Below, in pieces: positions 1 through 64,000 of a stretch of 64,000 bases of DNA. Numbering within the stretch: the stretch's first letter is position 1; the number at the start of each line of letters is the position of its first letter. Origin of the DNA: Thermoplasmatales archaeon. Lineage in GTDB: Archaea; Thermoplasmatota; E2; UBA202; JdFR-43. The notes under the pieces are model-generated. The model did not search any database. It saw only the letters and a list, made by a program, of their open reading frames with translations, and had not been told where the DNA came from. The stretch spans positions 1 through 64,000 of the forward strand of contig JACIWA010000006.1 in assembly GCA_014361195.1 (NCBI GenBank), read 5' to 3'. The translations under genes and the position numbers were made by a program.

Positions 1-300
1 GAGTCCATCTCCGGGCTCCCTCTCTCAAGGCCCGTACCCGTCGTAGGCTAGTGAGGCAGTTACCCTCACTACTACCTGATAGGCCGCAGACTCATCCTCG
101 GGCTCCTTTCGGAATTTCAACCATGAAGCCTTCCAGCATCCATGGTCTATGGGGGTTTATTCCCAGTTTCCCGGGGTTATCCCCCTCCCGAGGGCAGATT
201 GTCCACGTGTTACTGAGCAGTCCGCCAGTGCCGAAGCACTTGGACTCGCATGGCTTAGTCGGACTCCGATAGCAGTGACCTCCGGCAGGATCAACCGGTG
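1..300 (-). rRNA. rrs: 16S rRNA, 5' part (runs off the left edge)
   Basis: On the minus strand the reading begins ACCGGTTGATCCTGCCGG at about 300 and continues with GGAGTCCGACTAAGCCATGCGAGTCC-type small-subunit sequence, including the AACACGTGG and GGGATAACCCCGGGAAACTGG elements. This is the universal archaeal 16S 5' domain. Only the first ~300 bases are inside the window. The exact mature 5' end is uncertain by a few bases because the usual ATTCCGG is AACACCGG here. No 23S or 5S gene is visible upstream; in Thermoplasma relatives the rRNA genes are known to be unlinked, but the downstream side lies outside the window. Confidence 0.98.
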
Positions 301-353
301 TTAGCAAGGCTTTTTTTCATCGAGCTTTTCTTTGGCTAATGCTTCCTTGTGTC

Positions 354-398
354 GGATTTGAGATAACCTACCCTACTACGGGTAGTTTTCTCAAATCC
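354..398 (-). other. 16S leader hairpin 1
   Basis: In the transcribed leader of the 16S gene, GGATTTGAGA and TCTCAAATCC form a perfect 10-bp outer stem, with an inner CTACCC/GGGTAG stem. It lies about 55 bases before the 16S 5' end. Structured leaders are common in archaeal pre-rRNA, where they guide processing or act as antitermination/assembly elements. The role here is inferred. Confidence 0.75.
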
Positions 399-408
399 TC
401 ATCAATTT

Positions 409-466
409 AGACCCGAATGGAATAAACCCCTTCATTAATCAGGGGCTTGGCCGGTTATTCGGGTCT
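409..466 (-). other. 16S leader hairpin 2
   Basis: AGACCCGAAT and ATTCGGGTCT are perfect 10-base inverted repeats closing a 58-base element, with an inner AAGCCCCT/AGGGGTTT stem. It starts at about the predicted transcription start, so the primary pre-16S transcript would begin with this hairpin. It may protect the 5' end or assist processing. Function is inferred; the inverted repeats are directly visible. Confidence 0.75.
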
Positions 467-485
467 CTAACATATAATAGCGAAG

Positions 486-499
486 GTATTTATAAAAAT
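486..499 (-). promoter_or_regulatory. rRNA promoter TATA box
   Basis: The minus strand reads TTTTTATAAATACC, a strong archaeal TATA box. A start about 25 bases downstream falls near 465, the first base of leader hairpin 2. The match and spacing make this the likely promoter of the 16S transcript. Confidence 0.8.
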
Positions 500-838
500 T
501 TTGGTCAAGATTGGCAAGAGAATGCAATATAAAGAGGATAAGGTATTTAATCTTTGTTAAGGTTATGAGGAAGAAGGTTGGTGGAATGAGAGCGAATGAA
601 AAGGAAATAGTAGTATAAACGATAGAAACAAATTCACCCTCAATTTTTGTATCCAAAGCGCCATTAATACTCATTATCTTTAGTATTTCTTTCCTGGCAT
701 TCTTCATTTCAACTTCAGAGTATTATCTTTATCAGGGAAGACAAAGAATAGAATATCATAGTCTTGCAAACGAAAATCTATTTCAAACTTGATTCTTTTG
801 CATCAGAAAAAAATAAATTCCTGAGAATATTTCATATC
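500..838. other. Intergenic stretch without a convincing gene
   Basis: Between the rRNA promoter and the M28 peptidase start I see no coding sequence with recognisable content. A 90-codon minus-strand open frame here overlaps the rRNA promoter and leader and looks spurious. The only signal is an AT-rich AAAATAAATT element near 808-817, about 26 bases before the ATG at 839, which fits the peptidase promoter. Confidence 0.55.
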
Positions 839-2056
839 ATGAAGCTAAAGGTTTTTCTGATTTTTGCTGTAATTCTTTCTCCATTGCTTATTCCTCCTGC
901 ATTTCCTGGGAATGGATGCGATGGGTTAGGCGGATATGAGGAGATAAATGAGGAGATGGTTGCATACTATCTTACGAAAATTTGTGAGTTTGGGCCACGC
1001 TATACAGGGAGGGATGCATGCGCGGATGCTGAGGAATGGGTTTATAACGAATTTCTATCTATGGGGCTAAAAGTGGAGAAATTTAAATGGAAGATGGGTG
1101 GATTTGAGGATAGCAATATAGTTGCCACTCTTACAGGAGATGAATATTCAGTAATTATAGGGGCTCATATCGATACCACTGAAACTTCTCCAGGGGCGAA
1201 TGATGATGCTTCTGGCGTTGCTTCTGTTCTTGCAATTGCAAAGGTGATGAGCAAGTATAAGCCAATTCATACAACTCATTTTGTGGTTTATACTGGGGAA
1301 GAGGTTGGGGCTTATGGAAGCTATTTGCATGCAAGGCATTTATATGAAAACGGGGAAAAGATAATAGCAATAATTAATGTTGATATGGTAGGATATGCAA
1401 ATACAAGCAAGGGAGGAAATTATATAAGATGCTTTACTCCAGAAAGAGCAATTTGGATTGCCCAACTGGCAAATGAGGTTGCGGAAAAATATTATGGAAA
1501 GATAAAGATAGGAGTAGAGATGGTCCCAAATTATCCAGGAGCGGACCATCAAGCATATGTTGATTATGGTTATGATGGCCTTTTCTTTGCCCATTACGAT
1601 AGCTACCCTTACGGGCACTCTCCTAATGATAGCATAGATAAAATAAATTTCACATACCTTGCAAAAGCAACAAAATTTCTTTATTGCTTATTAGAAGAGA
1701 TTGCAAATAAAAAAATTAGCAATTATGTTTTCATAAGAGAGCCAAGAGAAGGCTATTTTTATTTTTTTGGTAGGGCTTTATTTCCGATAGTAGCTAAAAA
1801 CTGGTTTTCAAGGGCGAGAGGAATAACAATTGCAATAGGAAGAGTTGATGTTGTTGCGGAAGTTGATGGAAATGTTGAAAAAGTAATATTTGCGGTTGAT
1901 GGAAGGATGTGGTATTGGGATTATTCTCCACCTTATGAATGGAAATTAAATGTTTTGCTATTTGGAAAGCATGAAATAGAAGTATATGCTTATGGAGAAG
2001 AAATTGCAAGAGATGAAATGGATATAATAATATTTTCTCCCTATATTAGGAGATAA
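839..2056 (+). CDS. Secreted M28-family zinc aminopeptidase with C-terminal Ig-like module
   Basis: This is a predicted extracellular zinc metallopeptidase of 405 residues. The ATG at 839 is chosen over the upstream in-frame codon at 764 because it gives a clean signal peptide (MKLKVFLIFAVILSPLL) and has a TATA box about 26 bases upstream. M28 metal and catalytic residues are all visible: HID near residue 109, GANDDASG near 120, GEE near 154, VDMVGY near 182 and GHSPNDS near 259, which supports an active two-zinc exopeptidase. From about residue 305 the protein carries a beta-rich module (EGYFYFFGR, VFAVDGRMW, PPYEW, HEIEVYAYG) that recurs in two other secreted proteins of this window (43533-44195 and 53617-55929). 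It likely scavenges peptides outside the cell. Exact cleavage specificity cannot be read from sequence. Confidence 0.92.
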   Translation: MKLKVFLIFAVILSPLLIPPAFPGNGCDGLGGYEEINEEMVAYYLTKICEFGPRYTGRDACADAEEWVYNEFLSMGLKVEKFKWKMGGFEDSNIVATLTGDEYSVIIGAHIDTTETSPGANDDASGVASVLAIAKVMSKYKPIHTTHFVVYTGEEVGAYGSYLHARHLYENGEKIIAIINVDMVGYANTSKGGNYIRCFTPERAIWIAQLANEVAEKYYGKIKIGVEMVPNYPGADHQAYVDYGYDGLFFAHYDSYPYGHSPNDSIDKINFTYLAKATKFLYCLLEEIANKKISNYVFIREPREGYFYFFGRALFPIVAKNWFSRARGITIAIGRVDVVAEVDGNVEKVIFAVDGRMWYWDYSPPYEWKLNVLLFGKHEIEVYAYGEEIARDEMDIIIFSPYIRR

Positions 2057-2255
2057 AAAATTTTTTATAAAATACAGGAAGATTTCGCTTTGTATTTGAT
2101 AATTTGCATTCCTATTGAAGAACCAGAAAATATGATCAAATGGTTTTATCCAAAAAAATCAATAAACTCATCTCATCTTTCTAATTTTGCATGCTCTGGA
2201 ACATTTATCTTTCCTCTTTCCAAAAAATTTTTATTCTATAAATCACTTATCAGCA

Positions 2256-2699
2256 ATGGATAATCTCAGAAAAATCCTTGATTATATGCCCTGTTCAATA
2301 TGCGAAAAAGAAACAACTGAGGAGGAGCGAAAATATTTATGCACGGTTTGCGCTCGCTTGAAAAGAGTTGTGGCGGTTGAGAGGCTATCACCCGCATGGA
2401 AAGTGGAGAAAAATAAAATTATTCCATTATATGGTGGATCGAAGGAGTTGAGACCAAAAATAAGGATAATTCAGAAAGAAGTTGTTCCAGATGAGGAATA
2501 TGAAGTTCTTGAAATAGAGGAGCCTTACAGACATGGGGAATATACTCTATACACGAAGGTAGTGAAGCTGAGAGGAGGAGAAAGGCAAATATATTTCTTT
2601 AGCAAGAAAAAAGAAGAGGATGCAAAACCATCTCCTCTACCAGAAGGTTATAGAGTAAAAATAAATAAAAGAGGGTTGCCATTCATAGAAAAGCAATAA
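2256..2699 (+). CDS. Conserved small zinc-finger-like protein, first gene of the queA-tgt operon
   Basis: A 147-residue protein I do not recognise by function. It begins at ATG 2256 (an upstream in-frame ATG at 2187 adds only unremarkable sequence). Near the N-terminus two CxxC pairs (CSIC near residue 13 and CTVC near residue 28) would bind one zinc. The rest is basic and beta-rich, ending in YRVKINKRGLPFI. Its TAA overlaps the queA ATG by one base (TAATG), so the two are surely co-transcribed. The context suggests a role in tRNA modification or translation, perhaps RNA binding, but that is inference only. Confidence 0.75.
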   Translation: MDNLRKILDYMPCSICEKETTEEERKYLCTVCARLKRVVAVERLSPAWKVEKNKIIPLYGGSKELRPKIRIIQKEVVPDEEYEVLEIEEPYRHGEYTLYTKVVKLRGGERQIYFFSKKKEEDAKPSPLPEGYRVKINKRGLPFIEKQ

Positions 2700-3643
2700 T
2701 GTCATTCTATTATAATTTACCAAAGGAAAGGATAGCACAATTTCCAAAATTGCCAAGAGATGAATGCAAGCTTTTAGTGGTTAAAAAAGATAAGATAGAG
2801 CATAGGATTTTCAAAGATATAGTGAATTATGTGGAAAAAGGAGATGTAATTGTTTTGAATAATTCAAAGGTTATAAAAGCAAAATTGCATGGGAAAAAGG
2901 ATAGCGGTGGAAAAGTTGAGGTGCTTATAATAAAAAAAGTTCAGGATGGCTATGAATGCCTGATAAAAGGAAAAATTTCAGAAGGCAAAAGAATTTACAT
3001 AAATGAGAAGGAATGCAGGATAATCAGAAAAAATGGTAGCAAATGTGTAATTGATTTGGAAATGGACACGGAAGAAATAAACAGGATAGGAAAAATCCCG
3101 CTCCCTCCATATATAAAGAGTGAGGTTGACGAAAACCTTTACCAAACAGTTTTTGCAACTGAATATGGCTCGATTGCGGCGCCTACTGCGTCCCTCCATT
3201 TTACCGAGGGTTTGCTTAAAAAATTGGAAGAGAAAGGAGTGAAAATATGCTATATAACTCTTCATTCCAGCATTTCAACTTTTATGAATGTGCTTGAAGA
3301 AGAGTATTATTCTATTAGCCCACATTCTGCGGAGCTTATAAATAATGCGACAAGGGTTTTTGCGGTTGGGACAACAACAATGAAAGCTCTTGAAAGCTCT
3401 TCAAAAAATGGAAAAGTTTTTCCTTCCTCTGGCTGGAGCAATTTGATAATAGATGAGGGCTATAATTTTTGTTCACCCGTGCGCTATTTAATAACAAATT
3501 TTCATATGCCAGATTCACCACCTCTTAAATTAACCACTGCTTTTTGCGGAAAGGAAAGATTGATGAGAGCATATGAGGAAGCTTTAGCAAATGGCTATCG
3601 CTTTTTGAGTTTTGGAGATGCGATGTTAATATGTTCAGAATAG
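2699..3643 (+). CDS. queA: S-adenosylmethionine:tRNA ribosyltransferase-isomerase
   Basis: QueA transfers and isomerises the ribose of SAM onto preQ1 in tRNA, giving epoxyqueuosine. The 314-residue protein matches the family along its length: the N-terminal LPKERIAQFP and PRDECKLLV, GDVIVLNNSKVIKAKLHG, then PLPPYI, YQTVFA, AAPTASLHFT, ITLHSSISTF, and near the end VGTTTMKALES and FHMPDSPPLKLT. Length is slightly below the bacterial 340-350. It starts on the stop codon of the preceding gene and overlaps tgt by 13 bases, so the three form one operon. QueA belongs to the queuosine route, typical of bacteria; archaea are known for archaeosine instead, so the gene was probably acquired from bacteria. 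Confidence in family is high; activity depends on preQ1 supply, not visible here. Confidence 0.93.
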   Translation: MSFYYNLPKERIAQFPKLPRDECKLLVVKKDKIEHRIFKDIVNYVEKGDVIVLNNSKVIKAKLHGKKDSGGKVEVLIIKKVQDGYECLIKGKISEGKRIYINEKECRIIRKNGSKCVIDLEMDTEEINRIGKIPLPPYIKSEVDENLYQTVFATEYGSIAAPTASLHFTEGLLKKLEEKGVKICYITLHSSISTFMNVLEEEYYSISPHSAELINNATRVFAVGTTTMKALESSSKNGKVFPSSGWSNLIIDEGYNFCSPVRYLITNFHMPDSPPLKLTTAFCGKERLMRAYEEALANGYRFLSFGDAMLICSE

Positions 3644-4650
3644 TTGAAGAAAATGGAATGGCAAGAATAGGCCTGATAAAAGTTGGAAGCAATACTTTAG
3701 AAACTCCCGCTTTTCTTCCTGTTGCTACAAAAGGAGCAATAAAAACTTTAACCCCTGAAGAAGCTAAAGAAGCAGGTTGCAAGGCAATAATTGTAAACTC
3801 CCTCCATATTTATAGAAGGGCTTTTGAAATTGTCTGCGAGAAAGGTATTCATTCTTTCATGAAATGGGATGGTATAATATTTACTGATAGCGGTGGTTTC
3901 CAATCAATCAAAAAATTTCCATCTCGCACAATAGATGAGGGAATAATATTCAGCATGCCAGATGGTTCAAAAGAAATTTTTACTCCTGAAAAGTGCATAG
4001 AAATTCAAAAGAAGATGGGAAGCGATTTTATTTTTATGCTGGATGATTGTCCCTCGTATCCATATAGCAAGAAGAGAGTTGAAAAATCCGTAGAGAGAAC
4101 AATTTCATGGGCTAAAAGAAGTTATGGAGAAAATGTTTTTTCAATTGTTCAAGGAGGGATACATGAAGATTTGAGGGAGAGATGTGCAAAGGAGCTCGCT
4201 AAAATGGATTTTTATGGGTATGCTATTGGAGGACTTTGCATAGGGGAAGAAAAGAAAGATATGATAAGAACAGTTGAATTCACAACTCGCTATCTTCCTT
4301 ATGAAAAAGCACGCCATCTAATGGGAGTTGGAGCACCCGAAGATATAGAAGCTTGTGTTAGATATGGAATAGATATATTTGATAGCGCATTTCCAACAAG
4401 AAATGCAAGACATGGAACAATTTTTACAAGCAAAGGAAAATTAACGCTTGGAAAGAAAAAAATAAGAGGTGATGAAATTGATGAAAATTGCAATTGCTAC
4501 ACATGCAGAAATTTCTCTCTCGATTATCTAAATTACTTATTTATGGAAAATGAAATGCTTGCTCAGAGGCTCGCAACAATCCATAATATATATCTTATGA
4601 ACAAATTTATGGAGAATTTAAGAGAAAAAATAAAAGAGGGAAAAATTTGA
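3631..4650 (+). CDS. tgt: Bacterial-type tRNA-guanine transglycosylase
   Basis: TGT swaps guanine in tRNA for a 7-deazaguanine base. The 339 residues cover only the catalytic TIM barrel, with none of the C-terminal domains and PUA domain of archaeal ArcTGT. Visible landmarks are FTDSGGFQS (base-binding Asp, near residue 86), LDDCPSYP, VQGGIHEDL, IGGLCIG, the nucleophile region FDSAFPTRNARHGT and the zinc site CNCYTC with TIHN. This layout is the bacterial one, which exchanges preQ1 at the wobble position 34. The residue after GGLC is Ile rather than the Gly of queuine-using eukaryotic enzymes, which favours preQ1 (inference). It overlaps queA, whose substrate it would make. An ArcTGT for archaeosine may exist elsewhere in the genome. 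Confidence 0.93.
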   Translation: MFRIVEENGMARIGLIKVGSNTLETPAFLPVATKGAIKTLTPEEAKEAGCKAIIVNSLHIYRRAFEIVCEKGIHSFMKWDGIIFTDSGGFQSIKKFPSRTIDEGIIFSMPDGSKEIFTPEKCIEIQKKMGSDFIFMLDDCPSYPYSKKRVEKSVERTISWAKRSYGENVFSIVQGGIHEDLRERCAKELAKMDFYGYAIGGLCIGEEKKDMIRTVEFTTRYLPYEKARHLMGVGAPEDIEACVRYGIDIFDSAFPTRNARHGTIFTSKGKLTLGKKKIRGDEIDENCNCYTCRNFSLDYLNYLFMENEMLAQRLATIHNIYLMNKFMENLREKIKEGKI

Positions 4651-4896
4651 TTACAGCTTGTATACAATGTCTCCTTCTCTAACTCTGTCAATAACTTTTA
4701 TACCTATATCATCTCCTGGCTTTGCTTCATTTATTTTTTGCCTGTTTATCTCCATTGATTCAACAATTTGCTCAAAATCTGTTGTTTGGCCTTTTATGCG
4801 TATTCTATCTCCCACTTTTAAATTCTCACTCTTTATTTTTATCGCTGCAACGCCTATCTTAGAAAAGAAGTGCTCAACAACTCCAATTTCTTCCAT
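4651..4896 (-). CDS. Small translation elongation factor-like protein (EF-Tu domain 2-like)
   Basis: An 81-residue beta-barrel protein resembling domain 2 of EF-Tu/EF-1A: VGVVEHFFSKIGVAAIKI-type start, LKVGDRIRIKGQTTDFEQ, VESMEINRQKINEAKPGDDIGIKV and a final GDIVYKL. Short stand-alone proteins of this kind are widespread in archaea and are labelled elongation factor-like; their job is unknown. ATG 4896 is chosen because the sequence before it (to 4932) would run into the end of nadC and is not conserved-looking. It is downstream of nadC on the same strand and tail-to-tail with tgt, whose stop is immediately adjacent. Confidence 0.8.
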   Translation of the reverse strand: MEEIGVVEHFFSKIGVAAIKIKSENLKVGDRIRIKGQTTDFEQIVESMEINRQKINEAKPGDDIGIKVIDRVREGDIVYKL

Positions 4897-4915
4897 GAAT
4901 TGAAATAAGTAAAGG

Positions 4916-5728
4916 TTAAAAAACTTTTTCAATTTCTAAGGAAAAGTCCTTGCTTTTCACAGAATGAGTTAGGCATCCGAGGGAAATTATGTCCGCAAAT
5001 GAATAATTTACAATATTTTCAGGATTTATACCTCCAGATACCTCCACTTTTATTTCAGGGTTTATTTCTTTAATTTTTTTCATCGCGATTTTTCCTTTAA
5101 CAGGAGGCATGTTATCAAGCATTATTATATCCGCTCCTTCTTCAGCAGCGATTACCGCATCCTCGACTCTGCTTACTTCTATTTCCACTTTCATTCCACT
5201 TCTCTTTGCCTTCCTCACCGCCTCTCTTATAGGTATGCAAGCAAGATGATTGTCCTTTATAAGGATGCCATCATAAAGCCCCATGCGATGCGGTTCGCCT
5301 CCTCCTATTTTTACCGCCTTCTTTTCATATTTCCTGAAGCCTGGTGTTGTTTTTCTTGTCGCAGCTATTACTATTTTCGGATTTTTTTTCCTGCATTTAT
5401 CCACCAGCTCACGGGTAAGGGTTGCAATTCCACTCATCCTGCATATGAAATTTAAGGCAAGTCTTTCTCCCGCAAGAATATCTTTCATCTTTCCCTTTAT
5501 TTCAATTATTTTTTCATTGCATCTTACAATTTCACCGTCTTTTTTTAAAGGAATCGCCTCGCATCTCAATCTCTTGAAAATCTCAATTGCCTCGTCGATG
5601 CCTGCAACAACGCATTTTTCATTTGCTTTTATATATGCTGTTGCCTCCTCATCTTTAAGCAAGAGGTCTGATGTTATATCTCCTTTCTCACCTAAATCTT
5701 CTTTCAGGAAAGCGTCTATATCATCCAC
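4916..5728 (-). CDS. nadC: Nicotinate-nucleotide pyrophosphorylase (quinolinate phosphoribosyltransferase)
   Basis: NadC converts quinolinate and PRPP to nicotinate mononucleotide in de novo NAD synthesis. The 270 residues match the family: LGEKGDITSDLL at the N-terminus, NFICRMSGIAT, AATRKTTPGFR with the quinolinate-binding arginine and lysine, GGGEPHRMGLYDGILIKDNH, EVEVS-type strand, IIMLDNM and VSGGI near the phosphate site. The start is GTG at 5728; a TATA box (TTTATAAATACC, about 5744-5755) lies some 22 bases upstream, supporting a leaderless GTG start. nadA and nadB are not in the window. Confidence 0.94.
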   Translation of the reverse strand: MDDIDAFLKEDLGEKGDITSDLLLKDEEATAYIKANEKCVVAGIDEAIEIFKRLRCEAIPLKKDGEIVRCNEKIIEIKGKMKDILAGERLALNFICRMSGIATLTRELVDKCRKKNPKIVIAATRKTTPGFRKYEKKAVKIGGGEPHRMGLYDGILIKDNHLACIPIREAVRKAKRSGMKVEIEVSRVEDAVIAAEEGADIIMLDNMPPVKGKIAMKKIKEINPEIKVEVSGGINPENIVNYSFADIISLGCLTHSVKSKDFSLEIEKVF

Positions 5729-5743
5729 GTCGCTAATAGAAAA

Positions 5744-5755
5744 GGTATTTATAAA
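5744..5755 (-). promoter_or_regulatory. TATA box of nadC
   Basis: The minus strand reads TTTATAAATACC, nearly identical to the rRNA promoter box, centred about 22 bases before the GTG start of nadC. This spacing implies a leaderless transcript and helps to fix the unusual start codon. Confidence 0.65.
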
Positions 5756-5868
5756 TTTCTTGGATTTGTATTTTTACAAATGATGTGCTCTTTTATTTCA
5801 GCTGGTTTAGAAATTTTATTCATTTTTTTCACACAATAGCTTTAAATATATTGTAGATTATTCCATCA

Positions 5869-6264
5869 ATGGAAAGGGCGGAAAAAATTGTTGTTTCAAT
5901 AGCAATTCTGCTTTTAGCAATTGGTATTTTATCAAATGCATTTTTTGTTGAAAAAAAATCGGATTATATAGGGGTTAACGGAAAAAGATTTACCATGGAA
6001 ATTTTTGAAAAATGCGAGTTAAAAGAAATAGAGGCAAAAAATAAAAGTTATTATGGCCTGCCCTTTGTTTGTTTAATAGAAATAGCGGGCGTGGAAAATC
6101 CGGAAACGCATAACTATATAATAATAGGGGCGGACAGCTATCAAAAAACAGTTTCGTGGGAAGATATGGAGAAAGGTATATTAACGAGGGAAAGGAGGGC
6201 AATCTTTCCTCATTTATCAGGGGCTTTTTGGGTCCAGAATGTTATAAAGATTGAGGTGATATAA
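5869..6264 (+). CDS. Membrane-anchored small protein with molybdopterin-oxidoreductase-like fold (tentative)
   Basis: The 131-residue protein has one N-terminal membrane helix (IVVSIAILLLAIGILSNAFF) and then a ~105-residue extracytoplasmic domain. The segment YYGLPFVCLIEIAGV, IIGADSYQKTVSWEDM and the ending FPHLSGAFWVQNVIKIEVI resemble the core of the sulfite-oxidase/molybdopterin-binding fold (GADGY-type strand and final W-V-I-E strand), but the protein is far shorter than catalytic members and the usual Cys ligand is not secure (one Cys in VCLIEI). I would call it a diverged mini-domain, function unknown. A TATA box (TTTAAATATA, near 5843) lies about 27 bases before the ATG. The next gene starts directly after its stop, and a third gene overlaps that one. 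Confidence 0.7.
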   Translation: MERAEKIVVSIAILLLAIGILSNAFFVEKKSDYIGVNGKRFTMEIFEKCELKEIEAKNKSYYGLPFVCLIEIAGVENPETHNYIIIGADSYQKTVSWEDMEKGILTRERRAIFPHLSGAFWVQNVIKIEVI

Positions 6265-6864
6265 ATGAAGAAAATTATTACCGCAACAATTTTGTTTGGC
6301 TCTATATGGGGACTAATTGAATGTTCTCTAGGCGACTGGCTACATGGCTACAACATGAGCTTCCTTACTGCAAGCATCGCAATCTTTATAATGGCGCTGA
6401 CCCGCAACCGCTTCCATCAGCCCGGCATGCAGGCGGGCATGGCCTTAATCGCGGGCTTGCTGAGATATTTCAACCCTTTTGGGGCCTGTTTGCTCTGTGC
6501 ATCGATTGCAATAATTGTTGAAGGAATTGTTTTTGAAGGGATATGGGTGCTTCCCTGGAAGAAATACGAAAGCTTGACGATGAGGATCGGAATGGGAATA
6601 ATTTCATTCTATACAATTTATTTCTCTGGCTATTTTGCAACTCAAATTCTTACACCCCTTATTGCGGGAAAATTTTACCTGCATGATATTATTCCAGTTA
6701 TTCCAAAAATATTATCAACTTCTACTTTTGCTGGGCTAATTGGTTCGTTTGCACTGCCTCTTGCTTACTTGCCAGTTAAAATTGAAATGGGAGAGAAGGT
6801 GTATTATGCGAGTGCATACTCACTTATAGTAGTTTGTTGGCTTGCGGTAATTTTTGGTATATGA
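6265..6864 (+). CDS. Polytopic membrane protein, unknown function
   Basis: A 199-residue protein with about six hydrophobic segments (near residues 3-18, 32-46, 58-90, 107-127, 152-170 and 182-198). It has a conserved-looking loop RFHQPGMQAGMALIAGLLRYFNPFGAC. The size and helix count recall S-components of ECF vitamin/metal transporters, but I see no diagnostic motif. It starts on the base after the stop of the mini-oxidoreductase-like gene and overlaps the following NTPase by four bases (ATGA), so all three are one transcription unit. Part of the gene (about 6390-6500) uses markedly GC-richer codons than its surroundings. Confidence 0.75.
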   Translation: MKKIITATILFGSIWGLIECSLGDWLHGYNMSFLTASIAIFIMALTRNRFHQPGMQAGMALIAGLLRYFNPFGACLLCASIAIIVEGIVFEGIWVLPWKKYESLTMRIGMGIISFYTIYFSGYFATQILTPLIAGKFYLHDIIPVIPKILSTSTFAGLIGSFALPLAYLPVKIEMGEKVYYASAYSLIVVCWLAVIFGI

Positions 6865-7319
6865 AAATATTGATGGTGGGGGCTAAAAATAGCGGAAAAA
6901 GCAATCTGGCGTATAATATTTTCAGGCAATCAGATTGTGGTGGAATTGTCTGCTTACCTGTTTTTAAAGATGGAAGAAAAATTGGAAGTGATGCGATAAG
7001 GATGGATAATAAAGAAAGGATTAAATTTTCAAGAATCAAAGATTATGCGGATTTTGATGGAATGAAGGTGGGAAAATATGTTATAAGCAAGGAAGGAATA
7101 GATTTCTGCATTAATGCAATAGATGAGGGAATAAAAAGAGGAAAGATGGTTGTTATTGATGAATTTGGAATCTTAGAAAAAAATAAAAAAGGGTTATATG
7201 GAGCAATTAAAAGAGCGATTGAAAGCGAAAATGATATATTTTTGATTTTGAGGAAAAGCTTGGAAAAATATTTTTTGAAGATTTTTCCATATGATTTTGA
7301 GATAATATATAAGGAATAA
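6861..7319 (+). CDS. P-loop NTPase of the THEP1/NTPase_1 type
   Basis: A 152-residue cytoplasmic NTPase. The ATG at 6861, overlapping the preceding stop as ATGA, puts the Walker A motif GAKNSGKS near the N-terminus. A Walker B-like strand and acidic pair follow in MVVIDEFGILEK (near residue 98), as in the archaeal nucleoside-triphosphatase THEP1 group, whose physiological role is unclear. The protein is shorter than typical THEP1 (about 170-180). Its fixed pairing with a membrane protein and an anchored molybdo-fold protein suggests a cofactor- or transport-related unit, but that is inference. Confidence 0.75.
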   Translation: MKILMVGAKNSGKSNLAYNIFRQSDCGGIVCLPVFKDGRKIGSDAIRMDNKERIKFSRIKDYADFDGMKVGKYVISKEGIDFCINAIDEGIKRGKMVVIDEFGILEKNKKGLYGAIKRAIESENDIFLILRKSLEKYFLKIFPYDFEIIYKE

Positions 7320-7344
7320 GGAGGAAGAAAAAAATAGAAAAAAA

Positions 7345-8229
7345 TCATTTGAAATGCTCATAACCGATATTTTCAATTTCTTTTCTTTTCTTGCCAGAAG
7401 CCAAGTATATTTTATTTTCCTCTATAACATTTCCGATCTTTTTTATATCTATTTTCCTTTCAAAAGTTTTTCCATAAGGAGGAGGGATTGTAAACAACAA
7501 TTCATAGTCTCCTCCAAGATATAGTGCTTTATTTACATCATTTCCAGCAATTTCTGCGATTGGTAATTTTTCCTCATATATTTCAAACCCAACATTATTT
7601 ATTTTCATTAGCTGGTAAAGAGAGCTTGCGAGTCCATCTGATATATCCATACAGCATGAAACTTTTTTTGATTTTGCAAGAAATCTTCCCTCCTTTATCC
7701 TTGGCTTTACTTTCAAAATTTTCTCTTTCTCTTCGCTTAATATAAATGCCCCTTTTCCTAACTCACCTGTTACATAAACATCATCCCCTACTTTTGCTCC
7801 TTTCCTTAACATAGCTTCCTCTTTTTTTACTTTTCCAATCGCGGTAACTGATATTAAAATTCTATCCGCCTCCTTAGTATCTCCTCCTAAAATTTTTCCT
7901 CCAAAATTAAGAATACAATCTTCCATTCCTTCAATAATTTCATCAAAAAATTTTGAGTCCGTTTCTTTTGGCATTGCAAGCCCGACAAGCATTCCTATTG
8001 GCTCCGCCCCCTTGGACGCGATATCACTTAAATTAACCGCAATACTAAACCATCCAATATCATAAGGTTTTGAATTTTCTGGGAAATGTGTCTTTTCATA
8101 TACTATATCTGTTGTCAGCACTAAGTAATGATCATTTATTTCTATAAAAGCGCAGTCATCAAAAGGAATTGAAAATCTCTTGAGCAAGCTATCAACAATT
8201 TTTCTCTCACCAATTTCAGACAATTTCAT
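7345..8229 (-). CDS. thiL: Thiamine-monophosphate kinase
   Basis: ThiL phosphorylates thiamine monophosphate to the active diphosphate. The 294 residues show the AIR-synthase-like fold: N-terminal DDCAFIEI, LTTDIVYEKTHF, the substrate/Mg site AVNLSDIASKGAEPIGMLVGLAMP, GGDTKEAD, and the C-terminal half with MDISDGLASSLYQL and GGDYELLFTIPP. It is tail-to-tail with the NTPase cluster. An AT-rich element (ATTTATATATC) about 25 bases upstream of the ATG fits a leaderless promoter. It would supply TPP to the indolepyruvate oxidoreductase encoded further on. Confidence 0.95.
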   Translation of the reverse strand: MKLSEIGERKIVDSLLKRFSIPFDDCAFIEINDHYLVLTTDIVYEKTHFPENSKPYDIGWFSIAVNLSDIASKGAEPIGMLVGLAMPKETDSKFFDEIIEGMEDCILNFGGKILGGDTKEADRILISVTAIGKVKKEEAMLRKGAKVGDDVYVTGELGKGAFILSEEKEKILKVKPRIKEGRFLAKSKKVSCCMDISDGLASSLYQLMKINNVGFEIYEEKLPIAEIAGNDVNKALYLGGDYELLFTIPPPYGKTFERKIDIKKIGNVIEENKIYLASGKKRKEIENIGYEHFK

Positions 8230-8405
8230 GAAAATATATCAAGAAGATATATAAATTTGTGAGGCGTTGATATCATTTTTGGTGGAAACATTTAGATAAT
8301 TATAACTTCTCCGCGTCTTAATGAGTTTTTCAAAATTATATCTTTTAATATACCATATTACCACTCTTTCATCCAAAATCTTTATTATTGTTATTTTTTT
8401 GTAGA

Positions 8406-9482
8406 ATGGTGTTTGAATTAAATGCGGAAGAAATAAAGCAAATTGTTGAGAGATATTTTAGAGTATATGATGTAAAGCAGGAAGAGGATTTTTTTGCATT
8501 TTATGTTGAAATATTTGAAGAAAATTTCAAGGAAAAATTTGAAATGCTTTTAAATGAATTGAAGAATAGAAATTTGATACCGTTTATAAGAGAAGAAAGA
8601 GGAGAACATATAATTTTCATAACCCAAAAACCTCCTGTAAAGAAAAAATCAAATTTAATAAATCTCGCTCTTTTCATAGCCACTGTTATTACAACTACTT
8701 TCATGGGTTCGCTTCTTTATGCTTCTTTTGAAAATTTGAAATTTTCTTTTGGTTTCTATGAAATAGTAAATGGCTTTTTATTCTTCTCAATTCCCCTCCT
8801 CCTAATAATCGGAATCCATGAATCCGCACACTATATCGCATCTAAAAGGCATGGTATTGAAGCAACCCTTCCTTACTTCATCCCGATGCCTTTCCCTCCT
8901 CTTGGCACATTAGGGGCGGTTATATCAATAAAAGAACCAATTCCAGATAGGAATGCATTGCTTGATATAGGAATTGCTGGCCCCCTCGCGGGCTTTATAG
9001 TTGCAATCCCGATTCTTTTCCTCGGTTTAACCTATTCAAAATTCTCTCCAATTGAAGAAATGAAGGATGCAATTTTCCTAGGTGAGCCTCTTCTATTCAA
9101 AATCCTCTCCATAGCAATCAATGTTCCGGAGGGTTCTGTAATAAATATGCATCCGACTGCATTTGCTGGCTGGGTCGGCCTGCTTGTCACCGCCATAAAT
9201 CTTTTGCCCGCTGGCCAGCTCGATGGCGGGCACATAGCGAGGGCGGTTTTGAAAAGGAGGCACAGATATGCAAGCATTATAACTGTTTTTGTCCTTCTTG
9301 CTCTTACAATGTTTGGCTTGGGCAACTGGCTTCTTATGATTCTTCTCCTTGTTTTTTTGATAGGAACAGAGCATCCTCCCCCTCTTAATGAAATAACACC
9401 TCTTGATAGAAAAAGGAAAATTCTAGCAATTGTTGCCTTAATAATATTCATTCTGAGCTTTTCTCCAATGCCAATGAGATAA
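8406..9482 (+). CDS. Site-2-type intramembrane metalloprotease (M50 family)
   Basis: A 358-residue membrane protease. The first ~85 residues are a soluble domain similar to those in archaeal/plant EGY-like S2P proteins. Membrane helices follow, with the zinc motif HESAHY (near residue 140) inside a hydrophobic segment and the third ligand in LLPAGQLDGGHI (near residue 270). GTLGAVISIKEPIPDRNALLDIGIAGPLAG is typical of the group. ATG 8406 is preferred over 8388 because MVFELNAEEI begins the conserved soluble domain. S2P proteases cleave membrane-bound regulators; the substrate here is unknown. Confidence 0.92.
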   Translation: MVFELNAEEIKQIVERYFRVYDVKQEEDFFAFYVEIFEENFKEKFEMLLNELKNRNLIPFIREERGEHIIFITQKPPVKKKSNLINLALFIATVITTTFMGSLLYASFENLKFSFGFYEIVNGFLFFSIPLLLIIGIHESAHYIASKRHGIEATLPYFIPMPFPPLGTLGAVISIKEPIPDRNALLDIGIAGPLAGFIVAIPILFLGLTYSKFSPIEEMKDAIFLGEPLLFKILSIAINVPEGSVINMHPTAFAGWVGLLVTAINLLPAGQLDGGHIARAVLKRRHRYASIITVFVLLALTMFGLGNWLLMILLLVFLIGTEHPPPLNEITPLDRKRKILAIVALIIFILSFSPMPMR

Positions 9483-9540
9483 AAACAATGACGAGATAAA
9501 AAAATAACAAATATATATGCTCTTTTGATTAAAGGTTGAA

Positions 9541-10908
9541 ATGAAAAGTATAATTGCATTGGTAGTCATGGCTATCCTACTAATTCCTTCAAATTATTCA
9601 AGCAATATTAAACCAGGCAATGAGTTGCCATCCGCTGAAGATATATTTTCTTTTTTCTACTTATTTAGAAACAAATTGAGGGAAGAAAATTTTTTTACTG
9701 ATATAGATGAGATACCAGAAATAATAGTTGAAAAAAATGATATTCAGCTTCTGGAGAATAGTTCCCTTTGCTTAGTTGAGGCAATAAAAGAATTTTATGA
9801 AACTATTGGAGTAGAATATGAGGAAAGCAAAATAGAGGAATTTGCAAATAGTTTGCATTTTAAAGATATAGAAAATTTTGCAATCTCTTCAATATTGTAT
9901 TCATATACAAAAACAATAAAATCAAAAAATAATGAAGAAAGAAATCAAAATATTTTTTCAACAATAGAGGAAGTTAGAAAATACTCCTTCCTGCTTATGA
10001 ACACAAATTTTCAGGAAACAAAATTTGATTGCTATGGAAAAATAGCTTTTGGTGGGGTCAAAGATGATTACTACAAAAATTATATCTTTATAATTGACTT
10101 TGGAGGAAATGACTTTTATGATGAAGGAAATTCTTCTTTTATTCTTGATTTAAAAGGGAGTGATCACTATAAAAAAAGAGATTCAGAAAACAGCTATACC
10201 TTTATATTTGATATGGAAGGAGATGATTATCATAATAATGCTTGCTACTCCAGCAAAAGTTTTTCATTTTTATTTGACTTAAAGGGAAACGATTCTTACT
10301 ATGATCAAACGTGCGTAGCATATGAAAATGGAACATCTCTCCTTATTGATTTCTCGGGAAATGATTTATACGAAGGAAAAAATTTTACCCAGGCATTTTC
10401 TTCAAATGGTGTGGCTGTTCTAATTGATATTTTTGGGGATGATACATATATCTCTTCTTCTCATTCTCAGTCTTCCTCAATATATGGCTTTTCTTCTCTC
10501 ATTGATTTATATGGAAACGATGTTTTCTATTCATCTGATGCTTCTCAATCCTATTCAGATGGCATAACCTCCTTTTCTTTCTTATTAAATCTTTTTGGAG
10601 ATGATTTTTATAAATCAGGAAATTACTCTCAAGGGTATGCAAATGGTGGCTATGCAATTTTCTTTGATTTTAGTGGAGAGGATGGATATGAAGTAAACCA
10701 TTATAGTCAAAGTTGCTCAATTTTTGGCTTATCAATTTTTGCGGATACGGGAGGAAAAAATAGCTTTTCTCACGGGCTGTTTTGTCAGGGGAAAAAATTG
10801 GGAGGAATTGCCCTATTTTTAGATAAATTTGAAATAAATGATGATCTAATCAATATAATTCAGAATTTAAAGAGCAATGTCTGGAAATTCCTTTCTTATT
10901 TTCTCTAA
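9541..10908 (+). CDS. Secreted protein with nine tandem D-x-x-G-N-D-x-Y repeats
   Basis: A 455-residue predicted exported protein: signal peptide (SIIALVVMAILLIPSNYS), a helical/acidic region to about residue 185, then a run of repeats. Between residues ~187 and ~385 the motif LDLKGND-Y occurs about nine times (GGND, KGSD, EGDD, KGND, SGND, FGDD, YGND, FGDD, SGED), 17-30 residues apart, each preceded by a hydrophobic strand and followed by aromatic residues and Ser/Gln-rich spacers such as SQSYSDG. This suggests a beta-solenoid with a stacked acidic/aromatic ladder, possibly calcium binding. I do not recognise a function. TATA box at about 9508-9517. The end overlaps convergent purB by 42 bases. 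Confidence 0.85.
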   Translation: MKSIIALVVMAILLIPSNYSSNIKPGNELPSAEDIFSFFYLFRNKLREENFFTDIDEIPEIIVEKNDIQLLENSSLCLVEAIKEFYETIGVEYEESKIEEFANSLHFKDIENFAISSILYSYTKTIKSKNNEERNQNIFSTIEEVRKYSFLLMNTNFQETKFDCYGKIAFGGVKDDYYKNYIFIIDFGGNDFYDEGNSSFILDLKGSDHYKKRDSENSYTFIFDMEGDDYHNNACYSSKSFSFLFDLKGNDSYYDQTCVAYENGTSLLIDFSGNDLYEGKNFTQAFSSNGVAVLIDIFGDDTYISSSHSQSSSIYGFSSLIDLYGNDVFYSSDASQSYSDGITSFSFLLNLFGDDFYKSGNYSQGYANGGYAIFFDFSGEDGYEVNHYSQSCSIFGLSIFADTGGKNSFSHGLFCQGKKLGGIALFLDKFEINDDLINIIQNLKSNVWKFLSYFL

Positions 10909-12189
10909 TGTAATTTCAACCAATCTCTCCGCATGTCCATAATATTCTCCTATTTCATCAATTATTTCCGCTATTTCCTTGCTGACAACTTCCCTGAGGG
11001 CAACATTTCTGTTTTTTGCTTCCATTGAATATTTTCTCATCAGCTCATGCGCCTCTTGCCTGCCTATGCCCCTCTTTACCAGCTTAAGCATCACCGCCTC
11101 GCTTAGTATTGCTCCCTTGCTTATTTCCATATTTTCCTTCATTTTTGATGTATTTACCCTGAGTTTGGAAAAAACCTCTCTCATTTTATATACTATCCAG
11201 TCGGTTAGAATAAGGGAATGGGGAATTATGAATCTTTCAGATGAGGAATTGCATAAGTCTCTTTCATGCCATTGAATAGCATTTTCCCAAGCGGGTAGGA
11301 GATTACTCTTTATCACTCTTGCCAGCCCGCATATTTGCTCACAAGTTACTGGATTTCTTTTATGTGGCATTGTTGATGAGCCAACCTGTTTTTCTTCAAA
11401 AAATTCTTCTACTTCCGCTATCTCACTTCTCTGCAAATTTCTTATTTCTGTTGCAAACTTCTCTATTGATGTGGATAAATTTGCAAGGAATGATATTAGC
11501 TCAATATATCTATCTCTTCCAACAATTTGGGTAGATGGAATCTCAGCCTTTAAACCCAGTTCTTTCATAACAAATTCCTGTATCTCAAAAAATTTTTCTC
11601 CAAATGATGCCCCTGTTCCAACCGCTCCCGACATCTTCCCGTAAGAAATTTCTTCTCTCACCCTTCTCAATCTTTTTATGTGGCGAAATATTTCGTCCGC
11701 ATAAATCGCCATCTTTAAGCCAAATGTTATTGGCAGTGCATGCTGGCCATGTGTTCGACCGATCATAACCGCTTTCTTATATTTAAATGCCATTTCTGAA
11801 AGAACCTCAAGCAATTTTATCATTTCCTTTTCAATTATATCCAGTGCATCCCTTATCTGCAATGCATTCGCGGTATCAACTATATCATAGGAGGTGGCGC
11901 CGAGATGTACATATTTTTCATATCTACATTTTTCAGCTAAAGCCTTTACCATTGCCATGACATCATGCCCTATTTCCTTCTCTATTTCCTTAACCCTTTC
12001 AACTTTGACATATTTGGTACTTGCCTTCTTCTCTATTTCTTCTCCTGCTTCTTTTGGTATATTTCCTACAAAAGCATGGGCTTTTGCAAGCTTTCCTTCA
12101 ACTTTTAGCCAATATGAAAGTCTGTTTTCCTCGCTAAAAATATTTTTGATTTCTTCTCTTCCATACCTGAATTCAATCGGGCAAATCAT
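10867..12189 (-). CDS. purB: Adenylosuccinate lyase
   Basis: PurB acts twice in purine synthesis, splitting fumarate from SAICAR and from adenylosuccinate. The 440 residues include the family signature GSSTMPHKRNP (near residue 273), GRTHGQHALP with the catalytic His (near 147), HLGATSYDIVDT and SGAVGTGASFGE. Length is normal. Its 3' end overlaps the convergent repeat-protein gene by 42 bases, so transcription of the two must interfere or be separated in time. purP, another purine gene, is at 44198-45337. Confidence 0.96.
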   Translation of the reverse strand: MICPIEFRYGREEIKNIFSEENRLSYWLKVEGKLAKAHAFVGNIPKEAGEEIEKKASTKYVKVERVKEIEKEIGHDVMAMVKALAEKCRYEKYVHLGATSYDIVDTANALQIRDALDIIEKEMIKLLEVLSEMAFKYKKAVMIGRTHGQHALPITFGLKMAIYADEIFRHIKRLRRVREEISYGKMSGAVGTGASFGEKFFEIQEFVMKELGLKAEIPSTQIVGRDRYIELISFLANLSTSIEKFATEIRNLQRSEIAEVEEFFEEKQVGSSTMPHKRNPVTCEQICGLARVIKSNLLPAWENAIQWHERDLCNSSSERFIIPHSLILTDWIVYKMREVFSKLRVNTSKMKENMEISKGAILSEAVMLKLVKRGIGRQEAHELMRKYSMEAKNRNVALREVVSKEIAEIIDEIGEYYGHAERLVEITLEKIRKEFPDIAL

Positions 12190-12279
12190 AGCATTATATC
12201 AACAAATATTATTTTATTTTTTACTTTTAAAAAATAGACAAGATTTTAAACCCAATTTTTATACAGAAATAAATTGAAT

Positions 12280-13575
12280 ATGGCAATAAGAAAAGACCAT
12301 TTAGAAATGCTTGATAAGCTCGATGAAATTTTTATCTTACTGGATAGAGACGCAAAAATATTATTTGCAAACAGAGCTATCGAAAAAATATCAAAAGGAA
12401 AAATAAGGAAGAAAGAAATAATAGGAAAAAATTTTTTTAATTTATTTCCTTCATTGGAAGAAAAGTTAAAGGGGGAGAAAATAAAAATTAGAGAATTTAT
12501 TTTGCTGAATGGAAAGGAGATATTTGCGGAAATAAATAAAATTCCTATTAAAGAAAAGCGGGATATTAAGCAATTTTTGGTAATAATAAAAGATATCAGC
12601 GATTTTAAAAATAACGAGGAAAAATTGAAAGAAACACTTGAAAAATATTCGAGGATTGTTGAAATTGCGAGAGAAGGAATATGTATAGATGATGAGAATG
12701 AAAAAATGATATTTGTGAATAAGGCCTTTGCAGATATTTTGGGATATAAAAAGAATGAGTTAATCGGGAAAGATATTTCAGATTTTGTTGATGAGGAAGG
12801 AAAGAAAATTTTGGAGAAGCAAACAAGGCTTAGGAGAAGAGGAAAGTCGAGCAGATATGAATTGAAAATTTATAGGAAAGATGGTGAGCCAAGATATCTT
12901 TTAATATCCGCTTCTCCCTTAATCATAAATGGAAAATATAAAGGAAGCATAAGTGTGAATTTGGATATAACAGAAAGAAAAAATATGGAGGAGAAGTTAA
13001 GAGCGGAAAGAGAACAGCTTTTCTCACTATTGGGGGGAATTGATGAGCCAATTTACATATCCGATCCAAATACATATGAAATACTTTTTGTTAATAAAGT
13101 TATAAAAGATTTGTTTGGTAAGGATATTATCGGTAAAAAATGCTATGAAGTATTTCAAAATTTAGAAAAGCCTTGTGATTTTTGTACAAATGAAAAAATT
13201 TTTGGGGAAAATTTTGGAAATACATATGTTTGGGAATGGAAAAATTTGATTAACAGCAGATGGTATAAGTGCATTGATAAAGGAATAAAATGGATTGATG
13301 GGAGAGAAGCAAGATTGGAAATCGCGATAGATATAACAGAAAGAAAACTTGCGGAAGAGGTTTTAAGAGAAGCTCTTGAGAAAGAAAGGGAATTTAAGTT
13401 AAAAACTGCACACTATTTCTTCAATCCGACAACAATAGCAAAAGGATACATAAGCCTGGTAATTGAAGAAATTGAAAATGAAAAGAAGGAAAAACTTGAA
13501 AAAGCTCTATATGCTATTGATAGAATAGAAAAAGTTATCAAGAATATAATAACTACTGGAGAAGTAAAGGAATAA
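12280..13575 (+). CDS. Three-PAS-domain sensor protein ending in a kinase-like HYFFNP module, no ATPase domain
   Basis: A 431-residue soluble protein. Three PAS domains are visible: about residues 8-112 (ILLDRDAKILFANRA), 118-232 (ICIDDENEKMIFVNKAF ... LDITERK) and 240-355 (YISDPNTYEILFVNK ... IDITERK); the third holds CDFC, which may bind a metal or haem. A coiled linker then leads to residues ~368-431 with TAHYFFNPTTIAKGYISL, which looks like the dimerisation/phospho-acceptor helix of a histidine kinase. No HATPase domain (N, G1, G2 boxes) follows; the protein ends 40 residues later. A shorter protein at 41138-41866 ends in the same module. Start is ATG 12280. Role: signal sensing, partner unknown. 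Confidence 0.85.
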   Translation: MAIRKDHLEMLDKLDEIFILLDRDAKILFANRAIEKISKGKIRKKEIIGKNFFNLFPSLEEKLKGEKIKIREFILLNGKEIFAEINKIPIKEKRDIKQFLVIIKDISDFKNNEEKLKETLEKYSRIVEIAREGICIDDENEKMIFVNKAFADILGYKKNELIGKDISDFVDEEGKKILEKQTRLRRRGKSSRYELKIYRKDGEPRYLLISASPLIINGKYKGSISVNLDITERKNMEEKLRAEREQLFSLLGGIDEPIYISDPNTYEILFVNKVIKDLFGKDIIGKKCYEVFQNLEKPCDFCTNEKIFGENFGNTYVWEWKNLINSRWYKCIDKGIKWIDGREARLEIAIDITERKLAEEVLREALEKEREFKLKTAHYFFNPTTIAKGYISLVIEEIENEKKEKLEKALYAIDRIEKVIKNIITTGEVKE

Positions 13576-13578
13576 AAA

Positions 13579-14460
13579 TTATTTTTCCTCTTTTCTTTTT
13601 TCTTCATTTGCCTTTACATGTGCTAAATGAACTAAATTTAAATTTTTCTCAATAAGTTTTTCAAAAATTTCTTTACTACTTTCGATATCTATTTTATTTC
13701 CAGGAGATACAAAAAATTTTTTAATCTTTATCCCAACTTTCCTCTCATCGATGAATATGTATCCATTTCTTTCCTCCCCAACAAGCAATTTTTTTGCAAT
13801 TCCTATAGTTGGAATCTTATTTATAACTCCAAAATGGCATGCTATACCAAAGAATCTTGTATGAAGCAATCCATTTCCATCTATCAACACTACATCCGGT
13901 TTTTCGTTTTTTATCAATTCTTGCAGAACAGGCAATTCTCGATATGTAAGATACGTGGGTATATATGGGAAATCTATCTTTTTTCTTACGACTTTAATCT
14001 TTTTAATTTTATAATTTTCGCATTCAACATATGCTCCATATGCATATTTTCCATATGCAACATCCATCCCCGCTATCTTCGCTGGTTCATCAACTTCCTC
14101 AAAAATAATTTTATTCCTCAATTTTTCCTGCTCCTCCCTCAATTTTTTTAAAGGATAATCTGTTTCAAAATCATCAAATAAATATTTCTCAAGCTCTATT
14201 TTTCCATCTTTAATTTCAATTCCATCTCTCCTTAGCATTTCAATTTTTTTCTCAATTCCATGAGCATATCCACCAATGCTTCCATCGCTTTGAATTACTC
14301 TGTAGCAAGGAACATTTTTGTAAGGATTTTCATTGAGCATTTTTCCAACCGCTCTACAGGCAATTATGTCCCCGAGAGCAATTGCTACTTTTCCATATGT
14401 AGAAACCTTTCCCCTTGGAATTTGCTTTACAATCTCATATGTTTTTTTATATAGATTCAT
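13579..14460 (-). CDS. Fusion of O6-alkylguanine-DNA alkyltransferase-like domain and endonuclease V
   Basis: A 293-residue DNA repair fusion. Residues ~1-80 are the DNA-binding/active domain of the alkyltransferase family: IPRGKVSTYGKVA, ACRAVGKMLNENP and the active-site PCYRVI (usually PCHRVI) followed by GSIGGYAHG. Residues ~100-290 are endonuclease V: AGMDVAYG (catalytic Asp), RELPVLQELI, VVLIDGNGLLHTRFFGIACHFGV and PTIGIAKKLL. Such a fusion has been described for Ferroplasma acidarmanus and removes alkylated and deaminated bases. The His-to-Tyr change beside the active Cys may affect methyl transfer. It overlaps iorB upstream by 14 bases, so it seems to be read from the ior operon. Confidence 0.92.
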   Translation of the reverse strand: MNLYKKTYEIVKQIPRGKVSTYGKVAIALGDIIACRAVGKMLNENPYKNVPCYRVIQSDGSIGGYAHGIEKKIEMLRRDGIEIKDGKIELEKYLFDDFETDYPLKKLREEQEKLRNKIIFEEVDEPAKIAGMDVAYGKYAYGAYVECENYKIKKIKVVRKKIDFPYIPTYLTYRELPVLQELIKNEKPDVVLIDGNGLLHTRFFGIACHFGVINKIPTIGIAKKLLVGEERNGYIFIDERKVGIKIKKFFVSPGNKIDIESSKEIFEKLIEKNLNLVHLAHVKANEEKRKEEK

Positions 14461-15046
14461 AAATTTTTTTGGCCTCCTCTTTCCCTCTCCTAAATGCTTC
14501 TAAATTTTTTTCTAAATGCTTCTCTGAAAAAGTCTCCTTTATTGTTTCGACTATACTTTCTTCTTTTAATGGAAATATGTGAAGGGCATAAAAGGAGCCG
14601 AGCATTACAATATTTTTTGTAAGTAGGCTTCCAACACTATTTGCAATTCTATTTGCATCTATTTTAATTAATCTACAATGTGAAGATATTTTTTCAAATA
14701 TCTCATCAACTTCTGGATACTTTCCAATTCCAAGTGAAGTTAAAGGTGGAACAATCGGATTTATATCTGTTATTACGATTCCATTCTTCCCAACTTTCTT
14801 TAGATTCCTCAAAGCTTCGAGTGGTTCAAATGAAAGAATTGCATCTGCTGAAAAACCTTTTAGAATAGGAGAAAAAACATTTCCTATCCTTACCACGCAT
14901 TCAACATTTCCTCCTCTCTGTGCCATCCCATGCAATTCAGACATTACAACATTATAGCCTTCCTTAAGAGCGGATTTTGCAATTATTTTTGCGGTTGTTA
15001 TTATTCCTTGCCCACCAACTCCACATATAACTATACTTTTTTTCAT
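14447..15046 (-). CDS. iorB: Indolepyruvate:ferredoxin oxidoreductase beta subunit
   Basis: The small (gamma-domain) subunit of IOR, which oxidatively decarboxylates aryl pyruvates to aryl-CoA with reduction of ferredoxin. The start is ATG 15046, overlapping the iorA stop as ATGA; sequence before it is shared with iorA's end and not part of the protein. The 199 residues begin IVICGVGGQGIITTAKIIAKSA, followed by VMSELHGMAQRGG and GFSADAILSFEPLEALR, which are typical of the family. Downstream it overlaps the alkyltransferase-EndoV gene. Confidence 0.94.
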   Translation of the reverse strand: MKKSIVICGVGGQGIITTAKIIAKSALKEGYNVVMSELHGMAQRGGNVECVVRIGNVFSPILKGFSADAILSFEPLEALRNLKKVGKNGIVITDINPIVPPLTSLGIGKYPEVDEIFEKISSHCRLIKIDANRIANSVGSLLTKNIVMLGSFYALHIFPLKEESIVETIKETFSEKHLEKNLEAFRRGKEEAKKIYESI

Positions 15047-16860
15047 TTTCTCACTATCGCTCCAAATGGACATATTTGTGTGCAAACTCCACATGAAGTG
15101 CAGATTTCCTCATTTATTTTTATTTTATCTCCTTCAAAATAGAATGCGGGGCATGCAAATTTTGTTATGCATATCTTACATTTTTTGCATTTTTCCTCAT
15201 CTATTAAATATTTTCCTTCCCTTCTTTTTTCAATCAATATGCAAGGTGAACGAGAAATTATTACAGAAAGCTCATCTCTTTCCAAAGCTCTTTTTATAGC
15301 GTTCTTTGTATCTTCAATATTTTTTGGATTTACTACTTCAACATTTTTAATACCCATTCCCTTTACAAGCCTTTCAATATCTATTCTCAATGCATCTTCT
15401 CCCATCCCATTTTTTTCACTGCCTGGGTGGGGCTGGTGCCCTGTCATTGCGGTTGTAAAGTTATCCAGAATTATCAAGATAAAGTTATGCTTGTGGTGGA
15501 TGGCATTTATCAGGGCGGGCAAGCCAGCGTGATAAAATGTTGAATCCCCAATGAAAGCTATAACCTTTTGCTCTGTTGCCTTTGAAAACCCGCACGCGGA
15601 GCCGACGCTCGAGCCCATGCACAGCAGAAAATCAGCGGTCTTGTAAGGAGGTAAAATGCCGAGTGTGTAGCAACCTATATCAGTTGGATAGATTGCATCT
15701 TTTGGAGCAACTTGCTTAACCGCATAATATGTCGCCCTGTGAGGGCAACCAGGGCATAGAATAGGTGGACGGGGTACAACTTCTATATCGAGGCTTTCCT
15801 CCTCATATGGTATTTTGTAAAAATCGCATAATGCCTTATAAACTATATCAGGAGTATATTCATAATATCTTTTAAGCGAGCTGAAACCTTTTCCATATAT
15901 CTCTGTTTTTATTTCATTCTCTTTTGCAATTGCTTTTATTTGCTCCTCCATAAATGGCTCGAGCTCTTCAATAACAAACACTCTTTTACATTCGTTCAAA
16001 AAATCAATTATTTTTTTTCTTGGTAAAGGATTGCTCATTCCTATTTTCAAAATTTTGCATTTTATATCTAAGTCATCAATTGCCTCCCTTACATAATTAT
16101 AGCTTGCTCCACTTGTTATTATTCCATCCTCACCTCCACAATATTCGATTACATTAAATTTGCTCTCATTTGAAATATTTTCCGCTTCTTCCATTTTTTT
16201 AATCAATATTGGATGGAGCTTTCTTGCAACTTCTGGAACAGTTACCATCATATCTTCCTTAACAAAGGCTCCATATTTCTTTTTGTAAGAAAATTCATTG
16301 CATTCCACTACTCCTCGCATATGGCTGATTCTTGTTGTTGTCCTCAAAAACACCGGAATTGATAGCTTTTCTGAAATATCGAATGCTTCGATTGTCATAT
16401 CTTTTGCTTCCTGCGGGCTACTTGGCTCAAACATTGGCAAACAAGCAAATCTGGCAAAAATTCTGTTATCTTGCTCATTCTGGCTTGAATGGCAACTTGG
16501 GTCATCCGCACTTACAATTACATGTCCTCCTTTGCAACCAACATATGCATATGTCATTATTGCATCACTGGCTACATTAATCCCAACATGCTTCATACAG
16601 GTTAAGCTCCTCAGCCCGCTTACAGAACATGCGGAGGCAAATTCAATCGCAACTTTCTCATTCACAGAATACTGAAAATAGAAAGGTGCCTCCATTCCAT
16701 TTTTTTTCATGTATATTACAATTTCAGAAAAGGCATCCGCAATTTCCGAAGAAGGTGTTCCAGGGTATGTTGTTACAACATCCACGCCCGCTTCCAGCCC
16801 GCCCCTCGCGATCGCCTCATTGCCCAGCAATATTTTTTTTCCTGGAGTAAGCAATTCCAT
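15043..16860 (-). CDS. iorA: Indolepyruvate:ferredoxin oxidoreductase alpha subunit
   Basis: The 605-residue catalytic subunit. It starts with GNEAIARGGLEAGVDVVTTYPGTPSSEI, the pyruvate-oxidoreductase domain I, followed by the core domains; the TPP region is CPGCPHRATYYAV (near residue 368) and GDSTFYHAGLPALINAI (near 440) with DNFTTAMTGHQ. The C-terminus carries two ferredoxin clusters, CKKCKICITKFACP and CTSCGVCTQICP. The first cluster has one spacing variation, as is usual in IorA. With the downstream iorB and upstream acyl-CoA synthetase subunit it forms an operon for aromatic amino-acid fermentation in the cytoplasm. Around 15420-15680 codons are GC-richer than in the rest of the gene. 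Confidence 0.96.
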   Translation of the reverse strand: MELLTPGKKILLGNEAIARGGLEAGVDVVTTYPGTPSSEIADAFSEIVIYMKKNGMEAPFYFQYSVNEKVAIEFASACSVSGLRSLTCMKHVGINVASDAIMTYAYVGCKGGHVIVSADDPSCHSSQNEQDNRIFARFACLPMFEPSSPQEAKDMTIEAFDISEKLSIPVFLRTTTRISHMRGVVECNEFSYKKKYGAFVKEDMMVTVPEVARKLHPILIKKMEEAENISNESKFNVIEYCGGEDGIITSGASYNYVREAIDDLDIKCKILKIGMSNPLPRKKIIDFLNECKRVFVIEELEPFMEEQIKAIAKENEIKTEIYGKGFSSLKRYYEYTPDIVYKALCDFYKIPYEEESLDIEVVPRPPILCPGCPHRATYYAVKQVAPKDAIYPTDIGCYTLGILPPYKTADFLLCMGSSVGSACGFSKATEQKVIAFIGDSTFYHAGLPALINAIHHKHNFILIILDNFTTAMTGHQPHPGSEKNGMGEDALRIDIERLVKGMGIKNVEVVNPKNIEDTKNAIKRALERDELSVIISRSPCILIEKRREGKYLIDEEKCKKCKICITKFACPAFYFEGDKIKINEEICTSCGVCTQICPFGAIVRK

Positions 16861-16862
16861 AT

Positions 16863-17480
16863 TTATTCCTCCATAATAATTTTTGCATCTATAACCTTTA
16901 CGCCCTCTTCATACAGAAATATTGGATTTAAATCCATCTGATTTATTTTCATTTTTTCTCCTATCTTTGATATTTTTAATAATATATCAACAAAAGCTTC
17001 CTTATCAACTTTCTTTCTATAGCCCTCAAAAATTTTATAGCATTTTAAATCCTTCAGCATATCATAAATATCCTCCTTTTTTACTGGCAACATGCGAAAT
17101 GAAACATCATTGTATATCTCAGTATATATGCCTCCGAAGCCAACCATTATGCATTTTTTAAAAAGTTTATCATTGTAAATTCCAGCTATCATCTCTACAC
17201 CTTGAGGAGCCATTTCCTCCACTATAAAAATTTCTTCTTTGAATTTTTTCCTCATTTCATCATACTTTTCAATAAGCTCTTCCTCATTTTTTATATTAAG
17301 TTCAATAGCTCCCACATCTGTTTTATGCAATATTTTCGGAGAAGAAACTTTCAGAGCAAGAGGATATTTTAACCCCAGACTTTTTATATCATCTCCTCTT
17401 CTTATTATTCTAAAATTTGTTGTAGGGATGCCATTCTTCTTAAGCAATTCTTTTACTTCATGCTCTGGCAATATTTTCAC
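16863..17480 (-). CDS. ADP-forming acyl-CoA synthetase, beta subunit (ATP-grasp)
   Basis: The 205-residue protein matches the beta subunit of archaeal NDP-forming acetyl/aryl-CoA synthetase: HEVKELLKKNGIPTT, YPLALKVSSPKILHKTDVGAIELN, FIVEEMAPQGVEMIAGIYND, MVGFGGIYTEIYNDVSFRMLP and MDLNPIFLYEEGVKVIDAKI. It converts aryl-CoA plus ADP and phosphate to acid, CoA and ATP. It lies two bases upstream of iorA on the same strand, so the CoA product of IOR is likely used for ATP synthesis by this subunit. The alpha (CoA-binding) subunit is not present in the window. Length is slightly short but no motif is missing. Confidence 0.92.
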   Translation of the reverse strand: MKILPEHEVKELLKKNGIPTTNFRIIRRGDDIKSLGLKYPLALKVSSPKILHKTDVGAIELNIKNEEELIEKYDEMRKKFKEEIFIVEEMAPQGVEMIAGIYNDKLFKKCIMVGFGGIYTEIYNDVSFRMLPVKKEDIYDMLKDLKCYKIFEGYRKKVDKEAFVDILLKISKIGEKMKINQMDLNPIFLYEEGVKVIDAKIIMEE

Positions 17481-17547
17481 AGAAGGATAAGCAATATCTA
17501 TTTTTAATTTTTATCCAAAAAAATAAAAGATGGTTTTATTTACAATC

Positions 17548-18027
17548 ATGGAAAAGATAGGTATAATTTCTGATACTCATGACAATATATATGCGATAAA
17601 GGAAGCGATAAAAATTTTTAATGAAGAAGAAGTGAGTTTTGTTATACATGCAGGAGATATAGTTTCTCCTTTTACCGCGGAATTTTTTAAGAATTTAAAT
17701 TGCAGAATATTTTTGATATATGGAAACAATGATGGAGATAAATTATTTCTAAAAGAGAAATTCTCAGGTATCGGAGTAATTAGTAACGACCCTTATGAAA
17801 TTAATTTAAAGGATAAGAAAATAATAGTTACGCATAAGCCAGAAATAGTTGATGCTCTTTCGCTGGTATATGATATAGTTATATACGGACATACACATAG
17901 GATAGATAAAAGAATAGGAAATGCTTTGATATTGAATCCAGGGGAATGCTGTGGTTATTTAACTGGCAAGAAAAGTATTGCAATTCTCTATCCAGAGAAA
18001 ATGGATGCAAATATCATTGAGTTTTGA
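17548..18027 (+). CDS. YfcE/MJ0936-type metallophosphodiesterase
   Basis: A 159-residue calcineurin-like phosphoesterase. Metal-binding motifs are complete: SDTHDN near residue 8, HAGDIV near 35, YGNNDG near 60, THKPE near 91 and YGHTHR near 112. The family includes MJ0936, a manganese-dependent phosphodiesterase with unknown natural substrate. ATG 17548 is chosen because MEKIGIISDTHDN aligns with family N-termini; ATG 17530 would add six residues. The last 14 bases overlap the convergent PKD-protein gene. Confidence 0.88.
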   Translation: MEKIGIISDTHDNIYAIKEAIKIFNEEEVSFVIHAGDIVSPFTAEFFKNLNCRIFLIYGNNDGDKLFLKEKFSGIGVISNDPYEINLKDKKIIVTHKPEIVDALSLVYDIVIYGHTHRIDKRIGNALILNPGECCGYLTGKKSIAILYPEKMDANIIEF

Positions 18028-19015
18028 ATTTAATTAATAAGAATATAGCAAATATCGCAAAAATCAGCAGAAGAATATCAAAACCTGGCAATCTTTTTTC
18101 AGAAGAGATACTTTCACCAATATAAATTTTTATTTCATCATTTTTTTCGAAGAAAAATATTTTTTCATTTTCTCCTTCTTTTATAAAAATTTCATTTTCC
18201 CCGTCAGGATTTATTTTTATATTTAACGATTTTTTACCTTTTCCTGACAATGAAATTTCATAAAATTCGTTATTATTCACCAAAATCCCAACCTTCTTTT
18301 CATATTTCTTTTCATTTATAAAATATATTTCTTTTTCTGTTTCATTAATTTCTCCTCCCATGTTGCTCACTTTAATTATTCTTTTTGCCTCGCTCCACTG
18401 AAAATCATAGTCAACTAGTTTAAGAATTACAGTATAATAGCCATTTTTTTCATATTTATAGTTGCTTAATTTTGAATAGCTACTCCATATGCCTCTTTCA
18501 TCAAAATTTCCATCTCCATCAAAATCCCACATATAACTCTTTATATATCCATCCTCGTCGTAGCTATTGCTTGTATTGAATACAAAAAATTCATCGCTTT
18601 TTTCAATTGTAAAAAATGCATTTGGTGGAATCAATTTTTCAACAACTATAACAGTTTTTGTTATTGTATCTCCATCTCCTATAACTGATGCAACAGCGGT
18701 AAGAGTAACATTATATATTCCCGCTTTTTCATATTTATAAGGAATAATCGGGCGTGAAACTTTCTTATCATAATTTCCATCTCCATCTAAATCCCACCAA
18801 TATCCATCTATTGGATATGCAGAATTTGAGGAGCTAGCATCAAAAAATATTTGCTGTCCGACCAAAACATTTCCAAATAGAGTTTCCTTATCAGGTGTAA
18901 TCATATAAATCTGTCTACCATTTTCATCTTTTATTATAAATCTTGCATCAACTCTTGCTTTTACAACAGGAAGAATTGCAATTAAAGATATTATGAGCAA
19001 AACAATTTTTTTCAT
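18014..19015 (-). CDS. Secreted surface protein with two PKD domains and PGF-CTERM-like anchor
   Basis: A 333-residue exported protein. It has a signal peptide (IVLLIISLIAILPVVKA), a PKD domain at about 25-130 (FDASSSNSAYPIDGYWWDLDGDG, YKYEKAGIYNVTL), a second at about 135-220 (FNTSNSYDEDGYIKSYMWDFDGDG, YKYEKNGYYTVIL), then a beta-rich region. The end LPGFDILLLIFAIFAIFLLIKFK fits the PGF-CTERM sorting signal that archaeosortases recognise (cut and lipid anchoring). No archaeosortase is visible in the window. The protein likely sits in the cell surface layer; its binding partner is unknown. Confidence 0.87.
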   Translation of the reverse strand: MKKIVLLIISLIAILPVVKARVDARFIIKDENGRQIYMITPDKETLFGNVLVGQQIFFDASSSNSAYPIDGYWWDLDGDGNYDKKVSRPIIPYKYEKAGIYNVTLTAVASVIGDGDTITKTVIVVEKLIPPNAFFTIEKSDEFFVFNTSNSYDEDGYIKSYMWDFDGDGNFDERGIWSSYSKLSNYKYEKNGYYTVILKLVDYDFQWSEAKRIIKVSNMGGEINETEKEIYFINEKKYEKKVGILVNNNEFYEISLSGKGKKSLNIKINPDGENEIFIKEGENEKIFFFEKNDEIKIYIGESISSEKRLPGFDILLLIFAIFAIFLLIKFKTQ

Positions 19016-19038
19016 AATTAAATAATCTCAATTAATAT

Positions 19039-19452
19039 TTATTGTTTCTCATTTAAATTTGTTTTCTCATTTAAAAGCTCGCAAGCAACATGATATATAT
19101 CGCTAATTGAATATTCTGGATGTTTTTTAATTACCTTTCTTACAATTTCTTTAACATATCTTTCCTCTGTTTCATCAACAATTTTTTTAACAATTTTCCT
19201 CAATGCCCTCTTTTTTCTTATTTCGCCAAAATGCTGATGAATTTCTTCAATAACCACAATTATTTCAATAGATGAAAGAATAAGTACAAATATAGAAAAA
19301 ATGAATATATATCTTTCTCTATTAACCAGTGAATAATAAAAAATTTCTATATCCCATAGAAGAACAATAAATGGTATAATAATAGCTATCTTTTCAAGTA
19401 TAGTTGCGGAGAATATTTCTTTGAGCCTTTCTCTTAAAAATCTGTGCCTCAT
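19039..19452 (-). CDS. Two-helix membrane protein downstream of the PhoU/TrkA-C pair
   Basis: A 137-residue protein, start ATG 19452, one base after the stop of the preceding gene. Basic N-terminus (RHRFLRERLKEIF), two membrane helices (IIIPFIVLLWDIEIFYYSL and FIFSIFVLILSSIEIIVVI, about residues 23-70) and a basic C-terminal domain with HPEYSISDIYHVACELL. I do not recognise a family. The tight linkage to two PhoU/TrkA-C proteins suggests that it is a membrane partner or ion-flux component that they regulate. Confidence 0.7.
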   Translation of the reverse strand: MRHRFLRERLKEIFSATILEKIAIIIPFIVLLWDIEIFYYSLVNRERYIFIFSIFVLILSSIEIIVVIEEIHQHFGEIRKKRALRKIVKKIVDETEERYVKEIVRKVIKKHPEYSISDIYHVACELLNEKTNLNEKQ

Positions 19453-19453
19453 T

Positions 19454-20032
19454 TTAAATATTTTTTTCCCTTCCTTCAACAAGTGAGAGAAAGTGCTCCA
19501 CTCCTTCTCTTGCCCCTCTTGCAAAAAGGATATCTCCTTCCTTTATAACGGTATCCTTGTTAACATTGTATATCCACTCCCCATTTCTTTTTATTGCTAT
19601 GATCCACATTCCTGTATTGGATGCAAGGTCAACATCTCCAAGTTTTTTATCGCACAAAACAGAGGATGAAACCTTCGCTTTTACAAGCACTTCTTCTGAT
19701 TCAAAAATACTTTCCTTTATTATAGGATGAAGCTCTATGTCACGAAGCTCTACGTCCGCTATCTCGCGGGCTGCGTCCGCTATGGCCTCCGCACAGTAGG
19801 CAAGCTGAATTATTGCAAGAGCTTCATTTTCTTCGAGTTCGCCCGCTATTGCATCTCTTATAACGAGTTTTTGTAGCCTGTCATTTAGTTCATCAACCAT
19901 ATCTTCAAGTTCATAAACCTCTTCAGCAAGCTCAATATTATCATATATTACTGATGAATAGGCAAGATCTACCATTAACTCCGCTTTATTTTTCATTTCC
20001 AGCAATATGGTTTGCGCCTCCTTTTCACCCAT
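19454..20032 (-). CDS. PhoU-like plus TrkA-C domain regulatory protein (copy 2)
   Basis: A 192-residue cytoplasmic protein with an N-terminal helical PhoU-like region (about 1-110; LEDMVDELNDRLQKL, AEAIADAARE) and a C-terminal TrkA-C/RCK-C domain (about 118-185; KLGDVDLASNTGMWIIAIKRNGEWIYN, VIKEGDILFARGA). This COG3273-type architecture occurs in archaea next to cation transporters, and the TrkA-C part senses a small ligand. It is a paralogue of the upstream gene, sharing its start with that gene's stop (TAATG). Likely role: gating an ion transporter or channel. Confidence 0.85.
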   Translation of the reverse strand: MGEKEAQTILLEMKNKAELMVDLAYSSVIYDNIELAEEVYELEDMVDELNDRLQKLVIRDAIAGELEENEALAIIQLAYCAEAIADAAREIADVELRDIELHPIIKESIFESEEVLVKAKVSSSVLCDKKLGDVDLASNTGMWIIAIKRNGEWIYNVNKDTVIKEGDILFARGAREGVEHFLSLVEGREKNI

Positions 20033-20655
20033 TAAAGCACCTCTATCTCTCCCTTCAGCAATTTGCTTAAATTTTTTAATCCTTCATCTGGCCCAATACA
20101 TATAAGCATATCTCCCTCGCATAGCTTCTCTTCTCCCTTTGGACCATAAATCCAGGAATTTCCTCTTCTTATGGCTATAATTCTTACCCCAGTTTCTGAA
20201 GATATTTTTAATTCCTTTATACTTTTTCCTTTAGCGGATGAATTTTCACTCACTTTTATTACCCTTACCATCTCCGCGGATTCTTTCACAAGTGTTGGAA
20301 GAATTGGATGAGTAATCTTGTAAGACAAAATCTTCACCATGTCACCCGCGGCATTTGCTATGCTCTCCGCAGCTTCCGCAATCTGCAATATGCCAGCCAT
20401 TTTTTCCGCATCTTCTTTTGTTCGGGATGCCATCATTGCCATGATTCTTATCTGATAATTCAGTTTATCCATTTTTACCTCTAAATAGCGAACTTCATCC
20501 GCTATTTCTCTGTTATCAAAAAGAATTGCTGAGTATGCCAAATCAACTATCAGCTCGCAGATATTTTTCATTTCCTTTAGAATTTCTTTTATGCTTTTTG
20601 TCTCATATTCTATTTCTTCAAATTCCGCTTTTTTCCACCGAGGAATATGTTTCAT
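20032..20655 (-). CDS. PhoU-like plus TrkA-C domain regulatory protein (copy 1)
   Basis: A 207-residue paralogue of the downstream protein and first gene of a three-gene unit. PhoU-like helices (EMKNICELIVDLAYSAILFDN, AEAAESIANAAGDM) are followed by a TrkA-C domain (SIKELKISSETGVRIIAIRRGNSWIYGP, LCEGDMLICIGPDEG). The two copies probably form a hetero-oligomer. An AT-rich box lies near 20672-20685, before the ATG at 20655. No transporter gene of the usual MgtE/SLC41 type follows; a two-helix membrane protein takes that place. Confidence 0.85.
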   Translation of the reverse strand: MKHIPRWKKAEFEEIEYETKSIKEILKEMKNICELIVDLAYSAILFDNREIADEVRYLEVKMDKLNYQIRIMAMMASRTKEDAEKMAGILQIAEAAESIANAAGDMVKILSYKITHPILPTLVKESAEMVRVIKVSENSSAKGKSIKELKISSETGVRIIAIRRGNSWIYGPKGEEKLCEGDMLICIGPDEGLKNLSKLLKGEIEVL

Positions 20656-20787
20656 CTCAAATCATATATATTGATGAGTATTTAAAAGTATTTCCCAGTG
20701 TTTTTTATTTAGTATCTTGGAAATTGAAAAAGTTATGAAATAGAGTTGTTTTACTTCAAACTAAAGATAATCAAAAAATCTTAAATT

Positions 20788-21515
20788 ATGAGGATGAAGG
20801 GGAAAATAGCAATATATTTGCTGATTTTTGCTGGCTTATTAGCAATTATAGGAATAGCTAATGCTAATGCTTATACCCTCATAATCCAATCCATATAAAC
20901 GGAAATAACAAATTTACTCCAGGAAATGTAGCTATCTCTTTTTCATTGGCTAGTGAAATTTGGACTGAAAATACAAATGCATATTTCATTATAAGGAATT
21001 GCTGTATCCCTGGAGCAGAGAGTTGAAAATGTAATTCTAGAAAATAATCTGAATGGCATTCATTCAGGGTTTTCAATCGATATCTTGATATCAAACAATG
21101 CAATAAGAAATAATGAGTATGGTGTGGCTGGATTATTCAGGTGGGAACGAGATAAAAAGCAACAAAATAACTAATAACTATTGGGCGTCTTCATTAGTTG
21201 CTCTGTGGTAATATCGCAAATAATAAAATAACCAACAATAGCTACTGCATTTCTCTCGGGAATTCATTACAATAATATCTATGGTAATTCTGAATGCGGA
21301 ATCTATCAATTTATTTTTTTCTGCCAACCGCAGATGCTCGCTATAATTGGTGGCGCTATATTTGGGCAATTTATGGGGATAAGGTGAGTTTAGGCGTACT
21401 CTTTGTTCCATGGCTATTTTTTCCAGTTGGAGAAGAGCATCTACCAGCAAAGTTATCTTATCCAACACTTCCTATTTTCAAGATTTTCACTCATAAAAAA
21501 TCGTTAATTTTATGA
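20788..21515 (+). pseudogene. Decayed gene for a secreted parallel beta-helix (NosD-like) protein
   Basis: Starting at ATG 20788 a good signal peptide (IAIYLLIFAGLLAIIGIANA) is followed by a frameshift near 20878; in the next frame NPIHINGNNKFTPGN and TENTNAYFIIRN are the hallmark N-terminus of archaeal right-handed beta-helix surface proteins. Fragments of NN-rich repeat sequence follow in changing frames (about 21040-21300), then RYNWWRYIWAIYGDKVSLGVLFVPWLFF (about 21340-21420), the usual last turn and capping segment of these proteins. Several frameshifts and stops show that it is dead. It lies directly upstream of the ribosomal operon, where rps14 would be expected. Confidence 0.75.
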
Positions 21516-21690
21516 ATTGCGGTTGGGATAAAATTAGTGCATAAAATAAGGTATGGATTGGCAAAAAATGGTTTTGAATTGTAAGAATGAGTACGGGATA
21601 TTATTTCACCTTTTAACTGATATTCTTTTAGGTTATTCAATATCATCCACGCATCGAAAGATTTAATAAGCATAGGTATATATCGGGTAA

Positions 21691-22080
21691 ATGCTGAACG
21701 ATCCACTTGCAGATGCATTAACTACAATAAAAAATGCAGAAAGAATTGGTAAGAGAGAGTGTATAGTAAAACCTGCATCAAAAATGATTGGAAGAGTTCT
21801 AAAAGTATTGCAGGAAAATGATTATATTGAATCTTTTGAATGGATTAATGATGGGAAAGGAGGGATGTTTAGAGTAAAAACAAAGGGGAACATAAATGAT
21901 TGCAATGTTATAAAACCAAGATATAACATTAGTAAAGATGAATTTGACAAATGGGAAGCAAGGTATTTGCCCGCGGAAGGCTTTGGAGTGCTTGTTGTAA
22001 GTACAAGTGAAGGATTGATGTCTCAATATGAAGCAAAAAAGAGAGGTATAGGAGGAAGATTAATTGCTTATGTTTATTAG
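21691..22080 (+). CDS. rps8: Ribosomal protein S8 (uS8)
   Basis: 129-residue small-subunit protein that binds the central domain of 16S rRNA. The start [17 protein letters not shown] and the C-terminal [27 protein letters not shown] are textbook archaeal S8. It is the first gene of the run here; in most archaea L14, L24, S4e, L5 and S14 precede it, but here a decayed surface-protein gene does. An ATTTAATAAG box about 28 bases before the ATG is a possible promoter, supporting a newly separated operon. Confidence 0.97.
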
Positions 22081-22088
22081 GCGATAAC

Positions 22089-22619
22089 ATGATGCAGAGC
22101 ATTAAAAGAGAAATTGAAATTCCAGAGGGCGTGAAGGTTGATGTAAAAGATGGAAAGGTAATTGTAGAGGGTGCAAAAGGCAAAATCGAAAAAATGTTTT
22201 TTCATCCAAAAATCTCCATAGAAAAGGAAGATAATAAGATATCTCTAAAATGTGATTATCCGAAAGCGAAAGAGAAAGCAATAATTGGAAGCTATGAAGC
22301 ACATATAAGAAATATGATTAAAGGAGTTACTGAAGGTTTTATTTATAAAATGAAAATTGTTTATTCTCATTTCCCAATAAAAGTTAGCGTTAAGGGTAAT
22401 GAAGTAATAATAGAAAATTTCCTTGGAGAGAAGTTTCCAAGAAAAACAAAAATATTTGGAAATGTTAAGGTTAGTGTTAAAGGAGATGAAATAACACTTG
22501 AAGGAATAAACATTGAAGAAGTTGGCCAGACCGCAGCAAACATTGAATCCACAACAAGGATAAAAGATAAAGATATAAGAGTTTTCCAAGATGGAATCTA
22601 CATAATAAAGAAGGGATAA
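22089..22619 (+). CDS. rpl6: Ribosomal protein L6 (uL6)
   Basis: 176-residue large-subunit protein near the sarcin-ricin loop. [23 protein letters not shown] at the N-terminus, then [13 protein letters not shown] and the C-terminal QTAANIE and FQDGIYI are typical. Two ATG codons (22089 and 22092) are possible starts. Eight bases follow the S8 stop. Confidence 0.97.
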
Positions 22620-22620
22620 T

Positions 22621-23043
22621 ATGGAAGAGACAAAAATAGTTAAAAAACCGAGGAAGAAAAAAGCATCAATTGATGCGGAAACAAAATTGCTAATGGAAAA
22701 AAGGAAAAGCAAGCCCCGTTTTATCCGCCAGCAGCTATGGCAAGTTAAAAGGCTGGATGATGTGTGGCGCAGGCCCAGGGGCATTCATTCAAAGCAGAGG
22801 GAGCATTATCATTATCGCTCTCCTTTGCCAAAAATTGGCTATTCTTCGCCAAAGAAAGTTAAGGGGTTGCATCCATCTGGTTTTAAGGAAAAGCTTGTTT
22901 ATAATTTGAAGGATTTGGAAGGAATAGATGCGGAAAAAGAAGCAATAAAAATAGCTCACTCTGTCGGGAAAAAGAAGAGACAAGAAATAATTGCGAAAGC
23001 GGATGAGTTAGGAATAAGAGTTCTTAATAGGGTGCTAAGATGA
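22621..23043 (+). CDS. rpl32e: Ribosomal protein L32e (eL32)
   Basis: 140-residue archaeal/eukaryotic large-subunit protein. A lysine-rich N-terminal extension precedes the core: RFIRQQLWQVKRLDDVWRRP, then HPSGFKEKLVYN and IAHSVGKKKRQEI. The Arg-rich core around 22700-22800 has GC-richer codons. It overlaps rpl19e by four bases. Confidence 0.97.
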   Translation: MEETKIVKKPRKKKASIDAETKLLMEKRKSKPRFIRQQLWQVKRLDDVWRRPRGIHSKQREHYHYRSPLPKIGYSSPKKVKGLHPSGFKEKLVYNLKDLEGIDAEKEAIKIAHSVGKKKRQEIIAKADELGIRVLNRVLR

Positions 23044-23489
23044 ATTTGAAATATCAGCGACGAATAGCTGCGGATTTACTCAAATGTGGTGAAAATAGAG
23101 TATGGATGGACCCAGAAAAAACTGACGAGATAAAAAAAGCGGTAACAAGAAGGGACATAGAAAATCTTATTAATATGGGGTTAATAAAAGAGAAGAAAGA
23201 AAAAGGCATATCAAGAGGCAGAACCAGAAAAAGAATTTTACAGAGGAAGAAAGGCAGAAGAAAGGGACATGGCTCAAGGAAAGGGAAGGCGGGCGCCCGC
23301 CTGCCAAAAAAAGAAAAATGGATAAAAACGATAAGGCCTATAAGGGCTTATTTAAGAGAGCTGAGGGATAAAGGTATAATAAGTGAAAAAACATATCGCC
23401 TTTATTATAGAAGGGCGAAAGGAGGGCAATTTAAAAATAAAGCTCATCTAAAAATGCATCTACAGATGGAAGGGATAAAGGTGGAATGA
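23040..23489 (+). CDS. rpl19e: Ribosomal protein L19e (eL19)
   Basis: 149-residue protein: LKYQRRIAADLLKCGENRVW, then the basic GRTRKRILQRKKGRRKGHGSR segment and IRPIRAYLRELRDKGII with a C-terminal helix AKGGQFKNKAHLKMHL. Complete. Overlaps rpl32e as ATGA. Confidence 0.97.
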   Translation: MNLKYQRRIAADLLKCGENRVWMDPEKTDEIKKAVTRRDIENLINMGLIKEKKEKGISRGRTRKRILQRKKGRRKGHGSRKGKAGARLPKKEKWIKTIRPIRAYLRELRDKGIISEKTYRLYYRRAKGGQFKNKAHLKMHLQMEGIKVE

Positions 23490-23490
23490 A

Positions 23491-23979
23491 ATGAGAGGTA
23501 TATTCAGAAGGAAAAGGGAAGGAAAAACAAATTACAGGAAAAGATTTGCTCTACTTAGATCTGGAAAGCCGAGAGTAACAGTGAGAAAATCAAATAAAAA
23601 CATAAGAATACAGTTTGCATTATATGATGAGAGAGGGGATAGAATAGTTGTTTCTGCAATGGGAAGTGAGCTTAAAAAATATGGATGGGGCTATAGTTTT
23701 TCAAATGCACCCGCAGCATATCTAACAGGTATTATAGCGGGCAGGAGAGCAATAAAAAAGGGTATAAATGAAGGTGTTCTTGATATTGGCCTACAACACA
23801 TTTCGAGGGGAGGAAATATTTCCTCCGCATTAAAAGGACTTTTGGATGCGGGTGTTGAGATTCCTCATGCAGAGGATATATTGCCCAGCGAAGATAGAAT
23901 TTATGGAAAACATATAGATGAAAAAATGACTGAAATGGTAAAAGAAATAAAGAAAAAAATAGAGGAAGAATATGCCTAA
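23491..23979 (+). CDS. rpl18: Ribosomal protein L18 (uL18)
   Basis: 162-residue 5S rRNA-binding protein. [23 protein letters not shown], then [20 protein letters not shown] and [36 protein letters not shown], as in archaeal L18. It overlaps rps5 by eight bases. Confidence 0.97.
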
Positions 23980-24622
23980 TGGATGGACTCCAAAAACAAA
24001 GTTGGGTAAGCTTGTTGCAAACGGAGAAATAACCTCAATGAGCAAGGTATTGAAAAGTGGATTGCCTTTGAGAGAGGTAGAGATAGTTGACCTCTTATTG
24101 CCTGAGATAGAGGACGAAGTAATTGATGTGAACATGGTGCAAAGAATGACTGATTCTGGCAGAAGGACAAAATTCAGAGTTACTGTTGCTATTGGAAATA
24201 AAGATGGATTTGTTGGCATAGGACAGGCAAAGGATAGAGAAGTCGGAATGGCGATTAGAAAGGCGGTTGATAATGCAAAACTGAATATAATAGAGATAAG
24301 TAGGGGATGCGGTTCTTGGGAATGTGGTTGTGGCATGCCTCATACCCTGCCATTTACTGTGGAAGGAAAATCTGGCTCTGTAAGGGTTTTACTCAAGCCT
24401 GCGCCCCGTGGCGTGGGGCTGGCGGTTGGGAATGTTGCGAAGGTTGTTTTAAGGTTAGCAGGTATACAGGATGCATGGGGGATTGCGAAGGGGCACACGA
24501 AGACAACAATAAATTATGGAAAAGCGGTTTTTGATGCCTTGCGTAACACAACTCTCTATAAGATACCTGAGGATAAGAAAAAGAAACTCAATATTGTATC
24601 AGGGATGGTGGGTTCAAAATGA
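23972..24622 (+). CDS. rps5: Ribosomal protein S5 (uS5)
   Basis: 216-residue small-subunit protein acting in decoding fidelity. [16 protein letters not shown], then the double-stranded RNA-binding fold ([29 protein letters not shown]) and the C-terminal domain ([45 protein letters not shown]). Overlaps both neighbours. Confidence 0.98.
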
Positions 24623-25017
24623 TTGCGGTTGTTAGAATAAAGAGCACGATAGGAGCAAGCAGGGAAGTGAGAGATACGCTTAAGATGCTTAACTTGCATC
24701 ATATAAACAACTGCACAATAATAGAGGATAATCCAAGCTATAGAGGAATGCTCCAAAAAGTTAAGGACTATGTAACCTGGGGAGAGATTGATGAAGAAAC
24801 GCTTAAATTGCTTCTCGAAAAGAGATGCAATTTAGACGCTAATCTTGCAATAGAAAAGTTAAAAAAAGGAGAGAAATTAAAAAATATAACTAATCCTTGC
24901 ATAAAGTTGCATCCGCCAAGAAAAGGTTATGAAAACATTAAAAAAAGCTACTCTATAGGTGGTTCATCTGGATATAGGGGAAAGGCAATAAATGAATTAA
25001 TAAGGAGGATGCTATGA
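24619..25017 (+). CDS. rpl30: Ribosomal protein L30 (uL30)
   Basis: 132-residue archaeal L30 with the [29 protein letters not shown] start and the C-terminal archaeal extension ending [11 protein letters not shown]-like sequence and [15 protein letters not shown]. Starts within the rps5 stop (ATGA). Confidence 0.96.
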
Positions 25018-25373
25018 GGAAAGTAACCAAGAAAATGCGTGGATCCCATACACATGGATATGGGGGAAAAAAGAAGCATAGAGGAAAAGGCTCAAGAGGA
25101 GGAGTAGGAAGAGCGGGAAAGCATAAGGGAGTTAAATTAGGGTGGGGAAGGAGAGGTTTTGTAAGACATGCGTTAAGAAGAGAGATAAATACAATAAATG
25201 TTGGTGAGCTTAATAAAATAGATAAGGAAGAAATAAATCTCAAGGAGATGGGTATTCATAAATTGCTTGGTGCGGGTTATATAAATAGACCAGTTAAAGT
25301 AATAGTTGAGAAAGCGAGCGAGAATGCTGTTAGAAAAATAGAAGAAGCTGGAGGAAAAGTTATAGTGGGATAA
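25014..25373 (+). CDS. rpl15: Ribosomal protein L15 (uL15), short form
   Basis: 119-residue large-subunit protein; archaeal L15 is usually about 140-150 residues. The N-terminal RNA-binding part (KMRGSHTHGYGGKKKHRGKGSRGGVGRAGKHKG) and the C-terminal LLGAGYINRPVKVIVEKASENAVRKIEEAGGKV are intact; the missing part is the middle, where the loop between GWGRRGF and INVGELNKI is short. Overlaps rpl30 by four bases. Confidence 0.95.
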   Translation: MRKVTKKMRGSHTHGYGGKKKHRGKGSRGGVGRAGKHKGVKLGWGRRGFVRHALRREINTINVGELNKIDKEEINLKEMGIHKLLGAGYINRPVKVIVEKASENAVRKIEEAGGKVIVG

Positions 25374-25374
25374 A

Positions 25375-26901
25375 ATGGCGGAGAAAAGCAGATTATATGT
25401 ATTCAAGCCGATCGTTGACAGATGGCCTGCAATTAAGAAACCAAAAGGTCATGTGCCATTTAGAACAAAATTGCTATGGACATTGCTATGCTTGATTTTG
25501 TACTATATACTCTCCCAAACAATGATATACGGTCTCGCTCCAGAAAGTATTGATCTGTTCGCTGGTTTTAGATTTGTAATAGCGGGTGAAAGCGGAAGCA
25601 TTGTTCACCTTGGAATAGGTCCGATTGTTACCGCATCTATCATACTTCAGCTTTTTGTCGGTGCAAAAATAATAAATTTGAATCTTGAAGATGAGGATGA
25701 TAGGGCATTTTATCAAGGTTTTCAGAAGGTTTTAATTGTAATAATGATATTTGTTGAGGCAATTCCACAGGTATTTGGTTATTTAAGTCCAAGTTCTTCT
25801 TTAATCAGCAAAGTCGGGACTTTTGGCGCGAGAAGTATAATAGTAATGCAGTTGTTTGTTGGTGCGATGCTCGTTTTTTGGATGGATGAGCTTATTTCAA
25901 AATGGGGGATTGGCTCTGGTGTATCACTTTTCATAGCTGCTGGTGTATCTACTGCAATAGTTACTGGCTTGTTCAGCTGGCTCCCCACAAATGCGAGCGA
26001 GGCTCTAAGCATTGATAATCCTCCCGCTGGTACAATTCCAAAAACAATTTACCTTACAAGCAAAATGTCTTTGGGCGAGCTGGTGGGTGGGGGATTTGAG
26101 CAGATATTCATAGCTCCTCCGAATCCAGTAATAGCGCTTATTGGCACTTCCATAATATTTGTTTTTGTTGTATATGCGGAATTATCAAGCGTAGAATTGC
26201 CTTTAGCCCATGAAAGCGTCAGGGGGGCAAGGGGAAGATATCCTCTCCGCCTCATGTATGCATCAAATATTCCAGTAATACTTATGGCAGCTTTGCTTGC
26301 AAACATAAACATGTTTGGTATGCTTTTATGGAGGAGTAAAATACCATTTATAGGAGGCGCATGGTGGATAGGACAATATGAAGCGGGCTCAACTCATCCA
26401 ACTGCTGGCGGGATATGGTATTTAACCGCTCCAAATGGCCTGCATTCATGGTTTTTGCCCTTAATAGATAGAAGATATACTGCTTACCTCCAAGATCATG
26501 CTCCCTGGCAAATGATATTGCGCCTCATAGTATTTTCAGTAGTATTCCTTTTGGGATGCGTCTTTTTCGGAAAATTCTGGATAGAAACAACAAATATGGG
26601 GCCGGAAGCGGTAGCCAGGCAGATAGAAAACTCGGGAATGCAGATTCCTGGTTTTAGGCGCGACCCAAGGGTTTTGAAAAAGGTTCTTGAAAGGTATATA
26701 CCCGCTCTTACAGTTTTAAGCTCCTTGCTTGTTGGATTGCTTGCGATATTTGCGGATATGATTGGAACTGTAGGTAATACATCTGGAACGGGGGTATTGC
26801 TTACTGTTGGTATTGTTATAAGATTATATGAAGATATAGCAAGAGAGCAGGCAATGGAAATGCATCCTGTATTGAGAAAATTCTTAGGAGTGGAGGAATG
26901 A
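25375..26901 (+). CDS. secY: Preprotein translocase subunit SecY
   Basis: The central pore protein of the Sec translocon, 508 residues with ten membrane helices. Recognisable parts are IHLGIGPIVTASIILQLFVGAKI-like plug/TM2 region, KWGIGSGVSLFIAAGVS, PLAHESVRGARGRYPLRLMYASNIPVIL and the C-terminal IPGFRRDPRVLKKVLERYIPALTVL. It carries an insertion between helices 7 and 8 (WWIGQYEAGSTHPTAGGIWYL region, about residues 325-365), as in other Thermoplasmatota. One base after rpl15; exports the many secreted proteins seen in this window. Confidence 0.97.
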   Translation: MAEKSRLYVFKPIVDRWPAIKKPKGHVPFRTKLLWTLLCLILYYILSQTMIYGLAPESIDLFAGFRFVIAGESGSIVHLGIGPIVTASIILQLFVGAKIINLNLEDEDDRAFYQGFQKVLIVIMIFVEAIPQVFGYLSPSSSLISKVGTFGARSIIVMQLFVGAMLVFWMDELISKWGIGSGVSLFIAAGVSTAIVTGLFSWLPTNASEALSIDNPPAGTIPKTIYLTSKMSLGELVGGGFEQIFIAPPNPVIALIGTSIIFVFVVYAELSSVELPLAHESVRGARGRYPLRLMYASNIPVILMAALLANINMFGMLLWRSKIPFIGGAWWIGQYEAGSTHPTAGGIWYLTAPNGLHSWFLPLIDRRYTAYLQDHAPWQMILRLIVFSVVFLLGCVFFGKFWIETTNMGPEAVARQIENSGMQIPGFRRDPRVLKKVLERYIPALTVLSSLLVGLLAIFADMIGTVGNTSGTGVLLTVGIVIRLYEDIAREQAMEMHPVLRKFLGVEE

Positions 26902-27434
26902 AAGTAATTGTTGCGGGTATTCCTGGGGCAGGTAAAACGACGGTGCTGAATGAAGTTAAAGGAATAGAAATAGTGAATTACGGAGATGTAATGTTTAGCA
27001 TTGCAAAAGAGAAAAATCTTGTGAAGAATAGAGACGAGATAAGGAAATTGCCAGTTGAAAAGCAGAGGAAATTGCAGAAGGAGGCGGCCAGAAAAATTGC
27101 TAAAAAGAAAGATGTTATAATTGATACTCATTGCACAATTAAAACAAAGGATGGGTATATGCCTGGCTTACCATATGAAATACTTTCTATAATAAAGCCA
27201 GATTTTATAGTTTTGGTTGAAGCAGATCCAAAAGAAATTGAGAAAAGAAGAAATAAAGATAAGGATATAAGAGGGAGAGATGTAGAAAGTTTGGAAGAAA
27301 TTGAATTGCATCAGAATATAAACAGGATGGCTGCTATTGCATATGCAGCACTTATAAATGCAAATGTAAAGATAGTTAAGAATGAAGAAGGGAAAGTAAA
27401 GGAATGTGCAGAAGAAATAATGAAGGTGTTTTAA
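26898..27434 (+). CDS. adkA: Archaeal-type adenylate kinase
   Basis: 178-residue AdkA family enzyme (2 ADP to ATP + AMP). P-loop GIPGAGKTT near residue 7, then VIIDTHCTIKTKDGYMPGLP with the substrate Asp/His, IVLVEADPKEIEKRRNKD and RGRDVESLEEIELHQNINR. This archaeal form is unrelated in detail to bacterial Adk. Overlaps secY by four bases, the standard archaeal gene order. Confidence 0.96.
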   Translation: MKVIVAGIPGAGKTTVLNEVKGIEIVNYGDVMFSIAKEKNLVKNRDEIRKLPVEKQRKLQKEAARKIAKKKDVIIDTHCTIKTKDGYMPGLPYEILSIIKPDFIVLVEADPKEIEKRRNKDKDIRGRDVESLEEIELHQNINRMAAIAYAALINANVKIVKNEEGKVKECAEEIMKVF

Positions 27435-28040
27435 ATGGAAAGAAGGCAATCATCTTTTCTATTTTTCTTTCTCTTGATGCTTGCTTTTTTGATAATTTTT
27501 GATCCTGTAATAAGAGGCGCTATTGGAAGAGCGGTAAACTATATTTTATATCCAATTATTGGATTTAATGGAAATTACCCGCTGCTAACAGTTTTCATAG
27601 CGGGCTCGCTTGTTATAATAATTTCTGCGCTGATAAGACATTTTACAACAAATTGGGTTGAGATGGCTAAAATGCAGGAAAAAGTAAGCGAGTTTCAAAA
27701 AAAATATAGAGAAGCTTTGAAGAGCCAGAATAAATACATGATAAAAAAACTTCAAAATATGCAGAAGGATATAATGTTGGAGCAAAGCAATATAACATCA
27801 AAACAATTCAAGATTATGCCAATAACAATAATACTTTTTGTCCCTATCTTTACCTGGATATGGGAATTTCTTTATTCAACAAATCACTATTATTTTGATA
27901 CCCCATGGCAAATTCATGCAAGTCTTTTCAAATCATCGTTTATTTTCCCTAACTGGATTCTCCTTTACATGCTCTTTTCCATCCCATTTACCCAATTCAT
28001 TCAATATATACTGAGATTAAAATGGCTGAGAAAGGCATAA
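27435..28040 (+). CDS. DUF106 membrane insertase (Oxa1/EMC3 superfamily)
   Basis: 201-residue membrane protein of the archaeal DUF106 group, structurally related to YidC/Oxa1, EMC3 and TMCO1 and located beside secY in many archaea. Helices lie at about residues 8-25, 47-65, 125-145 and 170-190. Between helix 2 and 3 is the characteristic cytoplasmic coiled coil (AKMQEKVSEFQKKYREALKSQNKYMIKKL) followed by FKIMPITIILFVPIF. It likely inserts membrane proteins with SecY. Starts one base after adkA and overlaps cmk by 19 bases. Confidence 0.9.
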   Translation: MERRQSSFLFFFLLMLAFLIIFDPVIRGAIGRAVNYILYPIIGFNGNYPLLTVFIAGSLVIIISALIRHFTTNWVEMAKMQEKVSEFQKKYREALKSQNKYMIKKLQNMQKDIMLEQSNITSKQFKIMPITIILFVPIFTWIWEFLYSTNHYYFDTPWQIHASLFKSSFIFPNWILLYMLFSIPFTQFIQYILRLKWLRKA

Positions 28041-28552
28041 CCATTGGCGGGCTCCCTGGGGCGGGCACAACCACAGTGGCGAGAATGCTTGCGGAAAAAA
28101 CTGGCATGGCTTATATAAATGCAGGTGAAATATATAGAGACATTGCAGATAGAAAAGATATGTCTCTCCTTGATTTTGAAAAGTATAGCGAGGCACATCC
28201 GGAAATTGATGTTGAGATAGATAAAAGACAGGAGGAGATATTAAGGAAGGGGAATGTTGTTGTTGAGGGTCGCCTTTCCGGGTGGATTGCACATCTTAAA
28301 AAAATACCCGCCATAAAGATATGGCTTGAATGCGATGAAAATGAGAGAATAAGGAGAATTGTTGAAAGAGAGGGCGGGGAGTTTGCTGAAAAAAGAAAGG
28401 AAACAAAGGAAAGAGAAGAGAGCGAAAGCAGAAGATACAAAAAATTTTATGGAATAGATTTGAATGACAAATCAATATATGATATAGTAATTGATACTTC
28501 TTCTATTCCTCCTGAAGAAGTTCTCAAGAAAATTATTGAGAAGATATCATAA
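28022..28552 (+). CDS. cmk: Archaeal cytidylate kinase
   Basis: 176-residue CMP kinase: P-loop GGLPGAGTTTVARMLAEKTG, INAGEIYRDIA, EAHPEIDVEIDKRQEEI, VVEGRLSGWIA and the lid REGGEFAEKRKETKEREESES with RRYKKFYGIDL. The Lys of the usual GxGKTT loop is replaced by Thr (GAGTTT), which is also common in archaeal CMP kinases. It overlaps the DUF106 gene by 19 bases; the convergent gpgP gene overlaps its end by six. Confidence 0.94.
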   Translation: MAEKGITIGGLPGAGTTTVARMLAEKTGMAYINAGEIYRDIADRKDMSLLDFEKYSEAHPEIDVEIDKRQEEILRKGNVVVEGRLSGWIAHLKKIPAIKIWLECDENERIRRIVEREGGEFAEKRKETKEREESESRRYKKFYGIDLNDKSIYDIVIDTSSIPPEEVLKKIIEKIS

Positions 28553-29281
28553 AAATTTAAAGATATTTTCTATTACTTTCCTCCATTCTTTTTCATCTTT
28601 GACAAGAAATGGCGTATCCACAACTTCAAGCATGGACAAATCATTAATGCTACTTCCAAGAGCAACGGTCTTTATTTCTCCAAATTTGGTTTTATAAAGC
28701 TCTATTAGAATTTCAACCGCCTTTCCTTTATTATTATTGCCTATTAGATGATAGTATCTATCTCCTTTTGTATAGTTTAAACCACATTTTTTTATCGCTT
28801 CTATGACATTTTCTTCCTTTCCATCCAATATTTTGAATGGTTCATCATACTCTCTTTTCTTTGCTAATTTTGCTATTTTTAAGCTCAATCCACAATCTAT
28901 GGCTAATTCTTCTGTGCTCATGTCTCCGAAACCAATAATCTTGCATTTACTCATTTCTGTTATTTCCTTAAGTTTTCTTCTGATTATTGAATATTTAGTT
29001 CCTAACTCAATAACTTTATATTTTCCAACAACTTTTGAATATTGGTAAGGGAAACCAAAGTAAGAATGCGGAATAAAAATAGCTGCTCCATTTTCTACTA
29101 TAAAAGGGTCTTTTATGCCAATTTCTTTCCTTAAAAATTCGATTTCTGCTCTTGTTTTACTGCTACAAATTACAATTGGTATGTTTGAATTTATAATAAA
29201 GTCTATAGCGGATTTTGCATGTTTATAGGAATAATTTTTATCCAATAAACAGCCATCTAGGTCTGTAAAAATTACAATCAT
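28547..29281 (-). CDS. gpgP: Glucosyl/mannosyl-3-phosphoglycerate phosphatase (HAD family)
   Basis: 244-residue HAD phosphatase of the MPGP type. FTDLDGCLLD holds the nucleophile Asp, ICSSKTRAEIEFLRKEIG the second motif, VENGAAIFIP follows, and GSSINDLSMLEVVDTPFLV gives motif IV. It removes the phosphate from glucosyl-3-phosphoglycerate, giving glucosylglycerate. It overlaps the synthase gene (ATGA) and is therefore assigned to glucosyl rather than mannosyl substrate; HAD-type enzymes of this family accept both in known cases. Confidence 0.88.
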   Translation of the reverse strand: MIVIFTDLDGCLLDKNYSYKHAKSAIDFIINSNIPIVICSSKTRAEIEFLRKEIGIKDPFIVENGAAIFIPHSYFGFPYQYSKVVGKYKVIELGTKYSIIRRKLKEITEMSKCKIIGFGDMSTEELAIDCGLSLKIAKLAKKREYDEPFKILDGKEENVIEAIKKCGLNYTKGDRYYHLIGNNNKGKAVEILIELYKTKFGEIKTVALGSSINDLSMLEVVDTPFLVKDEKEWRKVIENIFKFL

Positions 29282-30474
29282 TTTTGATTTATCTCCTTTA
29301 CAGCAGAATCTTTCAATTTTTCTCTTAAGTCAGGCATTGCTGAAATAGCTCTTATCCAGTCAGGCATTTGAGATGCAACTGGATTTTTTAAATATTTTTT
29401 TCCTCCATCCATTATTATCTGTGAGAATTGTTCCACCGTCGCCTCCTCCAAATGTATATTATATTTTAGATTGTTACAGATAGCATCCGCCTGATATTGC
29501 CTTATTTTGTTTTGTGCAAATTTTCTATACATAACCTGTAGGCTCAGCAAAAAATCTTTGGAAACCTCTATTCCATCAGTTTCAGTAAGAGTTCTTAAAA
29601 GAGTTATTATACAATCTTCCGCTGTTTTTAATAAACCATTTTTTATCATTTCTTTATGTTTATGCTCATAAAATCCGAGATCCACCTGACAGATTCTTCT
29701 ATATGTAACGTTTCTAAAAATCTCTGCAAGAGTTCCTATTTCAAGCCCCCAATCACAAGGCATCCTTAAGTTTAAGGCTAAATCAGTAGTTATAGCGATT
29801 TCACCTGAAAGGAGATATCTGAATGATTCAAGATATCTTAAGAATTCAGAGCCATGAGAAAGTTTTTCTTGCAATGCTTCTATTAAAGGCACGATAAGAA
29901 GGCGATAAACCCTTCCATGCATTGTTCTATCTTCCATGTTTAATCTTGCATAATATCCTTTAGAGAAAAAGAAATCGAGTTTCGATTCAACAACAGGGTA
30001 AAGAAGTTTTGTGGGCAACGTTTCTTCATAAGTTATTATATCCGCATCATGAATTGCTATGGCATACATATCGAGAGAAGCAATTCCTGTTGCTATCCAT
30101 AAATCCTTTCCTTTTCCCTTTAAATAAGTGATATCTAACCCTTTTTTCTTTAATTCTTCTAAAACCTTATTCATCTCTTTCTTATTACACCAAATTATCT
30201 CGCAAGGCAATTCAAGATTTTTAAAGATTCTCAAAGATTTTTCATATTCTTCATTTGTTGCAGAAATAGCAATAAATATCTTTTTTAGGTAATCGCATTT
30301 ATTTAATTCTTCAATTATTTTTTTCAATGAATTGTCATTTAAATCTTTGCCAGCGATCGGAATTACTACACCAATTGGATATTTTTCACCAAGAATTTTG
30401 AGCCGTTCTTTTATTTTATATGGGTCGATATTAAAGTCATGTATGGTTGTTATTTTCCCCTGACAAAAATCCAT
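29278..30474 (-). CDS. gpgS: Glucosyl-3-phosphoglycerate synthase (GT81)
   Basis: 398-residue glycosyltransferase that joins NDP-glucose and 3-phosphoglycerate. Landmarks of GpgS rather than mannosyl MpgS: VVIPIAG, the metal-binding HDADIITYEETLPTKLLYPV, FFFSKGYYARL, GRVYRLLIVPL, YLESFRYLLSGE, LRMPCDWGLEIGTLAE and RICQVDLGFYEHKH. With gpgP it makes glucosylglycerate, a charged compatible solute tied to salt stress or nitrogen limitation in Methanococcoides and mycobacteria. A TATA-like TTAAATAATAA lies about 22-25 bases upstream of the ATG. Confidence 0.9.
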   Translation of the reverse strand: MDFCQGKITTIHDFNIDPYKIKERLKILGEKYPIGVVIPIAGKDLNDNSLKKIIEELNKCDYLKKIFIAISATNEEYEKSLRIFKNLELPCEIIWCNKKEMNKVLEELKKKGLDITYLKGKGKDLWIATGIASLDMYAIAIHDADIITYEETLPTKLLYPVVESKLDFFFSKGYYARLNMEDRTMHGRVYRLLIVPLIEALQEKLSHGSEFLRYLESFRYLLSGEIAITTDLALNLRMPCDWGLEIGTLAEIFRNVTYRRICQVDLGFYEHKHKEMIKNGLLKTAEDCIITLLRTLTETDGIEVSKDFLLSLQVMYRKFAQNKIRQYQADAICNNLKYNIHLEEATVEQFSQIIMDGGKKYLKNPVASQMPDWIRAISAMPDLREKLKDSAVKEINQK

Positions 30475-30547
30475 AATAAAATTTTATTATTATTTAAAAA
30501 GTTTGTGCATTTAAAAAAGTTTATGAATTTAAAATATATTCTCTTCC

Positions 30548-32161
30548 ATGATAGAGAAAACACTTGGTCAAGTTTTAGATGAAACCGTGCAAAAATACCC
30601 GAATACAGATGCACTTGTTTATCTAGACGGCATAAGATATAATTATAAAGAATTCAAGGATATTGTGGATAGAGTTGCTCGTGGCTTAATTGCTTTAGGA
30701 GTTAAAAATCAGGACCATGTGGCGGTTTGGGCTACAAATGTGCCAGAGTGGGTGATTTTGCAGTTTGCGACCGCTAAGGTTGGGGCGGTACTTGTTACAG
30801 TGAATGTTTATTATAAAGCGAGGGAGTTGGATTATTTGCTCCGCCAGTCCGACACCAAATATCTTTTCCTGATTGATAAATTTAAGGATGTAAGTTATGT
30901 TGATACTCTCTATACAATAATGCCGGAAATTAAAAAGGGAGAAAAATCAAGCAATTTTCCTCTTTTTGAAAAGGCTATATTTATGGGTAAGGAGAGATAT
31001 GACGGTTTGCTGAATTTTGAAGATATCTTAAGTATGAGCAAGGAAGTTAGTGAGGAGGAGTTAAAGCAAATAGAAAAGATGGTTAATCCGCATGATGTTG
31101 TAAATATGCAATATACATCTGGCACAACGGGCTTTCCAAAAGGAGTTATGCTTACCCATTACAATATAATTAACAATGCTTATTGGGTTGGCAAAAATCT
31201 TGATTTGAGTAATAAAGATAGGTTATGCATACCAGTGCCATTCTTTCACTGTTTTGGTTGTGTTATCTCTACTCTCAATTGTGTTGTTCATGGGGCGACA
31301 ATGGTTCCGTTAGAATTTTTTGACGCAGAAAAAGTTTTAAAATCCATAGATAAGGAAAAATGCACTGCTCTTCAAGGTGTGCCAACAATGTTCGTAAGAG
31401 AGTTAAATCACCCAGATTTTGAAAAATATGATACTTCATCTCTTAGAACGGGCATCATGGCAGGCGCCCCATGCCCTTCAGAGCTCATGAAAAGAGTGAT
31501 GGAAGAAATGCATGCAAAAGAAATTACAATATGCTATGGATTAACTGAAACCTCTCCTGTTCTCACTCAAACGAAAAGAGACGACCCTTTTGAAAAGAGA
31601 GTTGGAAGTGTTGGAAAACCTCTGCCATATGTTGAGGTGAAAGTTGTTGAACCAAATACAGAAAGGGAACTGCCACCAAATACTCCTGGAGAACTTGTAG
31701 CAAGGGGATATGGGGTAATGAAAGGTTATTATAAGATGCCCGAAGCAACCGCAAAAACAATAAGAAATGGATGGCTTTATACTAAGGATTTAGCAATGAT
31801 TGATAATGAGGGATATGTATATATACTTGGGAGAGTTGATGATATGATTATTAGAGGAGGAGAGAATGTTTATCCGCGCGAGATAGAAGAATTTCTCTAT
31901 AAGCATGAAAAGATAAAGGAAGTTGCGGTTGTTGGTGTACCTCACAGTGAGTATGGCGAAGAGGTTGCTGCATTTATCCAGCTTAAAGATGGCATGACCG
32001 CAACTGAGGAAGAGATAAAAGAATTTTGCAGAAAAAATATTGCGAGATATAAAGTTCCGAAATATATTTTCTTTATAAATGAGTGGCCGATGACCGCAAG
32101 CGGTAAGATACAAAAATTCAAATTGAAGGAAATAGCAAAAGAAAAACTTGGTTTAAAATGA
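30548..32161 (+). CDS. Acyl-CoA synthetase (AMP-forming, fatty-acid type)
   Basis: 537-residue ANL-superfamily ligase that activates a carboxylic acid to its CoA ester via an acyl-AMP. Visible motifs: YTSGTTGFPKGVMLTH (P-loop-like A3, near residue 192), VPFFHCFG, CYGLTETSP (A5), YTKDLAMIDNEGYVYILGRVDDMIIRGGENVYPREIE (A7-A8) and the catalytic lysine in TASGKIQKFKL (A10). Closest in style to medium/long-chain fatty acyl-CoA ligases; the true acid is unknown. It overlaps the next gene by four bases. Confidence 0.92.
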   Translation: MIEKTLGQVLDETVQKYPNTDALVYLDGIRYNYKEFKDIVDRVARGLIALGVKNQDHVAVWATNVPEWVILQFATAKVGAVLVTVNVYYKARELDYLLRQSDTKYLFLIDKFKDVSYVDTLYTIMPEIKKGEKSSNFPLFEKAIFMGKERYDGLLNFEDILSMSKEVSEEELKQIEKMVNPHDVVNMQYTSGTTGFPKGVMLTHYNIINNAYWVGKNLDLSNKDRLCIPVPFFHCFGCVISTLNCVVHGATMVPLEFFDAEKVLKSIDKEKCTALQGVPTMFVRELNHPDFEKYDTSSLRTGIMAGAPCPSELMKRVMEEMHAKEITICYGLTETSPVLTQTKRDDPFEKRVGSVGKPLPYVEVKVVEPNTERELPPNTPGELVARGYGVMKGYYKMPEATAKTIRNGWLYTKDLAMIDNEGYVYILGRVDDMIIRGGENVYPREIEEFLYKHEKIKEVAVVGVPHSEYGEEVAAFIQLKDGMTATEEEIKEFCRKNIARYKVPKYIFFINEWPMTASGKIQKFKLKEIAKEKLGLK

Positions 32162-32871
32162 AAATAGCACATATCTCTGACATTCATTTTGGAATGAGCT
32201 GGATGTTTATAGAAAAAATGGCAAGAAAAGGGATTGAAAGAATAAATAAGGAAAATCCAGATATTGTTGTTATAACGGGTGATTTAACTGATTATGGATT
32301 GAAAAAAGAATACAAAGGAGTTAAAAAATTACTTGATAGCATAAAATGCGATTATCTTGCGATACCGGGCAATCATGATGCACGCCATCAGGGGGCGAGC
32401 ATATTTGAGGAATATATTGGTGATAGATTTTTTGTCAAGAAGATAGGAAGATATAAATTTGTTGGGCTTGATAGCAGTCAGCCAGATTTAGATGAAGGAC
32501 ATGTCGGAAGAGAGCAGATGGAGAAAATGAAAAGGTATATAGGAAAGAATTCAATAATAATTCTGCATCACCATCTCCTTCCTATCCCTGAAACTGGAAG
32601 AGAGAGAAATGTCCTTGTCGATGCGGGGGATGTGCTAAAATTGCTAAGTGATTATAAAGTTAAAATTGTTTTAAATGGGCATAAGCATGTTCCATGGGTA
32701 TGGGAGATAAATAATATAGTTATCTCCACCGCAGGCACAATTTCATGCGAGCGCACCCCATATACCCAATCTTTAAATATTGTTGAAATAGAGAAAGATA
32801 AAAAAATAAAGATAAGGAAAATAAATGTTTCGGATGGAAAGGAAAAAGTGATAGTTTTTGAGGTAAAATAA
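32158..32871 (+). CDS. Calcineurin-like metallophosphoesterase
   Basis: 237-residue phosphoesterase with the complete two-metal set: ISDIHFG near residue 6, ITGDLTDYG near 40, PGNHDARH near 65, LHHHLLP near 140 and NGHKHVPW near 178. It resembles class III cyclic-nucleotide phosphodiesterases (CpdA-like/MJ0037), but the substrate cannot be deduced. It starts inside the stop of the acyl-CoA ligase and is followed after one base by RNase J, so the three are likely co-expressed. Confidence 0.88.
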   Translation: MKIAHISDIHFGMSWMFIEKMARKGIERINKENPDIVVITGDLTDYGLKKEYKGVKKLLDSIKCDYLAIPGNHDARHQGASIFEEYIGDRFFVKKIGRYKFVGLDSSQPDLDEGHVGREQMEKMKRYIGKNSIIILHHHLLPIPETGRERNVLVDAGDVLKLLSDYKVKIVLNGHKHVPWVWEINNIVISTAGTISCERTPYTQSLNIVEIEKDKKIKIRKINVSDGKEKVIVFEVK

Positions 32872-32872
32872 A

Positions 32873-34186
32873 ATGATTAAAGTTTATGGAATAGGAGGAT
32901 ATGAAGAAGTCGGAAAGAATATGACTTGTATTGAAGTAGATGATGAAATAATTATTTTGGATATGGGTCTTTACATGGATAGATTTATTGCATTTAAAGA
33001 GAAAGGTTTAAAAATGGAGGCACAAGCATTAATTGATGAAGGAGCTATACCAGATGATAAAAAAATAAGGGATTTAAAGGAGAAAGTAAAGGCGATAGTA
33101 ATATCTCATGCTCATCTTGACCACGTGGGTGCCGTAAGATGGCTTGCGCCGAATTATGATTGCAAAATAGTTACCACCCCTTATACAAGCGAAATTATAT
33201 TAAGGCATTCAAGAAGCTTAGGAAACAGAATTGTAAGAACAAATGTAAATTCAACATATAGGATTTCAAAAAATATTGAAGTAGAGTTCATAAATGTCAC
33301 TCATTCCATTCCTCAATCAACAATACTCCATTTGAAAACAAGATATGGAAGTATAATATATGCGCTTGATTACAAAAATGATAACCATCCTGTAATTGGA
33401 AGTAAGACAAATATAAAGAGGCTTAAGGAAATTAAAGATGTTTTACTTTTGATTGCTGATTCAACAAATGTTGATGAGGAGAGAAAAACATTTTCAGAAT
33501 CAATTGCAAGAGAAATGCTTAAGGATATAATTCTTGGGATGGAAACAGAAGGGCATGGGATTTTTTTAACAACGTTCTCTTCTCATATTGCAAGGCTGAA
33601 AAGCATGCTTGAAATAGCAAAAACTCTCAAAAGAAAAGCGGTTTTTATAGGTAAATCTCTTTATGATTATATTGAATCCGCTGAAAAACTAAAACTGGTA
33701 GATTTTTCAAAATATTCGGATATAATAGAGAATGCTGAAAGAGCAGAGAGAAAGCTTGCGGGAACGAACGAAAAAAAGGAAGATTATGTTTTTATTGTAA
33801 CAGGCGGTTTAGGTGAAAAAGATGCAGTGCTAACAAAAATTGTTAATGATGAATTGCCCCTAAAAATTTCTGAAAATGATTTTGTGATATTTTCATGTGA
33901 GGTGATACCAACACCTACAATTCAAGCAAATAGACAAATCCTTGAGGATAAAATAAGGAGAAGAAAGGCTAGGATATTTAAAGATATTCATGTATCAGGA
34001 CATGCTTCAAGGGAAGATTTGAGAGATTTGATAAAAATTGTTTCTCCTTTGAATATTTTGCCGGCACATGGAGATATAGGAAAATGCTCTTCATTTGCAA
34101 CACTTGCAAATGAAATGGGATACGAGCTTGGAAAAAATGTTTATATAATTCAGAATGGGCAGAGCATTTCTTTAAACCCTATCTAA
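32873..34186 (+). CDS. Archaeal RNase J (metallo-beta-lactamase/beta-CASP)
   Basis: 437-residue 5'-3' exoribonuclease. MBL core motifs HAHLDHVGA (near residue 80), VTHSIPQS and YALDYKND, followed by the beta-CASP insertion (FLTTFSSHIARLKSM) and HVSGHASREDL plus LPAHGD for the last metal ligands. Archaeal RNase J degrades RNAs with 5' monophosphate ends. It lacks the C-terminal dimerisation domain of bacterial RNase J, as is usual for archaea. Confidence 0.93.
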   Translation: MIKVYGIGGYEEVGKNMTCIEVDDEIIILDMGLYMDRFIAFKEKGLKMEAQALIDEGAIPDDKKIRDLKEKVKAIVISHAHLDHVGAVRWLAPNYDCKIVTTPYTSEIILRHSRSLGNRIVRTNVNSTYRISKNIEVEFINVTHSIPQSTILHLKTRYGSIIYALDYKNDNHPVIGSKTNIKRLKEIKDVLLLIADSTNVDEERKTFSESIAREMLKDIILGMETEGHGIFLTTFSSHIARLKSMLEIAKTLKRKAVFIGKSLYDYIESAEKLKLVDFSKYSDIIENAERAERKLAGTNEKKEDYVFIVTGGLGEKDAVLTKIVNDELPLKISENDFVIFSCEVIPTPTIQANRQILEDKIRRRKARIFKDIHVSGHASREDLRDLIKIVSPLNILPAHGDIGKCSSFATLANEMGYELGKNVYIIQNGQSISLNPI

Positions 34187-34393
34187 AATATATGATATGC
34201 CATTTTTTGTTATCCTAAAATGATTTCCCTCTTTAATTTCGATAAATCCATTTTCTTCGAGAAAAGATAGAGCATCATCAATATCCTCTCCTACTTTTAT
34301 TCCTAAATAATCTTTACCGACCCACCCCTCCTTATTTTCTACATTATGAACAAGTAGCACAAGCAATATATCTTCTGCAACTTCTTCAATCAC
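34172..34393 (-). CDS. Small winged-helix-like protein
   Basis: A 73-residue protein read from a GTG at 34393; a TTG at 34411 would add six residues. The GTG is favoured by a TATA-like AAATAATAAATAG at 34414-34426, about 27 bases upstream. The sequence (VGKDYLGIKVGEDIDDALSFLEENGFIEIKEGNHFRITKNGISYI) has the helix-turn-helix plus wing pattern. It is head-to-tail with mevalonate kinase and overlaps the end of RNase J by 15 bases. Function unknown; small regulator is plausible. Confidence 0.6.
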   Translation of the reverse strand: MIEEVAEDILLVLLVHNVENKEGWVGKDYLGIKVGEDIDDALSFLEENGFIEIKEGNHFRITKNGISYILDRV

Positions 34394-34433
34394 ATTTTTA
34401 AAGCATTTCAACTATTTATTATTTCTTCAATTT

Positions 34434-35339
34434 TTACACACCTATTCTCGTGCGAAGGGCAAAAAATCCTTCCGCTTCAATCGCTTTTGCAACTTTTTCC
34501 TGCGTTTCGCCAGGCGTGAGTGCAACCATATATCCACCAAGCCCGCTTCCTGTCATTTTTGCGCCTATTGCCCCATTTTTTCTTGCAATTTCTACAAGCA
34601 TATCAAGCTCTTCGCATGAAACTTCTATCTGGCGAAGCAATTCGTGATTTCTATTCATCAGCATTCCTACTTTCCTCCAGTCTTCTTGAATTAATGCCTT
34701 TTTTGCCTCATATGCAATTTTTTTCGCTTCTTCAAATATTTCATCATATTTTTTTCTATAAACCTCTTTTCTTTGCTTTACTCCTTCAACCGCTTTCTTT
34801 GTATCTGTTGTTATTCCAGTATCCCCCATAACAATTTCAACTGGCCTAACTTTTATTTTTTCAATTTCCTTCCCCTTAACAAACCATATTAATCCTCCAA
34901 AAGTTGAGCAGGCATTGTCTATTCCAGAAGGATTTCCATGATAAGCTTTTTCTCCTTCATAAGCAATTTCATTTATTTCATCGTCACTCAGCTTCATTTT
35001 CAATTCATCCGCTATTGCTCTTGCTATCGCAACACAACTTGCTGCACTTGCGCCCACGCCACTTGTTGCTTTTAGGTCGCCGTGCAGCCTTATTTCAAAA
35101 AAGTCTTTGACTCCCATTTTTTCTTTTATTCTCTTTATTGACTCAATTTGCTGATGAAGTTTTTCTTCCTTGTAGCCAGGTGTTGCATCTCTGTCATCAT
35201 GTATTATATCCCTTCCTTCTGTTTTCTTCACCTCCGCAATTGTTTTTTTGTCTATCGCAGAGGCAATTGCGGGCACATCATAAACAACAAAGTGCTCATT
35301 GAAAAGAATAACTTTCCCATATCCATATCCCTTTCCCAT
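34434..35339 (-). CDS. mvk: Mevalonate kinase (GHMP family)
   Basis: Phosphorylates mevalonate for isoprenoid lipid synthesis. The 301 residues from ATG 35339 (a TTG at 35348 is less likely) show GKVILFNEHFVVYDVPAI, the ATP loop LKATSGVGASAASCVAIARA (near residue 105), PSGIDNACSTFGG and the final MTGSGLGGYMVAL. The catalytic Asp is in GIDNA. A TTAAATATTA box about 25 bases upstream fits a leaderless start. Together with egsA it serves archaeal ether lipid synthesis. Confidence 0.94.
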   Translation of the reverse strand: MGKGYGYGKVILFNEHFVVYDVPAIASAIDKKTIAEVKKTEGRDIIHDDRDATPGYKEEKLHQQIESIKRIKEKMGVKDFFEIRLHGDLKATSGVGASAASCVAIARAIADELKMKLSDDEINEIAYEGEKAYHGNPSGIDNACSTFGGLIWFVKGKEIEKIKVRPVEIVMGDTGITTDTKKAVEGVKQRKEVYRKKYDEIFEEAKKIAYEAKKALIQEDWRKVGMLMNRNHELLRQIEVSCEELDMLVEIARKNGAIGAKMTGSGLGGYMVALTPGETQEKVAKAIEAEGFFALRTRIGV

Positions 35340-35376
35340 GATTTTCAATATTTTTTAATATTTAAGATTTTTTGAT

Positions 35377-35547
35377 TCAAGTGAAGATATTCCTAAAAAT
35401 CTGAGCTATTTTCGGGAGCATGTATATAAACAAGAAGATTATAAGCAATACAAGCAATATTTTTATTGCAAATTTCAATATTTTCCAAAGTGCTATTAGA
35501 ATTACAAAGAAGGCAATTATTAGCAGGAGTAGCAGAGTATGGCTCAT
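35377..35547 (-). CDS. Small membrane protein, 56 residues
   Basis: A short open frame from ATG 35547 to TGA 35377-35379, coding an almost wholly hydrophobic protein: helix one LLLLLIIAFFVILIAL, then WKILKFAIK, helix two ILLVLLIIFLFIYML and a basic tail (QIFRNIFT). A TATA box (TTAAAATATAAATA, about 35568-35581) lies 25 bases before the ATG, exactly as for leaderless genes in this genome. I do not know the family. It sits between mevalonate kinase and another tiny membrane protein. Confidence 0.65.
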   Translation of the reverse strand: MSHTLLLLLIIAFFVILIALWKILKFAIKILLVLLIIFLFIYMLPKIAQIFRNIFT

Positions 35548-35577
35548 AAAGAAAAAGCAATCAAGAATATTTATATT

Positions 35578-35739
35578 TTAAGATTTATATGAAATAAAGA
35601 GTAGGAGAACAAATAAAAACCAGGTTAAGGAGAGAGTATATAACCATACGTTTTTTATCTCCAAAATTATGCCCGAGATAATCAATACTATCGGCAAAAC
35701 AAAACCTAGCAATAAATAAATTATACTTTTTGTATTCAT
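35578..35739 (-). CDS. Small membrane protein, 53 residues
   Basis: ATG 35739 to TAA 35578-35580 encodes a two-helix hydrophobic protein: IIYLLLGFVLPIVLIISGIIL, a short EIKNVW loop, then LYTLSLTWFLFVLLLFIS. It lies 42 bases after the Trm9-like gene on the same strand and 30 bases before the next tiny gene, so the two small proteins could act together. No family recognised; the frame is open, strongly hydrophobic in two blocks and correctly placed, but it is short. Confidence 0.55.
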   Translation of the reverse strand: MNTKSIIYLLLGFVLPIVLIISGIILEIKNVWLYTLSLTWFLFVLLLFISYKS

Positions 35740-35781
35740 TGAGGGGTATATACATTTTTAGAATAAAAATTTTTATCCTTT

Positions 35782-36420
35782 TTACTTCCTCAATATAACA
35801 AAATAATTATCTTTAAGCCATTTACTCGCTTTCTTTACACTCCATGCCTTCTCTATTTTAAATCCGCTTCTCTTCACTTCTCTTTTTAGCTCTCCCATGC
35901 TATAAAGATGATAAAATCTCGTAATTTCTTTACCATTTTTTTTCCAAGGAATAAAAATGTCTCCATGCTCTTTCCATGGCTTAAAAAATTTTTTTATAAA
36001 ATGAAAAATAAATTTATCCTGCCATTTTGCCCAAACAGAAATCAATACCCTTCCATCTTTTTTCAAAACCCTTCTTAACTCCATTAAAGCTTTTTTCCTT
36101 CTCTCCCTTCCATCTATATTATGAAGGGTTGCAATAAACAATGCATTATCAAAGATCTCATCTGGAAATGGCAATTGGCAAGCATCACAGCATACAAGAA
36201 ATGCGTTTCTCGCTTTTTCCTTCGCTATTTCAAGCATCTGAAAGGATATATCTGCACCAACCGCAAGGCATTTACTTTGCATCGCCAGCAGGTGGCGCCC
36301 CCCGTCGCAACCTAAATCCAAGCATGTGCCTTGAATAGTGTTTATGAAGTCGATGCATTCTTTCCATGGGATTTTGCGCTTCGCATCGAAATCTTTTGCT
36401 ATCTCATCCCAAACATTCAT
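35782..36420 (-). CDS. Trm9/ALKBH8-like SAM-dependent methyltransferase
   Basis: 212-residue class I methyltransferase. N-terminal WDEIAKDFDAKRKIPW, the SAM motif LDLGCDGGRHL (near residue 35), ADISFQMLEIA, CDACQLPFPDEIFDNALFIATLHNI, RRVLKKDGRVLISVWA and RFYHLYSMGELKREV match the Trm9 group, which methylates wobble uridine derivatives in tRNA and needs Trm112 as partner in eukaryotes. Substrate in archaea is inferred. It overlaps the upstream ABC permease gene (ATGA), which may only reflect co-transcription. Confidence 0.8.
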   Translation of the reverse strand: MNVWDEIAKDFDAKRKIPWKECIDFINTIQGTCLDLGCDGGRHLLAMQSKCLAVGADISFQMLEIAKEKARNAFLVCCDACQLPFPDEIFDNALFIATLHNIDGRERRKKALMELRRVLKKDGRVLISVWAKWQDKFIFHFIKKFFKPWKEHGDIFIPWKKNGKEITRFYHLYSMGELKREVKRSGFKIEKAWSVKKASKWLKDNYFVILRK

Positions 36421-37652
36421 TTTCTGATAATTCCAGTTATTAACTTATCTGTGTTGAAAATTTTTATTGCAATTGTCATGAAAATTGCTGAAAATATCGC
36501 AATGTAGATTAGCCCCCCTATAACCATAAAATAATTTTTGAAAAGAAGAAAGCGAGGAGCCATCATTGGATGGGAGAATGGTATGAGGAATAAAAGTGTT
36601 TTTAGCAGAGATGGCATTGTTTCAAAGTCCTTGAACATTGTTAAAAACATTGGGATTAAGGCAAGCATTGATAATGGAAGTGTGAGTGTTTGAGCACTTT
36701 TATAATTTTTTGCAAAAACACCGAGCACAATACAAATTGCAAGAGCGGATGTCAATGCAAGAAAAACAGATAAGGCAATGAGAATATAATCGTAGCCACC
36801 CAGAGATAAACCATAGTTAGCAAGATTTATTTGTGAAGATCTCTGAAATGAATTGATGTAATAGCTAAAACCAATCATATAAATTGTTGCCATTATCAAT
36901 CCAACTATTGCGCTACCTGTTATCTTTCCTAAAACTATTTCACTTCTTCTAATTGGCAAGGTTAAAAGAGTTTCAAGCGTCTTATTTTCCTTTTCTAATC
37001 CCATTGAGGATATAACCATGCCTCCACCCATCATAACAATAATCATCATTATTATTGGAATTGTTATTGATTGGGAATAAAGCAAATTTGAAAGCATTTG
37101 AGGAGAAATTCCTTCCATCTCTTTTTCTTTAATTATTGTAATATCATTCTTTGTTAAAGGTGATAAAATCGTTGAATTCAACCCACTTTCCTCAATGATT
37201 TCAGATGATATCCTACTCCTTATATTTATGAATATGTTATCCAAAAAAGCGGAGGATACAATATCACTAACTCCTATTCCTTTAACAAGCCAATACACTT
37301 TTATTTCCGCCTGTTGAAAAGTGTTTATTTTCTCGCTAAAGTTATTTGGAATAAAAATCAGGCATATTATTTCATCTTTAAGTTCGTCTAGCAATTTATT
37401 AACATCTCCTTCATTTTTTCCCTCACCTTTAACATTTGCAAATTTTTTTATCTCCTCAATGGCAATTTTTGAAAAGAGACCATTATCGCAATTTACTATA
37501 GCGACATCTTGCTTTTTCTCCGCTTCAGTTGCTATATTCCCAAAAGCATTTCCAAGCACCGCAAAAAGAAGAACAGTTGCAACCATAGGCAAAATTGTTG
37601 AAGGAGTTAGCAACTCTTTAATTTCTTTCTTAACTAAAGATGAGAAGCTCAT
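36417..37652 (-). CDS. ABC-2 type export permease (NatB-like)
   Basis: 411-residue membrane subunit with one N-terminal helix (STILPMVATVLLFAVLGNAF), a ~150-residue extracytoplasmic domain (about 40-190) and five to six C-terminal helices from IIMMIIVMMGGGMVISSMGLEKENKTLETLLTLPIRRSEIVLGK on. This is the NatB/ABC-2 layout used for sodium or drug export. It overlaps the ATPase gene by four bases and forms a complete exporter with it. Confidence 0.87.
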   Translation of the reverse strand: MSFSSLVKKEIKELLTPSTILPMVATVLLFAVLGNAFGNIATEAEKKQDVAIVNCDNGLFSKIAIEEIKKFANVKGEGKNEGDVNKLLDELKDEIICLIFIPNNFSEKINTFQQAEIKVYWLVKGIGVSDIVSSAFLDNIFINIRSRISSEIIEESGLNSTILSPLTKNDITIIKEKEMEGISPQMLSNLLYSQSITIPIIMMIIVMMGGGMVISSMGLEKENKTLETLLTLPIRRSEIVLGKITGSAIVGLIMATIYMIGFSYYINSFQRSSQINLANYGLSLGGYDYILIALSVFLALTSALAICIVLGVFAKNYKSAQTLTLPLSMLALIPMFLTMFKDFETMPSLLKTLLFLIPFSHPMMAPRFLLFKNYFMVIGGLIYIAIFSAIFMTIAIKIFNTDKLITGIIRK

Positions 37653-38356
37653 CCAACCACCTTAACAAAAACTTCTTCAATATTTCTTGCATTATATTTC
37701 TCTTTTAGCTGAGAAGGCTTACCTTCTTCAACTACTCTGCCATTATTAATAAGAGCTATTTTATCACATAAAAATTCTACTTCAAGCATGTTATGGGAAG
37801 AAAGCAAAAAGGTTATTCCCTCTTTTAAACTTGCCTTTATTATATTCCTTATTTCTTGGGCATTTATTACATCCAGCCCCGCGGTTGACTCATCAAGAAT
37901 TGCCAGCTTTGGTTTATTCATCAAAGCCCTTGCAACAAGCAATCTTCGCACCATCCCTTTGCTATATGTCTCTATCTTATCATCTATCCTGCTTCCTAAA
38001 TTCGCCATCTCAATTCCTCTCTCAACCACATCCTCTCCATCAAAAAATGAAGAAATAAATTTCAGATATTCCCTCCCTGTTAAATTTTTGTATGCGCCCG
38101 CCTCCTCAGGGAGGTAGCTTATCAATTTTCTTATTTCTTTTGCCTCCTTGTTTATATCATATCCAAATACATTCACGTTTCCATCCGTGATTTTAAGCAA
38201 CGTTGATATTATCCTCAATATTGTTGTTTTTCCCGCCCCGTTTGGGCCAATTAAACCAAATATCTCTCCTTGCTCGACATTAAATGTTACACCCTTAACC
38301 GCCTCTATTTTTCCATATCTTTTAACAAGATTTTTTACCTCAACCGCATGCATCAT
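37649..38356 (-). CDS. ABC transporter ATP-binding subunit (NatA-like)
   Basis: 235-residue ATPase: Walker A GPNGAGKTT (near residue 39), Q-loop ISYLPEEAGAYKNLTGREYL, signature YSKGMVRRL (a variant of LSGGQ), Walker B LAILDESTAGLD and the switch His in LLSSHNM. Typical NatA/CcmA-like partner of ABC-2 permeases. Two adjacent ATG codons could start it; the first is used. The substrate is unknown. Confidence 0.93.
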   Translation of the reverse strand: MMHAVEVKNLVKRYGKIEAVKGVTFNVEQGEIFGLIGPNGAGKTTILRIISTLLKITDGNVNVFGYDINKEAKEIRKLISYLPEEAGAYKNLTGREYLKFISSFFDGEDVVERGIEMANLGSRIDDKIETYSKGMVRRLLVARALMNKPKLAILDESTAGLDVINAQEIRNIIKASLKEGITFLLSSHNMLEVEFLCDKIALINNGRVVEEGKPSQLKEKYNARNIEEVFVKVVG

Positions 38357-38426
38357 GCTTAAAACTTTTCAATTTAAATATTTTTGTATTTGGTAAAAAA
38401 GATATATTTGGAAGGATATTAACGTA

Positions 38427-38969
38427 ATGAGAGCGTTTATTGCAATAGATGTTAGGCCAAATGATGAAATTAAAAAAATTTTTGAAATGTTAAAAGAGAG
38501 CAAAGCAAAACTTAAACTTGTTGAATTAGATAACATACATCTTACAATAAAATTCCTTGGAGAAATAGATGAATCGCTAAAAGAAAATGTAAAGAAAGTG
38601 ATGGAAGAAGCAACTAAAGGTTTAAAACCTTTTAAAGGAAGAATAGAGGGTTTGGGATGTTTTCCAAATCTTAGAAACATAAGGGTTATATGGATGGGAT
38701 TCCATGATAATGGAGAAACTCTAAAAATAGCGAATTATATCGATGAAAAACTCGTTGAATATGGAATAAGAAGAGAGGAATCTTATAAACCCCATATAAC
38801 CATAGCAAGAATGAAAAGCGCGGAGAATAAAGAAAAAGTTTTAAAGGTCATTGAGGAAAATAAGAATAAATATTTCGGGGAAATAGATTGCAATTCCATA
38901 AAGCTCAAGCAGAGCATATTAAGACCGGAAGGGCCGATATATAAAGATTTGGAAGAGATATTATTATGA
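38427..38969 (+). CDS. thpR: RNA 2',3'-cyclic phosphodiesterase
   Basis: 180-residue 2H-phosphoesterase of the ThpR/LigT family. The two catalytic HxTx motifs are HLTIKF (near residue 42) and HITIAR (near 127), and the start RAFIAIDV and KLVELDNIHLTIKFLGEI are typical. It opens 2',3'-cyclic phosphates on RNA. It overlaps cca by four bases; the pairing suggests tRNA 3'-end maturation or repair. Confidence 0.95.
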   Translation: MRAFIAIDVRPNDEIKKIFEMLKESKAKLKLVELDNIHLTIKFLGEIDESLKENVKKVMEEATKGLKPFKGRIEGLGCFPNLRNIRVIWMGFHDNGETLKIANYIDEKLVEYGIRREESYKPHITIARMKSAENKEKVLKVIEENKNKYFGEIDCNSIKLKQSILRPEGPIYKDLEEILL

Positions 38970-40228
38970 AAATATTGGAAGAGGTGCTGAAGAGAATTTC
39001 ACCAAGCGAAGAGGAGAAAAAAGAAATCGAGGAAATATTAAAGGAAATAAAAAATTCAATAGATAAAATAAAGCCACCGCACACGGAAGCAATGCTAGTT
39101 GGCTCTGTTGCAAAAGATACATATCTCAAAAATTCTCTTGATATAGATTTTTTTATTCTTTTTCCAACAGATTACAGTAAGGAGGAAATGCAAAAAATAG
39201 CTATTTCTATCGGTAAAAAAATTCTTAAGGAATGGAAAATTCAGTATGCGGAACATCCGTATATAAGAGGATTCTATAAAGGATATTTAGTTGATATAGT
39301 GCCATGCTATAAGATAAAAAGCCCTGATAAGAAGATGAGTGCGGTTGATAGAACTCCTTTTCATACAGAGTATATAAAAAAGAATTTAAAGGAAGAAATG
39401 AAAAATGAGGTTAGATTGCTAAAGCAATTTCTGAAGGGAATAGGTTGTTATGGCGCGGAGGCGAAAATAGAGGGCTTTTCTGGTTATCTCGTAGAATTGC
39501 TAATCCTTAAATATGGCAGTTTCTTAGAAGTTTTAAAAAATGCCAAAGAAATTAAACCATATTTTATTGATCCAGTTGATGATTCAAGAAATGTGGCTGC
39601 CGCTCTTTCAAAAGAAAAATTGGATCTTTTTGTTGAAGCATCTGAAGAATTTTTAAAAGAACCAAAAATTGAATTTTTCTTTCCTAGACAAGTAAAGTTA
39701 ATGGATAGAAAAGAGATAGAGGAAAAAATAAAAAATTTTGTTGGAATATGTTTTAAAAAGCCCGAGATTGTTGATGACATTCTGTATCCTCAGCTTAAAA
39801 AAGCGGCAAAGAGTATGGAGAATTTAATGAAGAAATACGATTTTGAAGTTATTGACAAGGTTTGGTTTACCAATGAAGAGGTTTTTATTGCATTAAAATT
39901 GAAAGAAATTTTTATAGAAGAGGTAAAATTGCATGTTGGTCCTCCACTAAAAGAGAAAGAGCATGTAAAAACATTTATTGAAAAATGGAAAAATAGCGAG
40001 CTTTTAGTTGGAGAACCCTTCGAGAAAAGGGGAAGAATTCATGTAAAGATAAAGAGAGAGTATAAGAATGCAATCTCCCTTCTTAAAGATTTTTTATATG
40101 AGATAAATCTCGGGAAAAATATAAATGAGATAAAAGAGGAAATCAAAATATGCGATTACAAAGATTTATCAAAATTTGTAAATTTCTGGAGCGAGTATCT
40201 CTGTGAAAAAAAACCATGGCAAAGGTAA
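38966..40228 (+). CDS. cca: CCA-adding tRNA nucleotidyltransferase, archaeal class I
   Basis: 420 residues. Catalytic head LVGSVAKDTYLKNSLDIDFFILFP (GS and DxD, near residue 50) with the third acidic residue in YLVDIVPCYKI, then EVRLLKQFLKGIGCYGAEAKIEGFSGYLVELLI and a C-terminal tail domain (VWFTNEEVFIALKL, HVGPPLKEKEHVKTF). It adds CCA to tRNA 3' ends; consistent with this, the tRNA genes in the window do not encode CCA. It ends one base before the convergent coiled-coil gene. Confidence 0.95.
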   Translation: MKILEEVLKRISPSEEEKKEIEEILKEIKNSIDKIKPPHTEAMLVGSVAKDTYLKNSLDIDFFILFPTDYSKEEMQKIAISIGKKILKEWKIQYAEHPYIRGFYKGYLVDIVPCYKIKSPDKKMSAVDRTPFHTEYIKKNLKEEMKNEVRLLKQFLKGIGCYGAEAKIEGFSGYLVELLILKYGSFLEVLKNAKEIKPYFIDPVDDSRNVAAALSKEKLDLFVEASEEFLKEPKIEFFFPRQVKLMDRKEIEEKIKNFVGICFKKPEIVDDILYPQLKKAAKSMENLMKKYDFEVIDKVWFTNEEVFIALKLKEIFIEEVKLHVGPPLKEKEHVKTFIEKWKNSELLVGEPFEKRGRIHVKIKREYKNAISLLKDFLYEINLGKNINEIKEEIKICDYKDLSKFVNFWSEYLCEKKPWQR

Positions 40229-41098
40229 TTATATTAGTCCCACTCTTTGCAAAAGTAGTAAATCTTCTGTCGATAACTTCTCTCCTTTCTTAAATTTATC
40301 ATACAGTTCTTCCGCCTTCTTAATTAATACATCTTTTTCCTTCTCTATTTTCTTTCCTTTCTCCTTTTCCTCTTTACCTTCTATCATCTTTTCTATCCCT
40401 TTTATGGAGTTGAGATAATTGAGAAATTCATTGTGCGCCTTATCCGCATTTATCTTTGTTATTATATATTCCTCCTCAATTTTTTTTATTTCATTCAATA
40501 TTTCTCTTGCCTCACTCAAGCATTGGAGCATTTTTTCGTGCTCCGCCTGAGCTCTCCCTGCCAGCTCTCTTACTCTTTCATGCTCCTTATCGCTTTCCTC
40601 TTTTAGCTCCTTTTCCATTTCTAAATATTTTTTAAATTCCTGATTATTTCTTAGAGCGTTCTCTCTTTCCATTATTTCCTTATTTATAGACGCCAGCTTT
40701 TCGATGAGCTCTTCCTCCTCTTTCCTTTTCAGAGCCCTTGTCATTTGTTTGAACTCCAGAGCATCTCTTTTTTTATACAATACATCTAACGAAACTCCGT
40801 CAGAGAAAAATTTTTTTTGTAGCTCTCCTAATTTATCCCTTATTTCTCCATATTGCTTGTTCAATTCTTCTCTTCTTTTTTTAGCCATTGCAACTTCCTT
40901 ATTTATCTCATCTCTCATCTTTTTATGGAGCGATGCTTCTTTCTTTTTTCTTTTTAACTCATCTTTTAATTCATTATTTTTCTTTCTTAACTCGCTTAGT
41001 TTCTTATTTAAAATATCCCTCAAGTTTTTTGCTTCCTCCATCTTTTTTTTCAATTCCTTTTTTCTATCTTCTAATTCAGCGATTTTTAATTCTTCCAC
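40229..41098 (-). CDS. Conserved archaeal coiled-coil protein
   Basis: 289 residues, almost all predicted coiled coil rich in Lys and Glu (residues ~1-230), ending in a short globular tail with the motif KKGEKLSTEDLLLLQRVGLI. Proteins with this long coiled coil and tail occur across euryarchaea, sometimes annotated as phosphoserine phosphatase-like, without proven function. The tail motif is the most diagnostic part. It is convergent with cca, with no spacer. Confidence 0.8.
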   Translation of the reverse strand: MEELKIAELEDRKKELKKKMEEAKNLRDILNKKLSELRKKNNELKDELKRKKKEASLHKKMRDEINKEVAMAKKRREELNKQYGEIRDKLGELQKKFFSDGVSLDVLYKKRDALEFKQMTRALKRKEEEELIEKLASINKEIMERENALRNNQEFKKYLEMEKELKEESDKEHERVRELAGRAQAEHEKMLQCLSEAREILNEIKKIEEEYIITKINADKAHNEFLNYLNSIKGIEKMIEGKEEKEKGKKIEKEKDVLIKKAEELYDKFKKGEKLSTEDLLLLQRVGLI

Positions 41099-41137
41099 TC
41101 TAACCTAAACAGGTTTTTTATTAAAAATTTTTTTATT

Positions 41138-41866
41138 TTATTCGTATATCTTTCCTTCCATAACAATATGTTTTACAACATTTTCAACTCTTATGATTGC
41201 TTCTTTTGTTATTTCAAGTTTTCTTCTCAAAGATTCTTCAGCACATGGAATAGAGAGATCAAGATAACCTTTTGCAATACAAAGCGGATTAAAGAAATAA
41301 TGAGAAATTTCCTCTAAAAATCTCTTTTCTTTCTCCAGGGTTTTCCTCATTTTTTCGTTTGATTCTCTTAATTTCATTTCCATTTCTTTCTTCTTTGTTA
41401 TATCTATTGCATTCAGGAGATGTGCATTTCCTCTATACTCTATCTCGCAACCGCACATTTCAAACCATCTTATCCTATTATTTTTATCAAAAAATCTTAT
41501 AACACTTACTCCATCCTCTATAATTTTCCAGAATTTTTTTATATCATCTTCGTGAATTAACTCGAAGAAATTTTTTTCTATTTTTTTCCTTTCATATCCT
41601 ATAATTTCCGAAAATCTCTTGTTGATATAAACAGGTTTCTTATTTTTCAGTATTATAATTCCTATTAACGAATTTTCACATATTGTTCTAAAAGTTTTTT
41701 CAGAATTTTTTAGAGCATTCTCCGCAATTATCTTTTCTGTTACATCTTCAACAAGTAATATTTTGCCATTTTTCTCATTGATCTTTTTTACTGAATAATA
41801 TCTTTTACCTAATTTACATATTTTGTCTTCATTTTTTACAAATTTTGGAATTTCTTTTTCATCCAT
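41138..41866 (-). CDS. PAS-domain protein ending in the HYFFNP kinase-like module
   Basis: From ATG 41866 a 242-residue protein: part of a PAS domain (about 1-50, ending LLVEDVTEK), a full PAS domain (about 55-165; NSLIGIIILKNKKPVYINKRFSEI ... NAIDITKKK), a linker and the C-terminal segment ISHYFFNPLCIAKGYLDLS. No kinase ATPase domain follows. The same reading frame stays open upstream to a TAA at 41981-41983 and encodes what looks like the missing first half of the PAS domain (EDLPAGIIYVGGDGSIIYKN), but contains no ATG, GTG or TTG. So the true start may be a rare codon (ATT/ATC near 41965) or the gene may have lost its start. A TATA-like box (GATTAAATATAG, near 42000) precedes it. Confidence 0.75.
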   Translation of the reverse strand: MDEKEIPKFVKNEDKICKLGKRYYSVKKINEKNGKILLVEDVTEKIIAENALKNSEKTFRTICENSLIGIIILKNKKPVYINKRFSEIIGYERKKIEKNFFELIHEDDIKKFWKIIEDGVSVIRFFDKNNRIRWFEMCGCEIEYRGNAHLLNAIDITKKKEMEMKLRESNEKMRKTLEKEKRFLEEISHYFFNPLCIAKGYLDLSIPCAEESLRRKLEITKEAIIRVENVVKHIVMEGKIYE

Positions 41867-42087
41867 TGCTGAGAAAAATTTATTTTTATATATAATACTC
41901 CCATCTCCGCCGACATAAATTATGCCTGCTGGAAGGTCCTCAATTATTTCGTCTATTTCTTTAATGATCCCAGTCCCCGTTTAGAAAAAAAATTCTATAT
42001 TTAATCTTTTCTAAATTTCGAGGAATAAAATTTGCAAAAATGAAAAAGCGTGGTTAAATTCTTATATAATTAAATATTTCATTTAAC

Positions 42088-43533
42088 ATGAATAAAAAAG
42101 TGTTTGCGGTATGCGCGCTTCTTTTATTGCCATCAATAGCTGGAAAAGAAAAAACAGAGGATAGTGTTATTGTTACTGTTGATAAAAAATTTTTTTCTCC
42201 ATCGGTTACTGAAAATATTAATGAAAATGCAATTGTCGTATTTATAAAAAGAGTTAGAAGCTTGAATATGGAAAAAAACAAGATATACTTCAAAATATAT
42301 ATAGATGGAGAAAACTCGGTTTTTTGGGAGGAATATTATGAAGGCATGGATATATATTTTGAATGGCCAATGGCATGGAAATTTGTGAATAAAACAGGTA
42401 AGATTAGTATACAAATACAGCTGTGGAAAAAGGGAATTGTGGATAAGCCATGTGATATATCAAGGAAGGAAGGAGATTATCTGTATGGAAAATCTTTAGA
42501 GTTGTTATTTGATATTGAAAGTGGTGAGTGGAAAGGAGATGATTTCCTGAATGATACAAATGGATATGGTCATTCATCTGGTTATGAAGATAGAAATTAT
42601 GGAGAAGATGATTATGAGATATGGTTTGATATATTTTTATATGACGAAACAGACGATAGAATGACAAAGTATGAGAAAAGAAAATATGGTCTAGATGAGA
42701 ACAAAAGCTATGGAAATATTGATTTGGATGGAGATGGCATACCCTGCGATTGGGAAGATAAATACAGATATAACCCTTTAGTTTGGGATGATCACAAAAA
42801 TCTTGATGTGGATAAAGATGGACTCACAAATTATGAAGAATATTTAACAAGCCAGTGGCTTTCTGATCCTTTTGCAAAAGATATTTTTGTAGAAGTTGAC
42901 GGAATGAAAGCGAAATACCCATGGCAAAGAGACTACGTATTACCAAAGGAAAGCATGCAGATGATATGCAATGCCTTTGCAAAGCATAACATAACTATAC
43001 ATTTTGACGATGGCATAATGGGTGGTGGAGGAGATTTAATTCCATTTGATGAAAAAATGTACGGCGATGAACTGCAATCTGCTCGCCTAAAATACTTTTT
43101 AAATGGCAATCCAAACAATTGGCGAAGAGGTGTGTTTCATTACAGCATAATAATCTGTCAGATGGGGTGGCAGGGGCGCCCGGCGGGCGGGAGGATGTTT
43201 TATATCGATAGCCACTGTGTTGGGGGGCAATATGTTAGAAATTGGATGTGGAGTATAAGGTTGCAGGGAAGCGATTATATAACCGCTATGGCAAGTGTTT
43301 ATATGCATGAGCTTGGGCATACCCTCGGGCTTGCATATTTTGAGGGATGTGATAATGAAAATACTCGCTTCCCATGGAAGAAAGAATACTGGGAATATGG
43401 AAATTATAAAAGCTGCATGAATTATAGATATGTGTTTAAGCTTGTTGATTATTCCGATGGAACCCATGGAAAAAATGATTATGATGACTGGGGAAATTTG
43501 GATTTGGAGAGATTTAACGGGGAATGGTGGTAA
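42088..43533 (+). CDS. Secreted metzincin-type metalloprotease with calcium-binding repeat
   Basis: 481 residues with a signal peptide (KVFAVCALLLLPSIAG). Residues ~20-200 are beta-rich with no clear family. At about 205-255 are acidic repeats (DLDGDGIPCDWED and DVDKDGLTNYEEY) of the thrombospondin type-3/EF-like calcium-binding kind. The catalytic zinc motif HELGHTLGL is near residue 410, followed by a possible Met-turn region SCMNY, so it is likely an active extracellular protease. Around 43165-43250 the codons are GC-richer than elsewhere in the gene. It is translationally coupled (TAATG) to the following lipoprotein. Confidence 0.85.
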   Translation: MNKKVFAVCALLLLPSIAGKEKTEDSVIVTVDKKFFSPSVTENINENAIVVFIKRVRSLNMEKNKIYFKIYIDGENSVFWEEYYEGMDIYFEWPMAWKFVNKTGKISIQIQLWKKGIVDKPCDISRKEGDYLYGKSLELLFDIESGEWKGDDFLNDTNGYGHSSGYEDRNYGEDDYEIWFDIFLYDETDDRMTKYEKRKYGLDENKSYGNIDLDGDGIPCDWEDKYRYNPLVWDDHKNLDVDKDGLTNYEEYLTSQWLSDPFAKDIFVEVDGMKAKYPWQRDYVLPKESMQMICNAFAKHNITIHFDDGIMGGGGDLIPFDEKMYGDELQSARLKYFLNGNPNNWRRGVFHYSIIICQMGWQGRPAGGRMFYIDSHCVGGQYVRNWMWSIRLQGSDYITAMASVYMHELGHTLGLAYFEGCDNENTRFPWKKEYWEYGNYKSCMNYRYVFKLVDYSDGTHGKNDYDDWGNLDLERFNGEWW

Positions 43534-44195
43534 TGAAAAAATGGGTTTTTATTCCCGCCATATTGCTTTTAATCCTTTTTGGATGCCTGGGTGAGAAAAA
43601 TCCGCCTGTAGTTGAAATAAAAATTGATGGAAAGCAAGGTGAAGCGGGCTGGTTTATTAGCGATGTAAGGTTATCAATAAATGCGTATGATAATGAAAGC
43701 GGGATAAAAGAAATAAAATATAGAATAAATGGCGAGCAATGGCGGGAATATGTAGGAATTCCTTACAGTATTAATCAAGATGGCTATTATCTTGTTGAAT
43801 ATATTGCTGTTGATGGAAAAAATAATGAAGCAAGAGGAAATTTAACAATAAAAATAGATAGGACAAAGCCGAGCATTAATTTTGAAAATTTTGAAAAAGG
43901 ATACATATATTTCAGGGGTAAAAAAATACTGACGCCTAGGATACCCCATGATACAATGATAATAGGTGGATATAATATAATAGCCAGCTCGAATGATAGT
44001 ACTTCTGGGGTTAAAAAAGTTGAATTTTATATGGGAGAAAATTTAGCATTGGAAAAATACGAGCCTCCATATGAGTGGGAAATAAATAGAGGTATAGGAG
44101 TTTATAATATAACCGCAATAGCATATGATAATGCGGGAAATAAAAATGAAATTATGGTAGAAGAAGTGCAATTGATAAATATATTCGGGAGATAA
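43533..44195 (+). CDS. Lipoprotein-like surface protein with two Ig-like domains
   Basis: 220 residues from ATG 43533, whose A is the last base of the protease stop codon. A lipobox-like signal (LLLILFGCLG) would lipidate the Cys near residue 18. Then come an Ig-like domain with YDNESGIKEIKYRINGEQW and VDGKNNEARGNLTIKIDRTKP, and the C-terminal module shared with the M28 peptidase and the 770-residue protein (GYIYFRGKKI, VKKVEFYMGENL, PPYEWEI, AYDNAGNKNEI, INIFG). Likely a partner that keeps the protease at the cell surface. Confidence 0.82.
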   Translation: MKKWVFIPAILLLILFGCLGEKNPPVVEIKIDGKQGEAGWFISDVRLSINAYDNESGIKEIKYRINGEQWREYVGIPYSINQDGYYLVEYIAVDGKNNEARGNLTIKIDRTKPSINFENFEKGYIYFRGKKILTPRIPHDTMIIGGYNIIASSNDSTSGVKKVEFYMGENLALEKYEPPYEWEINRGIGVYNITAIAYDNAGNKNEIMVEEVQLINIFGR

Positions 44196-44197
44196 AT

Positions 44198-45337
44198 CTA
44201 TGTAACTATATCTTCCAGCTTATCATTTTCAATTGCCATTTTAATTTCAAGAGCAATTCTCCTTCCAGTTGACATATTGCTTCTCCATAACGAATTTCCA
44301 TAAGGATGACCAATTGCCATATGTATATTTGTTCCTCCTCCAATGCGAGGTGCTACATCATATATATAAAAATTCAAATCTTTGTCAACACATGTCTGCA
44401 AGCAGAAGGGGCCGATTATTCCATCATAATATTTTTTGCAAGCTTCCACAAATTTCTCACCGAGCATAAAAGCTTTTTCAAGCAACGACTCTCGCAGGGT
44501 TGCGCTGTTATGCCCGCATACAGTATATTCAGGTATTCTTTGCTTTTCTGACAGGCTTAGCTGTTGCTCCGCGGGCAAGCGAACATGCCCGTCTAAACTT
44601 GTTTCGAAACGCCAATCTATGCCAAGCAATTCAATTTGCTCCAGCAAGGGAGAATAGAAGAAATCAAGATTAAATACTGGCCCTATTATATATCTCTCTA
44701 TTCTTGCTTTTTCTAAATCCTCTCTATTTATCACTCCTTGATTTATAAGCGCTTCAGATTTTTCTTTATATTCTTTATAGGAAGAGCAAGTGAAAAAACC
44801 TCTCTCAAGTTTTTTAACTCCGTGATGAAGCTTTACTATGCATAGCTCATCTATATCTCTTGCATCTTCTATCTTCTCCGGAAAGGACAATCCACATTTT
44901 TCAAGAAGCCAGTAATAATTCTTTTCCTCCTCTCTTTCCTCTATTCTTAAAAGTTTTCTTGAGCCAAAAAGAGGAATGAAGAAATTATTCTCAATTTCAT
45001 CAATTTTGCAATAGGAAGTGAATGACCTATTTGGAACAAAAACCGCATTCCTTTCTTTTAACTTTTTTTGATTTTCCTCATTTATTATATAGCTGAATTT
45101 TTCCAGATTAATTACTTCATCCACTATACCAATTTCTCTTTTACCGATTTTCCTGCTCTTAAAATAGATACTATATGTTTTATCTCTTCCTTTCTGGCAG
45201 ATGGCTATTGTTTTAAAATTCTCTTCTTTTGCGCCATCAAAAACGTCCAAAGCGGAGTGAGATGCTATAGCGGATATACTTATATTTTCAAGATCATATT
45301 CTTTTAAAATTTCAATTATTTGGCTTTTCTCAATCAT
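44198..45337 (-). CDS. purP: FAICAR synthetase (formate-dependent), archaeal purine pathway
   Basis: PurP makes FAICAR from AICAR, formate and ATP, replacing the bacterial PurH step. 379 residues from ATG 45337 (a GTG at 45349 is unlikely). Family features: SISAIASHSALDVFDGAKEENFKTIAIC at the start, FVPNRSFTSYC, FFIPLFGSRKLLRIEER, VKLHHGVKK, GPVFNLDFFYSP, LGIDWRFETSLDG and APRIGGGTNIHM. A TTAAATTAAAATA box about 25 bases upstream supports a leaderless start. The promoter region is shared with divergent egsA. Confidence 0.95.
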   Translation of the reverse strand: MIEKSQIIEILKEYDLENISISAIASHSALDVFDGAKEENFKTIAICQKGRDKTYSIYFKSRKIGKREIGIVDEVINLEKFSYIINEENQKKLKERNAVFVPNRSFTSYCKIDEIENNFFIPLFGSRKLLRIEEREEEKNYYWLLEKCGLSFPEKIEDARDIDELCIVKLHHGVKKLERGFFTCSSYKEYKEKSEALINQGVINREDLEKARIERYIIGPVFNLDFFYSPLLEQIELLGIDWRFETSLDGHVRLPAEQQLSLSEKQRIPEYTVCGHNSATLRESLLEKAFMLGEKFVEACKKYYDGIIGPFCLQTCVDKDLNFYIYDVAPRIGGGTNIHMAIGHPYGNSLWRSNMSTGRRIALEIKMAIENDKLEDIVT

Positions 45338-45417
45338 GAAGTTAAACACATTACATATTTTAATTTAATCGCTTGTAAAAAGCAAAAATTATATTTTTGA
45401 ATATTGTATAATAACTA

Positions 45418-46473
45418 ATGCCTTTTAGCAAATCAAAGCAGATGGAATTTCCTCGCGAGGTTGTTGTGGGACACGATGTAATGGAAGAGATAAATGATTT
45501 ATGCAGTAGAGTAAGGGTTAAAGAAAAAGGTCTAATTGTAACAGGAAATATAACGAAAAAAATTGCGGGAGATAAAATCTATTCCTTACTAAATAAGAAT
45601 TATGAAATAAGTACAATTTCTGTTGAAAAATCTACAATGAGTGAGGTGAGAAAAGTACAGAGATTTTCAAAAAAAAATGAAATTGAATTTATGGTGGCGG
45701 TTGGCGGGGGGAGTGTTATAGATGTTACAAAACTTGCTTCCTATAAATGTGATCTGCCTTTTATAAGTGTTCCAACCGCAGCATCTCATGATGGAATTGC
45801 ATCTCCTATGGCATCAATAAAGGAAAATGGAATATCTTTATCGAAAGAGGCATCGTCCCCAATCGCTGTACTTGCGGATACTTCAATAATCTCTAAAGCA
45901 CCCTACCGAATGCTTGCCTCAGGGTGTGCGGATGTTTTATCCAATTTAACCGCAATACTCGACTGGAAGTTAGCGGAGAGGGTTAAAGGGGAGTATTATA
46001 GCTCTTTTGCATCCGCCTTGGCTGAGACAGCAGCAAAATCAATAATTCACAATGCAAATATTATAAAGCCAGGTATAGAGGAAGGAGTATGGGTAGCGGT
46101 GAAATCAATGATTGTTTCTGGAGTTGCAATGAGTGTTGCAAACTCATCTCGTCCCGCAAGCGGAGCGGAGCACATGTTCTCTCATGCGCTGGATAAAATT
46201 TCGTCTGGCAAGGGTTTGCATGGTGAAAAATGTGGAATTGGAGCAATAATGATGATGTACCTTCATGGAGGAGATTGGGAGAGAATAAGAGATACATTGA
46301 AGGAAATAGGCGCACCAACAACCGCCAAAGAAATAGGACTTCATAGAAAGGATGTTATAAAAGCTCTTACAATTGCTCATAAAATAAGACCGAATAGATA
46401 TACTATTCTTGGAACAGATGGAATTACAAAAGATGCTGCTGAAAAAATTGTTAGAATAACGGGGGTGGTATGA
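45418..46473 (+). CDS. egsA: sn-Glycerol-1-phosphate dehydrogenase
   Basis: This enzyme makes the G1P backbone of archaeal ether lipids from dihydroxyacetone phosphate. The 351 residues include GGGSVIDVTKLAS (NAD site, near residue 97), SVPTAASHDGIASPMASI, the zinc ligands in HMFSHALD and GLHGEKCGIG and ADVLSNLTAILDW. Start ATG 45418. It is a diagnostic archaeal gene and confirms the host. It overlaps the UPF0179 gene. Confidence 0.97.
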   Translation: MPFSKSKQMEFPREVVVGHDVMEEINDLCSRVRVKEKGLIVTGNITKKIAGDKIYSLLNKNYEISTISVEKSTMSEVRKVQRFSKKNEIEFMVAVGGGSVIDVTKLASYKCDLPFISVPTAASHDGIASPMASIKENGISLSKEASSPIAVLADTSIISKAPYRMLASGCADVLSNLTAILDWKLAERVKGEYYSSFASALAETAAKSIIHNANIIKPGIEEGVWVAVKSMIVSGVAMSVANSSRPASGAEHMFSHALDKISSGKGLHGEKCGIGAIMMMYLHGGDWERIRDTLKEIGAPTTAKEIGLHRKDVIKALTIAHKIRPNRYTILGTDGITKDAAEKIVRITGVV

Positions 46474-46886
46474 TGGTTGTAACACTTGTTGGGGTAAAGA
46501 TGGCAAAGGAAGGAAATGAGTTTATATATTATGGAACAACAAATACTTGCAAGAATTGCAAACTAAAAACGGTTTGCTCAAATCTTGAAGAAGGAAGGAT
46601 TTATAAAATACTGAGGATAAGAGAAAAAAAGCATGATTGCCCATTGCATGAAGGAGGCGTTATTGCGGTCGAAGTTGAAAAAATACCTTATGAAGTGAAT
46701 GTGAAGGATCAAGAAGCGGAAGCTACATCTATAAGCTTCAAACCAACAAGATGCAATGAATTTTCTTGCAATGAATATCAGATCTGCAACTCAAAGATAA
46801 AAGAAAAAGAATACAGGATATTAAGAGTTTTAGGAGAAGTTGAATGCGCAAAGGGATATAAACTAAAAAAAGTAGTTATTGATTGA
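46470..46886 (+). CDS. UPF0179 family cysteine-rich protein
   Basis: 138 residues. The start VTLVGVKMAKEGNEFIYYGTT, CKNCKLKTVCSNLEEGRIYKILRIREKKHDCPLHEGGV and the second half with CNEFSCNEYQIC and VLGEVECAKGYKLKKVV are characteristic of the archaeal UPF0179 family. About nine cysteines suggest a metal or iron-sulfur site. Function is not established. Two ATGs (46470 and 46473) overlap the egsA stop; the tRNA-Val gene begins right after its stop on the other strand. Confidence 0.87.
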   Translation: MMVVTLVGVKMAKEGNEFIYYGTTNTCKNCKLKTVCSNLEEGRIYKILRIREKKHDCPLHEGGVIAVEVEKIPYEVNVKDQEAEATSISFKPTRCNEFSCNEYQICNSKIKEKEYRILRVLGEVECAKGYKLKKVVID

Positions 46887-46959
46887 TGGGCTCGGAGGGG
46901 TTCGAACCCTCGACCTCCTGCTCGTGAAGCAGGCATCATAACCTCTAGACCACGAGCCC
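46887..46959 (-). tRNA. tRNA-Val (CAC)
   Basis: The minus strand folds into a standard 73-base cloverleaf: acceptor GGGCTCG/CGAGCCC with discriminator A, anticodon stem CCTGC/GCAGG with loop TTCACGA (anticodon CAC), and T-arm GAGGGTTCGAACCCCTC. No intron; CCA is not encoded. Confidence 0.95.
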
Positions 46960-46962
46960 ATG

Positions 46963-47037
46963 CGGGCGTGGCGGGATTTGAACCCGCGACCACTGGCTTA
47001 GAAGGCCAGTGCCCTATCCTGGCTGGGCCACACGCCC
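46963..47037 (-). tRNA. tRNA-Arg (TCT)
   Basis: Minus-strand cloverleaf of 75 bases: acceptor GGGCGTG/CACGCCC with discriminator G, anticodon stem CTGGC/GCCAG with loop CTTCTAA (anticodon TCT), T-arm GCGGGTTCAAATCCCGC. It is three bases from tRNA-Val and probably shares its transcript. It decodes AGA, a common Arg codon in this AT-rich genome. Confidence 0.95.
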
Positions 47038-47078
47038 TAAAATGAAAAGCTTTTTGTTTTTAAAATATTTCTTACGAT

Positions 47079-47300
47079 TTATTCATATTGAGCTGCTTCA
47101 TCAATGTATTCCTTCACTTCTCCATCTTTTATAAAAACAGGGTGGGAGATTATTGTTCTCCTACAGCAATACCTCTTTATATTTAGTTCATCCAAAACTT
47201 TTTTTGGGTCCTCACCATTGAGATAGACCCTTTTTTTGTATTCCTCAAATGCGGAGGCAATTACTTTTCCACAGGTAAAGCATCTTACAGGAATAATCAT
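47079..47300 (-). CDS. rpoN: RNA polymerase subunit N (Rpb10 homologue)
   Basis: 73 residues, the zinc-binding small subunit of archaeal RNA polymerase. [15 protein letters not shown] at the start and [11 protein letters not shown] give the C-x2-C ... CC zinc site. Last gene of the L18e-L13-S9-RpoN operon, the usual archaeal order, four bases after rps9. Confidence 0.96.
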
Positions 47301-47304
47301 TTTT

Positions 47305-47700
47305 TCACCTATATGATTTCTGCCTCTTCTTCCTTGCTCCTCTTCCGAGCTGTTTCTTGGGCTCCTTTCTCCTTACATCACTCACCAGAAGTGTTCTGTC
47401 ATACTGCATGTAAAGGTTTCTCAATTCCTCATCATTAACAAAATCGCAAATTGCTTTTGCTATGGCGGTTCGCACCGCCTCCGCCTGGCTTATTGGGCCT
47501 CCCCCACTTACGGTTACATCTATGTTTATTTTATCTTTGTATTTTTCAGCGAGCTGAATTGGCTCTCCTGCAATTTGCTGGAAATATTTTGGATATGCAT
47601 CCAGAAGGATTTTATTTATTCTTATCACTCCTTTTCCTTTTTCTATGTATGCTCTTGCTATTGCACTTTTTCTTTTCCCGTAAGATATCACTTCGGCCAT
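47305..47700 (-). CDS. rps9: Ribosomal protein S9 (uS9)
   Basis: 131 residues with [46 protein letters not shown], and the C-terminal [18 protein letters not shown] tail that reaches the P-site. Overlaps rpl13 by 13 bases. Confidence 0.97.
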
Positions 47701-48101
47701 TTTACACCCAAGTAGCTAGATAATTCTTTTAGGGTTATATAATTTGTTGATTTTTTGAAATTTGTTTTTTCTATTTGTTTATCCGCCAGCTCAGGAGGTA
47801 AGCCAATAAATACTTTTAATCTTTTATAAGCTTTTCTACCCTTTGGTTGTTGGTATTTAAGCATTCCTCTTATAGCCCTTTTAACTATCATATGAGGTAA
47901 TCTCGGGAAATATGGCCCTTTTCTTTTCATTCCCCCTATTTTCCTTTTTTCCATATACCTTCTTATTATCTCTTTTTTATTTCCATTTATTATTGCTTTC
48001 TCCGCATTTACAATAAATACTTCCTCTCCCTGCAAAAGCATTTTTGCAACAACAGATGAAAGCCTTCCAAGAGGAGCATCAGTAGCATCTATAACTCGCA
48101 T
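47688..48101 (-). CDS. rpl13: Ribosomal protein L13 (uL13)
   Basis: 137 residues: DATDAPLGRLSSVVAKMLLQGEEVFIVNAEKAII, then RGMLKYQQPKGRKAYKRLKVFIGLPPEL. Complete archaeal L13. Starts directly after rpl18e. Confidence 0.97.
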   Translation of the reverse strand: MRVIDATDAPLGRLSSVVAKMLLQGEEVFIVNAEKAIINGNKKEIIRRYMEKRKIGGMKRKGPYFPRLPHMIVKRAIRGMLKYQQPKGRKAYKRLKVFIGLPPELADKQIEKTNFKKSTNYITLKELSSYLGVKWPK

Positions 48102-48461
48102 TTAACCACCTAAAATTCTTACATTACTTCCTTCTGGATTTTTTTCCGCAATCTCAACTAAGCTATAGCATTTTCCTCCCGCTTCTTCTATCTTCTTTTT
48201 TGCTGATTTTGAGAATTTGAGAGCAGCAACCTCAATTTTTCCTGCATCTCCCAACCCAAGAACTTTTCCAGGAACAATTGCTACTTCTCCTTCCCTTAAA
48301 TTTTTCACAATTTTTCCAACATTTACCTCCGCAAAATTTTTTGATGGCTTCTCTAGCTTCCTTGCTATCACTTCCCATATTCGAGAATTATTTCTTCTAG
48401 CAACTTCTCTAAGCATATTTATTGTTTTTATTAGTTGGGGGTTAGTTTTCTTTCTTTTCAT
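48102..48461 (-). CDS. rpl18e: Ribosomal protein L18e (eL18)
   Basis: 119 residues: TNPQLIKTINMLREVARRNNSRIWEVIARKLEKP, VNVGKIVKNLREGEVAIVPGKVLGLGDAG and the C-terminal ARILGG-like end. First gene of the operon; a TATA-like CTTATAAAATAG lies near 48486-48497, about 30 bases before the ATG. Confidence 0.97.
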   Translation of the reverse strand: MKRKKTNPQLIKTINMLREVARRNNSRIWEVIARKLEKPSKNFAEVNVGKIVKNLREGEVAIVPGKVLGLGDAGKIEVAALKFSKSAKKKIEEAGGKCYSLVEIAEKNPEGSNVRILGG

Positions 48462-48568
48462 TTAGGCAAGTATAATGAACTATTTTATAAGATTTATGCT
48501 TTCCCTTAATTGATTGAGTTTATCAAAGCACTGCTAAAAGAATTTATATATAAAACCTTTATAGGAGT

Positions 48569-49558
48569 ATGGAATTGGAGAAGCTTAGATTTGGGACTGA
48601 GCTGATAAAGAGAGGATTTGCAAAAATGCAGAAAGGAGGAGTAATCATGGATGTAACTAATGCTGAGCAGGCGATGATTGCTGAAGAGGCAGGGGCGGTT
48701 GCGGTGATGGCGCTGCATAAGGTGCCAGCGGATATAAGAGCAAGTGGTGGGGTTGCGAGGATGGCGGATCCCGAGAAAATAGAGGAGATAATGGATGCGG
48801 TGACAATTCCAGTGATGGCAAAGTGCAGAATAGGGCATGTAATGGAGGCAAGAGCTCTTGAAGCATTAGGAGTGGATATGATAGATGAAAGTGAGGTTTT
48901 AACTCCCGCTGATAATTTTTTCCATATAGATAAGAGAAAATTTGTTGTTCCTTTTGTTTGTGGTGCGAGAAGCTTGGGTGAAGCATGCAGAAGGATATGG
49001 GAAGGGGCGGCAATGATAAGGACAAAAGGTGAGGCGGGCACAGGCAATGTTGTTGAAGCAGTGAAGCATATGAGGATAATAAATTTTTCAATAAATAAAG
49101 TAGCAAGAATGAGTGAGGAAGAAATTTTATCTCTCGCGGAAAAATACTCAAAAGCTTATCTAAAGCTTGGAGAAGAAGTCTCTAAGGATGGTATAAGTTA
49201 TGAAGGGATTGAGATATATGAAAATTATACGCTGGAGCAAATTAGCGAGGGAATTTATGAGATATTAATTGAAATAAAGAAACTTAAAAGGCTACCAGTT
49301 GTAAATTTTGCTGCGGGTGGGATAGCAACTCCAGCAGATGCAGCTATGATGATGTACCTTGGTGCAGATGGTGTTTTTGTTGGCTCTGGAATTTTTAAAT
49401 CATCTAATCCAAAGGCCTATGCAATGGCTATAGTTGAAGCGACGAATAATTGGAAAGATGCGAAAGTTGTTGCGGATGTCTCGAAAGGATTAGGAGAAGC
49501 AATGAAAGGAGAAGAAATAGATAAACTCGTTGAAAAATTTGAGATAAGAGGGTTATGA
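48569..49558 (+). CDS. pdxS: Pyridoxal 5'-phosphate synthase, synthase subunit
   Basis: PdxS builds PLP from ribose 5-phosphate, glyceraldehyde 3-phosphate and ammonia. 329 residues: [42 protein letters not shown], the Schiff-base Lys in VMAKCRIGH (near residue 92), [13 protein letters not shown] and [42 protein letters not shown] box is 20-25 bases upstream. It overlaps pdxT by four bases and receives ammonia from it. Confidence 0.97.
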
Positions 49559-50124
49559 AAGTTGCAGTTCTTGCATTTCAAGGGGATGTTGAGGAGCATG
49601 TTGAAATAGCAAATAAGTCAATTGAAAAAATAGGCAAGGGACATGCTTTCGCAACTATAAATAAGGAAGAGATAAGAGAAGCGGATGCATTGATTATTCC
49701 TGGGGGAGAGAGTACCACAATAACAAAATTAATGCATAAAAGTGGGGTTGCGGATGAAATTAAAAAATTTGCAAGCAAAGGCAAGCCAATCATGGGCACA
49801 TGTGCGGGATGCATAGTCATTGGAAAAAATGAACGAGTCAATTCTTTAGGTCTTATAGATATATGGGTGAGAAGGAATGCTTTTGGAAGGCAGAAGGAAA
49901 GTTTTGAAGTAAAATTAAATATAAAGGATATAGGGGATTTTAATTGCATTTTTATAAGGGCTCCTTTGATAGAGAGAGCGGGGGAAAAAGTAGAGGTGCT
50001 TGCAAAATTTGATGATAAAATAGTTATGGCAAGAGAAAAAAATATTCTCGCCCTATCTTTCCATCCAGAGCTTACAGAAGACACAAGAATTCATGAATAT
50101 TTTTTAAAAATGGCTGATATATAA
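49555..50124 (+). CDS. pdxT: Pyridoxal 5'-phosphate synthase, glutaminase subunit
   Basis: 189-residue glutamine amidotransferase that feeds ammonia to Pdx[27 protein letters not shown], the nucleophile [11 protein letters not shown] (Cys near residue 83), [12 protein letters not shown] and the His/Glu of [16 protein letters not shown] are all present. Confidence 0.96.
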
Positions 50125-50126
50125 CC

Positions 50127-51098
50127 ATGGCAAAAATATTCATTACAAGGCGATTGCCTGAAGAAGGATTGAATTTGTTAAAAGGGCACGAGCTTGAGAT
50201 ATATGAAGGAGATGCCCCTCCAAGTAAGGAAGAGATTATAGAAGGAGTTAAAGGAAAGGATGCTTTGATATGCTTGCTAACAGATAGGATAGATGCAGAG
50301 GTTATTGAGAAAGGAAAAAATCTTAAAATAATAGCGAACTATGCGGTTGGAGTAGATAACATAGCTATTGAGGAAGCGACAAAAAGAGGAATATTTATAA
50401 CAAACACCCCAGGTGTTCTTACTGAAACAGTTGCGGATCTGGCCTGGGCCTTAATGATGGCGATTGCTAGAAGAATTGTTGAAGGGGATGAATTTGTGAG
50501 GCAAAGAAAATTTAAGGGATGGGCTCCTATGCTTTTGTTGGGAAGAGATATATATGGAAAAACTCTGGGAGTAATAGGAGCGGGTAGAATAGGGAAAGCT
50601 TTTGCGAAGCGTGCAACAGGCTTTTCGATGAAAATCTTGTATTATGGTAAGCGTAGAGATGAAGAATTTGAAAATGAGACAAATGCAAGATTTGTTGGCT
50701 TGCATGAATTGCTAAGAGAATCTGATTTTGTTTCTCTTCATCTCCCTTTAACCAAAGATACATATCACATAATAGGAGAAAATGAGCTAAGGATGATGAA
50801 AAAAACCGCCTACCTTATAAACACTTCCCGTGGTAAATGTGTGGATGAAAAAGCGCTTGTAAAGGCTCTCAAAGAAGGATGGATAGCAGGTGCAGCGCTG
50901 GATGTTTATGAAAATGAGCCAGAGGTAAGTGAGGAACTCCTTTCTTTAAAAAATGTTGTGCTTGCTCCTCATACTGGCTCAGCATCTTATGAAACTAGAA
51001 CAAAGATGGCAATAATGGTTGCTGAAAATGTAATATCTGCATTAAATGGAAAAATACCCCCGCAATGTTTAAATCCGGAAGCAATAAATTATAGATGA
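50127..51098 (+). CDS. D-2-hydroxyacid dehydrogenase (glyoxylate/hydroxypyruvate reductase type)
   Basis: 323 residues. NAD site GVIGAGRIGKAFAKRATGF (near residue 150), catalytic Arg in NTSRGKCVDEKALVKAL (near 238), Glu in DVYENEPEV, and the His of VLAPHTGSASYETR (near 288). Similar in layout to archaeal GyaR glyoxylate reductase; phosphoglycerate dehydrogenase is less likely because no regulatory ACT domain is present. The start is three bases after pdxT. The promoter of alaS overlaps its end. Confidence 0.88.
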   Translation: MAKIFITRRLPEEGLNLLKGHELEIYEGDAPPSKEEIIEGVKGKDALICLLTDRIDAEVIEKGKNLKIIANYAVGVDNIAIEEATKRGIFITNTPGVLTETVADLAWALMMAIARRIVEGDEFVRQRKFKGWAPMLLLGRDIYGKTLGVIGAGRIGKAFAKRATGFSMKILYYGKRRDEEFENETNARFVGLHELLRESDFVSLHLPLTKDTYHIIGENELRMMKKTAYLINTSRGKCVDEKALVKALKEGWIAGAALDVYENEPEVSEELLSLKNVVLAPHTGSASYETRTKMAIMVAENVISALNGKIPPQCLNPEAINYR

Positions 51099-51100
51099 AA

Positions 51101-51112
51101 AATAAATATATA
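51101..51112 (+). promoter_or_regulatory. TATA box of alaS
   Basis: AATAAATATATA at 51101-51112 is centred 25 bases before the ATG at 51131. It lies three bases after the stop of the dehydrogenase gene. It argues that alaS starts at 51131 from its own leaderless promoter rather than at the upstream in-frame ATG 51095, which would place the promoter inside the coding sequence. Confidence 0.65.
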
Positions 51113-51130
51113 TTTTCCCAATATTATACA

Positions 51131-53620
51131 ATGCATCATGAATTGCAGAAATTGCTTCAGCTAAAGTTCTTTGAGCGAGAGGGGTTTAAAAGGAGAAAGT
51201 GTAATATCTGTGGATCTTTCTTTTGGATTAAAGGGGATGAAGAGCGATGTGGTGATGCTCCTTGCGTTAGCTATTCTTTTATAGGTAACCCTATAGGGAA
51301 AAAAAGCGATTTGCACAGTATGAGGCAAAAATTCCTATCATTTTTTGAAAGAAACGGGCATAAAATAATAGATCGCTATCCTGTTGTAGCAAGATGGAGG
51401 GATGATATCTATCTTACAATTGCATCAATAGCAAACTTTCAACCCCATGTGACAAGTGGTATGGTTAAACCACCCGCAAACCCCCTTGTAATTTCCCAGC
51501 CAAGCATAAGATTAAATGATTTGGAAGAAGTAGGAAAAAGCGGTCGCCATCTCACCCTTTTCGAAATGATGGGTCATCATGCCTTCAACAATCACGAAAA
51601 GATTTACTGGACGGAGGAAACGGTAGAATATTGCAACAGATTCATGGAAGAAATTGGAATAGAGAATGTAATTTACAAGGAGGCGGAATGGGCGGGCGGG
51701 GGCAATGCGGGCGCATGCCTCGAAGTTCTTTGCAGGGGGCTTGAGATTGCTACTCTTGTTTTTATGAATTTGAGGGAGGAGAAGGATGGGGAGTTTTTGA
51801 TTAAGGGAGAAAGATATGCTAAAATGCCTATTCAAGTTGTTGATACTGGTTATGGCTTGGAGAGGCTTGTATGGCTAACTAACGGAAGCAAGACAGTGTA
51901 TGATGCAATCTTTAAGTATGCGGTTGATGAAATTTTGGAGAAAGCAAAAGTTCCTAGAATGGAAGAGATATATGCAATTGCTGATCACGCTCGATGCATT
52001 ACCTTTATGCTATCTGATGGAATAATTCCATCCAATTCTGGAGCGGGTTATCTTGCAAGACTTGTTATAAGAAGGGCCCTTCGCTTCATGAAAAAAATTT
52101 CATATGAAGGGAGTTTATTTGATGTTGTATCTTTGCATATAAACGAGATGGGGAAAGATTTTCCTGAATTAAAAAACTCAAAAAGCAGAATAAAAGAAAT
52201 ACTTGAAATTGAGGAAGAAAAATTTGATTCAATAGTACAGAGGGGAAAGGCTATTTTATCAAGATACAAAAAGATTGGAATAGAAGAACTTATTGAGCTT
52301 TATGATTCTCATGGAATCCATCCAGAAATTGTTAAGGAAATAACGCATGTTGAAATTCCAGAAAAATTTGAATCAATGGTCGCGGAGAGACATTTAAAAA
52401 GTAGAGAAGAAAAGGAGGAGGAGAAATTTTATCCATATAAAACATTGAAAATTTATTATGAAATGCCATATGAGAAAGAATTTGATGCAAGAGTTATTTT
52501 TAAAGGAGAAAATTTTGTTATTCTAGATAAAACTCTATTTTATCCAGAAGGAGGAGGGGAGAAAAGTGACACTGGCTATTTAATTCAAAATGATAAAAAG
52601 GCAAGGGTTATAAAAGTGGAAAAGGCGGGAGATGCTATCCTGCATTATATAGAAGGGGATATAGAAGAGGGTGAAGTTAAAGGAATTATTGATTGGGAGA
52701 GAAGATACTCAATGATGATTCATCATACCGCAACCCATATCATAAATTATTCCGCTCGCTCAATTCTTGGCGAACATGTGTGGCAGGCTGGGAGTGAGCT
52801 AGATGAGAATGAGGCAAGACTTGATATAACTCATTATAAGAGGATAAGTGAAGAAGAAGCAAAAAGAATAGAAAAAGTGGCAAATGAGGTTGTAAGGAAA
52901 GGAATAGAGGTTAGAAAGGGTTTCTATGAAAGGAATGAAGCGGAGAAGAAATATGGAATGAGAATATATCAGGGAGGCGCACCAAAAAGTGGTGTGGTAA
53001 GGATAGTTGAAATTCAGGGTGTGGAGGCGGAGGCTTGCGGGGGGATGCATATCAATAATACCTGTGAGGCGGGGTTGATAAAGATAATAGGGATTGAGAG
53101 AGTTCAGGATGGGGTGGAAAGAATAAGGTTTTGTGCGGGTGAAAGGGCTATAGAGTATGTGCAAAACCAGGAGTATGTTATAAAAAAATTGGTTGAAATT
53201 TTAGATGCACAGCGAGATAAGATTGTTGAATCTGTTGTTAAAATGGAAAAAGAAAACAAGGATTTGAGGAAAGAATTGAAAAGGCTGCAGGAGAAGTTTG
53301 GAAAGGAAAAAGCGGAGGAATGGGGAGGAATAAAGATAATAGTTGAAGAGAATCTTCAGCCATCTTCAATAAAGGAATTGACGAAGGAAAAGGCGGTTGT
53401 CGTGTCAGCTAGCTTGAGGGAAGAAAATGCAATAATTACAGTTGCCTGCTCATCTGATGTTGCTTTAGATTGCTCAAAAATTGCGAAGGAAATAATAGAG
53501 AAATTTAATGGAAGAGGAGGGGGTAAAAAGACAATAGCTCAAGTTGGCATAGATGCAAATAGAGTTGATGAAGTGAAGGAAAAAATAGTTGAAATGGTAA
53601 AAAGGGAAATTGAAAAATGA
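51131..53620 (+). CDS. alaS: Alanyl-tRNA synthetase, archaeal type
   Basis: 829 residues from ATG 51131. The archaeal N-terminal zinc segment (RKCNICGSFFWIKGDEERCGDAPCVSYSFIGNP) precedes the class II core (FERNGHKIIDRYPVVARWRDDIYLTIASI, FEMMGHHAFN, AGGGNAGACLEVLC, DTGYGLERLVWL). The C-terminal half holds the editing domain with HHTATHIINYSARSILGEHVWQAGS and ACGGMHI, then a coiled coil (KMEKENKDLRKELKRLQEKFGKEK) and a C-Ala-like oligomerisation part. In-frame ATG 51095 would add 12 residues. The protein recognises the G3:U70 pair, which is present in the tRNA-Ala gene at 55949-56036. Confidence 0.95.
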   Translation: MHHELQKLLQLKFFEREGFKRRKCNICGSFFWIKGDEERCGDAPCVSYSFIGNPIGKKSDLHSMRQKFLSFFERNGHKIIDRYPVVARWRDDIYLTIASIANFQPHVTSGMVKPPANPLVISQPSIRLNDLEEVGKSGRHLTLFEMMGHHAFNNHEKIYWTEETVEYCNRFMEEIGIENVIYKEAEWAGGGNAGACLEVLCRGLEIATLVFMNLREEKDGEFLIKGERYAKMPIQVVDTGYGLERLVWLTNGSKTVYDAIFKYAVDEILEKAKVPRMEEIYAIADHARCITFMLSDGIIPSNSGAGYLARLVIRRALRFMKKISYEGSLFDVVSLHINEMGKDFPELKNSKSRIKEILEIEEEKFDSIVQRGKAILSRYKKIGIEELIELYDSHGIHPEIVKEITHVEIPEKFESMVAERHLKSREEKEEEKFYPYKTLKIYYEMPYEKEFDARVIFKGENFVILDKTLFYPEGGGEKSDTGYLIQNDKKARVIKVEKAGDAILHYIEGDIEEGEVKGIIDWERRYSMMIHHTATHIINYSARSILGEHVWQAGSELDENEARLDITHYKRISEEEAKRIEKVANEVVRKGIEVRKGFYERNEAEKKYGMRIYQGGAPKSGVVRIVEIQGVEAEACGGMHINNTCEAGLIKIIGIERVQDGVERIRFCAGERAIEYVQNQEYVIKKLVEILDAQRDKIVESVVKMEKENKDLRKELKRLQEKFGKEKAEEWGGIKIIVEENLQPSSIKELTKEKAVVVSASLREENAIITVACSSDVALDCSKIAKEIIEKFNGRGGGKKTIAQVGIDANRVDEVKEKIVEMVKREIEK

Positions 53621-55929
53621 AGAAAGTTTTTATTGTAATAATTTTAATCTCCAATCTCCTTGTTCCTTATGGAAAAATTAATTATGACTGGACTTTAAGT
53701 GCTAGAATATCTACTCCATATATTTATTCAGATATTTCATGGGAAGAAGCAATTGATAGATTGGTAAAAAATGGTGTGAATGTTATTCTTGACTGGGCGG
53801 GCTTTAGCGATACCTATCAGGGAAGAATAATGGGCTTTAATGAATCTTTTAATGAATTCCAGGAAAGAGCGAGATACATTCGAGAGAATTACCCAGATGT
53901 GAAATATATGGTATATATAGCTCCTCTGGAATTGCAAACAATTGATTCGGACTTAAATAAGGATAGGAGAGATGATGATGGGAAATGGAGCACATACACA
54001 GATCACCCTGATTGGTTACAGATTGGAAGAGATGGGAGAAAAGCGGTTTTTTATGGTTCGATGCCTGGTATGCCATTTTGGGTTGATGAAACAAGCGAGG
54101 ATGTATGGCTTAGCCCAAGCAATAAGGAATATAAAAATATTATAATAAATCGGCTCAAGGAAATATCTCCACTGGTAGATGCGATATGGATAGATGTTCC
54201 TCATCTCTGCTTTGAATTCGGGGAAGGATGGTGTGAACAGTGGAGCAGTTTTGATGAAGAAAGCAGGAAAGATTTTTACAATGATACGGGCATGATCATG
54301 CCTTCTCCACCCGTTGAGCTGGATTGGGATAATGAAACATGGCTAAAATTTGTTGAATGGCGATATAAGCAAATTCTTGATTTCATCAGAGATTTAAAAA
54401 ATTCTATAAGCGGAGATTGCAAGCTTGTTGTAGAAACATCTTCACATAGCGTTTTTATAACTCAAAATGGGTGCGATATCTCAAAATTACCCTGTTTTTG
54501 TGATGTGATAGCGCATGAATATTATGGTCCATTTTATAGGGTACAATACTATTCATGGCTTGAGATGCTTGCTAACTTAAAATTATGGTATGATTTTGAT
54601 AGAAATGCGGGAAGAAATACTTCATGGCTTCTCTCATATGTTAAGAAAGGGGATGTGGAACTTGCAAAATTCCATTCCGCCATAGTTTCTTCAATGGGTT
54701 TCAATTACTATACATCAGGCGAAGAGCACATGTGTGGAATGGTTGATGAAAAATTTATGCATGATTTTTTCGGTTGGATTGAAAATAACTATCAATATTT
54801 TTATGGATGGGATAGTGAAGCGGATGTTGCGGTTTTATTCTCTCGCAATACATTAGATTATCTTGATAAAGGGAAATGGGGAGGTTATGCATATCATGAT
54901 GAATTTATTGGAACTTTAATGATGCTAATTGAATCAAACATACCATTCAAAGTAATTTCCTTCGAGAATATTTCTGAATACAATTTGGTTATATTACCAG
55001 ATTTCGCCTGCATGAATGAAAGCCAATCGGATAAAATAAGAGAATATGTGGTGGGTGGGGGGAAGATTATAGCGATAAATGAAACATCATTTTATGATGA
55101 ATATGGAAGGCGAAGAAGTGATTTCCTGCTAAAAGATGTTTTTGGTGTTGAAATTAATGAAGCTTTAATGGGGGAAATTTACGAAAATGAATATGGAAAA
55201 GGAAAATCAGTTTTTTCATTAACTCCTTTTGGTAGATATTATTTATGGTCCGCACAACCATGGGAAAATTATGGAAATAGAGAGGAGGCTGAGAGAATAA
55301 GAAAAGAGTTTGTTAAATTAATAGGTAAAGTGGATTATAAACCCTATTATGAAATAGATGGTGCTATAGGAATTCCATATAAAAGGGGAAATGAAAGAAT
55401 GATAAGAATTATTAATTTTAATGGAGTGGGATATGGAAAAGCATCTCCAGAAGCTAAGGATTTAGTTGTAAAAATAAGAAAGGATTTAAAAAATGTTAAA
55501 TTGCTTGACTTTATGGGGGAACTTAAAGATGTGGAGTTTGAAAAAGAAAATGGTTACAGGATAATCTCTTTTAGAATAAATGAGCAAGCCAATCTTATAT
55601 TCTCTGAAACTAACGAAACATTATATATATCACTCAAAAAACCAAAAGCTGGAAAGATTTATGTGATGGATAGAGAGATATTTCCAATTCCCTCTAAAAG
55701 CGCTTTTGTGATTGGCAAAATAACAGTAGAAGCGGAGACAAATGGAAAAAAAGTGGAGTTTTATGTTGATAATTCTCTTGAATGCACTGCTACAATTGAG
55801 CCATATTCATGGACATGGAATGAATTTGCGATTGGAAAGTATGAAATAAAAGTTGTCGCATATAACTCTGAAATAAAAGAAGATAAAGTAGATGTTTTTA
55901 TAATAAACCTATTCGAAAAAAATTTATGA
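53617..55929 (+). CDS. Large secreted glycosidase-like (TIM-barrel) protein with C-terminal shared module
   Basis: 770 residues with a signal peptide (KKVFIVIILISNLLVPYG). Residues ~25-400 look like a TIM barrel of the alpha-amylase/GH42-like kind: NGVNVILDWAGFS, VDAIWIDVPHLCFEFG, LVVETSSHSVFI, DVIAHEYYGP and SSMGFNYYTSGEEHMCG. Residues ~400-560 resemble the beta-galactosidase trimerisation (glutamine-amidotransferase-like) domain: ADVAVLFSRNTLDY, NLVILPDFACMNESQSDKIREYVVGGGKIIA. At ~675-770 is the same Ig-like module as in the M28 peptidase (EFYVDNSLECTATIEPYSWTW). Substrate unknown; probably an extracellular polysaccharide. It overlaps alaS by four bases (ATGA), although unrelated in function. 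Confidence 0.75.
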   Translation: MKKVFIVIILISNLLVPYGKINYDWTLSARISTPYIYSDISWEEAIDRLVKNGVNVILDWAGFSDTYQGRIMGFNESFNEFQERARYIRENYPDVKYMVYIAPLELQTIDSDLNKDRRDDDGKWSTYTDHPDWLQIGRDGRKAVFYGSMPGMPFWVDETSEDVWLSPSNKEYKNIIINRLKEISPLVDAIWIDVPHLCFEFGEGWCEQWSSFDEESRKDFYNDTGMIMPSPPVELDWDNETWLKFVEWRYKQILDFIRDLKNSISGDCKLVVETSSHSVFITQNGCDISKLPCFCDVIAHEYYGPFYRVQYYSWLEMLANLKLWYDFDRNAGRNTSWLLSYVKKGDVELAKFHSAIVSSMGFNYYTSGEEHMCGMVDEKFMHDFFGWIENNYQYFYGWDSEADVAVLFSRNTLDYLDKGKWGGYAYHDEFIGTLMMLIESNIPFKVISFENISEYNLVILPDFACMNESQSDKIREYVVGGGKIIAINETSFYDEYGRRRSDFLLKDVFGVEINEALMGEIYENEYGKGKSVFSLTPFGRYYLWSAQPWENYGNREEAERIRKEFVKLIGKVDYKPYYEIDGAIGIPYKRGNERMIRIINFNGVGYGKASPEAKDLVVKIRKDLKNVKLLDFMGELKDVEFEKENGYRIISFRINEQANLIFSETNETLYISLKKPKAGKIYVMDREIFPIPSKSAFVIGKITVEAETNGKKVEFYVDNSLECTATIEPYSWTWNEFAIGKYEIKVVAYNSEIKEDKVDVFIINLFEKNL

Positions 55930-55948
55930 TGGCACAGTATATTAACCA

Positions 55949-56036
55949 GGGCCGGTAGATCAGCTGGAAGATCGCCATCTTGGCATGGTGGAGGCCGCGG
56001 GTTCAAAAGCGCTGGCTGAAAATCCCGCCCGGTCCA
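55949..56036 (+). tRNA. tRNA-Ala (GGC) with a T-loop intron
   Basis: Acceptor GGGCCGG pairs with CCGGTCC including G3:U70, the alanine identity pair; discriminator A at 56036. D-arm GATC/GATC, anticodon stem CCATC/GGTGG with loop TTGGCAT (anticodon GGC, at 55982-55984 region), T-stem GCGGG/CCCGC at 55997-56001 and 56024-56028. The T-loop is too long by 15 bases; removing 56008-56022 restores the normal TTCAAAT loop. The mature tRNA is 73 bases. CCA is not encoded. It sits downstream of alaS and the glycosidase-like gene. Confidence 0.93.
56008..56022 (+). other. 15-base tRNA intron with bulge-helix-bulge
   Basis: The intron AGCGCTGGCTGAAAA lies between T-loop positions 59 and 60. The pre-tRNA can form a canonical hBHBh: outer helix is the T-stem, central 4-bp helix TTCA (56002-56005) with TGAA (56017-56020), 3-base bulges AAA (56006-56008) and AAT (56021-56023), and a small inner hairpin GC-GCTG-GC. 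Cuts between bulge bases two and three give exactly 15 bases and a 7-base T-loop. Cleaved by the archaeal splicing endonuclease (known enzyme; not in the window). Confidence 0.85.
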
Positions 56037-56041
56037 TTTAA

Positions 56042-56734
56042 ATGGAAGAAGAGCTGAAAAGGATAGTGGATGAATATATGCAAAAAGTTCCGGGGATTAG
56101 GGAATATTGTGAAAGATGCCTTAGGACAGAAAGGTGGCATGGAAGCGTTGTTCTGATGGTGGTTGATGCCTCCTTTACTTCAATAGGATTAAACTATTTT
56201 AATGCGGTTGTTCCAAAAGTTTTTGAGTTTGATGAGAAATTTGTTAGGAGCGGAAGGATTACAAAACTTAAAGAGCTTGCGGAAGCTAATATAGAGGAGC
56301 TCAGGAAAGTGTGGAAAAATGAAAGGAGCTGGGCTATTGCAAGAGAAATTTCTGCATATCTTTCTCAAATATCAAGCAATGATAGAGAGGCGTTAAGAAA
56401 GTGGGCAAAAAATGTTAATCTTGAAAAATGGAGAGAGGATGGGATTGGAAGAATAAAGGGTGTAGGGCTGGTAACTCTTCAATATTTGAGAATGATGGGT
56501 GGCATCGATACCTTAATGCCGGATAAAATAGTTAAAAGAGTAATAAATGATATTCTTGAAAGAGCGGGATATGAAGCAATAGAAGATGATATGGAATTTA
56601 TAAAAACAGCGGAAAAGATTGCAAAAATTTGTGGATATAAGGCGATAGAGCTTTGCTGGATGACATGGCTTGTTCAAGGCGAAGGGAATAAGATAAGAAT
56701 GGAAAAATATTCGAGAATTTTAGATAAAATTTGA
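56042..56734 (+). CDS. Helix-hairpin-helix DNA glycosylase-like protein
   Basis: 230 residues. The C-terminal half shows the HhH-GPD pattern: IGRIKGVGLVTLQYLRMMGGIDTLMPDKIVKRVI (near residues 135-170), with the hairpin G-V-G, a catalytic-like Asp in MPD, and an all-helical N-terminal domain. No iron-sulfur cysteines and no catalytic Lys of the EndoIII type, so a monofunctional glycosylase or a DNA-binding protein without activity are both possible. It begins six bases after tRNA-Ala. Confidence in fold is moderate. Confidence 0.65.
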   Translation: MEEELKRIVDEYMQKVPGIREYCERCLRTERWHGSVVLMVVDASFTSIGLNYFNAVVPKVFEFDEKFVRSGRITKLKELAEANIEELRKVWKNERSWAIAREISAYLSQISSNDREALRKWAKNVNLEKWREDGIGRIKGVGLVTLQYLRMMGGIDTLMPDKIVKRVINDILERAGYEAIEDDMEFIKTAEKIAKICGYKAIELCWMTWLVQGEGNKIRMEKYSRILDKI

Positions 56735-56757
56735 AAATACAAATAGGATTATTTAAA

Positions 56758-57848
56758 ATGAAAAAATATGTTTTGATTGTGTGTTTTTTGGTATATTGGT
56801 AGTTACAGGGATAGCAAGAGCTAGTTGATATACATCTCATAGTCCAATTTATATAAATGGAAATGATGATTTTTGCATCTCAAGCAAGTGAGGGGGGATG
56901 GCCAAGAAATGGAACCGCATCAAACCCTTATATGAGGGAATAGGGATTGAAAATACCAGTGTTTATTTCATTATAAGGAATTCCCATATCTATGGGGTAT
57001 TTCAGGGAATAATGGGGTATAACTATGTAATGTAAAAAAAAATGCAAATACATGGTAATACATTTTTTGGAGATACAATACAAAATTGCTTAGCTAGTGG
57101 AGTATATCCTCAGAGAGGAGGAACATATTTCCACAATAAATTTTAGAAAATTGTGGATTGGTGTATGGAATGGCTCTCCTACACGATTCTTCTTACAATA
57201 TTATAGAACTAAATGATATAATTAACAACAAAAATTGGGACTCAAACCATACAATTATAACTGCAATATGTGGTGGATATGAAGGTGATGGAGGATACTA
57301 TTACAATGTAGATACTGTAATGGAAATGGGCCAAGTAGAGAGATGATTGATCCTGTAACTAGCTCATATTTAAATTGGAGCGAAGATATAATTTATGGAT
57401 GGGAAGCAAATAACAATATTAATTTTGACCCATTGGTTGGAAAAATGATTTTGCATAAAGATGAAATATGATAACATTGCCTCTGTGAATGGAGAAATAT
57501 CAACAATATTGCGGGTTGCGGGCTATGAAATATGCTCTTTCATAGCGAAATTGGATGCCTTATTGCAAAAAAAGCTATATAATTGGCTTTGAGGGCAATT
57601 TCGAATTTCAGCATAAATGGAACAGAGATTTAGCCAGAGGTAAATATTACATTAAGAAAGGGATACAATTTAGTGGCACATACTAAAGTATTGCCAACAA
57701 AAGCAATTGATATTGGTAAAAATATTATCAATTGCACCAAAGGTGGAAAATGGAATGCCATAAATCAGCAATGGACCCAGAATGCATTTTTGATGTGTAT
57801 GTAGGGGATGAAAAGGTAGTGCTACACAATGGAATGGATAATTTAATC
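56758..57848 (+). pseudogene. Second decayed gene for a beta-helix (NosD-like) surface protein
   Basis: ATG 56758 begins a signal peptide broken by a frameshift at about 56800; in shifting frames follow YTSHSPIYINGNDDF (about 56835), GIENTSVYFIIRNSHI (about 56945), scattered segments between 57100 and 57350, and near 57660 GYNLVAHTKVLPTKAIDIGKNI then KWNAINQQWTQNAF, the usual C-terminal domain of such proteins. Many stops and frameshifts show that it is inactive. It shares N-terminal sequence with the relic at 20788-21515, so the two are remnants of one family. No other gene was seen in this stretch. Confidence 0.72.
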
Positions 57849-57909
57849 TCTCCTCTCCTCTTTTTTATTTAAAACCAAATTTTCTTATATCCTTTTAATA
57901 TAAGGTTTT

Positions 57910-58899
57910 ATGATTGAAAATATAAAGAGAAATCTGAAAGAGATAGTAACTGTTGAAGAATTGGAGAAAATATTAAAAAAAGAATATAAGAAAGCATACA
58001 TTGGTTTTGAGCCATCAGGGCTGGTGCATCTTGGCTGGCTTATGTGCGGAGATAAAATTAAGGATTTGGTTGATGCGGGTTTTGATTTTTATATTTTGCT
58101 CGCGGACTGGCATGCTTGGATAAATGATAAATTGAATGGCGATTTAGAAGCAATTAGAATTTGTGGGGAGTATATAAAAGATGCATTTTCTGCTATGGGG
58201 TTGAGAAATGTTAAATATGTCTACGCCAGCGATATGGTTAAGGATAGCGAATACTGGAAGATGGCTCTCAAAATAGCAAAAGAAACGACGCTTGCAAGAG
58301 CTAGAAGGGCAATGGACATAATGGGAAGGAAGGAGGAGGAGGCGGAAAAGGACATTTCCAAATTTTTCTACCCTCTTATGCAGGTTGCTGACATATTCTA
58401 TCTTGATGTTGATGTTGCTCTAGGAGGAATGGACCAAAGACATGCTCACATGCTTGCAAGAGATGTTTCTGATAAATTAGGAAAGAAAAAGGTTGTTGCC
58501 TTGCATACTCCTTTAATTTCCTCACTGCAGGCAAAGGAAAGGATGGATGCAAAAATGTCAAAAAGCAAACCAGATAGTGCAATTTTTATTCACGATGATT
58601 TTGAAACAATAAAAAGAAAAATAAATAAGGCATATTGTCCTTTGCAATCAGAGAATAATCCTGTTATGGAAATTGCAAAACATATTATTTTCCAGCATTT
58701 TAATGAAATAGAAGTATCAGAAAGAAATTTTTTATCCTATGAAGAGCTTGAAAATTCCTTCCTTAAAGGAGAGATTCATTTTGTTGAGCTCAAGAGCTCA
58801 GTTGCTGAATATCTGGAAAAAATCATCTCTCCTATAAGGAGTTACTTTTCAAGAAATCCAAAAAATTTAGAAGCGCTAATGAATTATATTAAAAAATGA
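57910..58899 (+). CDS. tyrS: Tyrosyl-tRNA synthetase, archaeal type
   Basis: 329 residues, the short archaeal/eukaryotic form without a C-terminal S4 domain. YIGFEPSGLVHLGWL holds the class I HIGH motif (HLGW), LLADWHAWINDKL, the tyrosine-binding MQVADIFYLDVDVALGGMDQRHAHML, and AKMSKSKPDSAIFIHD the KMSKS motif. It overlaps the DUF72 gene by four bases. A TATA-like TCTTATATCC is near 57885-57894. Confidence 0.96.
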   Translation: MIENIKRNLKEIVTVEELEKILKKEYKKAYIGFEPSGLVHLGWLMCGDKIKDLVDAGFDFYILLADWHAWINDKLNGDLEAIRICGEYIKDAFSAMGLRNVKYVYASDMVKDSEYWKMALKIAKETTLARARRAMDIMGRKEEEAEKDISKFFYPLMQVADIFYLDVDVALGGMDQRHAHMLARDVSDKLGKKKVVALHTPLISSLQAKERMDAKMSKSKPDSAIFIHDDFETIKRKINKAYCPLQSENNPVMEIAKHIIFQHFNEIEVSERNFLSYEELENSFLKGEIHFVELKSSVAEYLEKIISPIRSYFSRNPKNLEALMNYIKK

Positions 58900-59594
58900 T
58901 AAAGGTAGGATGCTGTGGATTTCCTTGCAGAAAAGAAGAATATTTCAAAAGATTTGAGGTTTTAGAGTTGCAAAAAACATTTTACTCTTTGCCAGAAATA
59001 GATACAGCAAAAAAATGGCGGAAGGAGAAGCCAGAAAATTTTGAATACACCATGAAAGCATGGCAACTTATTACTCATTTGCCAACAAGTCCTACTTATC
59101 GAAAGGCAAATTTGAAACTTGAGAGTAAAAACTATGGATTTTTTAAGCCAACAGATGAGATTTTTTCTGCGTGGGAGAGATGCAGGGAATTTGCAAAAGA
59201 ATTAGACGCCAGAATAGTTGTATTTCAATGCCCACCAAACTTTCATGAAAGTGCTGAAAATGTAAAAAATATTGAGCAATTTTTTTCAAGTATTAAAAAA
59301 GAATTCATTTATTCAATTGAATTTAGAGGGAAGTGGAGCAAGGAAAAAATTGTTGAAATTTGTGAAAAATTTGATTTAATTCATTGTGTTGATCCATTTA
59401 AAAGTTCAAGCTATTATGGAGAAATAAAATATTATCGCCTTCATGGTATAGGTGGCTACAATTACGATTATAGCAAGGAAGAGCTGAAAAAAATTCTTGA
59501 AATTTGTAGAGGAGAAAAAGCATATTGCTTATTCAATAATACAAAAATGCTGAAAAATGCGTCAGAATTCAAGGAAATGATAAAGAATCTATAA
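58896..59594 (+). CDS. DUF72 family TIM-barrel protein
   Basis: 232 residues of the DUF72 family: KVGCCGFPCRKEEYFKRFEVLELQKTFYSLPEIDTAKKWRKE at the start, TMKAWQLITH, VVFQCPPNF, YSIEFRGKW and KYYRLHG in the expected order. DUF72 proteins have a TIM-barrel fold and no established activity. It shares the tyrS transcript (ATGA overlap). Confidence 0.87.
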   Translation: MIKVGCCGFPCRKEEYFKRFEVLELQKTFYSLPEIDTAKKWRKEKPENFEYTMKAWQLITHLPTSPTYRKANLKLESKNYGFFKPTDEIFSAWERCREFAKELDARIVVFQCPPNFHESAENVKNIEQFFSSIKKEFIYSIEFRGKWSKEKIVEICEKFDLIHCVDPFKSSSYYGEIKYYRLHGIGGYNYDYSKEELKKILEICRGEKAYCLFNNTKMLKNASEFKEMIKNL

Positions 59595-59682
59595 AAGCGG
59601 AAACTTTTTCGCGAGTTTAAAAACTCAATCTCATGTTAAGCAATGTTTATTTCAATGCATAAAAAGAGCTATAAAAATCGAA

Positions 59683-59898
59683 ATGTTGTATATTCTAGAT
59701 TGTCCTTGATGTGAAAAGACTAAAGAATTGATTAAAGAAAGTTTGAAAGAACTCGGAGTGAAATCAGATTTAGAAGAAATTTTGATTGACTCGCATGAGA
59801 AGGAGAAAAAATATAATTTTGTTGGTTCGCCAACTATCAAAAATACAAAAGGGGATGATCAAAGAATATATTTAGAAAAATCTTTAATTTTTATGTGA
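59683..59898 (+). pseudogene. Thioredoxin/glutaredoxin-like gene with in-frame TGA in its CPxC motif
   Basis: From ATG 59683, with TGA 59707-59709 read through, the frame codes for MLYILDCP-x-CEKTKELIKESLKELGV, then IDSHEKEKKYNFVGSPTI, typical of a small redox protein family with DCPWC and GSPTI motifs. The frame then continues to TGA 59896-59898 for 71 codons, with a diverged C-terminus. The TGA occupies the second x position of C-P-x-C, where Trp (TGG) is common, so a single TGG-to-TGA change is the simplest reading and the gene is probably dead. A recoding event cannot be excluded. Confidence 0.6.
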
Positions 59899-59995
59899 GC
59901 GATCTCAAGCTATATGAAGATTAAAAATTTAAAAACACTTTTTGTAATCAATTTTTCATTCCCAACATTTATAAACACAATTTATATATATATCC

Positions 59996-60544
59996 ATGAA
60001 TGTAGATATGAAGATTGAAAATGTTGTTGCTTCTACAACAATTGCAAAAGAACTTGAGTTATCAAAGCTAAAGAAAGCATTGCCGGAGAGCGAGTATCGC
60101 CCAGAACAATTCCCTGGATTGGTTTTAAGATTAGATGAGCCAAAAACCGCTGCACTGCTTTTCAGAAGTGGTAAGGTTGTCTGTACTGGAGCAAAGACGA
60201 TAAAAGATGTAGAAAGAGCAATTAAAAAGGTATGCAATAAAGTAGAGGGGGCGGGCTTCAGGGTTTATAAAGAACCAGAAATAACCGTGCAGAATATTGT
60301 AGCATCCGCAAACTTGCATGCTCAGCTTAACCTTATAGCAATTGCACAGGCGGTGGGCTTAGAAAAGATAGAATACGAGCCAGAGCAATTTCCTGGTTTG
60401 GTTTACAGGATGGAAGATCCAAAAGTAGTTATATTGCTTTTTGGCTCTGGCAAACTCGTATGCACCGGCGCAAGAAAAGCGGAGCAGGTTGAAGAAGCAA
60501 TAAAGGAGATTATAAAAGAACTAAATGCCAAAAGATTACTATAA
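59996..60544 (+). CDS. tbp: TATA-box-binding protein
   Basis: 182 residues made of two direct repeats of the TBP saddle: KIENVVASTTIAKELELSKLKKALPESEYRPEQFPGLVLRL and VQNIVASANLHAQLNLIAIAQAVGLEKIEYEPEQFPGLVYRM, each followed by a GKVVCTGAK-type strand. A general transcription factor for all archaeal promoters. ATG 59996 and in-frame ATG 60008 are both possible starts; each has a TATA box about 25 bases upstream (ATTTATAAACA near 59970, TTTATATATA at 59981-59990). It overlaps the oxidoreductase gene by 20 bases. Confidence 0.97.
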   Translation: MNVDMKIENVVASTTIAKELELSKLKKALPESEYRPEQFPGLVLRLDEPKTAALLFRSGKVVCTGAKTIKDVERAIKKVCNKVEGAGFRVYKEPEITVQNIVASANLHAQLNLIAIAQAVGLEKIEYEPEQFPGLVYRMEDPKVVILLFGSGKLVCTGARKAEQVEEAIKEIIKELNAKRLL

Positions 60545-61892
60545 GGTAGTAATAATTGGTGCTGGGCCTGCGGGCCTTTTTGCGGCGAGCGAGCTTGCGG
60601 AAAGTGGCATAGAAGATGTTTTGGTGATAGAGAAAGGTAAGGATGCGGAAAAAAGGAAGTGTCCCGTTAGGCAATATACAAGGTGCATGAAATGCAAGCC
60701 TTGCAATATTCTTTGTGGAGTTGGGGGTGCTGGATGCTTATCTGACGGGAAGCTTAATCTGAGAGCTGATATAGGAGGAAATTTAAATGAATTTACAGAT
60801 AAGCCAGATGAGCTGATAAAAAAAATTGATGAAATCTTTTTGAAGCATGGTTGTCCGAAAAAAATTTATGGAAAGAATCTGAAGGATTTGGAAAAAATTT
60901 CCTCACAATATGGAATTCATTTCATCCCGATTCCACAGCGCCATATTGGTTCAGATAGATTGCCATCTGTGATAAGCTCTTTCAAAAGAGAAATCGAAGA
61001 AAAAGGTATAAGTTTTTATCTTGAAAGGGAAGTCAAGGAAATTGAAAATAATAAAAATTTTATACTCCATCTGGATGGAGAAGAAATAGAATGCTCCTAT
61101 CTTTTAGTGGCGGTTGGGCGCAGTGGGGCGGAATGGCTCAGCTTGCAGGCTAATAAACTTGGGATAAAAACAAGATATGCTCCCCTTGATTTGGGTGTGA
61201 GGGTGGAGGTGCCATCCGTTGTTATGGAAGATGTTGTAAAAAAGGCTTGGGATCCTAAGTTTCATATCTATACCCCAACCTATGATGATTTTATCAGAAC
61301 TTTTTGCACATGTCCCAATGGTTTTGTTGTGATGGAAGATTATGGAAAATATATATCTGTAAATGGTCATTCTTCAATAAATGAAAAATCCCAGAATACA
61401 AATTTTGCATTTCTTGTAAGAATATCCTTAACTCAGCCAGTTGAAAATACAACCGCATATGGCACCGCAATTGCTTCAATGGCAACAGTTATAGGGGGAA
61501 GAAAACCAATTTTGCAAAGACTGGGAGACCTTAAATCTGGAAGAAGATCCACATGGGAGAGAATAGGTAAATCATATGTTGAACCAACTCTTAGAGATGC
61601 AACTCCAGGAGACATTTCAATGGCATTGCCTCATAGAATTGTAACTGATGTAATAGAAGGACTTGATAAACTTGCAAAAGTAATACCAGGGGTTGCAGAA
61701 GATTCCACACTTCTTTATGCCCCAGAAATCAAATTCTATTCAATGCGTTTTGTTGTGGACAAAAACATGGAAACAAACCTAAAAAACTTTTTTGTTGCGG
61801 GCGACGGCGCGGGCTTATCCCGCGGAATAGTTTCTTCAGCTGCCACCGGCATACTTGCTGCGAGGGGAATAATTGAAAAACTAAAAGGTTAA
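60525..61892 (+). CDS. FAD-dependent oxidoreductase
   Basis: 455 residues. Rossmann/FAD loop VVIIGAGPAGLFAASELAESG at the N-terminus, then a Cys-rich stretch CPVRQYTRCMKCKPCNILCGVGGAG near residue 50, LLVAVGRSGAEWL (near 195), and the C-terminal FAD motif NFFVAGDGAGLSRGIVSSAATG. This resembles archaeal/bacterial dehydrogenases annotated as FAD-dependent dehydrogenases with unknown substrate. Starts 20 bases inside tbp, hence likely expressed with it. Confidence 0.85.
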   Translation: MPKDYYKVVIIGAGPAGLFAASELAESGIEDVLVIEKGKDAEKRKCPVRQYTRCMKCKPCNILCGVGGAGCLSDGKLNLRADIGGNLNEFTDKPDELIKKIDEIFLKHGCPKKIYGKNLKDLEKISSQYGIHFIPIPQRHIGSDRLPSVISSFKREIEEKGISFYLEREVKEIENNKNFILHLDGEEIECSYLLVAVGRSGAEWLSLQANKLGIKTRYAPLDLGVRVEVPSVVMEDVVKKAWDPKFHIYTPTYDDFIRTFCTCPNGFVVMEDYGKYISVNGHSSINEKSQNTNFAFLVRISLTQPVENTTAYGTAIASMATVIGGRKPILQRLGDLKSGRRSTWERIGKSYVEPTLRDATPGDISMALPHRIVTDVIEGLDKLAKVIPGVAEDSTLLYAPEIKFYSMRFVVDKNMETNLKNFFVAGDGAGLSRGIVSSAATGILAARGIIEKLKG

Positions 61893-61933
61893 TAAAACTA
61901 AAAGATTAATATATCATTTCTTTTTTAATAGCA

Positions 61934-62419
61934 ATGGAAAAAGTTGTTCTTGAAAAAGATAGCTTTATGGCTCTTGCCTCAGATACAAGGATAAATCTAT
62001 TGAAAAAATTGAATGAAAGGAAAATGACCGTGTCTGAATTAGCAAAGGAAATGAATATAAGCAAGCCAGCGGTGCTTAAGCATCTATCTAAGCTATGTGA
62101 GGCGGGATTGGTTAAGAAAATAGAAAATGAGAGGAAATGGGTATATTATGCTATTACTCAAAAGGGTAAAAATATTCTATATCCAGATAGAGCCAAAATA
62201 ATTCTTCTTTTATCTTCCTCAATAGCATTACTTTTTGGTGGAATAATCTATATGATTAAGTTTTATGGAAAAAATGAAGAAGTGAGGATTATGAAGGAAA
62301 CACTCGGAAGTGAAGCAAAAAATTATCCTTATTTAGGAATAATTCTTCTTGTGATTTCTGCATTACTTTTTGCCATTGCGGTTTTCTATAAAATAAGAAG
62401 TAGGAAAAATCATTTCTGA
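61934..62419 (+). CDS. Membrane-anchored ArsR-type winged-helix regulator
   Basis: 161 residues. The N-terminal winged helix (ASDTRINLLKKLNERKMTVSELAKEMNISKPAVLKHLSKLCEAGLVKK, WVYYAITQKG; about residues 12-80) is of ArsR type. Two membrane helices follow (IILLLSSSIALLFGGIIYMI and YLGIILLVISALLFAIAVFY). Membrane-tethered HTH proteins of this layout are common in euryarchaea; ligand and targets unknown. Its end overlaps convergent rlmH by ten bases. Confidence 0.85.
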   Translation: MEKVVLEKDSFMALASDTRINLLKKLNERKMTVSELAKEMNISKPAVLKHLSKLCEAGLVKKIENERKWVYYAITQKGKNILYPDRAKIILLLSSSIALLFGGIIYMIKFYGKNEEVRIMKETLGSEAKNYPYLGIILLVISALLFAIAVFYKIRSRKNHF

Positions 62420-62802
62420 TAATTTATTCCCTTGATTATTGTCATTGCCCTGTATATCTGTTCAATAAGGACGAGCCTGCATAGCTGATATGGAAAAGTC
62501 ATCTTTGAGAGAGATAAGATAAAGTCCGCATTTTCCTTTTCATCAAATCCTTTATAGCTACCTATGAAAAAATATACATTTTTATTTTTTAGAATAATAT
62601 CCTTTAAAAAATTTGCAAATTCTATCGAACTCATTTGCTCCCCATTTTCATCTAAAAATATGTTGAAATCCCCTAAATCCTTTATTTCATCAGTTTCAAC
62701 TATTTCTAATCTAAAAAATTTTTCCAATCTTTTTCCGTATTCTTCAACAGCTTCCACATAAAATTTCTCCTTTAGCTTACCTAAGCATACTATTTTAATC
62801 AT
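62410..62802 (-). CDS. rlmH: RlmH, 23S rRNA pseudouridine-1915 N3-methyltransferase (short form)
   Basis: 130-residue SPOUT methyltransferase. MIKIVCLGKLKEKFYVEAVEEYGKRL, then the SAM knot VYFFIGSYKGFDEK, SLSKMTFPYQLCRLVLIEQIYRAMTI and NYQK at the end match RlmH, where bacterial proteins have GGxxG and MTFPHQL and are about 155-159 residues. The variant FIGSYKGF loses the usual GG, but the C-terminal signature is intact. RlmH is mainly bacterial with sporadic archaeal members. Start ATG 62802. Confidence 0.85.
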   Translation of the reverse strand: MIKIVCLGKLKEKFYVEAVEEYGKRLEKFFRLEIVETDEIKDLGDFNIFLDENGEQMSSIEFANFLKDIILKNKNVYFFIGSYKGFDEKENADFILSLSKMTFPYQLCRLVLIEQIYRAMTIIKGINYQK

Positions 62803-62872
62803 AAAATAGTAATAATCGGCAAAAAATAAACTTTTATGCTAATTTTTATTAACAAGAAAATATATTTTTGTT

Positions 62873-64000
62873 GTGAAAAAAGAAATAATCATCATAGCGA
62901 TTCTCTTATTATCCTTTTTCTCACTTAATACAAAAGCAAAATATTTTGAAGAATTAAAAATTGATGCACCAGATGATTATAAATATCAGCCAATTGACAT
63001 AAGAATTGAATTCAAAAATCCTTGCATCGCAATAAATGAAAAAAAGCACTCAATAAAGGTTTTTTACAATGGTAATGAAATAGAGAGCCAAACTCACAGT
63101 ATGGAAAGGGTGGATGAAAATTATATAAGAGCTTGCAATATTGTTTTCCTTTATCAGGGAAAGGGTAAATATGTGGTAGAATATGGAGAAAATGTTTTTG
63201 ATGTGAATTATCCAAAGCGTGTTGAAGTCAAAGATTCTTTCTATTATTTTGAGCCCATACCAAATTATTATGCAAGGATTAATTATTATGAGATTATTGA
63301 GGAAAATAAGCCAGTATTTGGAATATGCCAGGAAGGGAGCATAATAGGAATGGAAATGAGCAATAAAGTTATAAAAGTTAGGGACGGGGCAAATAAGTTT
63401 GAGATGAAAAATTGGGAACAACTTTTTTCATTTGCCTTTTTTTATGAAGAGAAGAGAGAAGTAGGTAGTGATGAAAAACTCTTAGCAAAAGAAATTATAG
63501 TGGATGGAAATCTTATGGCTAAAATTGCGATAGAAAGCTCTTCCTATGATGGAAATATAAGGACAAAGGCAATATATACATATTATTTTTCTCCAATAAA
63601 TGAAAAAAGAATTTTTATTCAGCTTAGACATGAATGTATAGAGGAATGCAAGATAAAAGAAGGCTCCGAAACTAATGGAATATATGCATATATTCTTTTT
63701 GTTAAATCAAGAAGTAAAACAATAGAGGAATTAAATATGGGAGAAATTCTCCCATATATTCATTTAAATGGTAAGAATGGCATTGAAGAATATGAAATAG
63801 AAACAAATCCGAGCAGTAAAGATTACAAATGGCTCCTTTCATCTAAAGATAACATAATTCTAGGCGATCCTTCATGGGTCTTTATGGATGACAAGTCAAA
63901 AGCATATGGCTTTATATTTTCGCCCGGCAATTATATGGTTAAAGCGGGAGTTAAAGAAGAAGTAAAGATTCCAGGGATTGAGGTGGACGGCGGAGGGGTA
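62873..64000 (+). CDS. Secreted protein, unknown function (runs off the right edge)
   Basis: An open frame of at least 376 residues from GTG 62873 to the window edge. Basic start and hydrophobic core (KKEIIIIAILLLSFFSLNTKA) form a signal peptide. The rest is beta-rich with tyrosine-rich stretches (FYYFEPIPNYYARINYYEI) and cysteines (NPCIAI, RACNIV, RHECIEECKI). I do not recognise a family. A TATA-like AATATATTTTTG is near 62858-62869, so a leader is absent or the start may be slightly different. Confidence 0.75.
   Translation, partial: MKKEIIIIAILLLSFFSLNTKAKYFEELKIDAPDDYKYQPIDIRIEFKNPCIAINEKKHSIKVFYNGNEIESQTHSMERVDENYIRACNIVFLYQGKGKYVVEYGENVFDVNYPKRVEVKDSFYYFEPIPNYYARINYYEIIEENKPVFGICQEGSIIGMEMSNKVIKVRDGANKFEMKNWEQLFSFAFFYEEKREVGSDEKLLAKEIIVDGNLMAKIAIESSSYDGNIRTKAIYTYYFSPINEKRIFIQLRHECIEECKIKEGSETNGIYAYILFVKSRSKTIEELNMGEILPYIHLNGKNGIEEYEIETNPSSKDYKWLLSSKDNIILGDPSWVFMDDKSKAYGFIFSPGNYMVKAGVKEEVKIPGIEVDGGGV

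Follow-up and report, generated by a model that had tools for sequence, protein, structure and literature searches.

Does the segment at positions 55949 to 56036 of the window (the whole 64,000-nucleotide stretch of DNA analyzed here) hold a working tRNA gene whose oversized T-loop is trimmed by splicing, and if so, which enzyme might trim it and where might the extra bases have come from? ARAGORN and Rfam (gathering threshold) reported only Val and Arg tRNAs in the window and did not call a tRNA-Ala(GGC). Direct reading of the 88 bases gave a complete tRNA-Ala(GGC) with a G3:U70 pair at exactly these coordinates, the identity given in the original prediction. The gene has an acceptor stem of GGGCCGG/CCGGTCC with discriminator A, a D-stem of GATC/GATC, an anticodon arm of CCATC-TTGGCAT-GGTGG (anticodon GGC at 55982-55984, plus strand), a V region of AGGCC, and a T-stem of GCGGG/CCCGC. 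Its T-loop comprises 22 bases (TTCAAAAGCGCTGGCTGAAAAT) rather than the usual 7. After in silico removal of 56008-56022, ARAGORN called a 73-nt tRNA-Ala(ggc); the unspliced sequence gave nothing. The insert thus interrupts an otherwise complete tRNA, and its removal leaves a standard cloverleaf.

The 5′ exon (55949..56007, plus strand) corresponds to positions 1 to 59, matches that part of the ARAGORN-called spliced form exactly, and is followed by the 15-nt putative intron AGCGCTGGCTGAAAA (56008..56022, plus strand), which lies between positions 59 and 60 as had been predicted. The 3′ exon (56023..56036, plus strand; direct reading) covers positions 60 to 73, i.e., U60, the 3′ strands of the T-stem and acceptor stem, and A73; CCA is not encoded. 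The insert is absent from the intronless orthologue of a same-genus genome (G001), to which the spliced tRNA is identical at 71 of 73 bases, with differences at the 30th and 47th bases. In the surrounding window, an alanyl-tRNA synthetase gene (51095..53620, plus strand; Pfam PF01411, PF07973, and PF02272) lies 2.3 kb upstream, and a 230-amino-acid open reading frame (56042-56734, plus strand) starts 5 bases past the end of the tRNA gene. The latter had no match in Pfam or NCBIfam; a helix-hairpin-helix-like stretch in its product (GIGRIKGVGLVTLQYLRMMGG) suggests a DNA glycosylase-like protein.

The junctions can be read as an archaeal bulge-helix-bulge motif, and the elements named in the original prediction were all found in the letters. 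The 5′ strand of the central helix, TTCA (positions 54 to 57; 56002..56005), pairs with TGAA at 56017..56020, giving a 4-bp helix between two 3-nt bulges, AAA (56006..56008; predicted cut at 56007/56008) and AAT (56021..56023; predicted cut at 56022/56023), all on the plus strand. Of the outer helices, the T-stem has 5 bp and the intronic helix h′ (56009..56016, plus strand; GC/GC around a GCTG loop) only 2 bp; constraining the fold to this motif costs 2.3 kcal/mol relative to the minimum, and the T-arm's minimum-energy fold lacks the central helix. With AAA at each end of the intron, sequence alone would allow several cutting registers that give the same mature loop; the cut is placed at 59/60 because the bulge-helix-bulge rule puts it there, and splicing so predicted would restore the perfect TTCAAAT loop that had been anticipated.

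The same anatomy recurs within the host genome. When all 88 bases served as the query, matches spanning the insert came from relatives and from a second host tRNA. The loci of low-scoring Rfam matches in the genome, fetched and read, yielded seven further tRNAs interrupted at 59/60 by 13 to 30 nt (Ala-CGC, Arg-CCT, Asp-GTC, His-GTG, Lys-TTT, Leu-CAG, and Pro-CGG). ARAGORN recognized all eight genes when spliced and missed seven of the eight when unspliced. The host therefore has 8 T-loop-intron genes, all using a single site, of about 44 tRNA genes, counts that rest on the searches and the fetched stretches. Anticodon-loop introns occur in four other host tRNAs (a Met, Thr-TGT, Tyr, and Trp). 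The one in tRNA-Trp (C4:3800-4400 of the host) is long and contains ATGATT; by analogy with other euryarchaea, in which this is known, it may hold a C/D guide RNA. A pattern search of the host genome gave no match for Ala(TGC), and neither Ala(TGC) nor Arg(CCG) was found by any model; these genes either fall in an assembly gap or are too disrupted for the models.

Beyond the host, a whole-tRNA covariance model (R1), together with fetched loci, gave a curated set of 89 genes with 59/60 introns in 21 of the 22 genomes of the order, with 1 to 14 per genome and insert lengths of 13 to 61 nt at the single site. We then have a second view from a T-arm model (R2), which was run on 380 Thermoplasmatota genomes in place of a plain pattern survey that was too noisy outside the order. 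R2 was positive in 22 of 22 order genomes (1 to 12 matches each) and in none of the genomes of the class outside the order. Among the remaining 358 genomes of the phylum, 29 were positive, nearly all with one match. In a separate set of named genomes, 6 of 7 Methanomassiliicoccales had one or two matches, and 1 of 24 genomes from other groups, mostly methanogens, had one. All 20 stretches read from R2 matches lay in a tRNA context (18 from outside the order; one was a 3′ fragment at a provirus in G001, described below). By named genome, matches numbered 17 for HyVt-387, 7 for M10_bin2222, 6 for JdFR-43, and 4 for AUK247; JdFR-43 was assigned to SILVA group 20c-4 in its original report (PMC5369317). 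Sequence comparison thus points to the window intron as one copy of an order-wide 59/60 family. The original prediction had regarded a T-loop intron as unusual for Thermoplasmatota: the intron is real, but it is no lone oddity, with eight in the genome, all order genomes positive, and single copies elsewhere in the phylum. Several Thermoplasmatota families outside the order carry a tRNA-Lys(TTT) in which a D-loop intron accompanies the T-loop intron at 59/60. In a different phylum, a pattern match in Methanothrix sp. MAG 280 showed a tRNA-Ser(CGA)-like gene with an apparent 59/60 intron and a D-arm insertion, below the R2 threshold used.

Covariation across the family supports the proposed pairing. 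Curated cases share the junction form T-stem, TTCR, AAN bulge, interior, YGRR-like strand, NAT bulge, T-stem, and in 85 of 87 genes the 5′ bulge is AAA, AAT, or AAC and, likewise in 85 of 87, the 3′ bulge is AAT or TAT. Over 40 aligned T-arms, the nine pairs had 97.5% paired cells compared with 83.9% when shuffled, and far fewer when slid; for the central-helix pairs, 95% of cells were paired, with column 57 changing on both sides. At exon base 57 and the intron base opposite it, the combination was A-T in 29, G-C in 31, and G-T in 5 of 87 genes, with mispairs in 22, of which 18 were G-A. With the motif enforced on all 89 genes (median, 1.2 kcal/mol above the minimum; equal to the minimum itself in 28), the central helix had 4 bp in 66 and 3 bp in 23, and the intronic helix had at least 2 bp in 83. 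The strict motif (4-bp helix plus h′) could be formed in 60 genes, and 29 were relaxed (23 with a 3-bp helix and 6 without h′, two of the latter belonging to the host genome).

We are highly confident in one reading of these data, namely, that this is a tRNA-Ala(GGC) gene, very probably functional, with a 15-nt protein-spliced archaeal intron at 59/60 belonging to an order-wide family copied between tRNA genes. Both gene and intron are real and not a product of chance: the anatomy is shared by seven more host tRNAs and by 81 others in the order, and the exon-57/intron pair covaries. On this reading the precursor T-arm would fold into the T-stem, the TTCA/TGAA central helix, the AAA and AAT bulges, and a short intronic hairpin; the host's single alpha′2 endonuclease (EndA) would cut between the second and third bases of each bulge, and an archaeal tRNA ligase would join the halves to restore TTCAAAT. 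Transcription and splicing, the exact cut sites, and the ligase are inferred.

That the locus is instead a pseudogene or decaying copy broken by a small insertion, as its being missed by standard tools might suggest, is very improbable. Every stem is intact, the ends of the insert are complementary, and a perfect T-loop is left; moreover, the gene is the only copy found of an anticodon needed for GCU and GCC. A second intact Ala(GGC), named beforehand as a sign that this copy is a pseudogene, was not found by a mature-sequence search of the host genome, in which the next match was Ala(CGC), although the assembly (1.25 Mb, 39 contigs, 96% complete) could have another Ala(GGC) gene in a gap. The seven other interrupted tRNAs (His, Asp, Lys-TTT, and others) are each the sole gene found for their anticodon, so they cannot all be pseudogenes. 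We give just as little weight to the idea that the extra bases are simply kept and that the order has tRNAs with enlarged T-loops. Splicing is not evident from the sequence of one gene, which leaves room for that idea, but an insert length that spans 13 to 61 nt at a single site, an exon base 57 that pairs with the insert, the preservation of T54-C56, A58, and U60 as for a normal loop, and insert-free orthologues in the genus all argue against it. Two other kinds of gene were considered and rejected: a self-splicing group I or II intron, since the insert has only 15 nt and no such Rfam family occurs in the window, and a permuted tRNA gene, since the exons stand in their usual order with 15 nt between them.

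The original prediction held that splicing at this position usually needs a broad-specificity endonuclease and proposed finding out which type (alpha2, alpha4, or epsilon) the genome encodes. That expectation was not borne out: the only endonuclease gene found by the genome search is of the fused alpha′2 type, with a single chain of 313 amino acids, within the span of about 290 to 350 expected of this type, containing two PF01974 domains. No second PF01974 gene that would encode a separate beta subunit was found in the host genome, nor a three-unit fusion. The closest solved match is that of Archaeoglobus fulgidus (1R0V/1RLV; 5e-31), aligned nearly end to end, and the catalytic Y254, H261, and K292 of the C-terminal repeat, aligned with 1R0V, are conserved in 15 of 15 aligned sequences. 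The host enzyme has no insertion at the site of the extra residues in the A. fulgidus variant 3P1Y, which we take to be a grafted crenarchaeal loop (Crenarchaea-specific loop [CSL]; PMC6379350), and no long order-specific insertion was visible in the alignment of 15 sequences. The closest named relatives of this EndA come from the Thermoplasmatales genomes JdFR-43, HyVt-387, and AUK, in keeping with the Thermoplasmatota-type host assumed from the start. In every order genome that yielded an EndA match, the gene had the single-gene alpha′2 architecture with the Tyr, His, and Lys conserved; the EndA search gave no match in six order genomes (G005, G011, G015, G018, G019, and G021), and G020 had two identical-scoring copies on one contig.

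Enzymes of the alpha′2 type are classed as narrow (PMC6379350; PMC12397907), and noncanonical introns have been linked to (alpha-beta)2 and epsilon2 enzymes (PMC6379350; PMC12397907; PMC3218864); another group has reported that homodimeric enzymes cut bulge-helix-loop motifs too (PMC8707768). Because the strict motif, with its 2-bp h′, could form, the window intron would need no relaxed specificity, and it is compatible with either the narrow or the broader view of alpha′2 enzymes. The two views make different predictions for the 29 relaxed introns of 89, in 23 of which the helix has 3 bp and in 6 of which h′ is missing, and which the alpha′2 enzyme may or may not process.

Noncanonical tRNA introns have been described as almost exclusive to Crenarchaeota, their abundance being tied to heterotetrameric or epsilon2 endonucleases (PMC3218864; PMC6379350). 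The Thermoproteales introns with noncanonical bulge-helix-bulge motifs (Sugahara 2008 and Fujishima 2010, as cited in PMC4090602 and PMC4033280) are likewise protein spliced and located outside 37/38, including in the T-loop, and near-identical introns in different tRNAs of one genome are read there as intron transposition. Unlike those, the introns described here belong to a Thermoplasmatota order that reuses site 59/60, with a few ordinary anticodon-loop introns besides, and they accompany a single alpha′2 endonuclease gene rather than an (alpha-beta)2 enzyme with a CSL. The alpha′2 enzymes of A. fulgidus, Thermoplasma, and Ferroplasma (PMC6379350; PMC8707768) resemble that of the host in having two repeats in one chain of ~300 amino acids, the catalytic Tyr/His/Lys, and no CSL; the open-access literature searched reported no large sets of non-anticodon introns in known alpha′2 hosts. 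Many noncanonical introns outside Crenarchaeota are also known from the Asgard lineages Atabeyarchaeia and Freyarchaeia (PMC11291895), where 92 to 95% of tRNAs carry introns, often several per gene, compared with 8 T-loop genes of about 44, at one site, here. Permuted tRNA genes of Thermofilum and red algae share the 59/60 junction (PMC3218864) but not the normal exon order and 15-nt intervening sequence of this gene. The kind of gene found in the window is already known; relative to the open-access literature searched, what is new is a clade-wide, essentially single-site family alongside an alpha′2 enzyme.

An order with only an alpha′2 gene, in which two thirds of the introns are strict and one third relaxed, makes the idea of coevolution directly testable, the alternatives being that the introns are constrained by the enzyme and that alpha′2 enzymes are broader than thought. 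A more far-reaching view, which we put forward only tentatively, is that the whole order has mobile T-loop introns, including the relaxed forms, spliced by an alpha′2 enzyme without known broad-specificity loops and carried from gene to gene and cell to cell in part by viruses via intron-containing attachment sites. If true, it would break the proposed link of noncanonical introns to (alpha-beta)2 and epsilon2 enzymes. On the practical side, many such genes escape standard annotation.

Several observations bear on how the introns spread. The host Ala-CGC and Leu-CAG introns are identical, the Ala-GGC and Arg-CCT introns are identical at 13 of 15 bases, and the Ala-GGC intron is missing from the congener G001; in G012, 1 of 34 bases distinguishes the Ala-CGC intron from that of Thr-CGT. 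Near-identical introns are thus found in different isotypes of one genome, as in the transposed families of Thermoproteales. Mean between-isotype intron similarity was higher within genomes (0.074) than between genomes (0.026), a difference reached by 0 of 1,000 label permutations; the count of very close pairs alone was not significant (P = 0.065). Independent origin in each tRNA, with the shared ends reflecting a motif that the enzyme requires at TTCRAAT, would fit the need for a 59/60 intron to close with roughly YGAAAAT if it is to pair with TTCR, as well as the single-copy 59/60 introns of distant lineages in the phylum. We consider it unlikely given the permutation result, the cases in which different isotypes of a single genome share identical or nearly identical intron interiors, among them the G012 Ala-CGC/Thr-CGT pair, and a TGCAACTTGC...GCAAGTTGC core that recurs among Cys, Lys, Arg, His, Ala, and Val tRNAs.

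Copying between tRNA genes possibly took place by recombination between T-arms or through integrating viruses with the intron in their attachment sites. A head-tail provirus in G001 (C4:16500-39300), with portal, capsid, tape-measure, tail-tube, and tyrosine-integrase genes, is flanked by an intact intron-bearing tRNA-Arg(CCT) on one side and a perfect 75-bp direct repeat of its 3′ half on the other, with the whole 30-nt T-loop intron included. The integrase reading frame extends into this repeat. An intron-containing attachment site that brings the intron into a tRNA is also the model proposed for Caldiarchaeum tRNA-Thr (PMC3293823). Spread by viruses or plasmids that integrate at the intron-bearing 3′ half of a tRNA is somewhat more plausible than independent origin, though still doubtful: the case is single, such an element would move an intron between equal or similar tRNAs and not readily from Arg to Ala, and the core motif TGCAACYTGC was not matched in a T-loop context in the virus contigs searched. 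Nor is this motif dispersed as a repeat through the window, where it was matched 9 times with at most one mismatch, compared with 5.9 expected. T-arm recombination accounts equally well for the Ala/Arg and Ala/Thr pairs. Because the G001 provirus is one case, the mechanism of spread is inferred, as is the direction of copying. The patchy, partly near-identical introns, together with this provirus, offer a natural system for studying how tRNA introns spread. Two small contigs of G006 (C191 and C206) carry the same intron-bearing tRNA-Lys(TTT) within at least 149 identical surrounding bases and represent a strain variant, an assembly duplicate, or the border of an element.
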